This document shows positions 1-43,103 of a DNA stretch of 43,103 bases, piece by piece. How positions within the stretch are numbered: position 1 is the first letter of the stretch; every line of letters starts with the position of its first letter. A program made the translations under genes and the position numbers. The notes beneath the pieces were generated by a model. The model was not told where the DNA came from, made no database searches, and saw nothing but the letters and a program-made list of their open reading frames with translations. Source of the DNA: Chloroflexota bacterium (GTDB taxonomy: Bacteria > Chloroflexota > Dormibacteria > Dormibacterales > Dormibacteraceae); contig VBJR01000287.1 of NCBI GenBank assembly GCA_005880175.1, forward strand, positions 1 to 43,103. The letters run 5' to 3'.

Positions 1-45
1 CTTCGGGACGCGCTCCCTGCGCGCGTAACCCTTCCTGGTACCACG

Positions 46-75
46 TGGTGCGTCCGACCATCGTCGGACGCACCA
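46..75. promoter_or_regulatory. 12-bp inverted repeat upstream of sigma factor
   Basis: Perfect 12-nt arms TGGTGCGTCCGA / TCGGACGCACCA are separated by 6 nt. As RNA this would be a strong hairpin about 50 nt before the sigma factor start. It could be the terminator of an upstream gene outside the window (no T-run follows) or a leader/operator element. Confidence 0.5.
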
Positions 76-79
76 ATTC

Positions 80-106
80 CGATGTGATCGGGAGACAATC
101 ACATCG
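80..106. promoter_or_regulatory. 9-bp inverted repeat in sigma factor leader
   Basis: Perfect arms CGATGTGAT / ATCACATCG flank a 9-nt spacer and end 6 nt before the Shine-Dalgarno sequence AGGAGG (113-118). Position and symmetry suggest a repressor site or a leader hairpin that affects translation. The spacing (TGTGA-N11-TCACA) does not fit a CRP site. Confidence 0.4.
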
Positions 107-125
107 TGGCGCAGGAGGGTGACGA

Positions 126-668
126 TTGGAGCAGGAACGGCCCGGACAGCTGGGACACAGGCCAGCTGAGGTCGTAGAGCTGCCCGCCTCCACGGCTCCG
201 CCCGTGGACGTCGCCCTTGAGGAGCTCGAGTTCGTCTACGCGTACATCTTCGCGCGCGTCGGCAACCGCGCCGACGCCGAGGACCTCACCCAGCAGGTCG
301 CGCTGAAAGCCATCCCGCGGCTGCGCGAGGGCGCCAGCCAGGGGGCCATCCGCTCCTATCTCTTCGCGACTGCCCGGTCGGCCCTCGCGTCGTTCTGGTC
401 CGCGCGGTTCGGGCTGCCCGAGGAGGAGCTGCGCGAGGACACCTGGGTGGACAGCAACCAGCCCGAGCCGGCCGGCGAGTCGGTCGAGCGGGTGGAACGG
501 ATCCTGAGCCAGCTCCCCAGCAACTACCGCAAGCTGCTGGAGCTCCGCTTCCTGCGCGGCTACTCCCTGAAGGAGGTGGCGGCGGAGCTGGGCACGACGC
601 TGGGCGGTATCAAGGTGATGCAGCTGCGCGCCCTGCGCGCGGCGGCCAGGGTGGCGGGCAATGGGTGA
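126..668 (+). CDS. ECF-type RNA polymerase sigma factor
   Basis: A 180-residue sigma-70 family protein of extracytoplasmic-function type. Region 2 spans about residues 33-92 (AEDLTQQV-type helix, then the promoter-melting segment). Region 4 spans about residues 120-172, with the typical PSNYRKLLELRFLRGYSLKE helix-turn-helix. A 20-30 residue polar N-terminal tail precedes region 2. The start is TTG at 126 because AGGAGG (113-118) lies 7 nt upstream; no better start is visible. It overlaps the Rieske gene by 8 nt, so the two are translationally coupled. By family logic the co-transcribed membrane protein should control it, and it may drive its own operon. Family assignment is firm; target promoters are unknown. 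Confidence 0.9.
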   Translation: MEQERPGQLGHRPAEVVELPASTAPPVDVALEELEFVYAYIFARVGNRADAEDLTQQVALKAIPRLREGASQGAIRSYLFATARSALASFWSARFGLPEEELREDTWVDSNQPEPAGESVERVERILSQLPSNYRKLLELRFLRGYSLKEVAAELGTTLGGIKVMQLRALRAAARVAGNG

Positions 669-1386
669 GCGGGACGAGCGGAAGGCGGCCGAGCGCCTCG
701 ACCGGCTCGTCGGCGACGCCCTGGCCGGCCGCCACCTGAAGGCGACGCCGTCCGACGCCGCCGACCGCGAGGCGATCCAGGTCGCGGCCCGGCTGGCGGG
801 CGTCCGGGACGGCTACCCGCGCATGACGTCCGCGTTCCGGCGCCGGCTGACCGGCCTGCTGGAGCGGGGCGAGCCGCCGCGCGTGCTCAACCGGCGCGCC
901 GCGCTGGCCGCCGGCCTGGGCCTGGCCGCCGGCGCGGTCGGGGACGCCGTGGCGTCACCGCTGTCCGGTCAGCTGGAGGGCCTGGTGGCCGCCAGACGGG
1001 CGCCCGCGCCGGCGCCCTCGCCGCACGTCCAGTCCACGCCGAAACGGCCCACCATCGAGCCGCGTCCCGAGCTGAGCCGCTGGTGGGACACCGGGCTGCA
1101 CGTCGCCGACCTCGCCGACGGCATCCCTCACCGGGTGACCGCGGGCGCGATCGGCGCCTTCCTGGTGCGTCGCGGCGACACGGTGACCGGGATGTCGTCG
1201 GTCTGCACGCACTACCCGTGCGAGCTCATCTGGCAGGAGGACAAGAAGCTGCTCAACTGCCCGTGTCACAACCTCGCCTTCGACGTGGACGGACAGTCCA
1301 CGAAGGAGAACTACGCGCTCCCCGCGCTGCCGTACGTCAGGGTCCGGGTGAGCGCCGACGGCCGGGTAGAGGTGCTGGGCACGTGA
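661..1386 (+). CDS. Membrane-anchored Rieske protein with anti-sigma-like N-terminus
   Basis: 241 residues in three parts. Residues 1-75 are charged and helical, resembling the cytoplasmic head of anti-sigma proteins (inference by eye). Residues 78-98 are an Arg-Arg pair followed by a hydrophobic segment, either a membrane anchor or Tat-like signal. A Pro/Ala linker leads to a Rieske [2Fe-2S] domain, about residues 140-240. Cluster ligands are C182 and H184 (CTH) and C200 and H203 (CPCH). C187 and C202 match the disulfide pair of high-potential bc1/b6f Rieske proteins; the usual Gly-Ser after the second His is replaced by Asn-Leu. No cytochrome b or other bc1 subunit is nearby, and the gene overlaps the sigma factor by 8 nt. 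A redox-sensing regulator is therefore plausible; an ordinary electron carrier is the alternative. Confidence 0.8.
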   Translation: MGERDERKAAERLDRLVGDALAGRHLKATPSDAADREAIQVAARLAGVRDGYPRMTSAFRRRLTGLLERGEPPRVLNRRAALAAGLGLAAGAVGDAVASPLSGQLEGLVAARRAPAPAPSPHVQSTPKRPTIEPRPELSRWWDTGLHVADLADGIPHRVTAGAIGAFLVRRGDTVTGMSSVCTHYPCELIWQEDKKLLNCPCHNLAFDVDGQSTKENYALPALPYVRVRVSADGRVEVLGT

Positions 1387-1646
1387 TGAGTACACGGGGC
1401 GGCGTCGACCGGACCCGGATGCGAGCGCTCGACCGGTGCCTCCAGCTGCTCGAGGACGCGCTGGCCGACGGCAAGGTCCGGGTGGACGGACCGCTGGCGT
1501 TCCGCCTCCGGCACCTCCTCGGCGCGGGCGGCCTGATCCCCGACCACCGCCTGGAGGGCCGGCGGATCGACCGGGTGCTGGACGACATCTTCACCCTGCA
1601 GGCCCGGTTACTCGGCCAGGACGAAGAATCCGAGGTCGCCGGCTAA
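1386..1646 (+). CDS. Small hypothetical protein, third gene of sigma-Rieske operon
   Basis: 86 residues starting at the ATG that shares its A with the TGA stop of the Rieske gene, a coupled stop-start. The protein is hydrophilic, with no signal peptide or membrane segment. It looks mostly helical: an amphipathic helix near residues 10-30 (RMRALDRCLQLLEDALADGK) and a second near 60-78. I do not recognise the family. The tight coupling suggests it works with the sigma factor or the Rieske protein, for example as an accessory regulator, but no function can be assigned. Confidence 0.55.
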   Translation: MSTRGGVDRTRMRALDRCLQLLEDALADGKVRVDGPLAFRLRHLLGAGGLIPDHRLEGRRIDRVLDDIFTLQARLLGQDEESEVAG

Positions 1647-1923
1647 CGAGGCAGCCCTGGAGACCGGCGCGATGAAGGCCCGTCAGAGGCAGCTGACCGG
1701 CCGGGGCTCCGCCCGCCGCGTGCTTCCAGGCTCCGCCCCCAGAGCCCGTCCCGGCTTGCCATGAGGAGGGGGTGGCTGACACCGCGGCCACCCACCACCC
1801 GCTCGCAGAGCTCGCGGGCGCCGGGCCCCGGGCCGCTGGCGTCGGGATGTAGGCCGGGGAGTGAACCGGGTCATGTGATGGTCGCAGGTGTGCCGCTGCC
1901 GGCCCGGATGCGTCCGGGGTCAG

Positions 1924-1945
1924 GTTGAAGTTTCGGAACTTCAAC
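1924..1945. promoter_or_regulatory. Palindrome 1 (GTTGAAGTT / AACTTCAAC)
   Basis: Perfect 9-nt arms GTTGAAGTT and AACTTCAAC are separated by TCGG. It is near-identical to a second palindrome starting 42 nt downstream (four helical turns) and AT-richer than its surroundings. A paired protein-binding site is likely; a hairpin with a TCGG tetraloop is also possible. Confidence 0.5.
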
Positions 1946-1965
1946 GTATCCCCACCTCTGGAGAC

Positions 1966-1987
1966 GTTGAAGTATCGACACTTCAAC
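1966..1987. promoter_or_regulatory. Palindrome 2 (GTTGAAGT / ACTTCAAC)
   Basis: Arms GTTGAAGT and ACTTCAAC flank ATCGAC. This is the second copy of the palindrome at 1924-1945, in the same phase (42-nt repeat distance). Both sit in the centre of the inverted-repeat element. Confidence 0.5.
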
Positions 1988-2202
1988 CTTTCCCTCCTCG
2001 GGGTGGCAGGGGAATCGCGCCGCGCTGTCCCCCGGCGTGCCGGGGTGCCAGCGGCCCGCCTACCTCATGGCAAGCCGGGACGGGTGATGAGGGCGGAGCC
2101 TGGAAGCACGGCGCGGGCGGAGCCCCGGCCGGCCAGTTGCCTCTGAACCGCCTTCTTCCCGCCCGCTTCCTGGTCCGAAGTGCCAGCTCACCGGCATTGC
2201 TG

Positions 2203-3093
2203 CTAGCCCCGCCACTGCCAGCGCGTCGCCGGGGACGAGCCGGACAGCGTGTTGCCCGGGTCCTCGAACTTGTCGTACGCGGAGTGCACGGACACGCGGC
2301 CGGGGCCGGTCAGGCGCAGCCAGACGAACCGCTCGCCCCAGGAGCGCCAGGACCGCCACGTGCCGGCCGGGTGCTCGAAGTGCAGGTGCATCTGGACCGT
2401 GGAGTCCTTGAACAGCAGGGCCGTCGGCTTGACCAGCAGCGTCTCGCCGGGCGCCAGCTGGCGGATGAACGCGTTGCCGTGGGCGTGCAGCAGGAGCAGG
2501 CCCGGCGCCCCCGGCGCCGAGAACCGGTCCATATACATGCCGAGCGGGTAGTGCGTCTCCGTCTCGTCGCCATCCCGGGTCTGGAACCACACGCCGGTGT
2601 TGAACCAGTCGTACCGCACCTGGTTCGTCGCGACCATGAAGATGTGCTCGCGGACGTCGATCGACATCCCCGCCTGGAGCGGAACCGGCACCAGCTCGCC
2701 CGGCGCGTCGCGAGAGAACGCCACGTGGCCCTGTCCGTACGCCTGGGTCATGAGCAGCGGCAGGCCCGCGAACAGCCGGCTCCAGCCGCCGCGCAGCGCC
2801 ATCGGGGCGATCGCGATGGCCGGGTCCTTCCAGAGCAGCAGGTGATGCGTGAAGTAGACGCCGTCCTCGCCGGACAGGTTGAAGTCCGCCACGGGCACGT
2901 ACGTGCCCTCGATCTGGCAGTAGGAACGGCCGAACTGCAGCCTGGCCATGTCCGGGATGGCGGGCAGCTCGTACCAGCCGGACTCGCTGACGCGGTCGCG
3001 GACGTCCACCGGCGCGCCGCAGGTGGGGCAGCTGATCAGGTTGGGGGCGTCGGTGCTCATCCGGCACCAGCGGCAGGTGTACGTGCCCGACAT
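2203..3093 (-). CDS. AIM24 family protein with N-terminal zinc ribbon (copy 1)
   Basis: 296 residues. The N-terminus has two Cys pairs (CRWC at about 7-10 and CPTC at about 22-25) that form a zinc ribbon. An AIM24/DUF124 beta-barrel follows at about residues 45-250, marked by the glycine-rich and FSRDAPGELVPVPL-type strands. Bacterial AIM24 proteins have no established molecular function; the mitochondrial namesake affects inner-membrane organisation. The gene begins 4 nt after the stop of a paralogous AIM24 gene, so the pair is a tandem duplication in one operon. The C-terminus has a Trp/Arg-rich insertion (HPAGTWRSWRSWGERFVWLR) absent from the sister copy. Start is ATG at 3093. Confidence 0.85.
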   Translation of the reverse strand: MSGTYTCRWCRMSTDAPNLISCPTCGAPVDVRDRVSESGWYELPAIPDMARLQFGRSYCQIEGTYVPVADFNLSGEDGVYFTHHLLLWKDPAIAIAPMALRGGWSRLFAGLPLLMTQAYGQGHVAFSRDAPGELVPVPLQAGMSIDVREHIFMVATNQVRYDWFNTGVWFQTRDGDETETHYPLGMYMDRFSAPGAPGLLLLHAHGNAFIRQLAPGETLLVKPTALLFKDSTVQMHLHFEHPAGTWRSWRSWGERFVWLRLTGPGRVSVHSAYDKFEDPGNTLSGSSPATRWQWRG

Positions 3094-3097
3094 GACG

Positions 3098-3910
3098 CTA
3101 ATCGTCCGTGTGGTGGTGGACGTACATCGACTGGATGCCGATGCGTCCCGGCCCCGTCATCTTGGCCAGGTTCATCCCGGTCCCGCCGAACAGGCCGCTG
3201 GACAGGCGCTGTGTCTCGACCTGCATGGTGACGGTCGCGTCCTTGTAGAGGAACGCGCCGGGCTCGAGCAGGATGCTCTCGCCAGGCTGCAGCATCCGCT
3301 CGAACACGTTGCCGTAGCCGTGCAGGACCAGCAGGCCCTGCTCGTTGCCGGCCACGAAGCGGTCCATGAACATGCCCTGGCCGCCGAACAGGATGTTCTT
3401 CAGGCCCTTGATGCGGACGTAGGAGTAGCCGATGCTGTGCGAGGCGAGCAGGAACGCGTGCTCGCGCACGTCCAGCTCGACGCCGGGGTGCAGGGGCAGC
3501 ACGACGAGCTCGCCGGTCGCGTCGCGCGAGAAGGCGATCCGGCCCGGCCCCTGGGCGACCGTGATGATGAACGGCATGCCGGCGAACGCCCGCTTGATGC
3601 CGCCGCCGAGCGGCATCACGGACATCGCCGCCGACTCGTCCTTCCAGAGCATCACGTGGTGCTCGAAGTACACCCAGTCGCCGGCCCCGAGCGCGATCTC
3701 CGCGACCGGGACGATCTCGCCCTCCACCTGGCAGGTGCTGCCGCCGAAGTGGATCTCGGTCATGTCGCGCAGGCGCGGCGCCTCGCGCCAGCCCGAGTCG
3801 CTGACCAGGTTCCTGACGTCGAGGGGAGCGCCGCACGTGTAGCAGCTCCTCGCGTCAGGCGAGTTCTGACTCCGGCACCACTGACATTCGACCCGCGTCC
3901 CCGTATCCAC
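3098..3910 (-). CDS. AIM24 family protein with N-terminal zinc ribbon (copy 2)
   Basis: 270 residues. The N-terminal CQWC...CYTC pairs (about residues 9-12 and 23-26) form a zinc ribbon, followed by an AIM24/DUF124 domain with the same strand pattern as the neighbouring copy (FSRDATGELVVLPLHPG, then GLLVLHGYGNVFERMLQPGE). The start is GTG at 3910, preceded by AGGAGGAAC on the minus strand. It lies 10 nt downstream of the molybdenum hydroxylase gene and 4 nt upstream of copy 1, so it belongs to that operon. Divergence between copies is substantial, so the duplication is probably old. Molecular function is unknown. Confidence 0.85.
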   Translation of the reverse strand: MDTGTRVECQWCRSQNSPDARSCYTCGAPLDVRNLVSDSGWREAPRLRDMTEIHFGGSTCQVEGEIVPVAEIALGAGDWVYFEHHVMLWKDESAAMSVMPLGGGIKRAFAGMPFIITVAQGPGRIAFSRDATGELVVLPLHPGVELDVREHAFLLASHSIGYSYVRIKGLKNILFGGQGMFMDRFVAGNEQGLLVLHGYGNVFERMLQPGESILLEPGAFLYKDATVTMQVETQRLSSGLFGGTGMNLAKMTGPGRIGIQSMYVHHHTDD

Positions 3911-3920
3911 CTGTTCCTCC

Positions 3921-6206
3921 TCAGTCCTGGTTGGCCCCGCGTTGCCGGATCGCCCGCCACAACTTCTCCGGTGTCAGCGGCATATCGACGTGCTCCACGC
4001 CGAGGTGGCCGAGCGCGTCGATCACCGCGTTGTGGACCGCGGGGGTCGAGCCGATCGTCCCGGACTCGCCGATCCCCTTCACGCCCAACGCGTTGAGGTG
4101 CGTCGGGGTGACGGTCCGGTCCGTTTCGAACTTCGGCAGCTCGTTCGCGGTGGGGAACGCGTAGTCGAGGAGGCTCGCCGTCCGCGGGTTGCCGTCCGCG
4201 TCGTAGACCATCTCCTCGAACAGCGCCTGGGCCACGCCCTGGGCGATGCCCCCGTGCTGCTGCCCCTCGGCCAGGAGCGGGTTGAGCACATTGCCGCAGT
4301 CGTCCACCGCCACGTGGCGGACGAGGCGCGCGTCGCCGGTCTCCGCGTCCACCTCGACCACCGCGACGTGGGCGCCGAACGGGAACGTCCGGCCCACCTG
4401 CTTGAAGTCGATCGCGGCCGTCAGCCGGGCCTCCCCCGCCCGCTCCGCGAGGTCGGCCCAGGAGAGCGCCGACGCGGGCACGCCGCGCACCCGGACGCCG
4501 CCGTCCGCCACCTCCAGGTCGCCGGGGTCCGCCTCCAGCTGCTCGGCCGCGAGCGTCCGGGCCTGGACCAGCACGTCGCGGCAGGCCAGCTCGATCGCCG
4601 CTCCGCCCATCTGCATCGAGCGCGACCCGACTGTCCCCTCGCCGCGCGGCACCCGGGCCGTGTCCGAGTGGACGACCTCGACCTGCTCCATCGGCACCTG
4701 GAAGCGCTCGGCCACGAGCTGCGCGTACGTCGTCTCGTGGCCCTGGCCATGGGAGGACGTCCCGGCCAGCACGAGCAGCCGACCGTCCGGCCGCACCTCG
4801 ACCGACCCGAACTCGACCGGGCTGCCGCCGCCGGTCACCTCGACGTAGACCGACACGCCGATGCCGAGGAGGCGCCGGTCGCCGCCGGCGCGGCGCTCGG
4901 CCTGCTCGCGCCGCAGCGCTTCGTAGTCGGCGAGCTCCAGCGCCCGGTCCAGCGACTTCGCGTACTCGCCGCTGTCGTAGTCGGCGCCGGCGCTCGTCTT
5001 CAGCGGGAACGCGTCCGGCGGGATGAGGTTGCGCCGGCGCAGCTCGACGGGGTCCATGCCCAGCCGGCGCGCCAGCAGGTCCATCGCGCGCTCGATCAGC
5101 GACGCCGCCTCCGGTCGGCCGGCGCCGCGGTACGCGGAGATCGGGGTCGTGTTCGTCACCACGCTGTCGGCCTGGTAGTCGATGCGCGGGATGGCGTAGA
5201 CGCCGGACAGCATCATGCCGGTGAACGTGGGCAGCCAGGCCCCGAGGCCCGGGTAGGCGCCGGCGTCGGCCAGCAGACGCACGCGCAGGCCGGTCAGCTT
5301 GCCGTCGGCCCCGGCCGCCAGCTCCAGCTCCTGGACCTGGCCCCGGCCCTGGACCATGTTCACGATGTTCTCGCTGCGGGTCTCCGCCCAGCGGACGGGC
5401 CGGCGCAGGCGCGAGGCCAGCAGGCCCACGATCACCTGCTCGGGGTACACGTGCATCTTCGCCCCGAAGCCGCCGCCCACGTCGGGGGCGATCACCCGGA
5501 CCTGGGAGCGCTCCAGCCCGGCCGCCGCCGCGACGGCGTCGCGGACCCGGAACGGCCCCTGGCTGGACGCCCACACCTGGAGCCCGCCGGTCTCCTCGTC
5601 GGGCGCCGCCACCAGCGCGTTGGGCTCCATCGGCACCGGCGCCAGGCGCTGGTTGACGAACCGGAGCCGCACCACGTGGTCGGCGCCGTCCAGCGCGTCA
5701 CCGGCGCCGTACGCGACGCGGTAGCAGCGGTTGGTGCCGGCGTCCGGGTACAGGAGGACGGAGTCGCGGGCCGCGGCGTCGAGGTCCACCACCGCGTCCA
5801 GCGGCTCGTAGTCCACGAGCACCGCCTCGGCCCCGTCGGCCGCCTGGCCGCGCGTCTCCGCGACCACCACCGCCACCGCCTCGCCGACGTAGCGCACGAC
5901 GTCGCGAGCCAGGTACGGGCGCACGAACGGGTCGGGGACGCCGGGGAAGCCCTTGACCGGCCGGAGGCCGAGGTCCGCGTCCGTGAACACGCCGGCGACG
6001 CCGGGCACGGCCGCGGCCGCGCTCGTGTCGATGCCCGCGATCCGGGCGTGCGCGAACGGCGAGCGCACGAAGACCGCGACCAGGCCGCCCTCGGTGGGCA
6101 CGTCGTCCACGTAGCGGCCGTGGCCGCTGACCAGCCGCGGGTCCTCGCGCCGGCGCACCGGGTTGCCGAGGACCGAGCCCCGGCCGAGGCCCATGGCGCT
6201 GCTCAC
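3921..6206 (-). CDS. Xanthine dehydrogenase-family molybdopterin-binding (large) subunit
   Basis: 761 residues, full length for the large subunit of molybdenum hydroxylases. Residues 1-135 form the N-terminal a/b hammerhead; the rest is the molybdopterin-binding part. Visible motifs are DVGGGFGAK (242-250, cofactor loop), AYRGAGRPEA (358-367) and GVKGIGESG (708-716, with E714 as the expected catalytic Glu). The AYRGAGR loop replaces the Cys-containing AYxCSFR loop of true CO dehydrogenase, so this is a form II/CoxL-like hydroxylase of unknown substrate. No FAD-binding or [2Fe-2S] subunit is encoded nearby, so partners must come from elsewhere. GTG start overlaps the stop of the lyase gene by 4 nt. 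Confidence 0.9.
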   Translation of the reverse strand: MSSAMGLGRGSVLGNPVRRREDPRLVSGHGRYVDDVPTEGGLVAVFVRSPFAHARIAGIDTSAAAAVPGVAGVFTDADLGLRPVKGFPGVPDPFVRPYLARDVVRYVGEAVAVVVAETRGQAADGAEAVLVDYEPLDAVVDLDAAARDSVLLYPDAGTNRCYRVAYGAGDALDGADHVVRLRFVNQRLAPVPMEPNALVAAPDEETGGLQVWASSQGPFRVRDAVAAAAGLERSQVRVIAPDVGGGFGAKMHVYPEQVIVGLLASRLRRPVRWAETRSENIVNMVQGRGQVQELELAAGADGKLTGLRVRLLADAGAYPGLGAWLPTFTGMMLSGVYAIPRIDYQADSVVTNTTPISAYRGAGRPEAASLIERAMDLLARRLGMDPVELRRRNLIPPDAFPLKTSAGADYDSGEYAKSLDRALELADYEALRREQAERRAGGDRRLLGIGVSVYVEVTGGGSPVEFGSVEVRPDGRLLVLAGTSSHGQGHETTYAQLVAERFQVPMEQVEVVHSDTARVPRGEGTVGSRSMQMGGAAIELACRDVLVQARTLAAEQLEADPGDLEVADGGVRVRGVPASALSWADLAERAGEARLTAAIDFKQVGRTFPFGAHVAVVEVDAETGDARLVRHVAVDDCGNVLNPLLAEGQQHGGIAQGVAQALFEEMVYDADGNPRTASLLDYAFPTANELPKFETDRTVTPTHLNALGVKGIGESGTIGSTPAVHNAVIDALGHLGVEHVDMPLTPEKLWRAIRQRGANQD

Positions 6207-7096
6207 GACGCGACCGGGGGAAAGTCGCCGGCGCGGGTGACCATGGCCGGCAGCTCTTTGCCCAGCCGCTCACCCAGCCACCGCGACGCCGTCATCAGCG
6301 CCTCGAGGTCGATGCCGGTGCGGATGCCCATCCCGTGCAGCATGTAGACGAGGTCCTCCGTCGGAACGTTGCCGGTGGCGCGGGGGGCGAACGGGCAGCC
6401 GCCCGTGCCGCCCAGGGAGGCGTCGAGCAGGGTGGCGCCCGCCTCGAGGGCCGCGGCCGCGTTGGCCAGGCCGGTGTTGCGCGTGTTGTGCAGGTGCGCG
6501 CCCGTGGCCACGCCGAGCGCGACCACGCCGCGCACCAGCTCCCGGGCCTGCGTGGGCACGCCGACGCCGATCGTGTCGGCGACGCTCAGGACGTCCGGCG
6601 GCTCGGCCATCACCTGCTCGGCCACCCGCAGGACGTGGGCCGGCTCGACGCGGCCCTCGAACGGGCAGCCGAACGCGACGATCAGGCCGACGTTGACCGG
6701 CACCCCGGCCTGGCGCGCCTTCCTGACGATCGCGTGGGAGACCTCGATGCCGCCGGCCACCGTGGTGTTCTGGTTGCGCTGGGCGAACGTGTCCGTGACG
6801 GGGAACGCGTAGTGCACCTCGTCCACGCCCGCGGCCAGCGCCCGGTCGAGGCCGCGCTCGTTCAGCACCAGGCCCGACAGGACGGCGCCCGGCGTCCGCC
6901 GGACCGCCGCCACGACCTCCTCCGCGCCGGCCATCTGCGGCACCACGCGTGGGTTCACGAAGCTCGCGGCCTCGATGGCGGTGACGCCGGCGGCGAGCAG
7001 GCGGTCGCACAGCTCGGCCCGGACCTCCGGGGCCAGGGTCACGCTCTCGTTCTGCAGCCCGTCGCGCGGGCCGACGTCGCAGATCGTGAGGGTCAT
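6203..7096 (-). CDS. Hydroxymethylglutaryl-CoA lyase family enzyme
   Basis: 297 residues, a DRE-TIM metallolyase. GPRDGLQNE at residues 9-17 is the HMG-CoA lyase metal/substrate loop, and the C-terminal half holds the glycine-rich GGTGGCPFAPRATGN signature with its active-site Cys. HMG-CoA lyases release acetoacetate and acetyl-CoA in leucine or isoprenoid breakdown; related aldolases use other acyl-CoAs, so the substrate is open. ATG at 7096 is preferred; a GTG directly before it (7099) is the alternative. It overlaps the molybdenum hydroxylase gene by 4 nt, which suggests the two enzymes act on one catabolic route. Confidence 0.88.
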   Translation of the reverse strand: MTLTICDVGPRDGLQNESVTLAPEVRAELCDRLLAAGVTAIEAASFVNPRVVPQMAGAEEVVAAVRRTPGAVLSGLVLNERGLDRALAAGVDEVHYAFPVTDTFAQRNQNTTVAGGIEVSHAIVRKARQAGVPVNVGLIVAFGCPFEGRVEPAHVLRVAEQVMAEPPDVLSVADTIGVGVPTQARELVRGVVALGVATGAHLHNTRNTGLANAAAALEAGATLLDASLGGTGGCPFAPRATGNVPTEDLVYMLHGMGIRTGIDLEALMTASRWLGERLGKELPAMVTRAGDFPPVAS

Positions 7097-7135
7097 CACA
7101 TCACGCGTAACTGTAGAGTGGCCCGGCTCGCCCCA

Positions 7136-8026
7136 TCACCGGCCGCGGCCGAGCAGGCGAGCGAGGCCGCGGGGGGAGCCGGACGGTGGCGCGGCGGCCA
7201 CGCCCAGCGCCGCGGCGACCGCGGCCACCAGGCGACCGGCGCTGGCGGGACGCCGGTCGGGGCGGCGCGCCAGCCCGGCCGCCAGCACCCCGTCCACCGC
7301 CGCCGGCAGATACGGGTTGACCGAGCTGGCGGGCGGCGACCCGGCCTCGCTGCCATGGTCGCGTGGCGTGCGCCCGGTCAGCATCTCGTACACGACGACG
7401 GCCAGAGCGTACACGTCGGTGCTGGCGCCGGCGCGCTGGCCCAGCCGCTGCTCGGGCGCCATGTACGCCGGGGTGCCGAGGCCGGCCCAGGGCTCGCCGC
7501 CGTCCGGCTCCGCGGCGGCCTGGGCGATGCCGAAGTCCGCGAGCTGGACGGTGCCGTCGTTCCCGAGCAGGACATTGGCCGGCTTCACGTCGCGGTGCAC
7601 GATGCCGACCTGGTGGGCGTGGTCGAGCGCCGCCGCGATCCGCTCGGCGACGTGGAGCGTCTCGGCCGGCCGCGGCACCCCGTCGCGCAGGCGGTCGGCC
7701 AGGCTGCGGCCGGCGACGTACTCCATGACGATGAACGGCGTCCCGTCCGGGGCCACGCCGCAGTCGAGGACGCCGACGACGTTCGGGTGGCGCAGCCGGG
7801 CGGCCACCCGCGCCTCGCGCAGCAGCTGGTCGCGCGGCGAGGCCGCGCGGGGCCGCAGCACCTTGATCGCCCGCTCGACGTCCATGACCTCGTGCCGGGC
7901 CCGGTAGACGGCGGCGTACGCGCCGGCGCCCACCCGCTCCAGGAGCCGGTAGGGGCCGAGCAGCGGGGCCGCCTCCCCGCCGCCGATGCCTTCGATCGCC
8001 GAGAGCGAGACCGTGTGGAGCGCCAT
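7136..8026 (-). CDS. Serine/threonine protein kinase (PknB-like catalytic domain)
   Basis: 296 residues, a compact Hanks-type kinase without transmembrane or extracellular sensor part. Visible are the glycine loop (GAGAYA, 33-38), ATP-anchoring K55 in AIKVL, catalytic loop HRDVKPAN (144-151, D146), DFG at 164-166 and the activation-segment MAPEQ. A short Ala/Pro-rich tail follows the domain. ATG at 8026 is chosen because it starts the family-like N-terminus; upstream frame continues without homology. Stop is 39 nt from the lyase gene in the same direction, so co-transcription is possible. It is divergent from the plus-strand operon starting at 8100, with a 73-nt shared upstream region. Soluble localisation is inferred. 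Confidence 0.88.
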   Translation of the reverse strand: MALHTVSLSAIEGIGGGEAAPLLGPYRLLERVGAGAYAAVYRARHEVMDVERAIKVLRPRAASPRDQLLREARVAARLRHPNVVGVLDCGVAPDGTPFIVMEYVAGRSLADRLRDGVPRPAETLHVAERIAAALDHAHQVGIVHRDVKPANVLLGNDGTVQLADFGIAQAAAEPDGGEPWAGLGTPAYMAPEQRLGQRAGASTDVYALAVVVYEMLTGRTPRDHGSEAGSPPASSVNPYLPAAVDGVLAAGLARRPDRRPASAGRLVAAVAAALGVAAAPPSGSPRGLARLLGRGR

Positions 8027-8099
8027 GCCGGCCACCGTAGCCGCGCGAGACAGACAAAAAACGGACAATGCGGCCGGCGGCGGCCGGGGCCGTTCCCGG

Positions 8100-8684
8100 A
8101 TGATTACCCGGATGCGGCAGGCGGCCCTGCGCACCCTGCTCGTGGTGTCCGAGCGACCGCACCCCTGGGCATTCCTGCGCGACCGCCTGGACGCCGACCT
8201 GGTCACGGTGTCCTGGGCTCGGCCCGCCGACGCCGGGCGGGCGCGCGCGCCGTGGATGCTGGCCGGCGCGGGCGCGCAGGCCGGCGCGCTGGCGGCGTTC
8301 CGCGACCGCCTGCTGTGCTGGCGCTGGGTGGGCGCCGCCCCGGCGGACCTCCCCGCCCCGCCGCTGCCCTGCGCCGACTGGCACGAGCTGGCGGCGGCCG
8401 TCGAGCGGGCGCTGGCCGTGCGGCTGGCCGGGATCAGCCTGGCCCCGGGCCGCGGGCTGGTCCTTCCCGACGGCACGTACCTGGCGGGCGCGGCCGGCCT
8501 GGAGGCGCTCCTGGGCGCCCACCCCGAGGGCCTGCCGGTGGCCCGGCCGACCGCGCGTCTGCGCGCCGCGGCCGCCCACGCCGGCGAGCTGCTCCGGCGC
8601 CGCGGGCTGCCGCTCCGCGTGGACTGGGCGGGCGGACGGCTCACGCTGGCCGAGGAGGCGGGAGGCGGTGGTCGCGCCGCCTGA
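8100..8684 (+). CDS. Hypothetical protein, first gene of atypical two-component operon
   Basis: 194 residues, family not recognised. Residues 10-35 (LRTLLVVSERPHPWAFLRDR) resemble the first strand and helix of a receiver domain but lack the acidic pocket. The C-terminal 75 residues (RGLVLPDGTYL, then two helices and a final strand GGRLTLAEE) could be a winged-helix-like fold; both are weak impressions. ATG at 8100 begins soon after the divergent promoter region; an in-frame ATG at 8112 is an alternative. The 3' end overlaps the receiver gene by 17 nt. Context suggests a partner of that signalling pair. Confidence 0.5.
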   Translation: MITRMRQAALRTLLVVSERPHPWAFLRDRLDADLVTVSWARPADAGRARAPWMLAGAGAQAGALAAFRDRLLCWRWVGAAPADLPAPPLPCADWHELAAAVERALAVRLAGISLAPGRGLVLPDGTYLAGAAGLEALLGAHPEGLPVARPTARLRAAAAHAGELLRRRGLPLRVDWAGGRLTLAEEAGGGGRAA

Positions 8685-9315
8685 GGTGCTGCTGCTCGAG
8701 GACGACCTCCAGGAGCTGCGCGCTCTGGAGGAGGTGGTGCGCGGCGCCAGCCTGGAGCCGGTCGCCGCGTCCGGGCCGGCGCAGGCGCTGACCCGCCTGG
8801 AGCACCACGACCCGCTGCTGGCCGTGATCGACCTGGACATGTCGCGGGCGCCGGCCTCCGAGCGCCGCGCCGGTGTCCACGACGTGCTCCGGCGGCTCCA
8901 CCTCCACCACCTCAACTGCATCCCGCTGGTCTACTCCGCCGGCGTCGAGACGATCGACGACCAGGCCCGCGTGTACGAGAGCCACCCGCACGCCCTCTTC
9001 CAGTCCAAGCGCCACGGCCTGCCCCGGCTGCTCCAGCGCATCGAGGGCCTGCTCGGCGGCCGCGTCGGCGACCTGGCCCTCCGGCGGGGCGTCGTGGTCC
9101 ACGTGCCCAGCGGCCGGACGACCAACCATCGCGTGGCCGTGACCCTGCTGGCCGCCCGCCGCGCCAACCGCGGCGTCGTGCTGCGCGAGAGCGACGCCCG
9201 GGCCGCCCGCCGGCTGAACGACTGGCTGGACGAGGTCGGCTCGAACGTCCTGGTGCGAGCCCTCGGCGGCCGCCACTACCAGCTCGCGACCCGCGACCCG
9301 CGGGCGGAGCCGTGA
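8668..9315 (+). CDS. Response regulator-like protein with unusual output domain
   Basis: 215 residues. The N-terminal receiver (about 5-125) has the acidic pair in LLLEDDLQEL, the phospho-acceptor Asp in AVIDLDMS (about residue 54), a Ser in LVYSAG and the Lys in FQSKRHG, so it should be phosphorylatable. The C-terminal 90 residues (VVVHVPSGRTTNHRVAV onward, ending ALGGRHYQLA) are not a standard LuxR or LytTR output. They have a faint OmpR-like winged-helix pattern. GTG at 8668 is supported by AGGAGG at 8653-8658 inside the upstream gene. The next gene overlaps by 4 nt (GTGA). Confidence 0.7.
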   Translation: MVAPPEVLLLEDDLQELRALEEVVRGASLEPVAASGPAQALTRLEHHDPLLAVIDLDMSRAPASERRAGVHDVLRRLHLHHLNCIPLVYSAGVETIDDQARVYESHPHALFQSKRHGLPRLLQRIEGLLGGRVGDLALRRGVVVHVPSGRTTNHRVAVTLLAARRANRGVVLRESDARAARRLNDWLDEVGSNVLVRALGGRHYQLATRDPRAEP

Positions 9316-10631
9316 GGCTCGAGCCGTCGGAGGTGCCGGGGCTCCCGCTCCCGGCGGCCCTGGTGGACGGCGACGGCGGCACCGTGGCGGCCACGCCGGA
9401 GTGGGCCGGCCGCTGCCCGGGCACGCTCGCGTACCGGGCCGGCGCCTGGCACCTGCTGGTGGCGCCCGACGCGCCGGCGCCCGAGCTCGACGCGCTGATG
9501 GGCCGCCTGCTGGACGAGCTCGCGGCGGCGGCCGCGGTCTCGACCGGCGACGCCGCCCTCCAGACGACGGTCCTCGCCGCCGGCCTGGCCCTGGTCGCCG
9601 GCCGACCCGCCGACGCCGACCCGCCGGGCACCGCCGGGGACGTGATCGCGCTCACGGCCGCCGCCGTCCGCGCCCGCACGCAGGGCCTGGCGGTCCAGGT
9701 CGTCGGGCCGCTGCCGGCGCAGGCCGTCCCGGCGCCGGCGGCGATCGCGCTGGCGCTGGTCCAGCTGGCCGTCAACGCGCGCCAGCACGAGGCGGCGGAG
9801 CGCGTGCTCCTGCGGGTGGGCGCCGGGCCGACGTTCGCGGTCGAGTGGCCAGGCGCGCCGCGGCCGGCGGCCGCGGTCCGCTCCGCGCGGCACGCGCTGC
9901 GGCGGGAGCGGTGGGGCTGGGGCTACGTGCGGATGGTCGCGGACGCGCTCGGCGGCGCGGCCCTGCCGCCCGGGCCGGCCGGGCACGGGCTGACCGGCGC
10001 CTGCCTCGGCCTCGGGCCGGCGCGGCTGGGCCTGCCGGTCGCGTGCCTCCGCGACGGCCGCGTGGAGCGCGCCTCCCAGGCCTGGGAGGAGGAGCCCGGC
10101 ACGCCCGCCCAGGGCGAGCCGGTGGACGGCCAGCTCACCGCTCTCGCCGCCGCCGCCGGCGGGCAGCCGGGCCTCACCGTGTTCCAGGGCGAGCACCGGG
10201 CGCGGCTCCGGCGCGAGCGGACCTGGGTGGCGCTGGCGCCGGAGAGCGGGTCCACGCGGGCGCGCGACCTCCTCCGTGGCCTCCACCACGAGCGGGCGCT
10301 GTGGAGCGCCCCCGAGCCGCACGCGACGCGCGTGTCCGCCCTGACCACGCTGCTCCAGGTGGCGATGGGCGAGCCCTGGCCGAGCGTGCCGCCCAGCGTC
10401 TGGGCGGAGACCCTGCCGGCGGCCTGTGCCGCCCTCGGCGTCGCGCCGCCCGAGCGGCTCGACTCCGTCGCGGCCCCCGAGCCGCGGGCGGTGGCCCTGC
10501 TCCTGGCGGAGGCCGGCGGCCGGCTGGTGCGGCGCGGGGACGAGGTCTGGCTGGCCGGCGCCGACCCCGCCAGCCCGCTGCTGCGAGCGCTGGGCGGAGA
10601 CGCCGCCGGCTGGCTCCGGGTCACCGGCTGA
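9312..10631 (+). CDS. Putative histidine kinase-like ATPase protein
   Basis: 439 residues. A GHKL-type ATPase region is suggested at about 130-235: ALVQLAVNARQHE resembles the N box, and RWGWGYVRMVADALGG followed by a glycine-rich stretch resembles the G2 box of sensor kinases. No DHp helix with a clear phospho-accepting His, no membrane segment and no PAS/HAMP domain is visible. The C-terminal 200 residues are Ala/Leu-rich and unrecognised. Coupling to the receiver gene (GTGA overlap) supports a sensor role. It may be a degenerate or cytosolic kinase; function is inference. Confidence 0.55.
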   Translation: MRLEPSEVPGLPLPAALVDGDGGTVAATPEWAGRCPGTLAYRAGAWHLLVAPDAPAPELDALMGRLLDELAAAAAVSTGDAALQTTVLAAGLALVAGRPADADPPGTAGDVIALTAAAVRARTQGLAVQVVGPLPAQAVPAPAAIALALVQLAVNARQHEAAERVLLRVGAGPTFAVEWPGAPRPAAAVRSARHALRRERWGWGYVRMVADALGGAALPPGPAGHGLTGACLGLGPARLGLPVACLRDGRVERASQAWEEEPGTPAQGEPVDGQLTALAAAAGGQPGLTVFQGEHRARLRRERTWVALAPESGSTRARDLLRGLHHERALWSAPEPHATRVSALTTLLQVAMGEPWPSVPPSVWAETLPAACAALGVAPPERLDSVAAPEPRAVALLLAEAGGRLVRRGDEVWLAGADPASPLLRALGGDAAGWLRVTG

Positions 10632-10641
10632 GCCGGTTACC
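10619..10641 (+). terminator. Hairpin overlapping stop codon of kinase-like gene
   Basis: Arms GGTCACCGGC and GCCGGTTACC (one mismatch) enclose TGA, the stop codon of the upstream gene, as the loop. The stem is followed by CCAAAAG rather than a T-run. A terminator between this operon and the DUF6230 promoter is likely but not certain. Confidence 0.45.
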
Positions 10642-10649
10642 CAAAAGTA

Positions 10650-10700
10650 GTACGGCAACGTACTCGACCGTTGACATCGGGTACGCACAAGTACCAGACT
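10650..10700 (+). promoter_or_regulatory. Promoter with two GTAC-N6-GTAC motifs (upstream of first DUF6230 gene)
   Basis: TTGACA (10671-10676) and CAGACT (10695-10700) are spaced 18 nt as a sigma70-type promoter. GTAC-N6-GTAC occurs at 10650-10663, just upstream of -35, and at 10681-10694, filling the spacer. The block TTGAC.TCGG to AAGTACCAGACT recurs before the second DUF6230 gene, so a shared regulator is likely. Untranslated leader to the ATG at 10806 would be about 100 nt. Confidence 0.6.
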
Positions 10701-10805
10701 CGACGGCGACGAAGGCGTCGCCGACCTGGAGGCGCCCGACGGGTGAGAGTGGCCCGTTTCACGAGAGAGGGGAGCGGGTTGCGGATGATCTAGGGAGGTT
10801 TGCCG

Positions 10806-11456
10806 ATGGCTGACGGAAACCCGCCCATGGACGAGGGCAGGATCCGCTGGCGGCGTGCGGGAGCGATGCTCGCAGCCGCCGCGGCCGCGGGCGCGGTGCT
10901 GGTGGTGCTCACCGCGCAGGGTATTCTCGCGGCCCAGTTCGCGATCTCCGGGGTTCCCTTCACGGTCACGTCGACGCGGCTGGACGGCACCGGCTTCGAG
11001 CAGTTCGGCTTCTTCGACAGCATGACGCCCAACAGCCCCAACGCGTCCAACTGCCTGGGTGCCGCGACGGCGAACCAGGGCAACTGCGGCGGGACGGTCC
11101 TGGTGGCGGTCTCCGCGATCAAGTCCGCGACGCTGTCCGACCTGTGCCAGAGCGTCAACCTGGGCGGCACCAACCTCAAGATCACCGCCGGCGGCGGCGG
11201 GCGGCCGGTCCAGGCGACCACGCTCGTGGTGGACTCGGACCTGCTGACGGGTGACGCCACGTTCAACAACATCGCCATCGGCCAGGACGCGAGCACGTTC
11301 ACGGAGGTCCCCGGGGTGACGGGGCCGCCCGGCGACTTCGGCCAGCAGGCCGACTCGGTGACGATCACCAACCTGCGCCAGGACAACTTCGCGACCACGG
11401 CGGCGGCGTTCTCGCTGCCCGGACTGACGCTGACCTTCAGCGACACGGGCTGCTGA
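10806..11456 (+). CDS. DUF6230 family exported/membrane protein (copy 1)
   Basis: 216 residues. After a charged start, residues about 18-40 form one hydrophobic segment rich in Ala and Val (signal anchor or signal peptide). A beta-rich, Gly/Thr-rich extracytoplasmic domain with five Cys follows. Ala-Ala-Gln near the end of the hydrophobic stretch could be a signal peptidase I site. ATG at 10806 is preferred over TTG 6 nt earlier because GGGAGG (10793-10798) is 7 nt upstream. The family is known from actinomycetes beside DUF6114 proteins, as here, with no established function. A second pair follows 500 nt on. Confidence 0.75.
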   Translation: MADGNPPMDEGRIRWRRAGAMLAAAAAAGAVLVVLTAQGILAAQFAISGVPFTVTSTRLDGTGFEQFGFFDSMTPNSPNASNCLGAATANQGNCGGTVLVAVSAIKSATLSDLCQSVNLGGTNLKITAGGGGRPVQATTLVVDSDLLTGDATFNNIAIGQDASTFTEVPGVTGPPGDFGQQADSVTITNLRQDNFATTAAAFSLPGLTLTFSDTGC

Positions 11457-11482
11457 TCGGATTGGCAGTGGACCTCGAGATT

Positions 11483-11503
11483 CCGCCGGGCCCCGCCCGG
11501 CGG
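11483..11503 (+). promoter_or_regulatory. GC hairpin between DUF6230 and DUF6114 genes
   Basis: Perfect 8-nt arms CCGCCGGG / CCCGGCGG with loop CCCCG. The right arm runs into GGGG, the only Shine-Dalgarno-like sequence before the ATG at 11515. It could lower translation of the second gene or act as a partial terminator. Confidence 0.4.
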
Positions 11504-11514
11504 GGTCTCACGCC

Positions 11515-11895
11515 ATGATGGGGCGCGCCTGGCGGGCCTGGAGCCACTGGCGGCGCAGCCGGCCGTTCTGGGGCGGCCTGCTGGTCCTCGTCGGCGCGGC
11601 CGAGATCCTGGTCACCGAGGTGGTCCCGCTGCGGGTGATCCTGCACCTGGGCCCGGAGGGCATCGCCGGCTACCTGCTGCCCATCGTCATGCTGGTCTGC
11701 GGGTTCCTGCTCTGGTTCAACCCGGAGCAGCGCCTCTTCTACTCGATCCTCTCCGTCCTGCTCAGCCTGGGCACCTGGGTCACGTCGAACCTGGGCGGGT
11801 TCATCCTGGGGATGGTGCTCGGCGTGGTGGGCAGCTCGCTGGCCTTCGGGTGGCAGGTACCCAAACGTACTACCGAGAAGTCAGTTCCCCATTGA
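11515..11895 (+). CDS. DUF6114 family membrane protein (copy 1)
   Basis: 126 residues, with a short cationic N-terminus (RAWRAWSHWRRSRPFWGG) and then about four hydrophobic helices: 20-40, 48-68, 74-92 and 95-115. The RRSRPFWGGLLVLVG pattern is the family hallmark. It is an integral membrane protein, function unknown, partner of the preceding DUF6230 gene. ATG-ATG at 11515 and 11518 are both possible starts. The 3' end carries a GTAC-N6-GTAC motif, and the stop TGA lies within the TTGACT of the next promoter, so coding and control sequences overlap. Confidence 0.75.
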   Translation: MMGRAWRAWSHWRRSRPFWGGLLVLVGAAEILVTEVVPLRVILHLGPEGIAGYLLPIVMLVCGFLLWFNPEQRLFYSILSVLLSLGTWVTSNLGGFILGMVLGVVGSSLAFGWQVPKRTTEKSVPH

Positions 11896-11920
11896 CTTCG
11901 GTACTCGCAAGTACCAGACT
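11857..11920 (+). promoter_or_regulatory. Promoter with two GTAC-N6-GTAC motifs (upstream of second DUF6230 gene)
   Basis: TTGACT (11892-11897) and CAGACT (11915-11920) are 17 nt apart. GTAC-N6-GTAC lies at 11857-11870, inside the DUF6114 reading frame, and at 11901-11914 in the promoter spacer. The arrangement copies the promoter at 10650-10700 and was presumably duplicated with the gene pair. Confidence 0.6.
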
Positions 11921-12001
11921 TCCGGGAGGCTCCCCGTGGGGGGCGTGTGACGGGTGGCGGTCCCCCGGGGACCGCGAAGAAGAGAGAGGGGAGGTTTGTC
12001 C

Positions 12002-12661
12002 ATGATGGACGAAACTGCCGAGCCTGTCGTCGGCCGGACCCGATGGCGGACGTTCCTGCTCGTGCTGGCGCCGACGTACGCGGCGATCGCGGGCCTGCTG
12101 TTCCTGGCCGCGTCGGGGACGCTGGCGGTCTCGTTCGCGGTCTCGGGGACCGCGCTGACGATCACGGCCGACAGCCTCTCCACCGGCGCCGCGGACGGCA
12201 ACGGCGTCGGGCTGTACCAGTTCGGCGTCGCGGACTTCGCCGGCAACGGGTCGCCGGTGCCCCAGGTCGAGACGGTCATCCCGAACGCCGAGCTGGTCAA
12301 CCTGTGCCAGTCGGTGTCCGTCGGACCCGTGACGCTGCGCACCACCGCCGGCACGGCCTCGGGGAGCCCGGTGACCGCGACCGGCCTGGTGGTGGACGCG
12401 ACGTCGATCGCCGCCACGAGCGCGACGTTCACCAACATCGACATCGGCCAGGACATGGGGCAGTTCACGAGCCCCGCGCTGACCGCGCCGGCGGGCCGTG
12501 GCAGTGGGCCCAACGTGGCGACCGGCCCCGTCCCGGCGGGGACGTTCGGCCAGACGGCCACGAAGGCCACGCTCGGCGGCCTGCGCCAAGTCGCCAGCGG
12601 GCAGACGGCGGCGTCCCTGACGCTGCCCGGTCTCAACGTCGGTTTCGGAGCGCCGTGCTGA
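12002..12661 (+). CDS. DUF6230 family exported/membrane protein (copy 2)
   Basis: 219 residues. A cytosolic head of about 17 residues leads to one hydrophobic segment (about 18-45), then a beta-rich, Thr/Val/Gly-rich outer domain. AVSFAVSGTALTITADSL matches the AAQFAISGVPFTVTSTRL position of copy 1, and TFTNIDIGQDM matches TFNNIAIGQDA. ATG at 12002 is chosen over an earlier in-frame start because GGGGAGG (11988-11994) lies 7 nt upstream. It has fewer Cys than copy 1. Together with the following DUF6114 gene it is a diverged duplicate of the upstream pair. Confidence 0.75.
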   Translation: MMDETAEPVVGRTRWRTFLLVLAPTYAAIAGLLFLAASGTLAVSFAVSGTALTITADSLSTGAADGNGVGLYQFGVADFAGNGSPVPQVETVIPNAELVNLCQSVSVGPVTLRTTAGTASGSPVTATGLVVDATSIAATSATFTNIDIGQDMGQFTSPALTAPAGRGSGPNVATGPVPAGTFGQTATKATLGGLRQVASGQTAASLTLPGLNVGFGAPC

Positions 12662-13020
12662 CGATCGACGTCACGGGCTTCCGCACGTGGCAGCGAGCTC
12701 GCCCCTTCTGGGGCGGCCTCTGCTGCGTGCTCGGAGGCGCCGCGATGGCGTACGGGCCGACCACCGCGGTCAAGGTGATCCTCATCTCGGGCACCACGGT
12801 GTGGGCCGGCATCCTGGTCGGCGTGCTCGTCGCGATGATGGGCCTGTTCCTGTGGTTCACGCCCCACCTGCGGCACCTGGTGGGGCTGCTGGCCGTCCTG
12901 TTCTCGGTCGTCTCACTGCTGACATCGGACTACGGTGGCTTCGGCATCGGGCTGATCCTGGGAACGGTGGGGGGAGCCCTGGGCTTCGCCTGGACCCCGG
13001 TCCGCGCGGGGGCGAAGTAG
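12655..13020 (+). CDS. DUF6114 family membrane protein (copy 2)
   Basis: 121 residues, with FRTWQRARPFWGGLCCVLGGA matching the family hallmark and four predicted hydrophobic helices. Length and topology match copy 1. The start is taken as GTG 12655, overlapping the stop of DUF6230 copy 2 by 7 nt; CTG at 12658 is less likely. The tight overlap couples the pair, whereas copy 1 of the pair is separated by 58 nt and a hairpin. Function unknown; probably forms a membrane complex with its DUF6230 partner. Confidence 0.72.
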   Translation: MLTIDVTGFRTWQRARPFWGGLCCVLGGAAMAYGPTTAVKVILISGTTVWAGILVGVLVAMMGLFLWFTPHLRHLVGLLAVLFSVVSLLTSDYGGFGIGLILGTVGGALGFAWTPVRAGAK

Positions 13021-13078
13021 CCCGCTGCTCTGGCGCCTGCTCCGCGACGGCGCCCTGGCGCTGGCCGCCGCCACGGCC

Positions 13079-13675
13079 GTGGCGGCGGTCGCGCTCGCCG
13101 CGCTGACCGCCCGGGTCGAGGGCCCGAGCATGTCGCCGACGCTGCGCGACGGCGACCTCCTCCTGGTGGACCGGCTGGGTCCGCGCCTGGCGCCGCCGGC
13201 CCGCGGCGACGTCGTCGTCATCGCCCTGAACCCCAGCGGCGTGCCCGGGGTCAAGCGCGTGGTGGCGGTGCCGGGCGACACGGTGGCGATCGACGGGACG
13301 CACGTGGACGGCCCGGGCGGCCGGCCGCACCCCGTGGTCCTGCTCCGGCCCGGCGGCGCCGGCCCGTGGCGGCAGCTCGACGAGCCGTACCTGGCGGGCG
13401 ACTGGGGCCGGCCGGAGTTCTGCTGCGACGCCGGCGGCCGGGCGGGCGGCCCGGCGGCCCGGCCGCTCACCGTGCCGGCCGGGGAGTTCTTCGTGCTCGG
13501 CGACAACCGGGGGGTGTCGATCGACTCCCGGACGTTCGGGCTGGTCCCGCGCGACCGCATCCTCGGCCGGGTCCTGACGCGCTACTGGCCGGCCGGCCGG
13601 GCCGGCGGCCTCGGGCCGGAGGCCTCGCTGGCTCGCTCCCACACCGACCTTGACGGCTCCACTACTGGCCGGTAA
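13079..13675 (+). CDS. Type I signal peptidase
   Basis: 198 residues from the first standard start (GTG 13079). Catalytic Ser17 sits in GPSMSPTL and the general-base Lys59 in VKRVVAVPGD; GDNRGVSIDSR is the conserved C-terminal box. The Ser-Lys dyad is the ordinary bacterial type. The frame stays open upstream from 13022 and encodes an excellent membrane anchor (RLLRDGALALAAATAVAAVA). The true start may therefore be a non-canonical CTG near 13025, and the annotated start leaves a shortened anchor. It is downstream of two DUF6230-DUF6114 pairs and upstream of a secreted protein, suggesting a dedicated processing enzyme. The stop codon lies in the -10 box of the next promoter. Confidence 0.88.
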   Translation: MAAVALAALTARVEGPSMSPTLRDGDLLLVDRLGPRLAPPARGDVVVIALNPSGVPGVKRVVAVPGDTVAIDGTHVDGPGGRPHPVVLLRPGGAGPWRQLDEPYLAGDWGRPEFCCDAGGRAGGPAARPLTVPAGEFFVLGDNRGVSIDSRTFGLVPRDRILGRVLTRYWPAGRAGGLGPEASLARSHTDLDGSTTGR

Positions 13676-13709
13676 TATCCACCAGGTCGGTACCGATACG
13701 TACTAGTAC
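13650..13709 (+). promoter_or_regulatory. Sigma70-like promoter and triple GTAC operator for secreted protein gene
   Basis: TTGACG (13650-13655) and TAATAT (13673-13678) are spaced 17 nt, a near-ideal promoter inside the end of the signal peptidase gene. Downstream, GTAC-N6-GTAC (13690-13703) plus a third GTAC (13706-13709) falls at about +5 to +24. That position suits a repressor, unlike the spacer position of the other copies. Confidence 0.65.
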
Positions 13710-13790
13710 TCGGATCTGCGGGCCCGCTCAGCCGGACGGAGAGATGCATCCTGCTGCGACCCATACCCATACAGGAGGGGTACTGATCCC

Positions 13791-14465
13791 ATGCGCAGGT
13801 ACTGGTTCCTCGGGATCGCGGGCGCGATCGCGGCGGCGCTTGCCGCCCTGCCGCTGAGCGCGTCCGCGGCGAGCGCGATCCTGACGGTCGGGAGCTCCAG
13901 CGGCCCGGCCGTGGCCTCCGGCGACTCGCTGAGCGGCGCGCTCAGCGGCAGCGCCACGTTCGTCAACAGCTCGAGCAGCAGCCAGAAGGTCACGTGCACG
14001 AGCTCTGGCCTCGCGGCGACGGCCGTCTCCAACCCGCCGCCGACCGGACAGGCGACGGAGACGAACTCGGCCCAGACGTTCGGCGGCTGCAGCATCAGCG
14101 GCGTCTTCGGCGCCACTGGCATCAACAGCATCATCACCAACGCCAGCTCGTCCTGCCCCTGGAACGTCAAGGTCGACGACACGACCAGCCCGGCCAGGGC
14201 GACGATCTCGCCCGCGACGGCCACCGGGTGCGCGACGAGCATCGTGGCCACCGTGAACGTCCAGACGATCTTCGGCGCGCAGAACTGCGTCTACAACCCG
14301 ACCGGCGGGAGCATCGGCGGCACCGCCACGACCACGCTGAACTTCAGCAACGTCTCGTTCACCAAGTCGAGCGGGCCCGGGACGTGCTTCGGCACGGCCA
14401 ACTTCAGCGCCACGTACAGCATCACCGACACGACCCAGGGCGGCGGCGCGGTCGTCGTCAACTGA
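13791..14465 (+). CDS. Secreted Ser/Thr-rich cysteine-containing protein
   Basis: 224 residues. A clear Sec signal peptide spans residues 1-28 (Arg-Arg start, hydrophobic core, likely cleavage after SASAASA). The mature protein is Ser/Thr/Gly/Ala-rich, low in charge, beta-like, and has six Cys, enough for three disulfides. AGGAGGGG (13773-13780) precedes the ATG at 13791, about 10 nt away. No enzymatic motif is seen. Own promoter and the adjacent signal peptidase suggest an abundant extracellular or surface structural protein, possibly the exported product of the DUF6230-DUF6114 block. That role is inference. Confidence 0.75.
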   Translation: MRRYWFLGIAGAIAAALAALPLSASAASAILTVGSSSGPAVASGDSLSGALSGSATFVNSSSSSQKVTCTSSGLAATAVSNPPPTGQATETNSAQTFGGCSISGVFGATGINSIITNASSSCPWNVKVDDTTSPARATISPATATGCATSIVATVNVQTIFGAQNCVYNPTGGSIGGTATTTLNFSNVSFTKSSGPGTCFGTANFSATYSITDTTQGGGAVVVN

Positions 14466-14493
14466 CACTCGCGACGCTGGTGGGGATCTGGGG

Positions 14494-14529
14494 GCCGGCG
14501 CCGGGCGCTGGTCCCCGCCCGACGCCGGC
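14494..14529 (+). terminator. GC-rich stem-loop after secreted protein gene
   Basis: Outer arms GCCGGCG (14494-14500) and CGCCGGC (14523-14529) stack on inner GGGCG / CGCCC. It lies between the secreted protein stop and the next gene and lacks a T-run. A terminator is the likely role, or an attenuator for the oxidoreductase gene. Confidence 0.45.
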
Positions 14530-14548
14530 GGCACCTAGGATGTGGGCC

Positions 14549-16597
14549 ATGCCCCGGAAGCACCGGACCATGTGCCCCATGAACTGCCATCCCACGTACT
14601 GCGGGATGGAGGTCGAGATCGAGGACGACCGCGTCGTCGCCGTCCACGGCGACCGCGAGAACCCCGACAGCCGCGGCTTCCTGTGCGTGCGCGGGCGAGC
14701 GACCGGCGAGATCGTGGACAACCCGGACCGGCTGCTCGCGCCGCGGATGCGCGACCGGCGCGGCGCCGGCGGCTGGCGGGACGCGTCCTGGGACCAGGCG
14801 CTCGACCGGATCGCGGACGCCATCCGGACGGCGGGGCCGGCGGCCACCGCCGTGTGGATCGGCCACGGGGTCGCCGTCAACAGCGTGCTCAAGCAGCTGT
14901 CGCAGCGGTTCGCCCACCTGGTGGGCACGCAGTGGTGGCAGCCCGCGATCGTCTGCTGGGGTCTCGGCGGCCTCGGGTTCAACCTGACGGGCGTGACCGA
15001 GGTCAACGCGATGGACGACCTGGCCGACCACGCCGACCTGGTCGTGCTCTGGGGCGCCAACCTGGCCAGCCAGCCCAACACGGCCCCCCGCCTGGTCGCG
15101 GCGCGCCGGCGCGGCGCCCGGGTGATCGCGATCGACGTGCGCGACACCGAGGCGTTCGCCCACGCCGACGAGACGTTCCGGGTGCGGCCCGGCACCGACG
15201 CGGCCCTGGCGCTGGCGCTGATGCACGTGATCATCGGCGAGGACCGCCACGACGCCGAGTTCGTCGCGCGCCACGCGACCGGCTTCGACGATCTGGCGGC
15301 GCACGTGCGCGGCTGCACGCCGGAGTGGGCCGAGGCCGAGACCGGCATCCCGGCCGAACGGATCCGCGGCCTGGCCAGGGCGTACGCCGGCACCCGGCGG
15401 GCGATGATCCTGGCCGGCGGCAGCTCGATGCACAAGAGCGGCAACGGCTGGCACGCCGCCCGGGCGATCTCGTGCCTGCCCGCGCTGACCGGCAGCCTCG
15501 GCTTCGCCGGGGCCGGGATGGGGCCGCGCCACGCCGCGCAGTCGCACGGCATGGGCATGGCCAGCGTGGTGCCGCCGCGGGCCGTGCCGCTGGGCGAGCG
15601 CGAGGTGGTCAGCGAGATGAGCACGATCGCGGCCGCCCTCGCCCGCCGCGACGTCCGGGTCCTCCTGCTGCTCGGCACGAACATGCTCTCCTCGTTCGCG
15701 AACAGCGCCGAGGTGGAGCGGTCGCTGGGCGGGCTCGACCTGGTGGTCAGCTTCGACCTGTTCATGCAGGAGACGGCGCGCCGGTGCGCCGACGTCGTCC
15801 TGCCGGGCACGTCCTGGCTGGAGGAGACCGGGTTCAAGACGACGAACAGCCACCTGTACCTGATGGACCGGGCGCTGACGCCGCGCGGCGAGGCCCGGCC
15901 CGGCTGGTGGCTGCTGGACCAGCTCGGCCGGCGGCTGGGCGTCGAGGACGTCTTCCCCTGGGCGTCGATCGACGACGCGATGGACGCGATCTTCGACCAC
16001 CGCGCCACCCGCCACGCCAGTGTCGCGGACCTGCGCGCCGGGGTGCCCCGCGTGGCGCTGGACGTCTCGCCGGTCGGCCACCCGGACCTCCGGTTCGCGA
16101 CCCCGTCGGGCCAGGTCGAGTTCGTGTCCGGCCGCGCCGTCGAGATGGGCCTGCCGGCGCTGCCGGTGTACGAGCCGCGCGGCGAGAGCCACGCCGGGTC
16201 CGAGAAGGCCGCGAGCTACCCCCTGGTGCTCACCCAGGGCCGGATGCTGACCCACTTCCACGCCTTCTACGACCACGGGCGGGCGCTGCCCTCGCTGGCC
16301 AGGGCGGACCCGGGCCCGCGCCTGTGGATCAGCCCGGCCGACGCCGCCGCCCGGGGCCTGGCCGACGGCGACCCGATCCGCGTCGCCAACGACCGCGGCG
16401 AGCTGTGCGCGTGCGCCCACGTCACGGACCGGGTGCCGGCCGGGGTGGTCTGGATGCGCGACGGCTGGGAGGGCCTGAACCGGCTGACGAGCGGCGCCCG
16501 CACGGTCCCGGACGCGGCGGCGGTCGCGTTCCCGTCCGGCTCGGCGGCCTACGAGGCCCGGGTGGAGGTCACCTCCGACTCGTCCACGATCTCGTAG
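14549..16597 (+). CDS. Bis-MGD molybdopterin oxidoreductase, stand-alone
   Basis: 682 residues, DMSO-reductase superfamily (formate dehydrogenase/nitrate reductase-like). The N-terminal [4Fe-4S] Cys are C9, C13, C18 and C46, a CX3CX4C spacing one residue longer than the common CX3CX3C. Molybdopterin-binding blocks follow (VLWGANLASQPNT, about 170; ADVVLPGTSWLEETGF, about 415), and a C-terminal dinucleotide-binding domain starts near 555 (PLVLTQGRMLTHFH). The metal-ligand residue could not be identified with confidence. No signal peptide, Fe-S or membrane subunit gene adjoins it. ATG 14549 is chosen for AGGA 8 nt upstream; ATG 14540 is possible. The 3' end overlaps the convergent XPB gene by 49 nt. 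Confidence 0.88.
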   Translation: MPRKHRTMCPMNCHPTYCGMEVEIEDDRVVAVHGDRENPDSRGFLCVRGRATGEIVDNPDRLLAPRMRDRRGAGGWRDASWDQALDRIADAIRTAGPAATAVWIGHGVAVNSVLKQLSQRFAHLVGTQWWQPAIVCWGLGGLGFNLTGVTEVNAMDDLADHADLVVLWGANLASQPNTAPRLVAARRRGARVIAIDVRDTEAFAHADETFRVRPGTDAALALALMHVIIGEDRHDAEFVARHATGFDDLAAHVRGCTPEWAEAETGIPAERIRGLARAYAGTRRAMILAGGSSMHKSGNGWHAARAISCLPALTGSLGFAGAGMGPRHAAQSHGMGMASVVPPRAVPLGEREVVSEMSTIAAALARRDVRVLLLLGTNMLSSFANSAEVERSLGGLDLVVSFDLFMQETARRCADVVLPGTSWLEETGFKTTNSHLYLMDRALTPRGEARPGWWLLDQLGRRLGVEDVFPWASIDDAMDAIFDHRATRHASVADLRAGVPRVALDVSPVGHPDLRFATPSGQVEFVSGRAVEMGLPALPVYEPRGESHAGSEKAASYPLVLTQGRMLTHFHAFYDHGRALPSLARADPGPRLWISPADAAARGLADGDPIRVANDRGELCACAHVTDRVPAGVVWMRDGWEGLNRLTSGARTVPDAAAVAFPSGSAAYEARVEVTSDSSTIS

Positions 16598-18243
16598 CGG
16601 TAGCCCTGCTCGGCCAGGAACAGCTGCCGGTGCATCGCGTACTCCTGGTCGTTCGTCTCCCGGCTGACCAGGGTGTAGAACCGCGCCTGGCCGCCGTCCG
16701 CCTTGGGCCGCAGGATGCGGCCCAGCCGCTGCGCCTCCTCCTGCCGCGAGCCGAACGTGCCCGACAGCTGGATCGCCACGTTCGCCTCCGGCAGGTCGAT
16801 CGAGAAGTTGGCCACCTTCGACACGACCAGGAGCCGCAGGTCGCCCGTCCGGAACCGCTCGTACAGCTGCTCGCGCTCGGCGGTCGGCGTGCGCCCCGTG
16901 ATCAGCGGCGCGCCCAGCCGCTCGGCCATCACGTCCAGCTGCTCCAGGTACTGGGCGATGACCAGCACGCGGTCGCCGCGGTGGCGCGCGCACAGCGCCT
17001 CCAGCACCGGCAGCTTGGCCGGGCTGCACGCCGCGATGCGGTAGCGGTCCTTCGACTCCGCCACCGCGTACGCCATCCGCAGGTCCGGCGCCATCGCCAC
17101 CCGGACCTCCGTGCACACCGCCGGCGCGATCCAGCCCTGCGACTCCAGGTCCCGCCACGGCGCGTCGTACCGCTTGGGCCCGATCAGGCTGAACACGTCG
17201 TCCTCGCGGTGGTCCTCCCTGACCAGCGTGGCCGTCAGCCCGAGCCGGCGCTTGGACTGGATCTCCGCGGTCATCCGGAACACCGGCGCCGGCAGCAGGT
17301 GGACCTCGTCGTACACGATCAGGCCCCAGTCCTGGCGGCTGAGCAGCGCCAGGTGCGGGAACTCCTCGGAGCCGCGCTTGCGGTACGTCAGCACGTTGTA
17401 CGTGGCGATCGTGACCGGCGCCACGGTCTTCTCCTCGCCCGAGTACTCCCCCACCTCGTCCGCCGTCAGCTCGGTCAGGCGGAGCAGCTCGTCACGCCAC
17501 TGCCGCGCCGCCACGATGCTCGTGACCAGGACCAGCGTGCGCGTGGCAGCCCGCGCCATCGACGCGATCCCGATCACCGTCTTCCCCGCGCCACAGGGCA
17601 GCACCAGCACGCCGCTGCCGCCGCCCAGGCCGCCGCCGGCCCAGAACGCGTCGGCCGCCTCCCCCTGGTACGCGCGCAGGGCGAACGGCCGGCCGCCGTC
17701 GATCGCCGTCCGCAGCGAGACCGCGAGCGGCGCGCCCTCGGCGTAGCCGGCCAGGTCCTCGGCCGGCCAGCCGAGCTTGATCAGCGCCTGCTTCAGCCGG
17801 CCCCGGGCCAGCGCCGGCACCGCGAACGCGTCCGCGGCCAGGCGCTCCCCGAGCAGGCCGGCGACCGGCCGCGCCCGCGCCACCTCCTCCAGGATCGCCG
17901 GTTCCGCCGCCACCAGGCGCAGCCCGGACCCGGCCCGCTCCAGCCGCAGCCGGCCGTAGCGGTTGGCCTGGTCCACCATGTCGGCCTCGATCGCGGGCGG
18001 GAGCGGGTACCGGGAGAACTCGCGCAGCGCGCCCACCATGTCCCCGGCGCTCATGCCCGCCGCGCGCGCGTTCCAGATCGAGAGCGGGGTGATCCGGTAC
18101 GTGTGGATGTGCTCGGGGCTCCGCTCCAGCTCCGCGAACCGGGCCAGCTGGGCCCGGCACGCCTCGGCGCGTGGGTGACCTGCCTCCAGCAGGACCGTCC
18201 GGTCCGACTGGACGATCAGCGGGTTGTCGCTGGCGGTGATCAC
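16549..18243 (-). CDS. XPB-type DNA repair helicase
   Basis: 564 residues, superfamily 2 helicase of the XPB/Ercc3 group. An N-terminal DNA-damage-recognition-like region (about 1-175) precedes the helicase core. Walker A is LPCGAGKTVIG, motif II is the DEVH box (IVYDEVHLL), motif III LTATL, and motif VI QRLGRILRP. The GTG start overlaps the stop of the helicase-associated gene by 4 nt. In Mycobacterium an XPB gene sits beside a similar large helicase-associated partner, so this is a conserved actinobacterial pair, probably in DNA repair or transcription-coupled processes. The 3' end runs 49 nt into the convergent oxidoreductase gene. Confidence 0.93.
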   Translation of the reverse strand: MITASDNPLIVQSDRTVLLEAGHPRAEACRAQLARFAELERSPEHIHTYRITPLSIWNARAAGMSAGDMVGALREFSRYPLPPAIEADMVDQANRYGRLRLERAGSGLRLVAAEPAILEEVARARPVAGLLGERLAADAFAVPALARGRLKQALIKLGWPAEDLAGYAEGAPLAVSLRTAIDGGRPFALRAYQGEAADAFWAGGGLGGGSGVLVLPCGAGKTVIGIASMARAATRTLVLVTSIVAARQWRDELLRLTELTADEVGEYSGEEKTVAPVTIATYNVLTYRKRGSEEFPHLALLSRQDWGLIVYDEVHLLPAPVFRMTAEIQSKRRLGLTATLVREDHREDDVFSLIGPKRYDAPWRDLESQGWIAPAVCTEVRVAMAPDLRMAYAVAESKDRYRIAACSPAKLPVLEALCARHRGDRVLVIAQYLEQLDVMAERLGAPLITGRTPTAEREQLYERFRTGDLRLLVVSKVANFSIDLPEANVAIQLSGTFGSRQEEAQRLGRILRPKADGGQARFYTLVSRETNDQEYAMHRQLFLAEQGYRYEIVDESEVTSTRAS

Positions 18244-20624
18244 GAGCCGTCCACGCCCAGGCCGACCTCCCCGTGCTGGACCACCTCGCCGGTCGCCCGG
18301 GCCCAGCGCACGCCCGCGAACGCGAACGAGCGGTCGTCCTGGCGCAGCCGGCAGAAGCCGACCACCCCGCGGTCGCCGGCCAGGCGCGGCTCGACGGCCC
18401 GCCGTGTGACCGACCCCGACTGGCCATTCTGGTACTCGATCTCGACGACCAGGCCCCGGTCCACCGCCACCCGCAGCAGCCGCTCGACGTCGGCCGGCCT
18501 GGTCACGGTGACGCCGGTGCGGAGCGCGCCGTCGTCGATCGCCCGCGCAGGCGGGCGCGTGGACGGGCGCCGGCCGGCGAGCAGGCGGTCGGCGAGCCCG
18601 CGCAGGTCCGGCCCGGCGGGCTCGGCGGCGGGCGCCGGCGCGGGACGCCGGGCGGCCGCGCGCCGGGCCGGCGGCGGGGCCTCCGCCTCGGCCGCCGGCA
18701 TGTAGCCGGCGCGGCGCAGCGCGTCCAGCGTCTGGCGCTCGTCCGCGCCCTCGACCACCGCGACCGTCGGCGCCAGCACCCGCACCTGGAGGCCGCGCAG
18801 CCGGCGGTCGGCGGCCACCTCGGCCACCAGCGCCGGGTCCTCCGCCTGCAGGTAGACGGCCGCCCGGCCGACCCGGAGCCGGCCGTGGCGGCGCCCGACG
18901 TCCTCGATCAGCGCGGCGACGTTCTGGGGCAGGCCGGTCGGGCAACGGGCGCGGAGGAAGTCGGCCATCTCCCCCGCGCTCATGCCGCCGTCCAGCGCCC
19001 GCCGCAGCGAGGATGCGCTGACCCGGTAGATGCGGGCCGGGGCCGCCGCCTCCAGGTCGGCAAGGGCCGCCAGCGTCCGCGCCAGCTCGGGCTCGGGCGG
19101 GCCGGCGACCACGATCCGCAGGTCGGCGGTGACCGTGCAGGCGGCCTCCAGCGGCGGGAAGAGGGGCGCCAGCCGGTCGGGGCGGGCGCCGCGCAGCGCG
19201 GCCCGGCCCAGGTCGCCGACGCCGGCGACCGGCCCCGAGGCGCCGCCCCCGACGCCCAGGCGGTGGAGCGTGGCCACCGCCGACTCGATCGCCGGCATCG
19301 CGACGTCGGCGCGGGGGAAGACGACCGGGTGCCGCCAGGTCAGGCGCCGGGCCAGGCTGGCCGGGGTGGCGCCCTGGCCGGCGGGCAGCGCCGCCAGCTC
19401 GTCGATCACGCACGCCATCTCCGCCTCGGTCTCGCGCAGCCCCCGCCGCCATGGCTCCACCAGCGCCGCCCAGCGCGCGACGACGCCGCCGGCGCGCCAG
19501 CCGGCGGCGGCCTCCTCCTGCAGGACCAGGCGGCCCGGCGGCGGCTTGGCCGCCCGGCGGGAGGTCCGGGCCCGCGGCGGCCGCGGCTGCTGGACCGCCA
19601 GCAGCCCGGCCGCGATCGCCAGGCTGGCCAGGAAGCGCACGGCGCCCTCCGGCACGCCGAGCGCGGTGGCCACACGATGGCAGTCGCGCACGCCCAGGTC
19701 GCCGCTCTGGAGCAGGGTCACCGGCTCGCGCCAGCGGTCGAGCAGCCCGTCCACCTCCATCACCAGGTCGGCCGGGTGACGGTCCGACGCCGGCGGCGCC
19801 AGCTCCAGGGCCGGCGGATCGGGCTCCCACGTCGCGAACAGCCGGCCCCGCAGCGCCAGCTCGACCTCGGCCGGCACGTGCATCATGTGGCTCCAGTTGA
19901 CGCAGACGACCAGGCCGCGCGCCCGGAGCCAGCCGATCCCGTCGTCCGCCGGAAGCAGCGGCCCGTGCCAGATGCTGCGCTCCGAGGACACGCCCGGCAC
20001 CTCGTAGATCAGCTCGTACCAGTGCCGCCGGCCGCCGGCGTCGCGGAGCGTCCGCAGCACCCGGCGAGCGGTCTCCGGCGCACCTGCGACGAGCTCGCGG
20101 ACGACCTCTCCGTCGCGGAGGTGCTCCACGACCAGCGCGACCAGGCCCTCCTTGCGGGCCCCCATGCGCGTCACGCCGAGGACGTTCGCGATCGTGCGCA
20201 GGCTCCCGAGCGGCTGCTCCTCGAGCAGTGGGCCCAGCCGGACGCCGGCGCCGCTCTGGTCGTCGATCACCGTGAGCACGGCGTGCGGCACCCAGAGGCC
20301 TCCGGCTCCGTCGGGGAAGGCCAGGCCCCAGCGGCTCAGCTCGGCCGCGGCGTCGGGCAGCAGGCCCGGGTCCAGCCCCTGCTCGACCGCGAACGCGGGA
20401 TCGAGGCAGCCTCCCGCGACGCTGGCCAGCTCCAGGACCTGGCTGTGGAACCGGTCCAGGGACGCGACGGCCTGGACGATGCCGTGCGGCAGCGCCAGCA
20501 GGCCGGCCAGGTCGTCGTAGTCGGCAGTACCGCGGCCGGCGAGAGCGGCTGTCTCGGGACGGTGGACGAGGAGCTGCTCCAGGTCCGGCCGGACGAGGGT
20601 GCGCAGTCGTTCGGCGTACTCCAC
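18240..20624 (-). CDS. Helicase-associated (XPB/Ssl2 N-terminal-like) protein
   Basis: 794 residues. It has no Walker motifs. About residues 490-620 resemble the XPB/Ssl2 N-terminal-like domain (IYRVSASSLRRALDGGMSAG parallels IHTYRITPLSIWNARAAGMSAG of the adjacent helicase). A C-terminal WYL-like stretch is suggested by VDRGLVVEIEYQNGQSG and the final RARATGEV. The N-terminal half is Ala/Leu-rich and helical. The GTG start has no clear Shine-Dalgarno; a possible -10 TAGACT lies about 20 nt upstream on the minus strand. It overlaps the helicase start by 4 nt and is presumably its loading or regulatory partner. Confidence 0.82.
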   Translation of the reverse strand: MEYAERLRTLVRPDLEQLLVHRPETAALAGRGTADYDDLAGLLALPHGIVQAVASLDRFHSQVLELASVAGGCLDPAFAVEQGLDPGLLPDAAAELSRWGLAFPDGAGGLWVPHAVLTVIDDQSGAGVRLGPLLEEQPLGSLRTIANVLGVTRMGARKEGLVALVVEHLRDGEVVRELVAGAPETARRVLRTLRDAGGRRHWYELIYEVPGVSSERSIWHGPLLPADDGIGWLRARGLVVCVNWSHMMHVPAEVELALRGRLFATWEPDPPALELAPPASDRHPADLVMEVDGLLDRWREPVTLLQSGDLGVRDCHRVATALGVPEGAVRFLASLAIAAGLLAVQQPRPPRARTSRRAAKPPPGRLVLQEEAAAGWRAGGVVARWAALVEPWRRGLRETEAEMACVIDELAALPAGQGATPASLARRLTWRHPVVFPRADVAMPAIESAVATLHRLGVGGGASGPVAGVGDLGRAALRGARPDRLAPLFPPLEAACTVTADLRIVVAGPPEPELARTLAALADLEAAAPARIYRVSASSLRRALDGGMSAGEMADFLRARCPTGLPQNVAALIEDVGRRHGRLRVGRAAVYLQAEDPALVAEVAADRRLRGLQVRVLAPTVAVVEGADERQTLDALRRAGYMPAAEAEAPPPARRAAARRPAPAPAAEPAGPDLRGLADRLLAGRRPSTRPPARAIDDGALRTGVTVTRPADVERLLRVAVDRGLVVEIEYQNGQSGSVTRRAVEPRLAGDRGVVGFCRLRQDDRSFAFAGVRWARATGEVVQHGEVGLGVDGS

Positions 20625-20916
20625 TGGACTCGCGAAACGTGGAGTCTACTGAACGACCCCGATGTTCCGGGCGACTGGACGATTGATTGCGATACGACGC
20701 GCTGGCGAGCACGGGCCAGGCTGGAACGGGTTGGCGTGCGCGGTGCAGCCGCGTCGCCTTCTTCTCGGAGGCAACCCCGCGTGGTCTTCCGAGGTCGTTG
20801 GCGACCATCTCGCCGAGCCCTTCGTGCGTCTCCGTGCGCTTCGTGCCTTCGTGCTTCAGCTCACTCAGGACAGATCACCGGCGCCATGTCGGTCTCCGGA
20901 TCCCGACCTTCGGGCG
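20625..20916. other. Intergenic stretch without recognised gene
   Basis: About 290 nt between two minus-strand genes. I see no supported reading frame or RNA. It holds a short run of CGTGC-type near-repeats at about 20820-20860, and the presumed promoter of the helicase pair near 20643-20700. Confidence 0.4.
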
Positions 20917-23900
20917 CTACGTGGCCGTCTCCACCCGGCCGGGCCGCGGGGCGAGGCGCGGCGGCGCCAGGCGAGGCCGGTCGGTCGGGTTGGGCCGGTG
21001 CGGCGGCCGCTGCCGGATCAGCTCCAGCGCCACCGCGATCGCGCGCTCCAACTGCGGGTCGGTGCCCTCCCGGTAGTTGTGCGGCGCGTTGTCCACCTCG
21101 ATGTCCGGGTCCGTGCCGTAGTTCTCGACCCGCCAGCCGACGTCGTCGAAGAAGAACGAGAACTCCGGCTGCGTCGTCACCGTGCCGTCCGCCAGCCGGT
21201 GCCGCCACTGGATGCCGATGACGCCGCCCCACGTCCGTTTCCCGACCAGCGGTCCCAGGCCGAGCAGCTTGAACGTGTGGCTGAAGATGTCCCCGTCCGA
21301 ACCCGCCGCCTCGTTCGTCAGCGCCACCAGCGGCCCGGCAGGCGACTCCTGCGGGTACGGCCGCGGCCCGCGCCAGCGCCCGAAGCTGTAGCCGACCCGG
21401 CGCCGGGCCAGCTTCTCCAGCAGCAGGCCGGACACGTTGCCGCCGCGGTTGGAGCGGACGTCGACGATCATCGCGTCGTAGTCGTACTCGACCAGGAAGC
21501 CGCGGTGGAACTCGGCGAACCCGTCCGGGCCCATGTCGGGCACGTGCACGTAGCCGACCCGGCCGTCCGTGGTCCGGTGCACCTGCTCGCGCTTGCCCTC
21601 GACCCAGTCGCGGTACCGCGCCGGCGTCTCGCTGCCCAACGCCTTCACGGTGACGGTCCGCGTCTCCTCCTCGCCGGCCCGGCGGACCACCAGCGCGACC
21701 TCGTTGCCGGCCTGGTTGACCAGCCGCTCGCCGGGCGTGACGCGGGCGCCCAGCGACTGCCCGTTGACCGCGAGCACCAGGTCGCCCGGCTGCACGCCGG
21801 CGCCGGGCCGCAGCAGCGGCGAGGTCGCCTCCACGTCCCAGGGGTCGCCCCGGACGAGGCGGCGGACCCGGTAGCCGTCCGCCTCGGCGTCGTACTCCCA
21901 GTCCACGCCGAGGTAGCCCTGCTCGTAGTAGGGGCTGGACCGGTACTCGCCGCCGAACTCGTACGCGTGGGACGTGCCCAGCTCGCCCTGCAGCTCCCAG
22001 AGCAGGTCCGAGAACTCGGCCCGGGTCGTGATCCGGTCCACCAGCGGCAGGTAGCGGCGGTGCACCTCGTCCCAGTCCACGCCGGACAGGTCCTCGACCC
22101 AGAAGTGCTCGCGCTGCAGGCGCCACGCCTCCAGGAACATCTGCCGCCACTCGGCGTCCGGCGCGACCGACACCTTGACGCGATCGAGGTCGACCCAGCC
22201 GCTCTCCCGGCCCGGCGCATCGCCGTTGGCGGCGGCGCCGCGGGACTCGGGCGCCTTCTCGCCCGCCTTGAGCACGCGCAGGGAGCCGCCCGAGCGATAC
22301 AGCAGCGTCTTCGCGTCGCGGCCGACCCAGAAGTCGGACAGCCGGTCGGCCAGCCGGTCCTGCTTCTGCGTCTCCAGGTCGTACGACTCCAGCGTGCCGC
22401 TGGGTCCGGGCCGCTCGCCGCGCGCCCGCCGGCCCTCGACCGGGTACGCGGAGAACAGGACCTTGCCCTTGATGCCCTGCACCGAACCGTAGCGGCCCGG
22501 CGGCACCGGGAACGCCATGGCGCGGTCCGCGATCCCGTCCAGGTCGATCTCGACGGCCGCGGCCGTGTCCGGCTCCTCCTCGGACTCGGCCTTCTTCATC
22601 GCGGCCGCCTCCTTGCTCTCCGGCGGCTTGGGTCGGGGCACGAACGGGTCGGGCACGTCGCGGCGGAGGGCCACGGCGTACGGCCGGGCGGCGCGCGGGA
22701 AGTTCAGATCGAAGTGCACGCTGTCGTACACGGGGTCGAAGTCGCGGATGCCGATGAAGTACAGGTACCTGCCGTCGGGGTCGAACGCGGGGGCGTAGTC
22801 GAAGTGCACCTGGCTGCTGGCGGCCGTTGTGGCGCCGGACTCGACCCGGCAGAGCTTGATGATCCCGGTGCGGTTGGTGTCGCGGAACCCGTAGGCGACC
22901 CAGCGGCCGTCGGGGGACCACGCGATCCCGCCGATCTCGCCGTAGTCGCTGCGGTCGAGCCGCCGCATCGACGGCTCGTCGCCGGTGAGGTCCACCAGCA
23001 GCAGCTCGTTGCGGTGGTTGGACAGCGCCACGACGTCGGCCGCCGGCGCCACCTCCAGCTCCAGCACGCGGCCGACGTCCAGGTCGAGCGGCCGCGGCGG
23101 CGCCGACGCGTCCGCCTGGAGCACGGTCAGCAGCTCGCGGGGGCTGTCGTCGCTGGCCGCCGCGACCAGCCGCTCGCGGTCGTTGAGCCAGGTGAGGAGC
23201 CGGTAGCGGACCCCGTCCGGGGCGCCGTGCTGGGCGACCGCCCCCTCCCAGTTGGCGAAGCTGAACGCCTTGCCCCGGGTGGTGACCGCCAGTCCCGCGC
23301 CGTCCGGGCTCAGGGTGACCGTGTCCAGGTAGCGGGAGGCGGAGACGAAGCGCCGGTTGCGCTGGGTCCGCGAGCTGGGGAGCTCGACCGCGATCCGCCG
23401 CGGCTCGTCCTGGTCGGGGTCGAGCAGGTACAGGTCGCCGCCGGCGTGGTAGACGAGGCGCCGGCCGTCGCCGCTCATGTTGCGGGCGTAGAAGTCCTCG
23501 TGGTCGCTGTGCCGGCGCAGGTCCTCGCCGGCCGGGGTGCACGAGTACACGTTGCCGACGCCTTCGTGGTCCGACAGGAAGTAGACGCGCTCGCCGATCC
23601 AGCACGGGCTGCTGAGGTTGCCGTCGAGGCCGATCAGCGGGCGGAACTTGCCGGCGCCGTCAGGGTCCACCCACAGCGTGCCGGCGCGGCCGCCGCGGTA
23701 GCGCTTCCAGTGCGCGGGCTCGCGCAGGCTGAGGCGGCTGAGCACCCCGGCGCCATCGGGCCCGTACGCGAGACCGATGGCCGGGCCCAGGTTCAGGGGC
23801 TCCGACAGGCCGCCCTCGGGGCTGACCAGCCGCAGGTTGGGCTCGCCGGCGAACGCCGCGTCAGCGCTCGACGCGTAGAGGATGCGCGAGCCGTCCGGGC

Positions 23901-23970
23901 TCCAGCCGACGACGCGGCAGAACGAGCCCTCGAACGTGAGCCGGCGGGCGGTCCCGCCGAGCGCGTCCAT
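20917..23970 (-). CDS. Tricorn protease homolog (S41), 5' end disrupted
   Basis: About 1,017 residues from ATG 23970. Beta-propeller repeats (WSPDGRW, SPDGAG-type blades) fill the first 600 residues. A tricorn C1 domain with HAYEFGG (catalytic His) follows, then a PDZ domain ([14 protein letters not shown]) and the S41 protease core with NEAAGSDGD (catalytic Ser). Tricorns degrade oligopeptides released by the proteasome. The family N-terminus lies just upstream in another reading frame (see the next entry): about 25 residues appear to be missing and the frame is shifted. The catalytic half looks intact. Either a real deletion or a sequence/assembly error; the encoded protein may lack its first blade. 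Confidence 0.8.
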
Positions 23971-23984
23971 GACGTAGACCTCAC

Positions 23985-24113
23985 CCCTGCCGTCAGCCGG
24001 TACGCGCGCCCGCCGTCGGCGCTGGCCAGCCAGAGGTCGTCCTCGCTGACGAACACGACGTCCGACCCGTGGACGGTCGGGAACCGCAGGTAGCCACCCC
24101 CAGTCGAACCCAT
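23985..24113 (-). pseudogene. Out-of-frame 5' remnant of tricorn protease
   Basis: ATG 24113 begins [20 protein letters not shown], then [19 protein letters not shown], the canonical tricorn start. After RLTAG the frame diverges from the family, while the family resumes at [11 protein letters not shown] in another frame. The segment expected between them (about 25 residues with an SPDG blade motif) is absent. The junction, about 23984-23996, reads CTGACGGCAGGGGTGAGG on the minus strand, compatible with slippage between two GACGGC-containing repeats. Confidence 0.7.
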
Positions 24114-24165
24114 CTGGCAAGGGTACGGCACCGGTGGCCGCCTCCCGACCCGTGATGGCCGCGGC

Positions 24166-24759
24166 TCAGCGCAGGTGGCTGGTCACCAGGAACCCCGACG
24201 TCTGGAAGGCGATCGCCAGGAAGGCGACGGCCAGAGCGGCGCACGCCAGGGCCGAGACCCCGGGCCGAAGCTGGCGCCGGAACAGGATGGCGCCGGCGAT
24301 CAGGCCCCCGACCAGGCCGCCCAGGTGGCCGCCGATCGAGATGCCGGGCACGACCACCGTGAAGATCAGGTTGATCACGACCCAGCCGATGATGCCGCTC
24401 CGCCACGGGTTGATCCCCATCGCCCGCTGGCCCATGATCGTCGCGCCCATCAGGCCGAAGATCGCGCCGGAGGCGCCGACCGTGAGCGCGGTCGGGCTGA
24501 GGACGAGCGCGCCCAGCGACGCGGCCGTGAGGCCCGCGGCGTACAGGGCGAGATAGCGGAGCCGGCCGAGGGCCGCCTCCAGGCTGGGCCCGAGGATGTA
24601 GAGCACGAACATGTTCAGGCCCAGGTGGATGATCCCGCTGTGCAGGAACCCGGACGTGATGAGGCGCCACCACTCCCCGGCCGCCACGGAGGGACCGTAC
24701 AGGCCGAACGCCGGGGCCAGGGGGCTGCCGCTCAGGAGCGCGCCGGGGCCGGCGAGCAC
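24166..24759 (-). CDS. Rhomboid family intramembrane serine protease (5'-disrupted)
   Basis: 197 residues from the first usable start (GTG 24759). Five hydrophobic helices remain, with the catalytic Ser in [14 protein letters not shown] and the His in [11 protein letters not shown]. The rhomboid loop motif [21 protein letters not shown] is intact, so the protease core is complete except the first helix, which is encoded just upstream (FVTYSIIGVNVVVWLLG) without a start codon. An in-frame TAG cuts it from the zinc-finger N-terminus. It lies 52 nt upstream of the tricorn gene in the same direction. Activity is uncertain because helix 1 is lost if GTG 24759 is used. Confidence 0.75.
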
Positions 24760-24933
24760 GCCCAGCAGCCAGACGACGACGTTGACGCCGATGATCGAGT
24801 AGGTGACGAACGGGCCACCGGTGACCCGCCGCAGCGACTGGGCCGGGGTGGCGCGGACTCGGCCCTACCGCTGGCAGCGCACGCCGGTCTCGCGGTCGGG
24901 GTGCCGGTAGCAGGTCGTGAGCTGGCTGGTCAC
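24760..24933 (-). pseudogene. Disrupted 5' part of rhomboid protease gene
   Basis: GTG 24933 opens TSQLTTCYRHPDRETGVRCQR, the start of the B-box-like zinc finger usual in actinobacterial rhomboids. It is followed directly by TAG (24865-24867), then in the same frame GRVRATPAQSLRRVTGGPFV and the first membrane helix. The expected rest of the zinc finger (about 20 residues with further Cys) is absent, so a deletion that also created the stop is likely. Confidence 0.7.
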
Positions 24934-24990
24934 GTGTGTTTGCGACTGAGAACGCTACCGCACTGCGCTTAACCAACCGTGAGAGGCGCG

Positions 24991-26523
24991 CTACGCGGGC
25001 TCCGCGCGGTGGATCGCCAGCACCGCGTCGATCGTGTCCGCCTCCTCGGCCCGCTTGTCGGGGCGGTACCGGAGGACGCGCGCGAACCGCAGGGCCACGC
25101 CGCCCGGGTAGCGCGGGCTCGCCTGCACCCCGTCGAACGCGACCTCGACCACCTGCTCCGGGCGGACCCGCACCGTCCACTCGTCGCGCCGCTCCTCCAG
25201 CTCGAGGAAGCGCCGCGTCTGCCAGGCCAGCATCTCGTCGGTCAGGCCCTTGAACGTCTTGCCCAGCATCACGAAGCCGCCGGAGGCGGGGTCCAGCGCG
25301 CCCAGGTGCAGGTTGGACAGGTAGCCCCGGCGGCGGCCGTGGCCCCATTCCGCCGCCAGCACCACCAGGTCGAGCGTGTGCCGGGGCTTGACCTTGATCC
25401 AGCCCGCCCCCCGCCGCCCCGCCTCGTACGGCGCGTCGAGCGACTTCACCAGGACGCCCTCGTGGCCGCGCTCCAGCGTCCGGGCCAGGAAGTCCGCCGC
25501 CACCGCCTCCTCCGAGGTGACGACGCGCGGCATGCGGAGCGGCTCCGGCACCGCCGCCGCCAGCGCCTCGTGCCGCTCGGCGCCCGTGCGGTCGAGCAGG
25601 TCCTCGCCGTCCAGGTGGAGGACTTCGAAGACGAACGGCGTCAGCGGCAAGGAGGCGCGCAGGCGCGCGACCTCCAGCCTGCTGCCGAGCCGGCCCCCCG
25701 TGACCTGGAACGGGTGGGGCCGGCCGTCCGGGCGGAGCGCGATCGCCTCGCCGTCCAGGACCGCCGACCGGACCGGGAGCGCGAGCGCCGTCTCGACCAG
25801 CTCCGGGACGCGCGCCGTGACGTCGTCCAGGCTCCGGGTGAAGACGCGCACCTCGTCGCCCGAGCGGTGGATCTGCGTCCGGACCCCGTCCAGCTTCCAC
25901 TCCACCGCGGCCGGGCTGATGCGCGCCAGCGCCGCCGCGATGCTGTCCGCCGTCTGGGCCAGCATCGGCTGGACGGCCCGGCCCACGGTCAGGTGGAACC
26001 CGCGCAGGCCCGGGACGCCGTCGCGCAGCGCGACCTCGGCCACCGGCCCCAGGTTGCCGCGCAGCATCAGCGCGCGCCGAACCTCGGCCGCTGGCACGCC
26101 GGCCGCCTTCGCGACCGCCTCGACCACGACCCCCTCCAGCGCGCCCTGGCGCAGGTCGCCCAGCAGCAGGCGCCAGAGGAACTGCTGCTCGGCGGCGGTC
26201 GCCCGGACCATCAGCTCGGCCAGCAGGCGGCGCCGCTCGCGCTGAGAGCCCGCGCCAGCCCGCGCCCCGATGGCCGCGAACGTGGCGTCCACCTCGGTCA
26301 GGGTCAGCGAGGCGGCCTCGGCGGGCGGCTCTGGATCGCGCAGGGACGCGTAGCCGACCCCGATCTGGCGCTGCCGCAGCTCGCCGGACAGGAACGCGGC
26401 CGCGATGCCGATCTCGTCGGGCCCACAGCGGCGCAGGGGCTCGGCCAGGCGCTCGACCTTGGCGAGGCGGGCGCTGGCGCCGGCGACCGCGGCCGACGTC
26501 TCGGCGATCTCCGCGAGCAGCAC
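24991..26523 (-). CDS. ATP-dependent DNA ligase
   Basis: 510 residues. An N-terminal DNA-binding helical domain spans about 1-180. The adenylation domain has lysine K210 in EWKLDGVR (the KxDG motif); later motifs include LDGEAIAL (motif III region), EGVLVKSL (motif IV) and GWIKVKP (motif V). The C-terminal OB domain contains [17 protein letters not shown] and [13 protein letters not shown]. It joins nicks using ATP and is distinct from the NAD-dependent replicative LigA, as in actinobacterial LigB/LigC-type repair ligases. GTG at 26523 is chosen where family similarity begins. Stop is 5 nt... upstream of the Tpx stop region, in the same direction, so co-transcription with the peroxiredoxin gene is likely. 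Confidence 0.93.
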
Positions 26524-26528
26524 GAGCC

Positions 26529-27068
26529 CTAGAGCGCGGCCCCCACCGCCGCCACGGCGGCATCGTAGTCCGGCTCCCGCATCTGGTCGGCCACGTACTC
26601 GGCGTGCACGACCCGGTCCCCGGCGTCGATCACGAACACCGCCCGCTGGAGCATCCGCCACTCCCTGATCAGCACCCCGTAGTCGCGGCCGAACCGCTCG
26701 TCGCGGTGGCTCGACAGGAGCTGGTGCGTGACCCCCTCCGCGGCCCGCCAGCGGGCGAGCGCGAACGGCAGGTCCATGCTGACCGTGTACACGCGGGCCG
26801 GGCCGCTCGCCAGCCGCTCCTCCCACCGCCGCGACTCGACGTGGCAGACGGGCGTGTCGATCGAGTTGATCACGTTCAGCAGCCGCACGTGGCCCCGCGA
26901 GTCCGCCAGCCCGACCGGTCGGAGCGCTCCGTCGGGCGCGTCCAGGCAGTCCAGCTCGAACGGCGGCGCCGGCTCGCCGGGCCGCAGCTGCCGGCCGATC
27001 ACCGTGAGCCGCTCGCCCAGCTCGAACGCCTCGCCCGTCCGCTCCCGCACATCCTGCACGTCGCTCAT
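26529..27068 (-). CDS. Thiol peroxidase-like peroxiredoxin
   Basis: 179 residues, thioredoxin fold. The peroxidatic Cys lies in [18 protein letters not shown], the Tpx signature (SxDTPVC). The resolving Cys of typical Tpx, expected just after SxDLPFAxxR, is replaced by Trp ([14 protein letters not shown]). The only other Cys is near residue 41 ([10 protein letters not shown]), so it may act as a 1-Cys enzyme or use that Cys. It reduces alkyl or hydrogen peroxides in the cytosol by family. ATG at 27068. It is divergent from the TrmH gene with a 40-nt gap, and the ligase gene starts 5 nt downstream of its stop. Confidence 0.85.
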
Positions 27069-27108
27069 CGCGATGGCCACCGTAGCACGGCTGAGTAGCA
27101 TCGCCTCC

Positions 27109-27909
27109 GTGGTGATCACCAGCACGCAGAACCCCCGCGTCAAGGGCCTGCTGGCGCTCCGGCGACGGCCCGACCGCGACCGGGAAGGGCTGCTGCTGGT
27201 CGAGGGCCACGACGAGCTCGCAGTCGCCCTGGCCAGCGGCGCCCGGCCGGTCGAGCTGTACCACTGTCCCGCGCTCACCCGCCAGCCGGACGCGCCCGAG
27301 CTGCTGGCGCGGACCGCCGCCGCGGGCGCGCACCTGGTCGAGGTCAGCCAGCCGGTGTTCGAGCGGGTCGCCTACCGGCAGGCGCCGGACGGCTGGCTGG
27401 CCGTGCTCCCCGCCGTCCCGACCGGCCTGGACCATCTCCGCGTGCCGCCCGGCGGCGCCGTCCTGGTCTGCGAGTCCGTCGAGAAGCCCGGCAACCTCGG
27501 CGCCATGCTGCGGACCGCGGACGCCGCCGGCCTGGACGCGGTGATCGCGTGCCCCGCGGCCACGGACTGGGGCAACCCCAACGTGGTCCGCGCCAGCAAG
27601 GGCGCGCTGTTCACGGTCCCGGTGGCCGAGGCCGGCCACGACGAGCTGGTGGCCTGGCTCCGCGAGCGCGACCTGGCCGTCGTCATCGCCCGGCCCGACG
27701 CCGCGACGCCGTTCACCGCCGCCGACCTCACCGGCGGCGTGGCGCTCGTGGTGGGCGCGGAGCACCAGGGCCTCAGCGCCGCCTGGTCGCGCGCGGCCGA
27801 CGCCGAGGTCCGCATCCCGATGTTCGGCTCCGTCAACTCCCTGAACGTCGCCGCCAGCGCCGCCCTGCTCGTCTACGAGCTGCTCCGCCAGCGCGGCCGC
27901 CTGGGCTGA
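27109..27909 (+). CDS. TrmH/SpoU family RNA 2'-O-methyltransferase
   Basis: 266 residues. An N-terminal RNA-binding substrate domain (about 1-95, starting [18 protein letters not shown]) precedes the SPOUT knot. Motif 1 is [17 protein letters not shown], motif 2 is [10 protein letters not shown] and motif 3 is [22 protein letters not shown]. The enzyme transfers methyl from SAM to a ribose in rRNA or tRNA; the target is unknown. GTG 27109 or GTG 27112 could start it, neither with a strong ribosome binding site. It lies 88 nt upstream of the sugar-transporter operon, separated by a promoter. Confidence 0.88.
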
Positions 27910-27920
27910 CCGCCCCGACC

Positions 27921-27949
27921 TTGACAGTCTCCGCGGGCTGCGGTGTACT
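27921..27949 (+). promoter_or_regulatory. Sigma70-like promoter of arabinoside operon
   Basis: TTGACA (27921-27926), a 17-nt spacer and TGTACT (27944-27949) precede the binding-protein gene. The twin palindromes start 3 nt after the -10 box. Confidence 0.65.
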
Positions 27950-27952
27950 GAG

Positions 27953-27976
27953 CGAACGTTCGCCGACGAACGTTCG
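27953..27976 (+). promoter_or_regulatory. Twin LacI-type operators
   Basis: CGAACGTTCG occurs twice, at 27953-27962 and 27967-27976, centres 14 nt apart. The central CG palindrome with AACGTT core is the classic LacI-family operator form. Position just downstream of -10 suits repression. The LacI-family gene at 31135 in the same operon is the natural candidate regulator. Confidence 0.65.
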
Positions 27977-27997
27977 CCCAGGGGGAAGGAGGGGAAT

Positions 27998-29323
27998 GTG
28001 GTCCGCGGCACACTGACACGCCGGAGGTTCCTGGCGGGGTGCGCGACCGCCGGCGGCGCGCTCGCCGCCTCGGCCTGCGGCTGGCCGGCCCAGGGGTTCG
28101 GCCTGGCGGCGCCGAGCGGCGGCGTCCTGACGTACTGGAACCTGTTCGGAGGCGGCGACGGCGTGCGCATGGTCGCCATGCAGGACGCGTTCGGGCGCCA
28201 GCGGCCGGACATCTCGCTCGACGCGACGACGCTGACCTGGGGCAACCCGTACTACACGAAGCTCTCGATGGCCACCCTCGGGGGCGCCCCGCCGGACGTC
28301 GCGATCATGCACCTGGCCCGGATGCCCCAGCTCGCCCCCGCCGGCCTGCTCCGGCCGCTGAGCGACGACGAGCTGGCCCGCCACGGCATGAGCGCGCAGG
28401 ACTTCGCGCCCAACCCGTGGCAGCAGTCGCACTCCAACGGCCGGCTCTACGCGATCCCGCTGGACACGCACCCGTTCACGCTGTACTACAACACCGACGT
28501 CGGCCGGAAGGCCGGCCTGCTGGCGGACGACGGGTCGCTCCTGCCGCTGACCAGCCCGGGCGCCCTGCTCGCCGCGTTCGACGCCGCCAGGCGCGTGACC
28601 GGCCAGTTCGGGCTCGCGATCTCGACGGCCAACGACCCGGCCACGCCCTGGCGCGCGTTCCTGACGTTCTACACGCAGCTCGGCGGAGAGATGCTGCGCG
28701 ACAACGGGGCGGGCGTGGTCTTCGACCGGGCCCACGCGCTCACGGTGCTGGAGTTCCTGCGCGAGCTGACCATCGGCCGGTCGCTGGCCCCGTCGAACTT
28801 CGACTACGGCAGCACGGTGGCGCTCTTCGCCAGCCAGGGTGCCGGCTTCTACTGGGAGGGCGAGTGGGAGGTCACCACCTTCCAGACGGCCAGGATCCCG
28901 TTCGACATGGCGCCGTTCCCCGCGGTCTTCGGCCGTGCCGCGATCCAGGCCGACTCGCACAGCTTCGTCATCCCGCGGCTGGAGCACGACGACCCCGAGC
29001 GGCTCGACCGCGCCCTGATCTTCATCCGCTCGATGCTGGACCAGAGCCAGACGTGGGCGGAGGGCGGCCACATCCCCGCCTGGCGGCCGACGCTGGACAG
29101 CGCGGCCTACCGCGCCTTGAAGCCGCAGGCCCACTACGCCAGCGCCGCCGACAGCGTCGTCTACGACCCGCCGGCGTGGTACAGCGGGTCCGGCTCGGAT
29201 TTCGAGGTGGCGATGGGCTCCGCGATCGCCGCCGTCATGAATGGCACGCTCGGGCCGGCCGCGGGCGCGGACCAGATGCTGGCCGCGCTGGAGCGGCTGG
29301 CCGGCACCGCGTCGCCGGTCTGA
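27998..29323 (+). CDS. ABC transporter sugar-binding protein (Tat lipoprotein)
   Basis: 441 residues, extracellular solute-binding protein family 1. The N-terminus TRRRFLAGC has the Tat twin-arginine motif, and LAASAC (about residue 29) is a lipobox, so it is an exported lipid-anchored protein. The mature part shows the family pattern [14 protein letters not shown], then [19 protein letters not shown] and the hinge [13 protein letters not shown] 27998 follows AAGGAGGGG. First gene of an operon with two permeases, a LacI regulator and a GH51 enzyme; the ligand is probably an arabinose-containing oligosaccharide (inference from context). Confidence 0.9.
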
Positions 29324-29342
29324 CCGGGGAGGGAGAGAGGCC

Positions 29343-30254
29343 ATGCCAGGAAACGTGCTGACGCTGTCCCGGGCGGGCGGCGCGCCTGCCCGGAGCGTGG
29401 TCGCCACGGGGATGCTGCTCCCGTTCGGGGTGCTGTACGCCCTGTTCCTCGTGCTGCCCAGCCTGTACGCGCTCGTGATGAGCTTCTTCCAGACCAGCCT
29501 CGTCCGGCCCGGGCTGTCGGACTTCGCCGGCCTGGACAACTACCGGCAGGTGCTGACGTCGGGCGACTTCTGGGCGTCGGTCGGGCACACGGTCCTGTTC
29601 ACCGTCCTCACCACGCCGCCGCTGGTCGCGATCGCGCTGCTGCTCGCGCTCCTGGCGGACCGGCTGCGGCACGGCCGCTGGGTGTACCGCCTGGTCTTCT
29701 GCGCGCCGTACGTGCTGCCCTCGACGGTGGTCTTCCTGATCTTCTCCTGGATGTACACGCCGGGCATCGGCCTGATCGACGGCTACCTGGCCCGGGTCGG
29801 CGGCGGCCCCATCTCGTGGCTGACCGACCCCCGCCTGGCCATGGCCGCGGTCGTGCTCATGACCGTGTGGTGGACGCTCGGGTTCAACTTCGTCCTGTAC
29901 CTGGCCGGGCTGCAGGACATCCCGCGCGAGCTGTACGACGCCGCGGAGGTGGACGGCGCCCGCCGGTGGCACCAGATCTGGAGCATCACTGTCCCGCTGC
30001 TGGGCCGGACGACGACGCTGGTGGCGGTGCTCCAGGTCATCGCCTCGCTGAAGGTGTTCGACCAGATCTACCTGCTGCTCGGCGGCGGCCCCAACTACGC
30101 CACCCGGCCGGCGATCGAGTACATCTACGACGTCGGGTTCACCAGCTACCGCGTCGGCTACGCGTCCGCCGTCGCGGTGGTGTTCTTCCTGATCGTCCTG
30201 GCCATCTCGGCGGTCTGGTTCCGCATCGTCCGCCGGCAGGAGCGGGAGGCATAG
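29343..30254 (+). CDS. Sugar ABC transporter permease (UgpA/MalF-like)
   Basis: 303 residues with six hydrophobic helices. The cytoplasmic EAA loop that contacts the ATPase reads ELYDAAEVDGARRWHQIWSI, then TVPLLG, at about residue 200. ATG 29343 follows GGGGAGGGAGAG. It lies 19 nt after the binding-protein gene and 4 nt before the second permease. The transporter subfamily is CUT1; no ATPase gene is in the window, so a shared MsmK-type ATPase elsewhere is presumed. Confidence 0.92.
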   Translation: MPGNVLTLSRAGGAPARSVVATGMLLPFGVLYALFLVLPSLYALVMSFFQTSLVRPGLSDFAGLDNYRQVLTSGDFWASVGHTVLFTVLTTPPLVAIALLLALLADRLRHGRWVYRLVFCAPYVLPSTVVFLIFSWMYTPGIGLIDGYLARVGGGPISWLTDPRLAMAAVVLMTVWWTLGFNFVLYLAGLQDIPRELYDAAEVDGARRWHQIWSITVPLLGRTTTLVAVLQVIASLKVFDQIYLLLGGGPNYATRPAIEYIYDVGFTSYRVGYASAVAVVFFLIVLAISAVWFRIVRRQEREA

Positions 30255-30258
30255 CGCG

Positions 30259-31134
30259 ATGGCGGTGATCGAACGCACGCAGCAGGCGGCCGCGCCGGCG
30301 CGGGCCGGCGCCGACTGGGCCACCCGGCTCTTCGACCTGGCCTGCATCGCGGTCGTGACCGTGCTGGCCCTGGTCTGGATCGTGCCCCTGGCCTGGGCGG
30401 TGGACACGTCCATCAAGCCGGAGGCGGCGACGACCGTGCTGCCGACCACGTGGTTCTCGGCGACCTACACGCTGGACGCGTACTGGCAGGTGCTGTCGGG
30501 CAGCGCCATCGCCCACTGGTACGTGAACAGCGCGATCACCTCGGCGCTGATCACGGTCTCGACCGTGCTGTTCGCCAGCATGGCCGGCTACGCGCTCTCT
30601 CGGGTGCCGTTCCGGGGCCGCGGCGTCGTGCTCTGGGTGATCCTGGCCGGGATCATGGTGCCCGGCCAGATCCTGATCGTCCCGCTGTTCCTCGAGGTGG
30701 ACGCGCTGCACCTGGTGAACACGTACTGGGCCGTCATCCTGCCCCAGGTGGCCACGCCGATCGCCGTGTTCATCTTCAAGCAGTTCTTCGACGGCATCCC
30801 GCGCGAGCTGGAGGACGCGGCTCGCATCGACGGCGCCAGCTGGTTCCGGGTCTACCGCAGCGTCTGGCTGCCGCTCGCCCGGCCGGCGGTCTCGGCGGTC
30901 GCCATCTTCGCGTTCGTGTGGTCGTGGAACAACTTCCTGTGGCCGCTGGTCACCGTCACGTCCACGTCGATGATGACGATCCCGGTCGGGCTGGGGACCG
31001 TGCAGGGCGCGTATGGCATCCACTACGCGGAGGTCATGGGCTCGGCGGTGCTCGGCGGCCTGCCCCTGCTGCTCGTCTTCCTGCTCTTCCAGCGCCAGAT
31101 CGTCGCCGGGATCGCCACCACGGGCCTGAAGTAG
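30259..31134 (+). CDS. Sugar ABC transporter permease (UgpE/MalG-like)
   Basis: 291 residues, six hydrophobic helices after a 30-residue cytosolic start. The EAA loop is ELEDAARIDGASWFRVYRSV, then WLPLARP, and the C-terminus RQIVAGIATTGLK is typical of the family. It pairs with the preceding permease to form the CUT1 channel. The stop TAG is followed immediately by the GTG of the LacI gene, so translation is probably continuous. Confidence 0.92.
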   Translation: MAVIERTQQAAAPARAGADWATRLFDLACIAVVTVLALVWIVPLAWAVDTSIKPEAATTVLPTTWFSATYTLDAYWQVLSGSAIAHWYVNSAITSALITVSTVLFASMAGYALSRVPFRGRGVVLWVILAGIMVPGQILIVPLFLEVDALHLVNTYWAVILPQVATPIAVFIFKQFFDGIPRELEDAARIDGASWFRVYRSVWLPLARPAVSAVAIFAFVWSWNNFLWPLVTVTSTSMMTIPVGLGTVQGAYGIHYAEVMGSAVLGGLPLLLVFLLFQRQIVAGIATTGLK

Positions 31135-32151
31135 GTGCCGTTCGTCTCGCTCAAGGACGTCGCCGCGCGCACGGGCGTCAGCTTCCAGACGGTCAGCAAG
31201 ATCCTGAAGGGGACGCCGGTCAACGTGGCGGAGGCGACGCGGGCGCGCGTCCTGGCGGCGGCCCGCGAGCTCGGCTACGTGCCCAACGCGGTCGCCCGCG
31301 GCCTGGCCACGCAGAGCACGAGCGCGCTCGGCATCGTGGCCGGCGACCTGGCCGACTGGGCGCTCTCGCAGTTCGTGGTCGGCGCCGAGCGCGAGGCGCG
31401 CCGGCGCGGCCACGCGGTGCTGATCACCAGCGCGCGCGGCGAGCCCGACGACACGGCCGCCTGCCTGCGGGCGCTGATCGAGCGCCGCGTCGACGGCATC
31501 GTGGCGGCGGCGCCCCAGCTGGAGCACGACCGGACGCTGTCGCGCCTGCTCGGCGCCGTGCCGACGGTCAGCATCCACCACGTGCCCGGCGGCGGGGTGT
31601 CGCTGGTCGGGTCCGACCACCGGGCGACCGGCCGCCTGGCCACGGACCACCTCGTCCGTCTGGGCCACCGGCGCGTGGCCACGATCACGGGGCCGCGGGA
31701 CCGGCGCGTCGTGTCCAGCCGGGTCCACGGCTACCGCGAGGCGCTGGACGCGGCCGGCGTGCCGTTCGACCCGGGGCTGGTCGAGCCCGCGGACTGGACG
31801 CCGGAGGGCGGCCACCGGGCCGCGCTGCGGGTGCTGGAGCGGGCGCCGGACGTCACGGCGCTGTTCGCGCAGAACGACCTGATGGCGATGGGCGTCCTGA
31901 GCGCGCTCCACCGCCTCGGCCGCGCCGTCCCGGACGACGTCGCCGTCGTCGGCTGCGACGACCTGCCGATGGTCGTGCACACGGTGCCGCCGCTGACGAC
32001 GGTGCACGTGCCGTTCGCGGAGACCGGCGCGGAGGCGGTGTCGCTGCTGCTGAAGCAGATCGAGGCGGGCCGGGCCCGCCCCGAGCGGGTGCTGCTGCCC
32101 GTGCGCCTGGTGGTGCGGGCCTCGTGCGGAGGAGGGTCGGTGGATGGCTGA
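31135..32151 (+). CDS. LacI family transcriptional regulator
   Basis: 338 residues. The N-terminal helix-turn-helix and hinge helix read SLKDVAARTGVSFQTVSKIL and, later, ARELGYVPNAVARGLATQ. The rest is a periplasmic-binding-like effector domain (LGIVAGDL, then LVRLGHRRVATITGP, FAQNDLMAMGVL and VVGCDDLP). GTG 31135 directly follows the permease stop and is the only start that gives a complete HTH. The natural site is the CGAACGTTCG pair at 27953-27976, making the operon autoregulated. Inducer is inferred to be arabinose or an arabinoside. It overlaps the GH51 gene by 8 nt. Confidence 0.93.
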   Translation: MPFVSLKDVAARTGVSFQTVSKILKGTPVNVAEATRARVLAAARELGYVPNAVARGLATQSTSALGIVAGDLADWALSQFVVGAEREARRRGHAVLITSARGEPDDTAACLRALIERRVDGIVAAAPQLEHDRTLSRLLGAVPTVSIHHVPGGGVSLVGSDHRATGRLATDHLVRLGHRRVATITGPRDRRVVSSRVHGYREALDAAGVPFDPGLVEPADWTPEGGHRAALRVLERAPDVTALFAQNDLMAMGVLSALHRLGRAVPDDVAVVGCDDLPMVVHTVPPLTTVHVPFAETGAEAVSLLLKQIEAGRARPERVLLPVRLVVRASCGGGSVDG

Positions 32152-33628
32152 GCAGGCGCGCGTGGGGATCGACCTGGAGCGCACGCGGGGCCGCGTGGAC
32201 CGGCGCGTGTTCGGGGCGTTCATCGAGCACCTGGGCCGGTGCATCTACGGCGGCGTGTACGAGCCCGGCTCGCCCCGCAGCGACGAGCGCGGGTTCCGGC
32301 GCGACGTGCTGGACGCGGCCCGGGCGCTCCAGGTGCCGCTGCTGCGCTGGCCGGGCGGCAACTTCGTCAGCGGCTACCACTGGACGGACGGCGTGGGGCC
32401 GCCGGAGCGGCGGCCGCGGCGGCTGGAGATCGCGTGGCACGCGGAGGAGCCGAACACGTTCGGGACGGACGAGTTCATCGCGTACTGCCGCGCGCTGGGG
32501 GCCGAGCCGTACATCTGCCTGAACATGGGGACGGGCACGATCGACGAGGCGCGGTCGTGGGTCGAGTACTGCAACGGCGCCGGCGACACGCACTGGGCCA
32601 ACCTGCGCCGGGCGAACGGGCACGCCGAGCCGTACGGCGTCCGCTACTGGGGCCTGGGCAACGAGATGTACGGCGAGTGGCAGATCGGCAGCCTGACCGC
32701 GGACGAGTACGTGCGCGAGGCGCGCCGGTGGGTGAACGCGCTCCGCCGCACCGACCCGGCGATCGAGCTGGTCAGCTGCGGCAAGGACGGCTGGAGCGAG
32801 TGGGACCGCACGGTGATCGACGGCCTGGTGCGGCACGTGGACCACCACTCGATCCACATCTACACGGGGTCGCCGGACTACTGGAGCAACGTGCTGGCGC
32901 CGCACCAGGCGGAGCGGGCGCTGCGCACGTGCCGGACGCTGATCGACCGCGCCCGCTACCTGCAGCGGGTGGAGCGCGAGGTCGGCATCGCGTACGACGA
33001 GTGGAACGTCTGGTACCGCCAGCGGGACGAGCGGAGCGGGCTCGAGGAGCGGTACACGCTGGCCGACGCGCTCGCGGTCGGGACGTACCTGAACGTGTTC
33101 GTGCGCGAGTGCGCGGCGCTCCGGATGGCCAACCTGGCCCAGATGGTCAACGTGATCGCGCCGATCGTCACGTCGCCGGACGGGCTGCTGCTGCAGAGCA
33201 TCTACCACCCCCTCCGGCTGTGCGCCGAGCACGCCCGCGAGGTGGCGCTGGACCCGCTGGTGCGGTGCCAGTCGGTCGCGCACGCGGACCCGGCGGGGGC
33301 GCCGTGGCCGCACCGGGTCGGCGACCTGGGCCCGTTCGGCGAGCTGGACGTGGCGGCGACGCGGGACGAGGCCGGCACGCGGCTGACGCTGACGGTGGTG
33401 AACCGGGCTCTGACGCCGGTCCCGGCGGCCTTCGAGGTCGGCCGCCCGGTGGGCGCGGCGGGGGTGGTGTGGCACCTGGTGCACGGCGAGTCGCCGGAGG
33501 CGGTGAACACGTTCGAGGCACCGGACCGGGTGTCGGTCACGACGTGCCCGGTGGCCGCGGCCGGCGCGCGGTTCGAGCTGACGCTGCCGCCCCACTCGTA
33601 CAGCTGCCTCGAGGTCCCGCTCGGGTAG
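32144..33628 (+). CDS. Alpha-N-arabinofuranosidase, GH51
   Basis: 494 residues, retaining glycosidase of family GH51 (TIM barrel plus C-terminal beta domain). The acid/base is Glu174 in WGLGNEMYG, and the nucleophile is Glu286 in YDEWNVW. RWPGGNFVSGYHW near residue 68 is the family start-of-barrel motif. No signal peptide, so it acts in the cytosol on imported arabino-oligosaccharides, releasing L-arabinose. It is the last gene of the operon; a strong hairpin (33645-33701) follows. ATG 32144 overlaps the LacI gene by 8 nt. Confidence 0.94.
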   Translation: MAEQARVGIDLERTRGRVDRRVFGAFIEHLGRCIYGGVYEPGSPRSDERGFRRDVLDAARALQVPLLRWPGGNFVSGYHWTDGVGPPERRPRRLEIAWHAEEPNTFGTDEFIAYCRALGAEPYICLNMGTGTIDEARSWVEYCNGAGDTHWANLRRANGHAEPYGVRYWGLGNEMYGEWQIGSLTADEYVREARRWVNALRRTDPAIELVSCGKDGWSEWDRTVIDGLVRHVDHHSIHIYTGSPDYWSNVLAPHQAERALRTCRTLIDRARYLQRVEREVGIAYDEWNVWYRQRDERSGLEERYTLADALAVGTYLNVFVRECAALRMANLAQMVNVIAPIVTSPDGLLLQSIYHPLRLCAEHAREVALDPLVRCQSVAHADPAGAPWPHRVGDLGPFGELDVAATRDEAGTRLTLTVVNRALTPVPAAFEVGRPVGAAGVVWHLVHGESPEAVNTFEAPDRVSVTTCPVAAAGARFELTLPPHSYSCLEVPLG

Positions 33629-33644
33629 GCCGGGCTCGGGGTCG

Positions 33645-33701
33645 CTTGCCGTACCTCCGCCACCCATGACAGCGGCCGAGGGGTGGCGCCCGAACGGCAA
33701 G
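33645..33701. terminator. Bidirectional terminator-like stem-loop between convergent genes
   Basis: Outer arms CTTGCCGT / ACGGCAAG and inner arms CGCCACCC / GGGTGGCG form nested stems between the GH51 stop and the Asp-box protein stop. Symmetry allows function on both strands; no long T-run is present. Confidence 0.6.
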
Positions 33702-33720
33702 AGCAGGTCGGGTGGCCCGA

Positions 33721-33747
33721 GGAGGGCCGGCGCCGGCCGGCCCCTCC
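33721..33747. terminator. Second GC-rich hairpin at convergent gene ends
   Basis: GGAGGGCCGG and the complementary GGCCCCTCC (one bulge) around CGCC form a very stable hairpin, 11 nt before the stop of the minus-strand gene at 33758. Confidence 0.5.
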
Positions 33748-33757
33748 CGGGGTGGGC

Positions 33758-35488
33758 TCAGCAGCCCGCGTAGCAGACGTCGATCGTGTTGATGTGGTTG
33801 TTGCTCGTGCCGTCCTGGTCTGCGAACGCCGGGAACGTGTCCGAGCTGTTGTCCAGGCTGCTCGTGAACGAGTAGTCGCCGATGAAGGCGAGCGTGCCCG
33901 GGTCGCTCGCCGCCGAGTCGATGTTGAACGTGATGTACGAGGCCGCCTCCAGCGCCGCGAGGCTGCTGGCCTCCGTCATCCACTCGTTGTAGCTGGTCCC
34001 GTTCTGGTTGCTCGAGGTGGCGCTGACGTTGCGGTTGGAGTACCCGATGTTCAGGCGTCCGTCCGCCGCGAAGGCCGCCGCCGGGAAGAACTTGTCCCCG
34101 GCGTCCGAGAAGTCGATGTGGAAGAAGCTGAACCCGGTCGGGCCGCCCCAGCTGCCGCCGGCGTTGAGGGAGATCAGGCCCCGGCCCTGAGCCAGGGTGT
34201 CCTCGTCGGCCCAGACCACCACGAACGCGGTCCCACCCTCGTCGGAGGGATTGGGGTCGCCGGCCAGGCTCGGGAAGCTGTTGCAGCGGAACGCCGTGCC
34301 GCCGGCGTTCAGCGAGCACGCGCCGTCGGGATCGCCGATCTGGTTGATGTTCGTGACGACCGTGTCGGCCGGCTGCACCCAGGAGGCGCCGCCGTCCGTG
34401 GACAGCTCCTCCTTGAGCTGGCGCGGAGAGGTGTCGCAGCTCCACCACGCGGCCATCAGGTCGCCGTTCGCGTCGAAGGCCGGGCTGGTGCCGTTGCCGC
34501 ACCGGTTGGCGATGTTGATGCTGTCGGCGCCGCCCGTCCAGCTCGCGCCGCCGCTGTCCGTGAACGCGTTGAAGAAGTTCTGGCCGGAGGGGCCGAAGTC
34601 GGTCCACGTGACCACCACCCGCCCGAAGTGCGGGCTGGACGGGTTCTGGTCCACGGTGATCATGTCCTTGTCGATGAAGTCGGTCGAGCTGGAGCTGGCC
34701 AGCGTCGTGTCCTCGCCCCAGTTGAAGCCGTCCGCCGAGGTCTCGACCCCGACCCGGCCCGGAGCCACCGCGTTGCCGAACGCGTCCCGCGTGAACTCCA
34801 GGAAGGCGTACACGAAGACGTCCCGCACGGGATCGAAGGTGATGGCGACGTCACCGGAGGCGGCGTCCTGGAGGCCCGGCAGCAGCGTGGCCGACCAGGT
34901 CAGACCGAAGTCCTGCGAGGTGAAGGCCCAGGCGTGCGAGTCGGCGCACCCCGAGTTGTCCTGGTACTCCTGCCCCGCCACGACGACCAGGTTGGGGCTG
35001 ATCGTGCTCTCGGCCACGGCGGGCTCGTTGGCGCCGAAGCCGCAGCCGATCGAGTTGTCCGCCTGCACGGACGGGAAGATCGTCGTCGGGAACTGCGGCG
35101 ACAGCCGCGAGGGCCGCCTGTTCGAGGCGGGGATGGCGAGCGGCTTCAGCCGCGTGGCGGCCGCGTTGGCCGCGGCGACCTTCGGCGCGCCCCTGTGCGC
35201 CCGCGGCGTGGACGGCGCCGGCGCGTTCAGGACGCCGTGCGCCGGCAGCTCGACGGCCGGGGTGGACGGCCTCGCCGCCGCCGCCCGGATGCCGGCCAGC
35301 CGGGCCGGGCTGAGGATGGCGGGCGACCGGCCCAGGGCGGGCATGGCGCCCGGCCGGGTGTGGGCGGCGCCGGGCGAAACCGGCGCCTGGGCGAACGCGG
35401 GCGTGGCGCCGGGCGTCTGCAGCAGCAGCGCCGCGGCCCCGGCCGTGAGGAGTCCCGCGAGGCGGAATCCTGACGAACGATGTCGCAT
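33758..35488 (-). CDS. Secreted Asp-box (sialidase/BNR-like) beta-propeller protein
   Basis: 576 residues. A Sec signal peptide spans about 1-33 (ending TPAFAQA), followed by an Ala/Pro-rich linker to about residue 120. A beta-propeller with at least five Asp boxes follows: SQDFGLTW, SADGFNWG, TDSGGASW, STDGGASW and SLNAGGSW. Exo-sialidases share such boxes, but I could not place the Arg triad or catalytic Tyr/Glu, so glycosidase activity is not claimed. Several Cys may form disulfides. ATG at 35488. It is convergent with the arabinofuranosidase and lies 155 nt downstream of the LuxR gene. It may bind or cut extracellular polysaccharide. Confidence 0.8.
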   Translation of the reverse strand: MRHRSSGFRLAGLLTAGAAALLLQTPGATPAFAQAPVSPGAAHTRPGAMPALGRSPAILSPARLAGIRAAAARPSTPAVELPAHGVLNAPAPSTPRAHRGAPKVAAANAAATRLKPLAIPASNRRPSRLSPQFPTTIFPSVQADNSIGCGFGANEPAVAESTISPNLVVVAGQEYQDNSGCADSHAWAFTSQDFGLTWSATLLPGLQDAASGDVAITFDPVRDVFVYAFLEFTRDAFGNAVAPGRVGVETSADGFNWGEDTTLASSSSTDFIDKDMITVDQNPSSPHFGRVVVTWTDFGPSGQNFFNAFTDSGGASWTGGADSINIANRCGNGTSPAFDANGDLMAAWWSCDTSPRQLKEELSTDGGASWVQPADTVVTNINQIGDPDGACSLNAGGTAFRCNSFPSLAGDPNPSDEGGTAFVVVWADEDTLAQGRGLISLNAGGSWGGPTGFSFFHIDFSDAGDKFFPAAAFAADGRLNIGYSNRNVSATSSNQNGTSYNEWMTEASSLAALEAASYITFNIDSAASDPGTLAFIGDYSFTSSLDNSSDTFPAFADQDGTSNNHINTIDVCYAGC

Positions 35489-35643
35489 GTTCAATCCCCT
35501 CGTGCGCGGAGGGAGACCACACCCGGTGCGCACCCGGGACCTCCCCCCTCTGACAGCCGTTCTGCCGGCAGCGACGGGAGCGATTCTCGGCCCTGGGCCC
35601 GGCGCGGCGAATCCGTATCCGCCCGGATCTTCGCGCCGGCCGT
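35489..35643. promoter_or_regulatory. Upstream region of Asp-box protein gene
   Basis: 155 nt between the LuxR stop and the Asp-box protein start on the minus strand. It contains the perfect palindrome GGTGCGCACC (35525-35534) within GC-rich flanks; no convincing -35/-10 pair is visible. Confidence 0.3.
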
Positions 35644-38400
35644 CTACGTGTGCCGCACCACCCAGGTCATGATCGCGAGGCGGGAGGCGAGGCCGAGCTT
35701 GCTCCGGACGTGCTCGACGTGGGACTCGACGGTGCGCTTCGAGATGGACAGCTGGTCCGCGATCTCGCCGTTGCCGAGCCCGTCCGCGACGAGGCGGGCG
35801 ATCTCCCACTCCCGCCGGGTCAGCGGCGCCGCGCCCGGCCGGTCCGGCTCGGCGCCGCCGCGCCACAGCCGCATCCCGAGGGCCCGGGCGGTCGCCTCGG
35901 CCCGCTCGAGCTGCTCCCGCGCTCGCGCCCGGTCGCCGGTGCCCCGCCCCGCCCGCAGGGCCCGCGCGAGCTGGAACCGGCTGTTGGCGACGAACGGCAC
36001 CGCCCCGATGCGGGCGTTCGCCTCGACCGCCCGCTCGAGGTGGGCCACCGCCTCGTCCCACCGCCCCATCGCGCAGCAGAGCAGGCCGACGAAGTACCGG
36101 ACCGAGCCGAGGCAGCCGGCGCCGGTCTGGCCCACCTGCACGAAGTAGTCGGCGCGCGGCGCCAGCAGCCGGTGGAGGAGCGCCGCGCGGCCGGCGTCGC
36201 CCACGGCGTCGCTGGCCACGGCCAGCAGCCCCAGCGTGTGGAGCCGGGGCAGGTGGGGGGCCAGGATCGCGAAGTCCTCGGCCGCGACCAGCTCGAACTG
36301 CTGGCGCGCCTCGTCGAGGCGCCCGGCGTCGCTGAGCGCCAGGACCAGCGTGCACCGCCACTCGGGCGCGGTCGGATACCGCTCCGCGCTGCGCCGGAGG
36401 ACGTCCTCGAGCTCCGGCAGCCGGCCCTGGAGGAAGCGGACCAGGCCGATGATCGAGCCGTGGAAGACCGCCAGGCCGGGGTGCTGCGTGGGCGCGCCCC
36501 GGCGCAGGCCGTCCTCGGCCAGGCGCTCGGCCTCCTCCAGCCGGCCGGACAGCGCGGCCAGCCCGGCCCGCACCATCGGCAGGTGCCACTCCCGATCGCC
36601 GCGCCGGAGCTCCCCGGTCATCGCCTCGCAGATCTCCAGCTCGACGCGCACGGCGTCCATGTCCCCCACCTCGAGCAGGCTGCCGACGCGCAGGCGCCGG
36701 GCCCGCAGCTCGAGATGGCGGTCGCCCCGCGCCGTCGCCAGGCGGACCACCTCGCCGGACATGGCGAGCAGCTCCTCGGCCGGCTCGTGGATGCCGATGG
36801 CCACGTGGCGGTCCACCAGGGCGACCGCGATGGCGGCCGGGTCGCCGGCGCGCCGCGCCATCGCGATCGCCTGGTCGCTGAGCACGCGCCGCCGGTCCAC
36901 CGAGGCGATGTCGTGGAGGGCCATCGCGAGGCGGGCGAGGAGCCGGCTCCGGAGCACGCTGTCGGCCTCGCCCACGGCGCCGAGCGCCTGCTCCAGGAGC
37001 TCGATCTCGAGGCGGTCGACGATGCCCATCGTCGTCGCCAGGCCGACGCCGAGGGCCGCCCGCGCCAGCGGCTCCGCGGCGCCCGCGGTCCGGGCCAGGT
37101 CGGCCGCGCGGCGGTACGCCTCGCGGGCCGCCACGATCTGCGCGGACGCCATCCGGGCCTCGGCCACGGCCAGCAGGAGGCGGCAGCGCGCCAGCGGGTC
37201 GCCGCCCCCGGCCTGCTCGTGCATCTCCAGCGCCCGCTCGAAGTGGACGGCGGCGTCCTCGTACGCGAGCATGCCCAGCGCGCGCCGGCCCGCCCGCGTC
37301 GCGTACTCGATCGCCCTCCCCCACTCGCCCGCCAGCCGGAAGTGGTGCGCGATCTGCGTCAGCCAGGGCTCGACGTCGACCGCGTGCAGCTCCTCCAGGG
37401 CCAGCGCGGCGCGGAGGCTGAGCTCGCGGCGGCGGACGGCGCTCAGCCCGCCCCACAGCACCTCGACCACGAGCGCGTGCGGCTCGCCGGCCAGCCCGCT
37501 GGTCGCCTCGAGCAGGCCGAGCCGGAAGCGCTGGCCCAGCACGGACGCCGTGAGGAGCAGCGACCGGCAGGGCGGCGACAGCCGGTCGAGGCGCCGCCCG
37601 ATCACCTCGCGGAGGCCGTCCGGCACGCGCAGCTCCGCGCCCTCGGCGGCGTCGCCCATCAGCCGCACCAGCTCCCGCACGAACAGCGGGTTGCCGTTGG
37701 TCCGGCGGTGGAGCGCGGCCGCCCGCGCGGCCGGCGGGTCCACGCCGGTCAGGGAGCCGACCAGGCCGGCGACCTCCGACTGGCTCAGGCCCTCCAGCGC
37801 GATGTGCTCGCACAGCCCGGCGGTCGTGGCCAGGAGCTCGCGCAGCGGCTCGCCGGTCTCGACGTCGCGATACGTGCCGGCCACGAGCAGGCGCGAGCCG
37901 CGCAGGTGGCGGGCGACGAACCGGAGCAGCAGCAGCGACGCCGTGTCCGCCCACTGGAGGTCGTCGATGACGAGCAGCAGGGGCTGGTCGCGGGCGGTGC
38001 GGCGGAGCAGGGCGGTCACGTCCTCGAAGAGCCGGAACCGATCCTCCTCGGCCCCGGCGGCCGTCTCGCCGCGATGCCACGCGAACTCGGGCGCGAGGCG
38101 CGTCCACGGCCAGAGAGCGGGCACGCCGTCGCCCTCCCAGCAGGTCGCCCAGAGGACCCGGAGGCCCCGGTCCGCGGCCTCGCGCGCCGCCTGCTCCACG
38201 AGCCGCGACTTGCCGATGCCCGGCTCCCCGCTCACGAGGACGAACGACCCCTCGCCCGCGGCGGCCGCGTCCGCGGCCGCCAGCAGCCCTCGCATGTGCT
38301 GCGAACGGCCCACGAAGGGGTGCGTCGCCTGCCCTCTCGACGCCACCGCCCGGGAGCCTACGGGACGGATGCCTCTGTCAGCAATGGGAAACAGCGGCAC
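35644..38400 (-). CDS. LAL-type LuxR family regulator with AAA+ ATPase
   Basis: 918 residues. The N-terminal ATPase has Walker A GEPGIGKS (58-65) and Walker B LLLVIDDLQWAD (about 138-150). A long helical tetratricopeptide-like middle follows, then a C-terminal LuxR helix-turn-helix (about 850-918: LTRREWEIARLVADGLGNGE...ISKRTVESHVEHVRSKLGL). This is the size and layout of MalT-like LAL regulators, which sense ligands by ATP-dependent activation. Start is the longest, GTG 38400; GTG 38346 is possible and no Shine-Dalgarno supports either. It lies 18 nt downstream of the sugar permease, so it may be the operon's own activator. Confidence 0.88.
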   Translation of the reverse strand: MPLFPIADRGIRPVGSRAVASRGQATHPFVGRSQHMRGLLAAADAAAAGEGSFVLVSGEPGIGKSRLVEQAAREAADRGLRVLWATCWEGDGVPALWPWTRLAPEFAWHRGETAAGAEEDRFRLFEDVTALLRRTARDQPLLLVIDDLQWADTASLLLLRFVARHLRGSRLLVAGTYRDVETGEPLRELLATTAGLCEHIALEGLSQSEVAGLVGSLTGVDPPAARAAALHRRTNGNPLFVRELVRLMGDAAEGAELRVPDGLREVIGRRLDRLSPPCRSLLLTASVLGQRFRLGLLEATSGLAGEPHALVVEVLWGGLSAVRRRELSLRAALALEELHAVDVEPWLTQIAHHFRLAGEWGRAIEYATRAGRRALGMLAYEDAAVHFERALEMHEQAGGGDPLARCRLLLAVAEARMASAQIVAAREAYRRAADLARTAGAAEPLARAALGVGLATTMGIVDRLEIELLEQALGAVGEADSVLRSRLLARLAMALHDIASVDRRRVLSDQAIAMARRAGDPAAIAVALVDRHVAIGIHEPAEELLAMSGEVVRLATARGDRHLELRARRLRVGSLLEVGDMDAVRVELEICEAMTGELRRGDREWHLPMVRAGLAALSGRLEEAERLAEDGLRRGAPTQHPGLAVFHGSIIGLVRFLQGRLPELEDVLRRSAERYPTAPEWRCTLVLALSDAGRLDEARQQFELVAAEDFAILAPHLPRLHTLGLLAVASDAVGDAGRAALLHRLLAPRADYFVQVGQTGAGCLGSVRYFVGLLCCAMGRWDEAVAHLERAVEANARIGAVPFVANSRFQLARALRAGRGTGDRARAREQLERAEATARALGMRLWRGGAEPDRPGAAPLTRREWEIARLVADGLGNGEIADQLSISKRTVESHVEHVRSKLGLASRLAIMTWVVRHT

Positions 38401-38418
38401 CGCCGTGGGCGGGTTCGG

Positions 38419-39258
38419 TCACTTCACCGCGCCGCTCAGCAGGCCTCCGACGTAGTACTTCTGGAGCAGGAGGAACAGCACCACGCACGGGGCCGCCGAC
38501 AGCACGACCCCGGCCTCCAGCACGCCCCAGTCGATCGTGCCGAACTGGCCGGTCTGCAGGACCGACAGGACCACCGGCAGCGTGAAGTTGCCCTGGTCCG
38601 TGATCAGGATCAGCGCAGCGAAGAACTCGTTCCACGACGTGAAGAACGAGAACAGCGCCGTCGTCACGACGCCCGGCACCGCCAGCGGCAGCATCACCCG
38701 CCACAGCGTGCCGGCCAGCGAGCAGCCGTCGAGCTGCGCCGACTCCTCCAGGTCCGACGGCAGCGCCGCGAACGAGTTGCGCATCAGGAACAGCCCGAAC
38801 GGGAGCTGGAACGTGATGTACACCAGGGTCAGGCCGATCAGCGAGTTCGACAGGCCCAGCGTGTGCAGCACCACGTACAGCGGCGTGATGATCGCCTGAA
38901 ACGGGATCATGAACGCGGCCAGCATCGCCAGGAACAGCAGGCCGGCGCCCGGGAACCGCAGCCGAGCGAACCCGTAGCCGGCCAGCGTCGCCAGCACGAC
39001 CGTGCCGGCGCTCGTGCCCAGGGCCACCAGCAGGCTGTTGAGCAGGTGCACGGGCATGTCGATGCTGCCCGCCTGTCCGTTCAGGTTCAGGTAGTTCTGG
39101 ATCGAGAGCTGGTGCGGGAACAGCGTCGGCGGCGAGGCCGCCGCCTCGGCGGACGTCTTCAGCGACTGTCCGACCGTCAGGTACAGCGGGAAGACGAAGA
39201 GGGCGGCGAACGCCAGGCACGCGCCCCACCAGGCCGCCCGCGGCGCGCGCGCGATCAC
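38419..39258 (-). CDS. Sugar ABC transporter permease (MalG-like), second transporter
   Basis: 279 residues, six hydrophobic helices. The EAA loop is DLEESAQLDGCSLAGTLWRV, then MLPLAVPG, and the C-terminus ends in the usual QKYYVGGLLSGAVK. GTG 39258 overlaps the stop of the partner permease by 4 nt. CUT1-type channel half, presumably served by an ATPase encoded elsewhere. Confidence 0.92.
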   Translation of the reverse strand: MIARAPRAAWWGACLAFAALFVFPLYLTVGQSLKTSAEAAASPPTLFPHQLSIQNYLNLNGQAGSIDMPVHLLNSLLVALGTSAGTVVLATLAGYGFARLRFPGAGLLFLAMLAAFMIPFQAIITPLYVVLHTLGLSNSLIGLTLVYITFQLPFGLFLMRNSFAALPSDLEESAQLDGCSLAGTLWRVMLPLAVPGVVTTALFSFFTSWNEFFAALILITDQGNFTLPVVLSVLQTGQFGTIDWGVLEAGVVLSAAPCVVLFLLLQKYYVGGLLSGAVK

Positions 39259-40121
39259 GACATCTCCGTCGACTGGCTGACCAGCAGCAGCTGCACCGCG
39301 CTCACCGCGGCCAGCACCAGCATCGTCAGGATCGACATCGCCGCCCCGTAGCCGAGGTGGAAGCTGACGAACGACGTCCGGTAGATCGTGTACACGGCGG
39401 TCAGCGTCGAGTTGGAGGGGCCGCCGGCCGTGATGATGTAGAACTGGTCGAACGCCAGCAGCGAGCCGGCGACCGAGAACACCAGCACCAGCGCCAGCGT
39501 CGGCCGCAGCAGCGGCAGGGTGATGAACAGGAAGCGACGCCACCAGCCGGCCCCGTCCACGGTGGCCGCCTCGTGCATCGCCTCCGGGATCGACTGCATG
39601 CCCGCCATCAGCAGGATCATCTGCAGCCCCGTCACCTTCCACACCACCATGCCCACCACGACCAGCAGCGCCGGGATCGTCGCGGCCAGCCACACCGGCG
39701 GCTGATGGACGACGCCGGTCAGCTGGAGCACCCGGCCGATCGGCCCCACGTTGGGCTGCACCAGCCACACGAACAGGTAGCTGGCCGAGGCGAGGCCGAC
39801 CGGCACCGGCAGGAAGTACAGCGTCCGGAAGAACCGCGAGGCGCGGTCCGTCCCCTGCGTCAGCAGCGCGAGCACGAACGCCAGGACCAGCAGGGCCGGC
39901 GTGATGATGACGGTGTAGAGCACCGTCACCCCCACGCTGCCGAGAAAGGCGGAGTCGTGCACCGCCTCGGCGTAGTTCTGGAGCCCGACGAACTCGTGGT
40001 CGCCGAGCAGCGGCCACTGGTTGAGCGACATCCACACGTCCAGGCCGAGCGGGACGAAGAAGAAGATGGTCGTGCAGACGAGCGCGGGCAGCACGCAGAG
40101 CGATCGCGGCCCGCCGCTCAC
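39255..40121 (-). CDS. Sugar ABC transporter permease (MalF/UgpA-like), second transporter
   Basis: 288 residues, six hydrophobic helices. The EAA loop is AMHEAATVDGAGWWRRFLFI, then TLPLLRP. GTG 40121 sits in a 24-nt sequence repeated 30 nt upstream, so its start region is duplicated. AGGA lies about 9 nt before the GTG in the proximal copy. It is coupled by 4 nt to the MalG-like gene and lies 40 nt after the binding-protein gene. Confidence 0.9.
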   Translation of the reverse strand: MSGGPRSLCVLPALVCTTIFFFVPLGLDVWMSLNQWPLLGDHEFVGLQNYAEAVHDSAFLGSVGVTVLYTVIITPALLVLAFVLALLTQGTDRASRFFRTLYFLPVPVGLASASYLFVWLVQPNVGPIGRVLQLTGVVHQPPVWLAATIPALLVVVGMVVWKVTGLQMILLMAGMQSIPEAMHEAATVDGAGWWRRFLFITLPLLRPTLALVLVFSVAGSLLAFDQFYIITAGGPSNSTLTAVYTIYRTSFVSFHLGYGAAMSILTMLVLAAVSAVQLLLVSQSTEMS

Positions 40122-40171
40122 TCAACGCGTCCTACCCGGCCCGCGGTTCACTCAACGCGTCCTACCCGGCC
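40118..40171. repeat. Tandem 24-nt direct repeat at binding protein/permease junction
   Basis: TCACTCAACGCGTCCTACCC plus GGCC occurs at 40118-40141 and again at 40148-40171 (period 30). The right copy spans the stop of the binding-protein gene, and the left copy contains the permease GTG start with its AGGA. On the minus strand the duplicate GTG at 40151 opens a 9-codon frame whose TGA (40122-40124) abuts the permease GTG. Confidence 0.85.
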
Positions 40172-41424
40172 GCCACGATCGCCTGCGCTTTGGTCTGCGC
40201 GGTGTCCTGGGTGGCCTTGATGTTCCCGTTGAAGATCGCGTCGTGGATCATCGTGGCCCACGGCCCGTTGTTGTCGTTGATCAGCGCGTTCTCGACCGTC
40301 GAGTCCACGGTGTGGCCCTGCTGCAGCGCCTGGATGAAGATGGAGTAGGCGGGGTTGAGCGGCGTGTAGATCGTCGGCGCCAGGTCCAGCCGGACCGGCA
40401 TCACCCCCAGCTTGGCCATCGTCTGCTGCGCGGTCATGTCCGTCGCCCACTGCACGAACGTCCACGCGGCGTCCGGGTTCTTCGTGTCGCTGCCGACCGA
40501 GATCTCGTCCCCGCCCGCGAACGAGCTGTACCCGCCGGTCTTGCCCGGGATCGGGAACACGCCCCAGTCGAACGTCTTCGAGCTCTCCAGCTGCGGGATG
40601 AAGAACGCGCCGGCGGGACACATCCCGACGGTCCCGCCCTGGAACGCGGTCAGCGAGTTGGACGTGGTGTCGGTGCTGGCGGACGGCGGGATCACTCCCT
40701 CCTGCGCCATGCTGTGCATGAACGTCAGCATGTCGGTCACGGCCGGGCTGTTGAACATGGGCACAGACTGGCCCGGCGTCCCGCCGACGACCTCGCCGCC
40801 GCTGGCCCAGACGAACGGGGCCAGCTCGAAGATGCTGGCGCCGCCGTTGGCGCCCGGCCACACGTACCCGTACGTGTTACCACCCAGCGCCCGGATCTTG
40901 ACCGCCGCCGCCTCCAGCTCGGCCCATGTGGTGGGTGGCTTCGCGGGATCGAGCCCCGCCCGCTGGAACAGCGTCTTGTTGTAGAAGACGACCGACGACT
41001 CGGCCGTGAACGGCAGCGCGTACATCTTGCCGTTGTAGTTGGCGAGCCGCATGTGGGCGGAGTCGAAGCCGGACAGGTAGGACAGGGCCTTCGCCTTGCT
41101 CGTGATGTCCCTCAGCGCTCCGGTCTTGGCGAAGTAGGGCACGAAGACCAGGTCGATCGACACGACGTCGGGACCTGACCCGTTGGCGGTCGCCGTTCCC
41201 AGCTTCTGCACGAACGGGTCGTTGGCCGGGATGATCGTCACGTTCACGTGGATGTTCTTGTGGGACTGGTTGAACTGGTCCACGATCTGCCCGATGAACG
41301 TCTTCTCGCTGTCACGCGCCCACAGCGTCAGCGTCGTGGTCCCGGACGAGCCGCCGCCGCTGCCGCTGCATGCCCCCGCCAGCAGCACCGCTGCCAGCAT
41401 CGCTCCCAGACTCCTGGCCTTCAT
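40162..41424 (-). CDS. ABC transporter sugar-binding lipoprotein, second transporter
   Basis: 420 residues. A Sec signal with lipobox LLAGAC (Cys19) makes it a lipoprotein, followed by a Ser/Gly spacer. The mature family-1 solute-binding fold shows LTLWARDSEKTFIGQIVDQF, then MYALPFTAESSVVFYNKTLF and GAFFIPQLESSKTFDWGVFP. ATG 41424 is preceded by GAGGGAGAGAG, which overlaps the stop of the GH127 gene. Its paralog at 27998 is a Tat substrate, while this one uses Sec. Ligand is probably beta-arabino-oligosaccharide, judging from the GH127 neighbour. Confidence 0.9.
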   Translation of the reverse strand: MKARSLGAMLAAVLLAGACSGSGGGSSGTTTLTLWARDSEKTFIGQIVDQFNQSHKNIHVNVTIIPANDPFVQKLGTATANGSGPDVVSIDLVFVPYFAKTGALRDITSKAKALSYLSGFDSAHMRLANYNGKMYALPFTAESSVVFYNKTLFQRAGLDPAKPPTTWAELEAAAVKIRALGGNTYGYVWPGANGGASIFELAPFVWASGGEVVGGTPGQSVPMFNSPAVTDMLTFMHSMAQEGVIPPSASTDTTSNSLTAFQGGTVGMCPAGAFFIPQLESSKTFDWGVFPIPGKTGGYSSFAGGDEISVGSDTKNPDAAWTFVQWATDMTAQQTMAKLGVMPVRLDLAPTIYTPLNPAYSIFIQALQQGHTVDSTVENALINDNNGPWATMIHDAIFNGNIKATQDTAQTKAQAIVAAG

Positions 41425-41435
41425 CGCTCTCTCCC

Positions 41436-43103
41436 TCACGTAGACGCAGCTGGGGCGCCGGGGATCCACACGCGCATCGGTCCCGGCACCCGGTTGGCCC
41501 AGGCGAAGTAGGGAACGGCCACCAGCTCGACCGGCACGCGGGGCCGCGCGCCGTCCGCGTGGCTCACGTCCCGGTAGGGCCAACCCTCCCACTCCCCCGT
41601 GCTTCCGCTCACCCCGGCAGCCCGCACCGCGACCACCCCGCCCAGCAGGCCCGGCTCGAAGCCGTCGCCCAGCCCGCCGCCCGGCGCCAGCGCGACGTCG
41701 GACAGCTCGACACCGGCCGGCAGGTCCACCTGCTCCAGGCAGTAGACCAGCGGCCCGCGCTCGATCGCGACGCAGCCGCGCACGGCGTCCACCAGCGGGT
41801 GCGGCGCGGTCAGCCGGGCGGCGACCGGCAGCTCGAGCACGACCCGGTCGCCGGGCCGCCACGCGCGGGTGACGGTGGCGTACGCGCCGGGCGCCACGTC
41901 GCGGCGCCCCTCGCCCGCCACCGCCAGCGACGCGCCCCGGGCCCAGGCCGGCACTCGCAGCGCCAGCGTCCACGCTTCCTCCCTCGTGGCGGACACGGTC
42001 ACGTCGACGCGGCCGGACCACGGGTACTCCGTGGCGACCTCCAGCTCGGCGTCCGGCGTGCGCACACGCCCCGGCGCGTACTGGTGGATCTGCACGGCCC
42101 AGTCGCCGGCGGTCGCCACGTACTGCTCCAGCGACGAGAGCAGGCGCATCACGTTGGGCGGGCAGCACGCGCACTTGTACCAGCCGGCCCGCTCGGCCGA
42201 GCCGCGCTTGTTCCACGGCCGCTGGTGCGCCGCCCGCAGCTGGAGCGGGTTCACGTAGAAGAACGACCGGCCGTCGAGCGACACCCCGGACAGGAAGCCG
42301 TTGTACAGCGTCCGCTCGATCAGGTCGGCGTAGCGCGCGTCGCCGGTCGCGAGCAGCAGGCGCCAGCTCCACATGATGCTGGCGATGGCCGCGCACGTCT
42401 CGCAGTACGCGCGGTCCGGCGGCAGCTCGTACGCGTCGCCGAACGACTCGTCGCGGTGGCGCGAGCCGACGCCGCCGGTGAGGTACGTCCGCGTCGCGAC
42501 CATGTCCTCCCACTGCGCGACGGACGCATCGAGCAGCGCCTGCTCCCCGGTCTCGAGGTACGCGTCCACGACGCCGCTGGCCAGGTACAGAGCGCGCACG
42601 GCGTGCCCGGTCACGGTCTGCGCCTCGCGCACCGGCCGGTCGTCCTGGTAGTACGCCGGGCCGTACGTGCCCGGCCCCAGCAGCCCGTGGCCGCGGCGGT
42701 CGAGGAAGCATCGGGCGAGCGCCAGGTGCCGCTCCTCGCCGGTGAGCCGGTACAGCTCGACCAGCGCCATCTCGATCTCGGGGTGGCCGCAGACGCCGGG
42801 CCGGGCCGCCGGCCCCAGCGCCGCCTCGACGTTGTCCACCACCCGGGTCGCGATCGTCAGCAGGTCGGTCCGGCCGGTCACCCGGGCGTGGGCGACCGCG
42901 GCCTGGATCAGGTGGCCGGCGCAGTACAGCTCGTGGCCCATCGGCAGCTCGACGTAGCGCGCGCCCGGCTTCAGCACCTGGTAGTACGAGTCCAGGTAGC
43001 CGTCCTCGGCCTGGGCCGCCGCCACCAGGCCGATCGCCCGGTCGGCCTCGGCCTCCAGCGCCGGGAAGGGCGCGCGGCCCAGCTCCCAGCTCGCCGCCTC
43101 CAG
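41436..43103 (-). CDS. GH127 beta-L-arabinofuranosidase (5' end beyond window)
   Basis: At least 555 residues, running off the right edge; the frame stays open to 43103 (LEAASWELGRAPFPALEAEA is in frame). The alpha/alpha barrel holds ETC in AYCETCAAIASIMWSW, and CACCPPNVMRLL. In the characterised family member these give the zinc ligands and the catalytic nucleophile Cys, so the active site is complete. The C-terminal beta domains follow. No signal peptide can be judged. By family it cleaves beta-L-arabinofuranosyl residues, as in extensin-type glycoproteins or arabinans. It is the first gene seen in its operon, 11 nt upstream of a sugar-binding protein. Confidence 0.92.
   Translation of the reverse strand: MEAASWELGRAPFPALEAEADRAIGLVAAAQAEDGYLDSYYQVLKPGARYVELPMGHELYCAGHLIQAAVAHARVTGRTDLLTIATRVVDNVEAALGPAARPGVCGHPEIEMALVELYRLTGEERHLALARCFLDRRGHGLLGPGTYGPAYYQDDRPVREAQTVTGHAVRALYLASGVVDAYLETGEQALLDASVAQWEDMVATRTYLTGGVGSRHRDESFGDAYELPPDRAYCETCAAIASIMWSWRLLLATGDARYADLIERTLYNGFLSGVSLDGRSFFYVNPLQLRAAHQRPWNKRGSAERAGWYKCACCPPNVMRLLSSLEQYVATAGDWAVQIHQYAPGRVRTPDAELEVATEYPWSGRVDVTVSATREEAWTLALRVPAWARGASLAVAGEGRRDVAPGAYATVTRAWRPGDRVVLELPVAARLTAPHPLVDAVRGCVAIERGPLVYCLEQVDLPAGVELSDVALAPGGGLGDGFEPGLLGGVVAVRAAGVSGSTGEWEGWPYRDVSHADGARPRVPVELVAVPYFAWANRVPGPMRVWIPGAPAAST

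Follow-up and report, generated by a model that had tools for sequence, protein, structure and literature searches.

Known sigma/anti-sigma pairs and Rieske proteins

Rieske proteins are known as electron carriers and as parts of oxygenases. Anti-sigma factors, among them the membrane-bound class I proteins RseA, RskA and RsiW and the zinc types ChrR and RsrA, carry an N-terminal head that binds the sigma factor, often followed by a membrane segment and an outer domain, and are encoded near the sigma gene. Class I anti-sigma domains have four helices (PMC7406223), three of them bundled and the fourth separate, and the redox-sensing RsrA is a cytoplasmic zinc protein (PMC4960319). In the BldN-RsbN pair of Streptomyces, RsbN is a membrane-anchored anti-sigma factor with a class III domain, ASDIII (PMC8103513), and is encoded adjoining its sigma gene (PMC4255298).

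Here we describe a locus at the start of a 43,103-nucleotide stretch of DNA from a Chloroflexota bacterium (contig VBJR01000287.1, hereafter the window), in which an ECF-type sigma factor is encoded together with a membrane Rieske protein that we propose to be its anti-sigma factor (Table 1). The closest solved chain to the sigma factor by sequence is BldN (6dxo_A, E 8e-12), and its top NCBIfam hit is the BldN-family model, at a score far below that model's cut-off. Like RsbN, the Rieske protein has a short, helical head before one membrane segment, but the head gave no match to RsbN by sequence, and the consulted portions of PMC8103513 and PMC4255298 describe RsbN with no mention of a Rieske domain. 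The predicted layout of the Rieske protein, a head, a membrane segment and an outer domain encoded beside a sigma gene, resembles in outline that of RseA, RskA, RsiW, ChrR and RsrA, in which the membrane segment is often present. In contrast to the class I domain, the head is predicted to have three helices, and, unlike the zinc-type heads of ChrR and RsrA, it contains no cysteine in residues 1-77 and so no H-x3-C-x2-C zinc motif. Where RsrA works in the cytoplasm, the protein described here is a predicted outer [2Fe-2S] protein.

Table 1. Features of the sigma-Rieske locus in the window, and sigma-like fusion proteins at related loci
Feature	Position	Strand	Remarks
Two-part cis-element GTAACC-N6-GGTA	25..40	+	about 100 nt upstream of the sigma start
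ECF-type sigma factor, 180 aa	126..668	+	TTG start as listed (unproven); Sigma70_r2 and r4 over cut-off
Membrane Rieske protein, 241 aa, proposed anti-sigma factor	661..1386	+	ATG start
Three-helix head, residues 1-77, proposed cytosolic sigma-binding domain	661..891	+	from the model and head comparisons
RR (residues 78-79) and hydrophobic segment, proposed Tat signal anchor / transmembrane helix	892..960	+	
Rieske [2Fe-2S] domain, residues 146-241	1096..1383	+	
Conserved partner gene, 86 aa, function unassigned	1386..1646	+	seen in family 1
Sigma-like protein with C-terminal head-like domain	L060:6528-7631	-	beside a second sigma-Rieske pair
Sigma-like protein with C-terminal head-like domain	L062:4518-5249	+	beside a second sigma-Rieske pair
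Sigma-like protein with C-terminal head-like domain	L063:6183-7157	-	beside a second sigma-Rieske pair

The three-gene locus

The sigma factor matches regions 2 and 4 over the Pfam cut-offs (30 bits for r2, 41.7 bits for r4_2) with no match to region 3, a domain content that places it among the ECF sigma factors. The initial annotation, made from the letters of this DNA, had described an 8-nt overlap of the sigma and Rieske genes, a coupled third small gene and a lack of bc1 subunits nearby. All three descriptions hold, as the first two genes share positions 661-668, the ATG of the third overlaps the stop codon of the Rieske gene, and cytochrome b has no match anywhere in the window. Pfam found nothing in the window operon beyond the sigma regions and the Rieske domain. 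The 86-aa product has no family match in Pfam or NCBIfam; its own family shows 33 invariant columns among 26 aligned sequences (L021 and L025 left out).

Since it is conserved in related genomes, the three-gene arrangement is not due to chance. A scan of GTDB species genomes gave 28 loci of the family to which the window belongs (family 1), from metagenome-assembled genomes whose records are titled Dormibacterota, Chloroflexi or, in one case, Bacillota. The sigma gene lies upstream in 27 of the 28 and the 86-aa gene downstream in 27 of the 28; both exceptions, L018 and L023, lie at contig ends, and the sigma-less locus begins at one. The Rieske start codon and the 3' end of the sigma gene overlap in 26 of 27 loci, with no overlap found for L028. 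A frame for S-adenosylmethionine synthetase (metK; one member checked with Pfam) follows the 86-aa gene by about 46-650 nt in 26/28 loci, in several of them by 46-70 nt, and is absent downstream in L002, in L023 (contig end) and in the window. Co-transcription of metK with the operon is possible.

The Rieske protein

PF00355 matches residues 146-215 of the Rieske protein. A protein search gave 164 homologues, and 110 of the 120 listed were aligned together with the window protein (n = 111). All 111 match the Rieske domain; C182, C187, C200, C202 and H203 do not vary and H184 occurs in at least 90%, in keeping with the initial assignment of C182/H184 and C200/H203 as ligands and of C187/C202 as an extra pair. 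Two cysteine and two histidine ligands with a disulphide pair are those of the bc1/b6f type, the cluster and the disulphide being deduced from these residues. In the whole-protein model (pLDDT 79.6, pTM 0.53), head helices are predicted at residues 3-21, 30-50 and 57-68 and the Rieske domain from about residue 140, and the hydrophobic segment 85-105 is modelled at a pLDDT below 50. The PDB matches shown for the model are Rieske proteins, spanning residues 132-241. The Rieske domain itself is ordinary by sequence and fold. The helical N-terminus and single hydrophobic segment of the initial annotation are both recovered, and the head is well conserved across the 111 homologues.

Arginines 78 and 79 are present in 111/111 aligned family-1 proteins, ahead of the single hydrophobic stretch, and by a looser test (RR anywhere within residues 50-175) the pair occurs in 112/112, 119/119 and 42/43 proteins. 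This RR motif is a feature that the initial annotation did not mention. The order of head, RR, hydrophobic stretch and Rieske domain is conserved among the homologues, and the RR with its hydrophobic stretch resembles a Tat signal anchor. The Tat pathway moves proteins in folded form, and an RR segment joined to a Rieske cargo points to Tat export of a folded, cluster-loaded domain. The protein shares its fold, ligands, disulphide pair and RR ahead of a hydrophobic segment with QcrA and PetC of the bc1 and b6f complexes, but differs from them in lacking cytochrome b nearby, in its extra conserved head and in its linkage to a sigma gene.

Loss of the serine and tyrosine that hydrogen-bond the cluster was considered as a sign of a tuned sensor and dropped. 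It says nothing special, because these residues are mostly lost in head-less controls too, which keep the serine in 2/16 and the tyrosine in 1/16 of the sequences read.

Linkage to the sigma gene

The gene order of the pair recurs well beyond the close relatives of the window. In 400 genomes of one phylum (that of genome G001, taken as Chloroflexota), 144 matched a profile of the whole protein, many of them through plain Rieske proteins. Sixty of the listed places were fetched, 40 in which the match starts before about profile position 78 and 20 in which it covers the Rieske part only. All 40 of the former, here called the divergent loci, have a head-like N-terminus by eye and are preceded, in the same orientation, by a sigma gene belonging to the same family. 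Among the latter, 17 are head-less by eye and three bear a head; a sigma gene is found at all three head-bearing loci and at none of the 17 head-less loci within the 3.8-5.3 kb fetched for each. It also lies upstream in 5/5 paralogous loci. Linkage to the sigma gene follows the head, not the Rieske domain.

A further pair, annotated as a sigma factor and a Rieske protein, is carried by an actinobacterial plasmid of Mycobacteroides abscessus (NC_021278.1; L064:7456-8702), where a cupredoxin gene comes next and a molybdopterin oxidoreductase gene lies two genes upstream of the sigma gene. In a FastTree phylogeny of 102 sigma factors, the 75 linked to Rieske proteins split completely (support 1.0) from 27 linked to membrane proteins with a DUF5667 domain, to which we return below. 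Co-divergence of the sigma factor with the head (r 0.865; 67 pairs, L117 skipped) had been considered as proof of contact between the two and was dropped, as the correlation with the Rieske domain is as high or higher (r 0.916).

Relatives of the head

Profile comparisons (hhalign) connect the head to other proteins associated with sigma factors. The heads of family 1 match those of a second family (97.3%, E 1.9e-11), and family-2 heads match the C-terminal domain of the sigma-like fusion proteins in Table 1 (99.0%, E 3.5e-18), for which the database gave 223 matches, 117 of them aligned; column-shuffled controls gave E 0.04 or worse. Compared directly, the family-1 and fusion heads match weakly (3.8%, E 0.011). 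The heads of the divergent loci match family 1, family 2 and the fusion at 96.8, 98.9 and 96.1%, respectively. The best model of the natural fusion reached a pLDDT of 87.8 and a pTM of 0.85, and two of the five models were poor (mean pLDDT 71.2 and 62.3). Its PDB matches are weak and cover the sigma part only (residues 4-160), and among them sigma factors bound to RNA polymerase rank level with those bound to anti-sigma factors.

The head thus belongs to a family whose members are encoded next to ECF sigma genes or joined to a sigma-like protein. The initial annotation had proposed that the Rieske protein is an anti-sigma factor, and this family membership bears out part of that proposal. Against the proposal stands, so far, one of the observations that the initial annotation had itself named as adverse: the head profiles found no credible match to a known anti-sigma domain, RsbN included, among Pfam and PDB sequences, and none of the 111 aligned proteins has a credible Pfam match in the head. 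The structure searches matched the Rieske part or fusion residues 4-160 only.

DUF5667 occurs in 90 of 151 genomes of the same phylum, and a sigma gene is present in the fetched stretch of 24/26 DUF5667 loci examined and in 27 of all 30. These membrane proteins therefore share with the Rieske proteins a sigma gene close by; they differ in having DUF5667, not Rieske, as the outer domain, and their sigma factors form the separate group noted above. Of 25 extracted N-termini, 14 were picked by eye as head-like, a choice that favours a match, and these resemble the divergent heads distantly (73.4%, E 3e-5, with eight shuffles at 0.31 or worse), family 1 less closely (40.7%, E 2.9e-4) and family 2 weakly (10.8%, E 0.0028). 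Their kinship to the head is a lead. An equation of DUF5667 with the head was dropped, since DUF5667 is the outer domain and only some N-termini of these proteins are head-like.

A two-part element upstream of the operon

Of the 28 family-1 sigma genes examined, with the window counted, 26 are preceded by GTAACC (27 occurrences seen against 1.6 expected). It is missing at L004, for which 60 nt upstream were available, and at L017, for which there were 421 nt. A GTA follows at constant distance in 26/26 carriers. Across operons the general form of the element is GTAAC-N7-[C/G]GTA, and the looser GTAAC-N6-8-GTA occurs in 46 of 49 other Rieske-linked operons (0.36 expected); it is missing from L119, from L137, where 68 nt were examined, and from the actinobacterial L064. 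The loose element preceded by T or C was found before none of 26 DUF5667-linked sigma genes (one more has no upstream sequence) and nowhere in 175,030 bases, both strands counted, of the head-less loci.

The two halves resemble the -35 (AAC) and -10 (CGT) elements of ECF promoters. The usual spacer of an ECF promoter is longer than the approximately 7 nt between the halves here. Because ECF-like halves stand only this far apart, the element may be either a promoter or an operator, and a promoter role is the one we assume below. No Rfam match to an RNA element was found in four loci.

Two perfect inverted repeats lie between the element and the sigma gene of the window, at 46-75 and 80-106 (arms of 13 and 9 nt). 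A second copy of the element, at 40865-40880, was dropped as a further regulated site, as it sits inside a coding frame.

Candidate target genes

The strict pattern TGTAACC-N6-CGTA has 50 sites in 16 genomes, chosen because their own operon carries the element; 16 of these are the operons, and the 34 non-operon sites compare with 31 sites of the reversed pattern, so that non-operon strict sites are no more numerous than background. What follows the sites does differ. Of 29 element sites viewed, ten were operons, and among the other 19 there were 13 with a downstream frame of at least 100 codons, against 10 of 29 reversed-pattern sites. By a crude rule, exported-looking proteins follow 11/19 non-operon sites and 1/29 reversed-pattern sites.

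Pfam was run on ten target candidates. Lipoprotein_15 genes lie behind non-operon sites at L230, L235, L240, L242, L244 and L246, with L242 and L244 assigned by likeness and L230, L242 and L244 seemingly three close relatives and hence non-independent. Other genes in this position encode cupredoxins (L229, L237), NHL-repeat proteins (L219, L232), a ferritin-like Tat-type protein (L225) and a PKD protein (L221). Approached from the other side, 21 distinct Lipoprotein_15 frames were found and 18 analysed, with the loose element upstream of 12 and the strict one upstream of eight, where about 0.1 would be expected by chance (rate from the 49-operon count). For two of the misses the available sequence is shorter than 160 nt, and L291 was scored as one despite a strict site further upstream. 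At L240 (genome G149, contig C3, positions 536246 and 536287), two opposed copies of the element stand between a sigma operon and a divergent Lipoprotein_15 gene, as expected if the two were under shared control.

In ten Dormibacteria genomes the family-1 form gave 31 sites (ten of them operons) against 36 for the control, and targets predicted there by the strict pattern were dropped, the counts being at background level. In the window no target gene is known.

Proposed mechanism and alternative explanations

The anti-sigma pattern fits the locus because the head tracks the sigma gene and occurs fused to a sigma-like protein, and because the operon carries a pair-specific element that also precedes genes for exported proteins. 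In the mechanism we propose, the three-helix head would keep the sigma factor bound on the cytoplasmic side of the membrane, and the folded, cluster-bearing Rieske domain would cross the membrane via Tat and stay anchored outside. A change in the state of the cluster or the disulphide, whether oxidation, loss, or failed assembly or export, would be the trigger on which the head frees the sigma factor, directly or through proteolysis. The freed sigma factor would then drive its own operon along with a limited number of genes that carry the general form of the element, many of which encode exported proteins, some from electron-transfer or metal-binding families. We infer the sensor role of the cluster from the order of the domains and from the exported redox-type proteins encoded behind the motif.

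That the two proteins form a sigma/anti-sigma pair of some kind, answering to a redox or an assembly signal, seems to us likely, and the full statement, in which a Tat-exported outer cluster domain signals its state, is more probable than not. Within the broader claim, the Rieske domain of the anti-sigma factor could sense assembly, not redox: apo-protein would stay unexported by Tat, and the head-sigma complex would report on iron-sulphur supply, on the capacity of Tat, or on a metal or oxidant able to destroy the cluster. The RR of every aligned family-1 protein, the link between Rieske subunits and Tat made in the consulted parts of the literature, and the cupredoxins and ferritin-like protein behind the element all agree with this, but the ligands are conserved whichever reading is taken and nothing found separates assembly from redox sensing; we consider it unlikely, with some real chance of being right. 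It is improbable, in our view, that the Rieske protein is instead an effector in electron transfer, with the sigma factor transcribing its own operon and the head serving to tether or assemble the Rieske domain. The ordinary sequence and fold of that domain, the electron-transfer-type proteins also encoded behind the element, the second, plain Rieske gene downstream at L060, L062 and L063, and a co-divergence with the sigma factor at least equal to that of the head would all suit an effector. Such a role accounts poorly for related heads fused to a sigma-like protein, for the resemblance of the heads to N-termini of other sigma-adjacent membrane proteins, and for the 17 head-less Rieske loci, none of which has a sigma gene.

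Many homologues are annotated in their source records as the cytochrome b6-f iron-sulphur subunit, and the ligands and disulphide pair are of that type, so that a bc1/b6f subunit standing beside a sigma gene by accident has also to be weighed. The initial annotation had named homologues occurring mainly inside bc1 operons as an observation that would count against its reading; a cytochrome b frame (one member of this sequence cluster checked with Pfam) is found at 15 of the 17 head-less loci and at none of 78 head-bearing ones (77 and the window). With the Cytb6f PetC model the protein reaches 31.5 bits, where the cut-off is 250, and the sigma-Rieske pairing holds at every divergent locus. Pairing and cytochrome b counts refute the accident as a general explanation, and we regard it as scarcely credible.

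Returning to the sigma/anti-sigma reading, its most far-reaching form is a widespread transmembrane redox switch, in which a [2Fe-2S] Rieske cluster displayed outside the cell by Tat controls an ECF sigma lineage of its own by way of a head that differs from the described anti-sigma classes, and this lineage reads an unusually tight element before the operon and before exported cupredoxin, Lipoprotein_15 and ferritin-like genes; this we put forward tentatively, as a near-even call that leans towards doubt. The pairing of sigma and anti-sigma factors is already known, and this one departs from it in its Rieske domain, its family of heads and the closeness of its half-sites. Among the papers listed by literature searches, none describes a Rieske anti-sigma factor as judged by title and beginning of abstract. 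If the proposal is true, Rieske proteins have been recruited as outer sensors for sigma factors in one large bacterial group and on at least one actinobacterial plasmid. A function would be found for the many proteins that currently bear the label of cytochrome b6-f subunit, and a poorly studied phylum would gain a set of testable target genes. It could also be asked whether exporting a folded iron-sulphur protein through Tat serves at the same time as a signal. The tight element would allow a test of how an ECF sigma factor reads half-sites closer than usual.

Neighbouring features of the window

Just past the third gene, at 1656-2173, a pair of 111-nt inverted repeats (85% complementary, 296 nt apart) encloses a pair of GTTGAAGT..ACTTCAAC palindromes and looks like a small mobile or repeat element; the exact GTTGAAGT..ACTTCAAC pattern was not found in 308 fetched loci. 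Beyond it, two adjacent AIM24-domain proteins with zinc-ribbon-like N-termini (below the Pfam cut-off) are encoded at 2203-3093 and 3098-3910 (-), and this pair adjoins the gene for a molybdopterin-dependent large subunit (3921-6206).
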